DNA of 15,600 nucleotides from contig DUGC01000092.1 in the NCBI GenBank assembly GCA_013331625.1, forward strand, positions 395-15,994, in the 5' to 3' direction. Origin of the DNA: Candidatus Iainarchaeum sp. (GTDB lineage Archaea > Iainarchaeota > Iainarchaeia > Iainarchaeales > Iainarchaeaceae). Below are positions 1 to 15,600 of this stretch, piece after piece. A program made the position numbers and the translations under genes. Within the stretch, counting starts at the first letter, position 1, and every line of letters starts with the position of its first letter. The notes below the pieces were generated by a model, which was not told where the DNA came from, searched no databases, and saw only the letters and a program-made list of their open reading frames with translations.

Positions 1-296
1 GAGCGCACGTAGTTGTAGAGCGCCGCCCCCGAAACAGCGCTTGCAACGGAGTTGCCGTTTGTTGAAGCTATGGCGCTGCCATTTAGGCTTGCGACAACAA
101 TGTCGTCCACAAGGTGCTTTCGCTTGAGCACATTGAGGAACTGCTTCACATCAGCAGTGCTCGTGTCGAACTCGAATTTTCCAAGGTAATCCTCAAACAT
201 GCGCAGATGGGAAGCCGGCACGCTCGTGTCATCTATGTCAAGCAGCCTTTCTGCAACCCTTTTGAGGAACTTCCTCGCACCCTTAAACATTTTCAT
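1..296 (-). CDS. Roadblock/LC7-like domain protein (3' end outside the window)
   Basis: I translated this partial gene by hand on the minus strand. Its ATG (294-296) overlaps the TGA of the preceding DUF2226 gene in an ATGA arrangement, and a second in-frame ATG lies two codons further on. It runs off the window edge after 98 complete codons. The first 50 residues are a basic amphipathic stretch (MKMFKGARKFLKRV at the start). After that comes a helix ending in LKRKHLVDD, then a strand-turn-strand IVVASLNGSAIAS, then an alanine/serine-rich helix SVASAVSGAALYNYV. The helix, 'xxVVxSxxGxxIAS', helix order is the pattern of Roadblock/LC7 domains, which bind small Ras-like GTPases or act as scaffolds. 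This family call is inference from pattern only, because the second half of the domain is missing. The four-base overlap implies translational coupling with the DUF2226 partner. Confidence 0.5.
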   Translation of the reverse strand, partial: MKMFKGARKFLKRVAERLLDIDDTSVPASHLRMFEDYLGKFEFDTSTADVKQFLNVLKRKHLVDDIVVASLNGSAIASTNGNSVASAVSGAALYNYVR

Positions 297-787
297 TCAC
301 CAAGGCCTGTAAGGCCGAGCTTTTTGAAAAGCTCACTTTTTGACTCATCCTTTTTCACAAGTTCTTTGAGCGTGCTTTTTGCAAGCTCAGCAGAGTAAAT
401 GCGCGGAATCATCCGGCCAACATCGCTTTTGCCGACAACCTTGAGCAGCTTGCTCTTGTCATTGAAAGCCGTCACAAGGTCCACCTGCTGGTTTGTGAGC
501 GAAACAATATCGGCTACAACGTATTCAGCCGCAAAAGAATTAAAAACGTGCGGCATCGCACCATCACCCATTACGGTCAGGCCGTGCTGGTCATAATCAT
601 AAAGTGCCGCAACCATGCCGCCATCCTTGAAGATGAGCACCCCTTCCTCAACGCCGTCATAGCCATCAATAGTTGCAACAATATATCCTGAAAAGCCCTT
701 GTCATAAAAGCCCTCAAGCAGCCTGCGCAGGTCCATCTCGCGAAGGTTGAGCCCGCGGCTGATCACTTCACCCACCGGAAGGTTCAT
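293..787 (-). CDS. DUF2226 family archaeal protein
   Basis: This is a 164-residue protein of the archaeal DUF2226 family, whose function is not established. The N-terminus (LPVGEVISRG, then LRRLLEGFYDKGFSGYIVATIDGYDG), the GVLIFKDGGMVAALYDYD strand pair and the later LTNQQVDLVTAFNDKS segment match the family as I know it. The 'GFSGY...GVLIFKDGGMVAAL' layout resembles the bacterial DUF4388/PatA N-terminal module, which often travels with roadblock/MglB-like proteins. A roadblock-like gene follows here with an ATGA overlap. No membrane segment or signal peptide is visible, so it should be cytosolic. The start is secure, because ATG 787 is preceded by an in-frame stop without another start. A regulatory or scaffold role with the neighbour is inference. 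Confidence 0.75.
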   Translation of the reverse strand: MNLPVGEVISRGLNLREMDLRRLLEGFYDKGFSGYIVATIDGYDGVEEGVLIFKDGGMVAALYDYDQHGLTVMGDGAMPHVFNSFAAEYVVADIVSLTNQQVDLVTAFNDKSKLLKVVGKSDVGRMIPRIYSAELAKSTLKELVKKDESKSELFKKLGLTGLGE

Positions 788-924
788 GCAAGCACCCCGA
801 CACCAAGGCCCCTTTCAAACATAATATCCAGATATAATGTACTTCCCCCTCTTTAAATCTTTACAAGGCGCCAAAACACAAAACAGGAGCCACATTTATA
901 TTTCCCGCAATCTATAAATGTAAA
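788..924. promoter_or_regulatory. Divergent promoter region between the DUF2226 gene and the 110-residue gene
   Basis: This is a 137-nt spacer between divergent genes. For the plus gene, a TATA box (TTTATATTT, 895-903) centres about 26 nt before ATG 925, so the mRNA should be leaderless. For the minus gene there are two AT-rich candidates, around 820-827 and 853-858. The nearer would give a leader of roughly 10 nt. No SD sequence precedes either start. Confidence 0.55.
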
Positions 925-1257
925 ATGGGAATATTGCCGAACTGGCTGAAAAGGGCTGTTAAAGGCAGAAACAAGCAGCCGGTATTGCGTGACTATTCAC
1001 AAAAAGAGATACTCAGGAACTGCCGCAAATTCGGGTGGCCTGCAACGGGCATGAGGCTTCGCGAACTCAGGGTAACGCCCCAGCAGCTTGCCCGTATGGG
1101 CTTTTCTTATCGTGACATGCGCATTTTAGGTTACACAGAAGAGCAAATAAAAAGCTCACTCCCTGAATACGGCCAACCATCGGTGAAATCCAGGGTGGCA
1201 AGAATGAACCCCAATGCCCGCCCAACACCGCAATCGCCACGGCAACCCCCACAATAA
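925..1257 (+). CDS. Small basic protein of unknown function
   Basis: I do not recognise this 110-residue gene. It has a clean leaderless promoter and a basic N-terminus (GILPNWLKRAVKGRNKQ). Residues about 40-75 hold a short helical quasi-repeat with period about 10: LRELRVTPQQLARMGFS, then YRDMRILGYTEEQIKSSL. The 'LxxMGFS / LxxLGYT' spacing looks like tandem short helices. The last 30 residues are a proline-, arginine- and glutamine-rich, probably disordered tail. There is no Cys, no signal peptide and no membrane segment. The charge and helices would suit a nucleic-acid-binding or ribosome-associated role next to the translation factor aIF5A, but that is a guess. The aIF5A promoter begins at this gene's stop codon, so the two are probably separate transcripts, possibly with read-through. 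Confidence 0.7.
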   Translation: MGILPNWLKRAVKGRNKQPVLRDYSQKEILRNCRKFGWPATGMRLRELRVTPQQLARMGFSYRDMRILGYTEEQIKSSLPEYGQPSVKSRVARMNPNARPTPQSPRQPPQ

Positions 1258-1267
1258 ATATTTAAAC
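1256..1267 (+). promoter_or_regulatory. Promoter (TATA element) of aIF5A
   Basis: The AT-rich element AAATATTTAAAC overlaps the stop codon (1255-1257) of the preceding gene. A transcription start 25-27 nt downstream would fall near 1283-1290, giving a very short leader. The 13-nt block CAGTTTTAGGTGG (1281-1293) follows, and the same block precedes mcm. Confidence 0.55.
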
Positions 1268-1287
1268 ACAACCAAATGCACAGTTTT

Positions 1288-1293
1288 AGGTGG
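1288..1293 (+). promoter_or_regulatory. Shine-Dalgarno site of aIF5A
   Basis: AGGTGG sits 7 nt before ATG 1301 and decides this start over upstream in-frame starts such as the one at 1214, which lies inside the previous gene. It is one of few clear SD sites in a window where most genes look leaderless. Confidence 0.7.
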
Positions 1294-1300
1294 ATATTTT

Positions 1301-1708
1301 ATGGCAGACGGTGAAAAAAGATTCCAGAACCTAGGCACGCTAAAGCCCGGCTCATATGTATTAGTAGACGGCGAGCCATGCCAGGTGAAGGCAATAGACA
1401 AGTCAAAGCCCGGCAAGCACGGGGCGGCAAAGGCAAGGATCAGCGCATTCGGCATCTTTACAGACCAGAAGAGGAACCTTATGAAGGCAACAGACTACGA
1501 AGCCGAAGTGCCGATCATAGACAAAGGCACAGGGCAGGTCGTTGCGGTGATGGGGAACATGATCCAGATCATGGACACGGGCGATTACAAGACATATGAT
1601 GTCGAAAAGCCCAAGGATGTGCAGGGAATTGCAGGCGGGATAGAGGTCGAGTACATCAAGTGGGGAGACCTTGTCCGCATAACGCGCAAGAAAGGCGACT
1701 CGAAGTGA
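1301..1708 (+). CDS. eif5A: Translation factor aIF5A (hypusine-containing)
   Basis: This is a 135-residue archaeal IF5A. The protein binds the ribosomal E site and helps peptide-bond formation on poor substrates such as proline runs. It needs modification of one lysine to hypusine or deoxyhypusine. The loop SKPGKHGAAKAR carries the modification site at K39 (PGKHG). The N-terminal SH3-like barrel (PGSYVLVDGEPCQVKAIDKS) and the C-terminal OB-fold (VVAVMGNMIQIMDTGDYKTYDV, then IKWGDLVRITRKKG) are complete and of normal length. The start at 1301 is chosen from the SD site and from family length; the reading frame stays open upstream to 1214 but that part lies over the preceding gene. A hairpin and T-rich terminator follow the stop. 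Confidence 0.97.
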   Translation: MADGEKRFQNLGTLKPGSYVLVDGEPCQVKAIDKSKPGKHGAAKARISAFGIFTDQKRNLMKATDYEAEVPIIDKGTGQVVAVMGNMIQIMDTGDYKTYDVEKPKDVQGIAGGIEVEYIKWGDLVRITRKKGDSK

Positions 1709-1718
1709 AATTTAGGAA

Positions 1719-1747
1719 TGGGGGGCTTCCCCAGTTTTACCTTTTTT
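1719..1747 (+). terminator. Hairpin plus T-rich terminator after aIF5A
   Basis: The stem TGGGG/CCCCA (1719-1723 with 1729-1733) has a 5-nt loop and is followed by TTTT and TTTTTT. Further T-runs occur at about 1770-1776 and 1784-1790. It lies between two convergent genes (aIF5A and metG). The T-runs are on the plus strand, so it serves aIF5A best. The minus strand shows no comparable T-run after metG. Confidence 0.6.
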
Positions 1748-1780
1748 AAACTGCTGAAATTTCCATTAAATTTTTTGAAC

Positions 1781-3370
1781 TCATTTTTTTGCAGTCTCGA
1801 TTTTTTTGAACAGTATCTCCCTGGGCCCGAGCCTGTGGCCTGCAGGAAGCATATTGAATTTTGCGCCTTCAAGGGTTTTTGGCAGCGCAACCCCAAGCTG
1901 CCTTGCGATGCGCCAGCTCGTATCAGGAAGGAAGGGCTGGAGCAGCACCGCAATTACGGCAACCGAATCAAGCACGGAGTAGAGCACTTCCCCGCACTCC
2001 TTGCCCTCAAGCTTCCACGGCCCCTTGTCATTTACATACTTGTTGCACGCGGAAATAAAGGAGAAAATCTCCGTGAGGGCGTTGTGCGCCTCAAGGGAAT
2101 CCATATACCTTGAAATTTTTGGCAAATCAAGCTTTGATGCAAGCGCGTTATCCGTCTTTGCATCCGGAACTGTTGAGCCGAGCTTTTTTTCCGCCAAAGA
2201 GAGCGCCCGGTTCACTAAGTTCCCGAGCTCATTTGCAAGCTCGTTGTTGTGGCGCTCGATGAGCCCGTCAATCGAAAAGTTGCCGTCCTCGCCGAGGGGG
2301 ATCTCGCGCAGAAGATAATAGCGCACCGCATCGGTGCCGTAAGTATCGGAGAGCGCAATCGGGTCGATTGTCGTCCCTGTGCTCTTTGACAGCTTCTCGC
2401 CGCCTGCGGTATTTATGAAGCCGTGCACGAAGACTTTTCTGGGCGGCTCGATCCCTGCAGAAAAAAGCATTGCGGGGAAAATTACGGAATGAAACCAGAG
2501 GATATCCTTGCCAATGACATGAATATCAGCGGGCCAGAATTTCCTGAATTTTTCTCCGGGGTAATCGATCCCTGAAATGTAATTCAGGAGGGCATCAAAC
2601 CAGACATAAATCACATGCTTTGGGTCGCCCTTTAGCGGTATTCCCCAGCCAAAGCTAGTGCGCGAAACGCTCAGGTCCTTTAGGCCCTCATTCACGCGAT
2701 TGAGTATCTCCTGCCTTTTCCTCCTTGGCCAGATGAAATCGGGATTTTCACTGAAATATTCAAGCAGGCGCTTTTGGTATTTTGACATCGCGAAAAAATA
2801 GCTCTCCTCCTTCACCTTCTCCAAAGGGCGCTTGTGGACCGGGCACAGGCCGTCCGCTAATTCTTTTTCAGTATAGAACGCCTCACAGCCGGTGCAGTAA
2901 AGCCCCTCATATGTGCCGAGATAGATGTCGCCGTTTTTCTGGACCTTCTCGAAAATGTCCCGGCATATTTTCATGTGCGCAGGCTCGCTTGTGCGGATGA
3001 ACCTGTCATAGGAGATGTTCCAGCGCCCGCACAATTTTTTGAATGATCCGACCTGGCCGTCAACGAATTCCTGCGGTGCAATTCCTTCTTTTAGCGCGGC
3101 CTGCTCGATTTTTTTCCCGTGCTCATCTGTGCCCGTGAGGAAAAAAACATCATCACCGCAAAGGCGGTGCCAGCGCGAAATGCAGTCAGCGACGGTTTTC
3201 TCATACGCGTGCCCTAAATGGGGGGATGAATTTGGGTAATCTATTGCAGTGGTGATGAAAAACTTTGCATTTTTGGCGCTTGGCTTTGCGCCCTTCAGCG
3301 CAGTCTTGGGCTTTTTCACAGCGCCCTTGGACTTCTTAATGGCTTTCTTGGCCGATTTCCCCTTTTCCAT
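1781..3370 (-). CDS. metG: Methionyl-tRNA synthetase, bacterial type, with lysine-rich N-terminal tail
   Basis: This 529-residue class I synthetase charges tRNA-Met. Residues 36-42 (KFFITTA) open the Rossmann fold. The HIGH signature is HLGH at 51-54, and the KMSKS loop is KLSKS at 326-330. One zinc knuckle uses C159, C162, C176 and H179 (CTGC...CPVH). Motifs such as YVWFDALLNY, HVIGKDI and RYYLLREIPLGEDG are of the bacterial (Thermus-like) subtype and differ from the usual archaeal enzyme, which suggests old horizontal acquisition. The anticodon-binding helical domain is complete and the protein ends there, without a Trbp111/EMAP-like C-terminal domain. Residues 1-35 are an Ala/Lys-rich, histone-tail-like extension that may add tRNA affinity (inference). 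ATG 3370 lies about 26 nt from a TATA box, so the mRNA should be leaderless. Confidence 0.95.
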   Translation of the reverse strand: MEKGKSAKKAIKKSKGAVKKPKTALKGAKPSAKNAKFFITTAIDYPNSSPHLGHAYEKTVADCISRWHRLCGDDVFFLTGTDEHGKKIEQAALKEGIAPQEFVDGQVGSFKKLCGRWNISYDRFIRTSEPAHMKICRDIFEKVQKNGDIYLGTYEGLYCTGCEAFYTEKELADGLCPVHKRPLEKVKEESYFFAMSKYQKRLLEYFSENPDFIWPRRKRQEILNRVNEGLKDLSVSRTSFGWGIPLKGDPKHVIYVWFDALLNYISGIDYPGEKFRKFWPADIHVIGKDILWFHSVIFPAMLFSAGIEPPRKVFVHGFINTAGGEKLSKSTGTTIDPIALSDTYGTDAVRYYLLREIPLGEDGNFSIDGLIERHNNELANELGNLVNRALSLAEKKLGSTVPDAKTDNALASKLDLPKISRYMDSLEAHNALTEIFSFISACNKYVNDKGPWKLEGKECGEVLYSVLDSVAVIAVLLQPFLPDTSWRIARQLGVALPKTLEGAKFNMLPAGHRLGPREILFKKIETAKK

Positions 3371-3389
3371 ATACTACGCAATCAGTGAA

Positions 3390-3402
3390 ATTTAATTTAA
3401 AT
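3390..3402 (-). promoter_or_regulatory. Promoter (TATA element) of metG
   Basis: Read on the minus strand, the AT-only element CATTTAAATTAAA centres about 26 nt before ATG 3370. That predicts transcription starting at the start codon itself. No SD is present. Nothing else is recognisable between here and about 3510. Confidence 0.6.
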
Positions 3403-3510
3403 GGAACTGGAAGAATAAAGAGGGCATGGAAGGGATATTTTGGGGGTTTTTAGATCGGGGAACTTGCAGGAAAATTGCCGGTTTTAGCCCTCAATCCCGC
3501 ATTTCCCTGC

Positions 3511-3526
3511 CGAAAACCTTTAATTC
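3511..3526 (+). promoter_or_regulatory. Promoter (BRE and TATA) of the giant surface-protein gene
   Basis: CGAAAAC (BRE-like) runs directly into CTTTAATTC, centred near 3522. This predicts a start near 3548, a few bases before ATG 3554. An out-of-frame ATG at 3544 opens only an 11-codon frame and is unlikely to be used. Confidence 0.5.
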
Positions 3527-3553
3527 GGGTAGGCTGTTATAATATGGGGTTAC

Positions 3554-6500
3554 ATGATTCTGAAAAACCGGATAATAGCTGCGATAATAATCCTGATTGC
3601 GCTCCTTGGCGCCACACTCCTGCTAACAACTGGACAGAAAGCGACAGAAACATACCAGATTCCCTACGGGAATTTCCAACTGACAAAAACTGTCGAGCTT
3701 GCAAACGGCATCCGCACCGAAACAATAACCGTTCCGCAGGGGATGGAAGCGGACATCATCATGGTTGTCCCGAAAGAGATCGCACAGAGCGCGGGCGAGC
3801 TCGAATTCAGCTATGACGGGCAGATGCAGATCCTCAAAGACGACCCGGTCATAAAGTTCACACGCAGCGAGGAAAAAGGCAAAAAGGAAATTAAGGTTAA
3901 AACGAAAAGAGCCCAGAGCCCCAAAGGCGAATCATCAGGCTTATTCAGTACGCCCGATATCAGGGCCGAGCCACAGACAATGGTGGTTGCAGTCCCCGCA
4001 CAAATGAACGAGGCCGTGAAATCCGAGATAGCAGACATCGTTGCTGAAACGCAGGATGCGCTTGGCACTTCCTCAAATGCAGGCAACTTCCAGGCCATAG
4101 CCCAAAAGCAAATTGAAGCTGAAAAAGTGTTTGCGCAGGAATTGTCAGCAAACCCGCAGGTAGCGCAATATTACGCAAATAAAATAACAAATGCACAGGG
4201 CCAGAATGAACCGGCACAATCAGCTGCAATAAGGGCAATGGAGATCGCCCTTAGCGCAAAGCTTTCAGCCGAGAAGGGGCAGGAAATAATTGCCAACAAC
4301 GCGGCACAGGATTTTGCAGGGGATGACTTGCCTGCCATGATCAGCGCATCACTTGGGCAGGGTGAAATTTCCACAGACGGCAGCACGGTACTTTGGCTGC
4401 AGCTGCCCGAACCTGAAAAAAAGGGAGCCAAGGCCTTCCGCCCGATTGTCGGGCTGTTTTCAAAAAAATACATCAAGCCATCGGACTTATTTGTTGCAAT
4501 CATGAGCATTGAGGAAATGAATGCATACCTTGACGGCAGGCCTTTTGAGGCAAAGAAAAAAGTTTTTGCAAAAGAGAAAGTCCCCGTCGGCGGCAATGCC
4601 GCCCTTGAAATATCCGCAAAAGACCTCGGACTGAGAGAAGGGCAATACTATATTGTAATGCCCCGCAAGGACAAGCCCGCGGCCCTCAACAGGTTCGCAT
4701 TTGAAGGCAGGTCGGCACAGGGAATTCCGCTCAGCGTGACTTCGCAAAAAGGCGGCAGGCCTGAAGTGGAAGCGGTTAAAGTTCTGGTGCAAAGCGAGGA
4801 CCTCATGTACGGCGACCCATACAAGAACGTAATGGGTGAAGATGGAAAACCGGCAGAGGGGTTTGCTGGCAGGCCCGTAATCTATGCAGACCAGAACATT
4901 GAGATTAATATCACCCCTGAAAAGGAACTCGACGGCATCATTGTCACGGCAATACTGGAAGAGGAAAAAGAGCCTGAAAAGCGGCCTGAAGGGGAAGAGC
5001 AGCCCGATGCACAAAAGCAGCCTGCAGAAGGGGAAAAGACCGATGCCCGGATAATGGAGGAGGGCAGAAGGGAGCTTGGGAACATCTTGAAAAAAACAGG
5101 CGAAATCATCGGAAAAGTACAAGTATTCACCAATCTTGACAAGCTCATGCCATACCTGGCATACGGCGAGAACAAGGTAAAGCTCAAGGTGCAGTCAACC
5201 AAGCGCCCCTTAAAGCTTGAATTCAGGCAGGATGCAGGGGAGGAAAAGGAGCAGGATGAGATCACAATCACGGTTATCAAGCCAGAACCCTGGCCTGAAG
5301 ATATCGAAGTAGGCGTTACGGATGTGAATCCGTCGGCAACTGAAATTATTCCGCTCCCTGAAGATTTCATCAGGGCAAAGATCAGGGAACAAAACCCCGC
5401 GCTTTCCACAGGAGCGCTCCCAACACCCACAGTAGAGCTGTACTTTAAGGGCACGCAGCTGCCGGTGCCTGCAACGAGCCCCTACTACATCCCGCTCACA
5501 ATAGCGGAAAAGGACAAAAAAAGGGAAATTGAAATCAGAATCGCGGATGCGAAAAAGATGTTTGCAAATGTGCAGGCTCCCGCAAAGACGGAGTATGATA
5601 TCAGGTTCTTTTACGGGATCGGCACAGGCGAATACCAGATAACAAGCCTTACAGTAAGCTATAACGAGCCGGGAATAATTGCCAGCCAGCCCGGATTTGG
5701 GGAAGCTGCAGGAAAAATCTCCAAAATGACCGGATGGGAATACATGATTGCCGACACATCCGATGCGCAGGATGCAGGCGAAAACATCAGGAAGCAGATT
5801 GTTGCCAAAATTTCGGGAAAAGACATCAAATACCTTCTCTTTGTAGAGGACAGCAAGAAAGGGCTGCCCCTTGGCGCGCCCACGCGCGAAGGGCTTGTTG
5901 ATGCGGACCGGGACATATTCCTTAGCGCAGGGACAATCTCAGCCCCAACAAACAAAGAGGCTGTTGGAATAATGAAGAACGATCTTGCAGGCCTGCCCGC
6001 AATCATTGTTTCATTCACGGATATGGAGAGCGCAATTTATGCTGACAGCCCTGCCTTTCAAGAGGAGATAGGAATAGGCACATATATTGAGGTGCAAGAG
6101 GGGATTTGGGCAAGAGTGCCGATGAGGGAAAAGATGGTAAGTGATGAAGCAAAAAGAAAGGAGCTGGATAACGAATTTGCGAGCAGCGGGCAGTATGACG
6201 AAACAACCCCCGGCAGGAAAACCCCGATAGCAATCATCACGGAAAACGGCATGCTGACACTTTATTTCAATGACCCGCAGCAGGGATGGAAGACCGACCC
6301 TCTCCCGCAATTCAAGGAGGCAGTTACTGTTACTGACACGCGGGCAAGGGAAAGGCTTGATGAAATTTTTGAGCAAAGGCTCAAAGAGGCCGGAAAGGAT
6401 GATGGCAAGCTGCTAGCGTTAGCATATTTCAACCCTGCCGACACTTCAGGCAAACCTATGCGCCAGCTCCTCATAACTGAAGTGGAAACGCTGGCCAGTG

Positions 6501-7780
6501 CACAAATACAAAATAAAGCAGGCGAAAACAGGTTAAAGCGCCTTGGAAAAATCGAATCCTTTGCATTCTCACACACCAGCCCCAAACTCGCAATCCCTGC
6601 AGATGGCAAGGAGCCGGAACTTGGAGCAGATTCAGCCCTTGTGGTTGCCAATGCAACCGTGGAAAATTTTACAAGGCTTGCGGCAAAGGCAGGGATAATT
6701 GAAATTGATGCAAAAGTATGCCCTCCCGGATTCAAAGAGATCCTCACGGGAGGAATGAAGGGAAAAGTGAAGGCCGTGGTTTTCGACGGCGCAGGATGCC
6801 TTGGGGGGGAAAAGCCAGACATGGAAAATTTCCCCGCCTTTTTTGAGTGCACCAAGGGGTGCGGGTCCGCATTGCTATCATACCTGAACATAAGGCCGGG
6901 CCATTCAATCGGCGAAGCTGCAAGGGGGGTTATGATTGCAAATGCATCTGCAGGGCTGCCTGTGAGCGAATTTGCACTCTATGGAAATCCTGCACTGGTG
7001 ATTCCAAACCTGAAGGCACCTTCAAGCGAATACACGGGCACGGGGCTGGCGGTAAAGAAAGTAAGGGCAACAGACCTCCTCAATTTCAGCGCGGCAAATG
7101 AAGGCCCTGCCGCATGCATTGCGGAAATGAACAAGCGCAATGAGGCAGCACTGGATAAATGGGTAATTATAGGATTAAAGGGGGAAGATAAAAGCGCAGT
7201 CACAAATACCCAGGGGTTCAGGATAAATGACTCCACCCCCACAAAATTTTCAGCAGGCAGCCCGAAAGAAGCGGATGAATTCGGCCTCTTCAAGATAGTT
7301 GGGGATGGCCAGGAGCTTGAATCACCTCTCATAAAACAGGGGAATGCATATCTCGCAACACTGCCATTGCAACTTTTTTCAGAAAGCGCAAATAAATCAG
7401 ATACCGCGCAGCTGGAATTTGAAATTGATGCGCAGAAGAATACAGTAACCATGGTCAGCCCAAGCACTGAGCTGGAGAAAATTGAAAATATCCTTGCGCA
7501 GAAATGCTTCTACCCTTCGCAGGCAACGCTGATAAAGCTCTCAAAGGATGGCAGCTATATATACAACGGAAGCAGGATCATTGCTGCCGGCGGGGAGAAC
7601 ATGCTTGACTTTTCAAAGGCCAAGAAGGCAGTATTCGAAATTTCCGGCAAAAAAATGGAAACTGCAGTGAGTGCCGGCAACGCGAAAAAACTTGGCATTG
7701 CACTCAGCCCTTCAGTGAAGAATTTCCTCTATGAGAACGGGGCAATAGAGAGCGGCTATACTGTCACGCTGCAAAGCTGA
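3554..7780 (+). CDS. Giant exported or membrane-anchored protein with a degenerate gingipain/CHAT-like (C25, caspase-fold) domain
   Basis: This 1408-residue protein is not recognised as a whole. One hydrophobic segment at residues 6-25 acts as signal peptide or membrane anchor. No other membrane span is visible, so the bulk should be outside the cell. Then come a beta-rich region (30-130), an Ala/Gln-rich helical region (150-265), further beta-rich repeats, and an acidic Glu/Pro/Gln linker (about 468-505). Residues 720-1151 follow the C25/CHAT outline: KYLLFVED (759-766), GLVDADRDIF (780-789), ISAPTNKEAV, IIEIDAK (1048-1054), VVFDGAGCLGG with candidate nucleophile C1082, a GCGSALLSYL helix, SIGEAARG (1118-1125) and the terminal FALYGNPALVIP (1140-1151). 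The usual His before the Cys strand is Lys1054, so the domain may be a pseudo-enzyme. C1056, C1082, C1099 and C1103 cluster and could form disulfides. About 250 residues of unknown type follow. The fold call is inference and the function is unknown. Confidence 0.85.
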   Translation: MILKNRIIAAIIILIALLGATLLLTTGQKATETYQIPYGNFQLTKTVELANGIRTETITVPQGMEADIIMVVPKEIAQSAGELEFSYDGQMQILKDDPVIKFTRSEEKGKKEIKVKTKRAQSPKGESSGLFSTPDIRAEPQTMVVAVPAQMNEAVKSEIADIVAETQDALGTSSNAGNFQAIAQKQIEAEKVFAQELSANPQVAQYYANKITNAQGQNEPAQSAAIRAMEIALSAKLSAEKGQEIIANNAAQDFAGDDLPAMISASLGQGEISTDGSTVLWLQLPEPEKKGAKAFRPIVGLFSKKYIKPSDLFVAIMSIEEMNAYLDGRPFEAKKKVFAKEKVPVGGNAALEISAKDLGLREGQYYIVMPRKDKPAALNRFAFEGRSAQGIPLSVTSQKGGRPEVEAVKVLVQSEDLMYGDPYKNVMGEDGKPAEGFAGRPVIYADQNIEINITPEKELDGIIVTAILEEEKEPEKRPEGEEQPDAQKQPAEGEKTDARIMEEGRRELGNILKKTGEIIGKVQVFTNLDKLMPYLAYGENKVKLKVQSTKRPLKLEFRQDAGEEKEQDEITITVIKPEPWPEDIEVGVTDVNPSATEIIPLPEDFIRAKIREQNPALSTGALPTPTVELYFKGTQLPVPATSPYYIPLTIAEKDKKREIEIRIADAKKMFANVQAPAKTEYDIRFFYGIGTGEYQITSLTVSYNEPGIIASQPGFGEAAGKISKMTGWEYMIADTSDAQDAGENIRKQIVAKISGKDIKYLLFVEDSKKGLPLGAPTREGLVDADRDIFLSAGTISAPTNKEAVGIMKNDLAGLPAIIVSFTDMESAIYADSPAFQEEIGIGTYIEVQEGIWARVPMREKMVSDEAKRKELDNEFASSGQYDETTPGRKTPIAIITENGMLTLYFNDPQQGWKTDPLPQFKEAVTVTDTRARERLDEIFEQRLKEAGKDDGKLLALAYFNPADTSGKPMRQLLITEVETLASAQIQNKAGENRLKRLGKIESFAFSHTSPKLAIPADGKEPELGADSALVVANATVENFTRLAAKAGIIEIDAKVCPPGFKEILTGGMKGKVKAVVFDGAGCLGGEKPDMENFPAFFECTKGCGSALLSYLNIRPGHSIGEAARGVMIANASAGLPVSEFALYGNPALVIPNLKAPSSEYTGTGLAVKKVRATDLLNFSAANEGPAACIAEMNKRNEAALDKWVIIGLKGEDKSAVTNTQGFRINDSTPTKFSAGSPKEADEFGLFKIVGDGQELESPLIKQGNAYLATLPLQLFSESANKSDTAQLEFEIDAQKNTVTMVSPSTELEKIENILAQKCFYPSQATLIKLSKDGSYIYNGSRIIAAGGENMLDFSKAKKAVFEISGKKMETAVSAGNAKKLGIALSPSVKNFLYENGAIESGYTVTLQS

Positions 7781-7802
7781 AAAACAACAGTTCGGGGCTG
7801 TT

Positions 7803-7859
7803 GCAACGGATTTGAGGGCAAGAAAGATGAGGCAATAATTCATTTGCCAAATCCGTTGC
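7803..7859. repeat. Perfect 12-bp inverted repeat with extendable stem
   Basis: GCAACGGATTTG at 7803-7814 is the exact reverse complement of CAAATCCGTTGC at 7848-7859. A further GCAA/TTGC pairing (7818-7821 with 7844-7847) extends the stem inward after a 3-nt bulge, leaving a loop of about 22 nt. It starts 23 nt after the stop of the giant gene. It lacks the T-run of a typical archaeal terminator. It could be an mRNA 3'-end hairpin, a protein-binding site or the remnant of a small mobile repeat. Confidence 0.8.
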
Positions 7860-7902
7860 GGGTGCGCAGGTTACATGGCAGGATAGAACCCTGCTATGCC
7901 CC

Positions 7903-7919
7903 GCAAACCAATGGTTTGC
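7903..7919. repeat. 17-nt palindrome with single-base centre
   Basis: GCAAACCA, a central A, then TGGTTTGC: eight perfect base pairs around one base. Such a short centre cannot form a good RNA loop but suits a dimeric DNA-binding protein. A second palindrome of the same design follows 3 nt later. Confidence 0.6.
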
Positions 7920-7921
7920 AA

Positions 7922-7937
7922 GGCCTCAACTTGAGCC
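7922..7937. repeat. Second short palindrome (CTCAA-C-TTGAG)
   Basis: CTCAA, a central C, then TTGAG (7925-7935) gives five perfect pairs, extendable by GG/CC across a one-base bulge. Being close to the preceding palindrome and of the same odd-centre design, it may form a paired operator with it. This is inference. Confidence 0.4.
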
Positions 7938-8055
7938 GGGATATGCCATATACTTTTGATTACTATAAAAAAAGGCAATTCACAAAACCCAAATTTTACC
8001 GTGCGGATGATCCGGAAGTTAGGTTTCCTTAGTGAAACACCCGAAGGGGGTTGGA

Positions 8056-8068
8056 AAATAAATTAAAT
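8056..8068 (+). promoter_or_regulatory. Candidate distal promoter of mcm
   Basis: AAATAAATTAAAT follows a purine-rich GGAA stretch (BRE-like). A start about 26 nt downstream (near 8088) would give a leader of about 100 nt containing both hairpins. A second candidate, TTTTAAAC at 8152-8159, would instead start transcription near 8182. The sequence alone does not decide between them. Confidence 0.4.
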
Positions 8069-8096
8069 GCCATTAATTAGGTTAAGGCCGTAATTG

Positions 8097-8117
8097 GTAG
8101 AGAATACGAATTCTCCT
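8097..8117 (+). promoter_or_regulatory. Hairpin in the possible mcm leader
   Basis: TAGAGAAT pairs with ATTCTCCTA (one bulged C) around an ACGA loop. GCCG (about 8087-8090) and CGGC (about 8130-8133) could close a larger structure around it. It would be part of the mRNA only if the distal promoter is used. Confidence 0.4.
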
Positions 8118-8136
8118 ACATACGCGCAGCGGCAAT

Positions 8137-8162
8137 GAGGTTTAGATGGGGTTTTAAACCTC
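8137..8162 (+). promoter_or_regulatory. 8-bp hairpin just before the mcm SD site, overlapping a possible TATA box
   Basis: GAGGTTTA (8137-8144) is the exact complement of TAAACCTC (8155-8162) across a 10-nt loop. Its 3' arm includes TTTTAAAC, a good TATA candidate in its own right. The element therefore either folds in a long leader RNA or is the proximal promoter itself. Confidence 0.5.
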
Positions 8163-8175
8163 GCGAGCCAGTTTT

Positions 8176-8181
8176 AGGTGG
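8176..8181 (+). promoter_or_regulatory. Shine-Dalgarno site of mcm
   Basis: AGGTGG lies in the block CAGTTTTAGGTGG (8169-8181), identical to 1281-1293 before aIF5A. Its distance to the second of two tandem ATGs (8189) is 7 nt, exactly as in aIF5A, which favours 8189 as the start. Confidence 0.65.
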
Positions 8182-8188
8182 GGATATG

Positions 8189-11100
8189 ATGGCTGAAAAT
8201 TCGCCCGGGCAGCGTGAGGACAACCCTTTTGTGGAAAAATTCAGGGAATTTCTCGAAGAGAGATATAAAAAGGAAATCGAGAGGCTCTCAAATGAATACC
8301 CCGCAAAGCGCAGCATATTTGTCGATTTCCGCGAGCTTGAGCACTACGATACAGAGCTTGCAGACGAGCTTTTGGCAAATTCTGACACCTGCATCGATGC
8401 GGCCCATCAGGCAATAAAAGAGATCGAAATCCCGCTCCTTGACATAGGGCAGGAAGGCTTCGCGCCGCACATACGCATCTTCAACCTGCCAATTGACAGG
8501 CAGCCAAAGCTAAAGGACATCAGCGCAAGCCACATCGGAAAGATCATCAGCGTCGAAGGCGTTGTAAGGCAGGTCACTGATGTCTTGCCAAAGCTAAAGT
8601 TCGCGAGCTGGAAATGCACGCGCTGCGAGGCAAACTACAAAGTGCCCCAGACAAAGAGCATCCCGAAAATGCCCACATTCTGTTCAGAGTGCAAGAACAG
8701 GGTTTTTGTTCTGGAGGAGGAATCAAGCGAATTTGAGGATTACCAGAAAATTCAGGTGCAAGAGCCCCTTGAGCTTTTGAAGGGAAGCGAGCAGGCGACG
8801 AACCTTGACATTTACGTAAGCGATGACCTTGTGAACAGGATCAGCCCGGGCGATCGCACAAGGATAACAGGCATAGTGCGCCTCATGCCCCCCAAGGAAA
8901 AGAAAGTGGTGTATGGCAGGTACCTTGAGGCGCTGCACCTTGAGGAGACTGCAAGGGAATTTGAGGAAGTCGAGATTAACCCTGATGAGGAAGAGGAAAT
9001 AAAAAAGCTTGCCGCACGCGATGACATTTATGACCTGCTCATACAAAGCATAGCCCCGCATATTTACGGCCATGAAGTGATGAAGGAATCAATCGCGCTC
9101 CAGCTTTTTGGGGGCGTGAAAAAGAACCTGCCAAACGACCAGCATGTGAGGGGGAATATCCACGTGCTGTTGGTAGGCGATCCGGGAATGGCCAAGTGCG
9201 TTTCAGGAGACACGAGGATGCTCATGAGCGACGGCACTTTATGCAGGATGGATGAATTTGCCGCAAAACACCTTGATGAAAATACAGCCACAAAGCTCGA
9301 TGACGGTTTTTACTCTGATGCTGATGCAACAATCCCGGTGATGGACGGGAACGGGAAAATCAGGGATGGAAAAGTTATAAGGGTCTTCAAGAGGAAACCC
9401 ACTGAAATGTTCGAAATCATGACATGGAGCGGCAGGAAAGTCAAAGTGACGCACACACACCCGCTCTTTGTATGCTCGGAAGGAAAAATAAAGGCAATCA
9501 AGGCAATGAACCTGGCCACAACTGATTTCGTGGCCGTTCCACGGAAACTACAGCTTAAAGGCAGGATGCAAAAGCTCGAAATGCCATGCACCGGAAAAAC
9601 CAACGCGGCCCACATCACTGTGCCGCAATACCTGAATGCTGAAGTGGCAAGGTTCATGGGGTACTTTTGCGCAGAAGGATACAGTGAAAAGACCAGGTCA
9701 ACAATTGGACTGAGATTCACTAACTCCGACAAGGAAGCGCTAGATGATTTCACGCGCATTTCAGTAAGGGAATTCGGCATCACACCCCATAGCAGAAATG
9801 GCAATAATTGCACAGAAGTTCGGGTCAGCGGAGTAGAACTTGGGGGCCTATTGAAAAAAAACGCGCCGGGAATACTTGAAAGGCCGGCAGGCAGGCACAT
9901 ACCGCAAAAAATACTATCAAGCACTCTTGAGGTCAAAAGGGAATTTTTACGCGGTTATTATGAAGGTGAAGGCCATGTCAGGAGAGATATACGGATGGTC
10001 GAGCTCTGCACCGCGAGCCCCCTTCTCGCGCAACAACTCAGGCAGATGCTCCTGGAATTCGGCATTGTGAGCACCTGCAAGGAAGTGGACAACTGCGCAA
10101 CGAACGGCAGCAGGGCCTACCGCAAGTATTACCGGACAAGGATCGGGGGAAAGTTCGCGATAAGATTCGCAAAAGAAATCGGCTTCATAACGGAGCGCAA
10201 GAAGGCCGCACTTGCAAAATGCACACTCAACGGCAAAAATATCAACACCAATAACGATATAGTGCCAAATATTGGCAAGGAGCTCAAAAAAGCGAGGGAA
10301 CTGCTGGGCCTAAGCCAGTTCAAAATGGGCATTGCGCGCACCACTTACCAGCACTTTGAAAGGGGTGACCGGAACCCTAGCAGGGAAGCGCTGCAAAAAA
10401 TTGCGATTACCCTCATCGGCGAACTTGAGCTCAGCAATTCATATGATAAGGAGTTGCAGGAGAAAGTCCTCAACATCCACAAGCATGCATTTTCTGAAAT
10501 ATTTTGGGACAGGATAAAAAAGGCGGAAAAAATCGAAAACGAAGAATGGATTTATGATGTTGAGGTTGAGCAGTTCCATAACTTCATTTCAAACGGAGTG
10601 ATATCACATAACTCCCAGATTCTCAAAGCAACCGATGCAATAGCGCCCAAATCGATTTATGTCGCCGGAAAAACATCCACAGGAGCGGGGCTTAGCGCCA
10701 CTGCGGTAAAGGATGAGTTCGGCGAAGGCGGCTGGACTCTCAAGGCAGGGGCGCTTGTGCTCGCTTCGGGCGGAATGGCGATGGTCGATGAATTCGACAA
10801 GATGGAAAAAGATGACCGGAGCGCAATGCATGAGGCCATGGAGCAGCAGCAGATAAGCGTTGCGAAGGCGGGGATAGTTACAAAATTCAAGTGTGACACA
10901 TCAATACTAGCTGCCGCAAACCCCAAGTACTCGCGCTTCGACCCCTACCAGCCATTCATAGAGCAGATTGACCTTCCTGCTTCACTCATAAGCAGGTTCG
11001 ACCTGTTCTTCATGATAAAGGATGTGCTTGACAGGAAGAAGGACCTGGAAATCGCGGGGCACATACTCAAGAGCCACAAGGCAGGGGAGATGATGCTCCA

Positions 11101-11704
11101 GCGCATGAAGCAGGGCATAAGCAAGAAGGATGAGGAGCTTGAGGAGATCACCGAGCTCATAACCCCCAAGATTTCAGGCGAGATACTCAAGAAGTACATT
11201 TCGTACGCGAGGCAAAACATTTTCCCGGTCCTCGAGAACGACTCGATGCAGGAAATCTCGGATTTCTATATAGCTCTCAGGGACCAGGGAAGGAAAGAGG
11301 GGGCTTACAGCGCGACCCACAGGCAACTCGAGGGAATGATAAGGCTCTCCGAGGCATCCGCGAGAGTGAGGCTTAGCAACAAGGTTGAGAGGCGCGACGT
11401 TGAAAGAGCCATAAGGCTAATTCGCACTTCGCTCGAGGACATGGTAACCGATCCGGAGACAGGCAAGATTGACATCGACATAATCACCTCAGGGCAAACC
11501 CATACAATGCTCTCGAACCTAAAGAAAATCCTTGGAATAATAAGGGAAAAGGCACAGGAATTTGACATCGTTCCGATGGAGGAAGTCATCAGCGAGGCAA
11601 AGACAATGGGCATTGACGCGGAAAAAGTTAGGGAGCTGATTGCAAAGCTGCAGAAGTCTGGGGACATCTACTACCCGAAACACGGGTTCGTGAAGCCGGC
11701 GTGA
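8189..11704 (+). CDS. mcm: Replicative helicase MCM, precursor with intein in Walker A
   Basis: The precursor has 1171 residues; the spliced protein would have 699, which is normal for archaeal MCM. MCM is the hexameric 3'-5' helicase of replication. The N-terminal domain has a zinc site (C143, C146, C165, C168) within an OB-fold. The AAA+ core has Walker A GDPGMAK|S, split after K336 by the intein (337-808). After it come Walker B GMAMVDEFDKM, sensor 1 ILAAANP, the arginine-finger segment LISRFDLFF and the sensor 2 region ATHRQLEGMIRLSE, then a C-terminal winged-helix region. Without splicing the P-loop is broken, so activity depends on the intein. The frame is open upstream to 8135, but the SD site and family alignment favour 8189. 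A T-rich stretch near 11738-11743 may end the transcript. Confidence 0.96.
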   Translation: MAENSPGQREDNPFVEKFREFLEERYKKEIERLSNEYPAKRSIFVDFRELEHYDTELADELLANSDTCIDAAHQAIKEIEIPLLDIGQEGFAPHIRIFNLPIDRQPKLKDISASHIGKIISVEGVVRQVTDVLPKLKFASWKCTRCEANYKVPQTKSIPKMPTFCSECKNRVFVLEEESSEFEDYQKIQVQEPLELLKGSEQATNLDIYVSDDLVNRISPGDRTRITGIVRLMPPKEKKVVYGRYLEALHLEETAREFEEVEINPDEEEEIKKLAARDDIYDLLIQSIAPHIYGHEVMKESIALQLFGGVKKNLPNDQHVRGNIHVLLVGDPGMAKCVSGDTRMLMSDGTLCRMDEFAAKHLDENTATKLDDGFYSDADATIPVMDGNGKIRDGKVIRVFKRKPTEMFEIMTWSGRKVKVTHTHPLFVCSEGKIKAIKAMNLATTDFVAVPRKLQLKGRMQKLEMPCTGKTNAAHITVPQYLNAEVARFMGYFCAEGYSEKTRSTIGLRFTNSDKEALDDFTRISVREFGITPHSRNGNNCTEVRVSGVELGGLLKKNAPGILERPAGRHIPQKILSSTLEVKREFLRGYYEGEGHVRRDIRMVELCTASPLLAQQLRQMLLEFGIVSTCKEVDNCATNGSRAYRKYYRTRIGGKFAIRFAKEIGFITERKKAALAKCTLNGKNINTNNDIVPNIGKELKKARELLGLSQFKMGIARTTYQHFERGDRNPSREALQKIAITLIGELELSNSYDKELQEKVLNIHKHAFSEIFWDRIKKAEKIENEEWIYDVEVEQFHNFISNGVISHNSQILKATDAIAPKSIYVAGKTSTGAGLSATAVKDEFGEGGWTLKAGALVLASGGMAMVDEFDKMEKDDRSAMHEAMEQQQISVAKAGIVTKFKCDTSILAAANPKYSRFDPYQPFIEQIDLPASLISRFDLFFMIKDVLDRKKDLEIAGHILKSHKAGEMMLQRMKQGISKKDEELEEITELITPKISGEILKKYISYARQNIFPVLENDSMQEISDFYIALRDQGRKEGAYSATHRQLEGMIRLSEASARVRLSNKVERRDVERAIRLIRTSLEDMVTDPETGKIDIDIITSGQTHTMLSNLKKILGIIREKAQEFDIVPMEEVISEAKTMGIDAEKVRELIAKLQKSGDIYYPKHGFVKPA
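9197..10612 (+). mobile_element. MCM intein (472 residues) with LAGLIDADG homing endonuclease and XRE-like HTH
   Basis: This is an in-frame insertion between Walker A lysine K336 and Ser809. It begins CVSGDTRMLMSDG (block A, Cys1 nucleophile), has the block B motif VTHTHPLF (T421, H424), and ends YDVEVEQFHNFISNGVISHN, followed by Ser as the +1 residue. These are the complete Cys1/His-Asn/Ser+1 splicing residues. The endonuclease has two LAGLIDADG-type motifs, FMGYFCAEGY (489-498) and FLRGYYEGEG (586-595), with acidic residues present at E496 and E594. Between the second motif and the C-terminal splicing block lies a helix-turn-helix of XRE type, residues about 695-740 (LKKARELLGLSQ, then FERGDRNPSREALQKIA). 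Both splicing and cleavage functions look intact. The P-loop is a known MCM intein site. Confidence 0.95.
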
Positions 11705-11724
11705 AGGGAAGTAACACTACTCAA

Positions 11725-11735
11725 GCAATTAAAAA
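11725..11735 (+). promoter_or_regulatory. Promoter (TATA element) of yggS
   Basis: GCAATTAAAAA centres about 27-29 nt before ATG 11759, predicting a leaderless transcript. The CTTTTTCC that follows may also end the mcm transcript. Confidence 0.5.
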
Positions 11736-11758
11736 CCCTTTTTCCCCGAATCCTCTTT

Positions 11759-12421
11759 ATGGGAGTCAAGGAGAATTACGCGAAGCTGAAGAAAGAGGTT
11801 GCGCAAACATGTGAGAAAGTCAGGCGCAAGCCGGGAGAAATAACGATTGTAGGGGTCACAAAGAACCAGCCCATCCAAAAAATAAGGGAAGCCGTGGTAG
11901 CGGGAATCGATGACATTGGGGAGAGCAGGGCGCAGGAGCTCGAGGAAAAATACCCTGATTTGAAAGAGCTTGGCGCGGAAATACACTTCATCGGCCACCT
12001 CCAGTCGAACAAGGTGAAGAGCGTCGTTCGAATAGCGGATTACATCCACTCGGTAGACTCCCTCGAACTGTTGAGGAAAATCCATTACGCCGCGCTCGAT
12101 CTTGACAAGGAGCAGAACATCTTCCTTCAGGTGAACACCTCCGGCGAGAGGCAGAAACACGGGATGGCTCATAGCGAGGTTGAGGACCTGCTGACCACGA
12201 TGAAGAACTTGCCTTACGGGAACGTGAAGTTCACCGGGCTGATGACCATCGCCCCCCTAACGGAAGACAAGGAAGCGATAAGGAAATGTTTTCAGGAGCT
12301 GCATGACATCAAGGAGCACCTAAGCCTCCATCATCTCTCGATGGGCATGAGCAACGATTTCAGGATAGCGATAGAGGAAGGGAGCACCGTGCTGCGCATC
12401 GGAACGCGGCTGTTCGAGTGA
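11759..12421 (+). CDS. yggS: YggS/PROSC (PLPBP) family pyridoxal-phosphate-binding protein
   Basis: This 220-residue alanine-racemase-fold protein is of normal length for the family. Members bind pyridoxal phosphate and buffer its supply in the cytosol, and no catalytic reaction is established for them. The PLP lysine is K35 in IVGVTKNQP. Other family motifs are present: GESRAQEL, HFIGHLQSNKVK, the SVDSLELL segment, QVNTSGERQKHGM (usually K.G), FTGLMTIAP, and the phosphate-binding end LSMGMSNDFRIAIEEGSTVLRIGTRLFE, quoted here in two halves joined at residue IAIEEG. It has its own leaderless promoter and stands between mcm and the presenilin-like gene, with no operon partner that would suggest a specific pathway. 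Confidence 0.95.
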   Translation: MGVKENYAKLKKEVAQTCEKVRRKPGEITIVGVTKNQPIQKIREAVVAGIDDIGESRAQELEEKYPDLKELGAEIHFIGHLQSNKVKSVVRIADYIHSVDSLELLRKIHYAALDLDKEQNIFLQVNTSGERQKHGMAHSEVEDLLTTMKNLPYGNVKFTGLMTIAPLTEDKEAIRKCFQELHDIKEHLSLHHLSMGMSNDFRIAIEEGSTVLRIGTRLFE

Positions 12422-12428
12422 CAAAAAC

Positions 12429-12438
12429 CTAATTAAAC
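12429..12438 (+). promoter_or_regulatory. Promoter (TATA element) of the presenilin-like gene
   Basis: CTAATTAAAC starts 9 nt after the yggS stop and centres about 26 nt before ATG 12460, so the message should be leaderless. Confidence 0.55.
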
Positions 12439-12459
12439 AGGTAACTACCAATTCTTTCC

Positions 12460-13290
12460 ATGAACAGGGGGCTTCTCGCACAGCTCGTGATTCTCTTCAT
12501 CATAACGCAGGCGATGGGCCTTGCTGTCGGGGATTTCCTAATAAACGAGCAGATAAGGACAAGCATAGTGAATGATGACCCTGAGTCGGTTGACAACAGC
12601 CTCGGCCTCATAGCGTGGGTGCTCGTGTTCACTGCCATGCTAATTTTAGTTATAAGGTTCGCGCCCGAGTGGCTGCTCACTATAATACTCAAGGGCATTG
12701 AGAGTCTGACTGTTTTCGGCACCAGCATAATTGTGCTTTTGCCAACGAAGCTCGCGGACGAGATAATCCTGGGAGCGGCAGCGCTCTCCGTTGCAGTCAG
12801 AATAATTTTCTCGAAAAACATTTGGCTCAGGAACGCTTCGAGCGTGGTCGCGGCGGCAGGCGCGGGCGCACTGATAGGCGCGTCCCTTGGGGTCGTTGCT
12901 GTGTTCGTGTTCATTGTGTTGCTCGCCATTTACGATTTCATCGCGGTGTTCAAGACAAAGCACATGGTGCAACTTGCAAAGACAGTGACATCGAAAAACC
13001 TGAGCTTTACATATGCGCTGCCCACACCAAGCCACCAGTTCGAGCTTGGCACAGGGGATTTGGTGATGCCGCTTGTTTTCGCGTCGAGCGTGCTTGCCGC
13101 CATGCAGCCCGTGCATCAGTTCCCCTACAGCATAATCCCGAGCATTGCAGTGCTTGCGGCATCATATGTCGGACTTGTACTCACACTTGATTATGTTTCG
13201 AAGAGGGAAGGGACTGCCTTGCCTGCGCTTCCGCCCCAGACAATCCTGATGCTGCTCACATTCGGGGCACTGAAGCTGATTGGTTTCTGA
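12460..13290 (+). CDS. Presenilin/signal-peptide-peptidase family intramembrane aspartyl protease
   Basis: This 276-residue polytopic membrane protein has about nine hydrophobic segments. It contains the three signatures of GxGD proteases (family A22): YD at 158-159 in LLAIYDFIAVF, GTGD at 197-200 with catalytic D200, and PALP at 255-258 near the C-terminus. These enzymes cut transmembrane helices such as leftover signal peptides within the membrane. The archaeal relatives (PSH type) have served as structural models for human presenilin. A hydrophilic loop (about 165-195) between the two catalytic segments is as expected. Nothing is missing from the active site. The substrate is unknown. Signal peptides or the single-span anchor of the 1408-residue protein are possible substrates, which is speculation. 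Confidence 0.92.
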   Translation: MNRGLLAQLVILFIITQAMGLAVGDFLINEQIRTSIVNDDPESVDNSLGLIAWVLVFTAMLILVIRFAPEWLLTIILKGIESLTVFGTSIIVLLPTKLADEIILGAAALSVAVRIIFSKNIWLRNASSVVAAAGAGALIGASLGVVAVFVFIVLLAIYDFIAVFKTKHMVQLAKTVTSKNLSFTYALPTPSHQFELGTGDLVMPLVFASSVLAAMQPVHQFPYSIIPSIAVLAASYVGLVLTLDYVSKREGTALPALPPQTILMLLTFGALKLIGF

Positions 13291-13435
13291 ATTGCTGGGC
13301 GTGGCTGCCGCAGTGATTCTGCTGCAACGCTGCGCCTGCTGCATGGAATGATTTCAAAAACCAACGGATTGCATTTAGGAAAATCGATTTTGCAGGTTCA
13401 TTATTGCCCTATGAAGCAGATTGCTATTTTGTTTT

Positions 13436-14041
13436 TCAGATGCCGAACACTGCCTTGAGGATTTCTATCCCCAATGCACCTGCCATTATTGCGATGAAAT
13501 GCTTTATCGTCTTGCCTGCAAAGACCGCTGCAAAAAAACGCTCAGGCGGGAATTTCACAAGTCCTGCCGCAAGGCCTATGAAGTCGAACGGAAACGGGAC
13601 CAATGCGCCGAGGAATATGACGACTGTGCCGCCCCTGCCAAGCCTTGACTTTATCTGCTCTATTTTTTCCACCTGTTCCTTGCCGAAGCGCGCAGCTATG
13701 TTGGAGCCCTGCAGCCCAAGTATGTAGGCCGACAATTCCCCTATTGCAGCGCCAAGGCCGACTATCACTGCCATTATCACATAATTGTGGAAGGCGGGTT
13801 CGAGGCCCACAAGATGCGGATTTGCCCCGAGAAATATCACAATGACATCAAGGGGAACTGGCAGGAATATCGTTGCATTGGCGATTATGGCAGCCACGAA
13901 GAGGCCTATGAGCCTGTACTGCTGTATCACGTCATTGAAAAAGCTTGGGTTTGAGGAGATGAAAATGAAGAAATATGCAAGCAGGGCTATTATGGCAATC
14001 CCGATTAATACGTGCAGGACGAAGTTGTTTTTCTGCGCCAT
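13436..14041 (-). CDS. DedA/VTT-domain (SNARE-associated) membrane protein
   Basis: This 201-residue integral membrane protein has about five or six hydrophobic segments. The VTT-domain features are visible: the re-entrant segment LGAAIGELSAYILG, then VVIFLGALVPFPFDFIGLAAG followed by FPPERFFAAVFAGKTIKHF, where GlyLeuAlaAlaGly and the basic residues match the DedA pattern. DedA/VTT proteins are linked to lipid flipping and membrane homeostasis; the archaeal substrates are unknown. One common variation is seen here, FPFDF where many bacterial members have an R..P motif. The start at 14041 has a TATA box about 34 nt upstream (14068-14080, minus), giving a leader of roughly 8 nt. It diverges from aIF2-beta and is probably a single-gene transcript. 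Confidence 0.88.
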   Translation of the reverse strand: MAQKNNFVLHVLIGIAIIALLAYFFIFISSNPSFFNDVIQQYRLIGLFVAAIIANATIFLPVPLDVIVIFLGANPHLVGLEPAFHNYVIMAVIVGLGAAIGELSAYILGLQGSNIAARFGKEQVEKIEQIKSRLGRGGTVVIFLGALVPFPFDFIGLAAGLVKFPPERFFAAVFAGKTIKHFIAIMAGALGIEILKAVFGI

Positions 14042-14067
14042 GAAACCATTAGCATATCTGCATTTTT

Positions 14068-14080
14068 CCTTATTAAAGTG
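14068..14080 (-). promoter_or_regulatory. Promoter (TATA element) of the DedA-like gene
   Basis: Read on the minus strand, CACTTTAATAAGG centres near 14075, predicting transcription from about 14049, just ahead of the ATG at 14041. Confidence 0.5.
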
Positions 14081-14128
14081 CCTTTTCTCCTGAAATTGAG
14101 GCGGAATTATTGCAGAATCCCGACAAAT

Positions 14129-14138
14129 GTTTTAAAAT
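14129..14138 (+). promoter_or_regulatory. Promoter (TATA element) of the aIF2-beta cluster
   Basis: GTTTTAAAAT centres about 26 nt before the tandem ATGATG at 14160, predicting a leaderless first gene. No other promoter of similar strength is seen before 15200, so the next two genes should be co-transcribed. Confidence 0.6.
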
Positions 14139-14159
14139 GAACCGTGGCAAGAATTAATC

Positions 14160-14567
14160 ATGATGGATTACGAGAAGATGCTCGCAAAGGCATATGCCAC
14201 AATGCCGAAGCAGGCGCTGAACAAGGAGAGGTTCGAACTGCCTGTGCTTGACAGCCTTGTGCAGGGAACAAAGACGCAAGTCAAGAATTTCGGGCAGGCG
14301 GTAAAGACCCTCGGCCGCGATGAAAAGCATGCGCTTAAGTTTTTCACGAGGGAACTGGCTGTGCCCATAACTGCTTCCGATGGAAAGCTGCAGCTCAATG
14401 GAAAATTCTCAAATGTGCAGCTGAACGAAATCCTGAACAAATATGCAAAGCTGTTCGTGCTCTGCCATGAATGCCAGAAGCCCGACACCAAAATAATAGA
14501 GCAGCACGGGACAAAGGTGCTCAAGTGCGACGCATGCGGAGCCACCTCCCCTGTCATGAGGTTGTAG
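14160..14567 (+). CDS. eif2b: Translation initiation factor aIF2 subunit beta
   Basis: This 135-residue protein is full length for archaea. aIF2 (alpha, beta, gamma) brings initiator Met-tRNA to the small ribosomal subunit. The N-terminal helix DYEKMLAKAYATMP, the central alpha/beta domain (KNFGQAVKTLGR, FFTRELAVPI, LQLNGKFSN) and the C-terminal zinc ribbon (C102, C105, C123, C126; LCHECQKPD and LKCDACGA) are all present. Two tandem ATGs start the frame; the leaderless promoter suits the first. It heads the conserved archaeal order aIF2-beta, DUF424, aIF1A, RIO1. Its stop is one base from the next gene's TTG start, so the next gene is translationally linked. Confidence 0.96.
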   Translation: MMDYEKMLAKAYATMPKQALNKERFELPVLDSLVQGTKTQVKNFGQAVKTLGRDEKHALKFFTRELAVPITASDGKLQLNGKFSNVQLNEILNKYAKLFVLCHECQKPDTKIIEQHGTKVLKCDACGATSPVMRL

Positions 14568-14568
14568 T

Positions 14569-14859
14569 TTGTACTGCAAAACCCATACAATGAACGGCCA
14601 CACAGTGCTTGCATGCTGCGACAGGGAACTCATAGGCAGGGTGCTTGAGCAGGGCGAACTCACTGTTGAGATAAGGGCCTCTTTCTACAAACAGGATGAG
14701 ATTGATGCAGGGCTTCTGAAGGAGCTTATTGCCCAGGCCGACAGCGCAAACCTTTTCGGGAAAAGGTCTGTTGCGGTTGCGGTCAAAGAGGGTTTTATTA
14801 AGCAAAGCAACATAATAATGATTGGCGGAGTGCCGCACGCGCAGATATACAAGATGTAG
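14569..14859 (+). CDS. DUF424 family archaeal protein (TTG start)
   Basis: This 96-residue archaeal protein is found in many genomes between or near aIF2-beta and aIF1A. Its exact role is not established, and its context points to translation initiation. The family pattern is clear: MYCKTHTMNGHTVLACCDRE at the start, LLKELIAQADSANLFGKRSV in the middle and IGGVPHAQIYKM at the end (GGVPHAQ at 86-92). The TTG start at 14569 fits the family N-terminus and has an SD-like GAGGT at 14558-14562, 6 nt upstream, inside the aIF2-beta gene. The next ATG (14590) would remove the conserved first strand. The gap to aIF2-beta is one base and to aIF1A eight bases. Confidence 0.9.
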   Translation: MYCKTHTMNGHTVLACCDRELIGRVLEQGELTVEIRASFYKQDEIDAGLLKELIAQADSANLFGKRSVAVAVKEGFIKQSNIIMIGGVPHAQIYKM

Positions 14860-14862
14860 GTG
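14858..14862 (+). promoter_or_regulatory. Shine-Dalgarno site supporting the TTG start of aIF1A
   Basis: AGGTG overlaps the DUF424 stop codon and lies 5 nt before TTG 14868. The alternative ATG at 14892 has no SD at a suitable distance. Confidence 0.5.
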
Positions 14863-14867
14863 TAAGG

Positions 14868-15203
14868 TTGAGCCAGAAAAAAGAAATTGAAATGCAGGAA
14901 GAGAAAAAGCTTGAGGAAATAAGGAAGACGCGCCTCCCGAATGAGAAGGAGCTTGAGATGTTCGGCCTTGTCATACAGATGCACGGCTCGGACCAGGTCA
15001 AGGTAGCGTGCAATGACGGCAAGGAAAGGCAGTGCAGGATTCCCGGAAAGCTGAAAAAAAGGGTTTGGATCAGGCAGAATGACATTGTCATAATAAAATT
15101 GTGGGATTTCCAGCCGTCGAAAGCGGACATCGTGTGGCGGTTTTTCGGCCACCAGACAGAGTATTTGAAGCGCGAGGGCAGGCTCAAGGGGCTGCCCGTC
15201 TGA
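14868..15203 (+). CDS. eif1A: Translation initiation factor aIF1A (TTG start)
   Basis: This 111-residue OB-fold factor sits in the decoding A site of the small subunit and assists start-codon selection (relative of bacterial IF1). The charged N-terminal tail (SQKKEIEMQEEKKLEEIRK) leads into the OB-fold: RLPNEKELEMFGLVIQMHGSD, VACNDGKERQCRIPGKLKK, RVWIRQNDIVIIKLWDFQPS, and the C-terminal helix region DIVWRFFGHQTEYLKREG. The TTG start at 14868 is chosen on the SD site. Starting at ATG 14892 would trim eight tail residues only and cannot be excluded. It is third in the aIF2-beta cluster and is followed after a 29-nt T-rich gap by RIO1. Confidence 0.95.
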   Translation: MSQKKEIEMQEEKKLEEIRKTRLPNEKELEMFGLVIQMHGSDQVKVACNDGKERQCRIPGKLKKRVWIRQNDIVIIKLWDFQPSKADIVWRFFGHQTEYLKREGRLKGLPV

Positions 15204-15232
15204 TTTTACTGTTTTTTGCCCCCATTCCATTT

Positions 15233-15600
15233 ATGCATAAAAGTTTTTCCGGGGACAAAGTAATCAGCGAAGAATCGCTGAAAAAGGTCTTTGAAAAGGT
15301 TTTCAACGAGCGCACCATGCGCTGCCTGTACTCTCTTGCCTCCAAGGGCTATTTCCAGAGCCTTGAATTCCAGATCAATGACGGCAAGGAAGCGCACGTT
15401 TTCAGGGCGGTTGATGCTTCTGGAACGTTCCGCGCAGTGAAGATTTACAAGGTCGAAACATCAGAATTCAATGCAATGGCGCAATACATCGAGGGCGACA
15501 GGCGTTTTTCGCGCGTCAAAAAGGACAGGCGGAGCATTGTTTTCACGTGGGCGAAAAAGGAGTTCAGGAACCTGCAATTGCTCTCGGATGCAAAGGCGGA
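15233..15600 (+). CDS. rio1: RIO1-type serine protein kinase, N-terminal part (truncated by window end)
   Basis: I translated this frame by hand from ATG 15233; it stays open to the window end (122 complete codons). Archaeal Rio1 kinases act in maturation of the small ribosomal subunit. The RIO ATP-binding features are visible: NDGKEAHVFRAVDASGTF (the usual GKEANVY loop), FRAVKIYKVETSEF with the ATP-binding Lys in AVKIYK, the flexible segment YIEGDRRFSRVKKD, and FTWAKKEFRNLQLL. The catalytic loop and metal-binding Asp lie beyond the window. The neighbourhood (aIF1A directly upstream) is the standard archaeal one. There is no SD; TTTTACT near 15204-15210 lies about 26 nt upstream and could be a weak separate promoter. 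Confidence 0.93.
   Translation, partial: MHKSFSGDKVISEESLKKVFEKVFNERTMRCLYSLASKGYFQSLEFQINDGKEAHVFRAVDASGTFRAVKIYKVETSEFNAMAQYIEGDRRFSRVKKDRRSIVFTWAKKEFRNLQLLSDAKA

Follow-up and report, generated by a model that had tools for sequence, protein, structure and literature searches.

The window, a 15,600-nucleotide stretch of DNA from the small-genome archaeon Candidatus Iainarchaeum sp., encodes a 1408-residue protein that, judged from its sequence, is probably a surface-anchored pseudopeptidase, with a C25-derived domain that has lost its catalytic His-Gly and that binds or scaffolds. Computation shows the ancestry of the protein, its collinearity with homologues, the absence of His-Gly and the presence of the gene at a site where relatives have none. 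In the mechanism we propose, the N-terminal segment would hold the protein in the membrane, with the remainder presumably exposed outside the cell, while the middle domain would stem from a C25 cysteine peptidase equipped with His and Cys, as in Diapherotrites relatives. The His-Gly has been lost in favor of Lys1054-Val1055, and therefore the normal clan CD His/Cys mechanism would not be usable and activity was presumably lost. The domain, which carries an insertion and is expected to retain its fold, would act at the surface of the cell in binding or as a scaffold, this role being a guess.

Domain layout of the window protein

The features of the gene are as follows, with P0002 denoting a homologue from Ca. 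Diapherotrites.

3554..7780 (+): open reading frame of 1408 residues, probable membrane-anchored surface protein with a C25-derived domain (ORF call)
3554..3643 (+): N-terminal hydrophobic segment, residues about 1-30, likely a signal anchor (hydropathy scan)
3569..3904 (+): conserved N-terminal domain, residues 6-117 (58.9 bits, full-length profile)
3905..5245 (+): residues 118-564, without a clear relative in the 93 genomes compared
5246..5668 (+): residues 565-705, conserved domain preceding the C25 part ('PWPEDIEVGVT...'; profile, BLASTP)
5669..7015 (+): residues 706-1154, domain very probably derived from C25 (profiles, HHalign)
5828..5851 (+): KYLLFVED (759-766), counterpart of the YLLILGD strand of C25 homologues
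5870..6553 (+): residues 773-1000, expected site of the LDxxYYG...VGRIP block, longer than in P0002
6695..6718 (+): IIEIDA, then K1054-V1055 at the catalytic His-Gly position (K1054 codon 6713-6715)
6776..6799 (+): VVFDGAG ending in C1082, probable counterpart of the catalytic Cys (C1082 codon 6797-6799)
6863..6928 (+): GSALLSYLNIRPGHSIGEAARG, counterpart of 'GLIPFSLFALGKNEGIGE' in P0002, containing H1117 (full-length profile)
6971..7006 (+): FALYGNPALVIP (residues 1140-1151), corresponding to 'ILYGDPSITFP' of the homologues
7016..7777 (+): residues 1155-1408, C-terminal part conserved with homologues (profile, BLASTP)

The N-terminal hydrophobic segment is present in all five homologues checked by hydropathy scan (P0002-P0006), and the domain that follows it (6-117) is common to relatives' proteins bearing different C-terminal parts. 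In one relative the N-terminal match extends to residue 134 of the window protein. A profile of full-length homologues scores 26.4 bits over residues 565-755, which include the domain preceding the C25 part, and 40.7 bits over residues 1003-1407 toward the C-terminus, where BLASTP to P0002 also covers residues 1307-1407.

P0002 (genome G068, contig JAPLVQ010000152.1, isolate LacPavin_0419_WC90_MAG_36_6) is named "C25 family cysteine peptidase" by NCBI and exceeds the Pfam cut-off for PF01364. From anchor to C-terminus its domain order is that of the window protein, with identities of 34% at the N-terminal domain and 26% over residues 580-787 (BLASTP, 2e-9). The two proteins differ at the active site, where P0002, a PF01364 match, carries both His-Gly and Cys and the window protein has Lys-Val; in that the window protein has ~295 extra residues before the conserved domain preceding C25 (Trp580 versus Trp285); and in the length of the C25 part (449 residues versus 320).

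Descent from a C25 peptidase

The profile scores, the C25-named homologue and the top rank of gingipain R make descent of residues 706-1154 from a C25 domain very probable. A full-length profile built from P0002, P0004, P0005 and P0006, all with the catalytic pair and with the window protein left out, scores 132.3 bits against the window protein (best of 1000 shuffles, 8.7) and aligns in three collinear stretches (6-117, 565-755 and 1003-1407). A C25-domain profile of eight homologues, all with H and C and again excluding the window protein, scores 18.7 bits (best of 1000 shuffles, 3.9), and its only match in the genome from which the window comes is this locus (profile positions 1-72, E 6.1e-4). 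Taken by itself, the C-terminal half rises only slightly above shuffles (5.8 versus 3.9), and residues 961-1115 score 9.3, a value equaled by one of 2000 shuffles. HHalign of the domain with the eight-row profile aligns only the first 66 columns, at a probability of 64% (E 6.4e-5), compared with 0.2% for the control stretch 140-559. Eight of 11 aligned domains match PF01364 at E <= 0.1. When the family profiles are compared with PDB sequences, gingipain R (RgpB; C25, clan CD) ranks first (E 0.13 and 0.0076), and a weak second stretch of the alignment keeps the homologues' HG and C in register with it; the window protein is without the His-Gly. The highly diverged C25-derived domain put forward in the original prediction is thus supported by the collinear homologues, the Pfam C25 assignment of those homologues, gingipain R and the posterior alignment.

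This link is transitive. A profile match to C25, CHAT or caspase families had been anticipated, and it is obtained for the homologues (PF01364) but not for the protein alone. In Pfam neither the full protein nor the domain matches PF01364 or CHAT, a domain that also has a caspase-type fold, and the protein has no match to the p20 caspase domain (C14) of pseudo-orthocaspases. Compared directly with profiles and PDB sequences, the protein gives only weak sub-threshold matches, none of them to C25, CHAT or caspase, and no direct similarity to gingipain R is detectable by PDB sequence search. Among 5.8 billion proteins the window protein finds its own cluster only (four sequences on one contig; 8000 candidates scored), the eight-row profile finds only the window protein among 8000 candidates scored, and P0002 finds itself and P0004-P0006. 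Genome contigs scanned with the window protein give no match, those scanned with the close-family alignment give the known Lac Pavin contig only, and the viral contigs searched give none. Protein, family-genome and contig searches recover no orthologue. A weak match to the domain (E 0.02) in G001, a genome of the same genus, was set aside as chance, the gene reading as a translation initiation factor.

The eight strings from which the domain had been recognized each occur exactly once in the protein, in order and where described, including VDADRDIF (782-789), ISAPTNKEAV (795-804), IIEIDAK (1048-1054), VVFDGAGCLGG (1075-1085), GCGSALLSYL (1102-1111) and SIGEAARG (1118-1125). Two of the roles given to them do not hold up. 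VDADRDIF...ISAPTNKEAV, read as the PDIxVGRxPA block, scores below shuffles, and a MAFFT alternative (RVP at 854-856) is no better than shuffles, so that neither placement of the substrate-side block (LDxxYYG...VGRIP) outscores them. The full-length profile moves GCGSALLSYL to the loop after the fifth strand. An ordered-motif regular expression matched none of 5000 shuffles and 3/5 homologues; it was written post hoc and is not relied on.

The catalytic His and Cys positions

Replacement of the catalytic His by Lys1054 (AAA), as originally predicted, is recovered with posteriors of 0.43-0.99 over six alignment settings. No His-Gly occurs anywhere in the 1408 residues, and the only His residues are H1007 and H1117, neither followed by Gly. 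The full-length profile alignment puts H1117 in the loop that follows the fifth strand. A Ser comes next to it, as it does, by eye, after the presumed catalytic His of another C25 protein (L065). In RgpB the Gly beside the catalytic His contacts the P1 Arg (Gly210, Gly212; PMC4357240), and the equivalent residue in the window protein is Val1055. A change from CAY to AAA takes two base changes, and therefore a single read error is no explanation. A His-Gly hidden by a frameshift is also unlikely, with the other two frames of 6560-6860 interrupted by stops; one of these frames contains two His-Gly pairs in an arginine-rich context that, by eye, is unlike the strand of the homologues.

The companion claim, that the Cys is kept, is less certain. 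Cys1082 (TGC) is probably the counterpart of the catalytic Cys, being placed there with posteriors of 0.58-0.84 over six settings and likewise by the full-length profile and one further alignment, but it is not aligned with the Cys in three MAFFT runs, a global HHalign run and one other alignment. Global HHalign puts the catalytic Cys near C1099/C1103, which would remove the fifth strand of the core; C1082 is preferred.

It is distinctly unlikely that the active site has been rearranged, with Cys1082 as a nucleophile activated by His1117 or by Lys1054, which occupies the His position (Ser/Lys dyads occur in other proteases). Such a site would account for the probable retention of Cys1082 despite the loss of His, and H1117 falls in a loop whose residues touch the substrate in RgpB (PMC4357240), but the change of Gly to Val beside the lost His, the unrecognizable substrate-side block and the several alignments that put no Cys at the catalytic position argue against it. 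The proposal also rests on a single sequence, and two more His-Gly-less proteins of the order suggest loss, not replacement.

Decay of a once-active C25 domain under relaxed selection, leaving it functionless with only the anchor and C-terminal parts of importance, is unlikely. The window domain has the longest end branch of the domain tree (2.35 versus a median of 1.54), a feature that fits the pseudopeptidase reading as well, no relative of it was found in seven family genomes and its middle block is unrecognizable; against decay, the 1408-codon reading frame is intact with a GC content resembling its surroundings, and residues 1003-1154 still align with homologues. It is most improbable that homology is confined to the flanking domains, with an unrelated, non-C25 insertion between them: there is no direct profile match and residues 773-1000 match nothing, but the homologues align, in the right order, with both ends of the domain (706-772 and 1003-1154).

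Evolutionary setting and significance

The window gene is flanked by metG and mcm, two genes that are direct neighbors in all six checkable family relatives, where the gene is absent. The suggestion of a DPANN host is borne out, because the window genome shares its order with G068, a MAG labeled Ca. Diapherotrites. In two other C25-like proteins from this order the domain also has no His-Gly, and the catalytic His is absent from 3/13 C25-like proteins examined (by alignment or eye). A single clade of the three His-less domains is not rejected (AU p 0.278), the branches being long. A bolder scenario, in which C25 surface peptidases repeatedly became pseudopeptidases in this order and Cys1082/Lys1054 forms a working or crosslinking pair here, is very unlikely.

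Bacteria are known to have inactive caspase-type proteins: pseudo-orthocaspases have a caspase-type domain with an altered His/Cys pair and are presumed inactive (PMC6426788). They differ in belonging to family C14 (clan CD), in having Tyr/Ser as the pair and in being reported as absent from Archaea, where the dyad of caspase homologues is intact in 93/93 of the surveyed set (PMC6426788). In the open-licence literature, which is less than a full survey, no archaeal pseudo-C25 is known in print. C25-derived domains of this kind can escape direct Pfam searches, and relatives are needed for their recognition. The presence of a disarmed C25 domain in what is probably a surface protein of a DPANN archaeon suggests that these small cells reuse proteases as modules of the cell surface, which may serve in contacts with other cells.

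The gene and its locus

The window protein is encoded between two genes named metG and mcm from reading of their translations:

1781-3370, minus strand, metG
3554-7780, plus strand, ORF of 1408 codons, flanked by metG and mcm
8135-11704, plus strand, mcm

GC content is 0.47-0.52 across the window (1-kb steps). In all six family relatives with both neighbours on one contig, metG and mcm are divergent and lie 0.4-1.5 kb apart (measured between ends of tblastn matches), compared with a gap of 4.8 kb in the window; a seventh, G006, carries them on separate contigs and falls outside this count. The relatives' metG-mcm gaps hold no trace of the window protein (best E 0.87) and no orthologue was found; among the lineages examined, the gene is confined to that of the window. 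The junction may be insertion-prone, because the gap of genome G002 (locus L105, about 1770-3310) contains a 362-codon open frame that is homing endonuclease-like by eye. The MCM helicase ORF itself is seemingly split by an intein after GDPGMAK, again by eye.

Very probable descent from C25 peptidases

The original prediction described a C25/CHAT-like caspase-fold domain with Lys1054 in place of the catalytic His and Cys1082 kept. The eight segments it quoted each occur once, at the residues claimed, and residues 1054 and 1082 are indeed Lys and Cys. Its expectation of a profile match was borne out only indirectly, as there is no direct C25 match while homology is shown through the profiles of relatives. 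Against Pfam the whole protein gives a sole, sub-threshold match (BT_3987-like_N at 547-655, 14.6 bits versus a cut-off of 25.9) and the C25-derived domain (residues 706-1154) gives none, while NCBIfam and PDB sequences yield weak matches only, none C25-related. By the prediction's own criterion this failure would count against a C25 origin, but single-sequence searches are weak here.

Of 93 genomes compared with the window protein, 11 have a match, its own included; the 12 matching places in other genomes comprise 10 at the N-terminal end and two at 578-748 and 668-732. Both kinds occur in P0002 (genome G068, 858 residues), whose contig is part of a Lac Pavin MAG. P0002 bears the database name 'C25 family cysteine peptidase [Candidatus Diapherotrites archaeon]', passes the cut-off of PF01364, the Pfam C25 family, with its N-terminal 623 residues (25.3 versus 23 bits) and carries the catalytic motifs YSHGSP (His-Gly) and GEACST (Cys). 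Homologues P0004, P0005 and P0006 are organised like P0002, and P0003 (G036, 1843 aa) has the N-terminal domain and C25 part in common. BLASTP aligns the window protein with P0002 at 5-120 (34%), 580-787 (26%) and 1307-1407 (25%).

A full-length profile was built from P0002, P0004, P0005 and P0006, leaving out the window protein to avoid circularity. The window protein scores 132.3 bits against it (best of 1000 shuffles, 8.7), and the alignment falls into three collinear parts: 6-117 (58.9 bits), 565-755 (26.4) and 1003-1407 (40.7). A C25-domain profile from eight homologues, all with His and Cys, gives 18.7 bits (best shuffle 3.9), chiefly from 706-772 (14.4 bits) with little contribution from 1104-1152, and matches the window's own genome only at this protein (E 6.1e-4); with the eight-homologue profile, HHalign covers just 706-772 (probability 64%, E 6.4e-5; control stretch 0.2%). 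Gingipain R (RgpB), whose catalytic His is His211, is the top PDB sequence both for this profile (E 0.0076) and for an 11-row alignment that includes the window protein (E 0.13). With the eight-homologue profile, a second, weakly scoring stretch (3.5 bits) brings the homologues' His-Gly and Cys onto their gingipain R counterparts.

By eye, Cys1188 and Cys1318 form an apparent Cys pair also found in P0002, P0004 and P0006. The N-terminal anchor domain is fused to other C-terminal parts at three loci of relatives, some of these parts having CHAP-like or HExxH-like motifs by eye; the first two listed have no match in Pfam:

L017:8042-10420, plus strand, anchor domain with another C-terminal part
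L018:4909-7767, minus strand, anchor domain with another C-terminal part
L020, anchor domain with another C-terminal part

Loss of the catalytic His

Forward-backward posteriors, computed with four or seven homologues and three gap penalties, make Lys1054 the top choice at the catalytic His in all six settings (0.43-0.99), and likewise rank Val1055 first at the Gly (0.37-0.99) and Cys1082 first at the catalytic Cys (0.58-0.84). Independently of alignment, His occurs only at 1007 and 1117, and His-Gly nowhere. Against this placement, in one alignment and under each of three MAFFT strategies no Cys of the window protein falls in the Cys column and C1082 is drawn towards strand five, and HHalign in global mode favours C1099/C1103. 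From the sequence comparisons, C1082 is the preferred candidate for the catalytic Cys counterpart because all core strands are then kept and the placement agrees with the full-length profile alignment, in which GSALLSYLNIRPGHSIGE of the window protein falls on P0002 GLIPFSLFALGKNEGIGE. According to PMC4357240, which prints the His of RgpB as His221, the P1 Arg is touched by Gly on both sides of this His and held by Asp163. By comparison with RgpB, Val1055 would disrupt one Gly contact to the P1 Arg; the family block expected to hold the Asp163 equivalent found no placement in the window protein. Cys1082 could have a pairing partner in Cys1056, two residues past the lost His.

The 11-row profile matches 17 of 87 genomes of the phylum, with nine near full-length matches in eight genomes. 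Together with four further proteins from the order that match PF01364 (G034, G036:C10, G048, G070), these nine make up the 13 C25-like proteins read. His at the motif is kept in 10 of them: nine have His-Gly, and L065 of G048 has His-Ser, judged by eye. The other three, lacking His-Gly in the domain and His at the site by alignment, are the window protein and two large proteins:

L057:2385-6317, minus strand, large C25-like protein of G039; N-terminal half of C25 domain kept, no His-Gly in domain
L061:1227-4529, minus strand, large C25-like protein of G045; N-terminal half of C25 domain kept, no His-Gly in domain

The two are mutually similar, belong to one family in the order, have the LDxxYYG-like and VGRIP-like (substrate-side) blocks, and retain the Cys or not depending on alignment. 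In a tree of the C25-like domains, a single clade for the three is not rejected (AU p 0.278), and they may have lost the His once or twice.

Four stand-alone proteins of ~220 aa were also read, with a caspase/C25-like pattern like 'FNGHG...SCSSA...GAKAFIGY':

L091:1330-2019, plus strand, stand-alone caspase/C25-like protein
L095:1240-1887, minus strand, stand-alone caspase/C25-like protein
L094:696-1376, minus strand, stand-alone caspase/C25-like protein
L097:1276-1956, minus strand, stand-alone caspase/C25-like protein

Two of the stand-alone proteins, tested in Pfam, had no match; the 11-row profile gives additional matches in G049, G055, G036 and G033.

A putative pseudopeptidase

The window protein and likewise five homologues have a hydrophobic N-terminal segment, which should hold the window protein in the membrane with the remainder outside. 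Because His-Gly is absent, the usual clan CD mechanism is unavailable to it, and it is therefore read, on sequence grounds, as most likely a pseudopeptidase; alternatively, it may have a Cys/Lys or Cys/His1117 site.

Bacteria are known to have pseudo-variants among their caspase-type peptidases. PMC6426788 reports the dyad in all 93 archaeal family C14 sequences, and PMC6461988 reports C25 peptidases as present and expressed in other archaea, many listed as extracellular. Passages of the review PMC12445089 contain nothing on pseudo-C25, and titles and abstracts in the open-licence literature searched gave no paper on pseudo-C25 in archaea. As a pseudopeptidase, the window protein would, at a guess, serve in surface binding or scaffolding.
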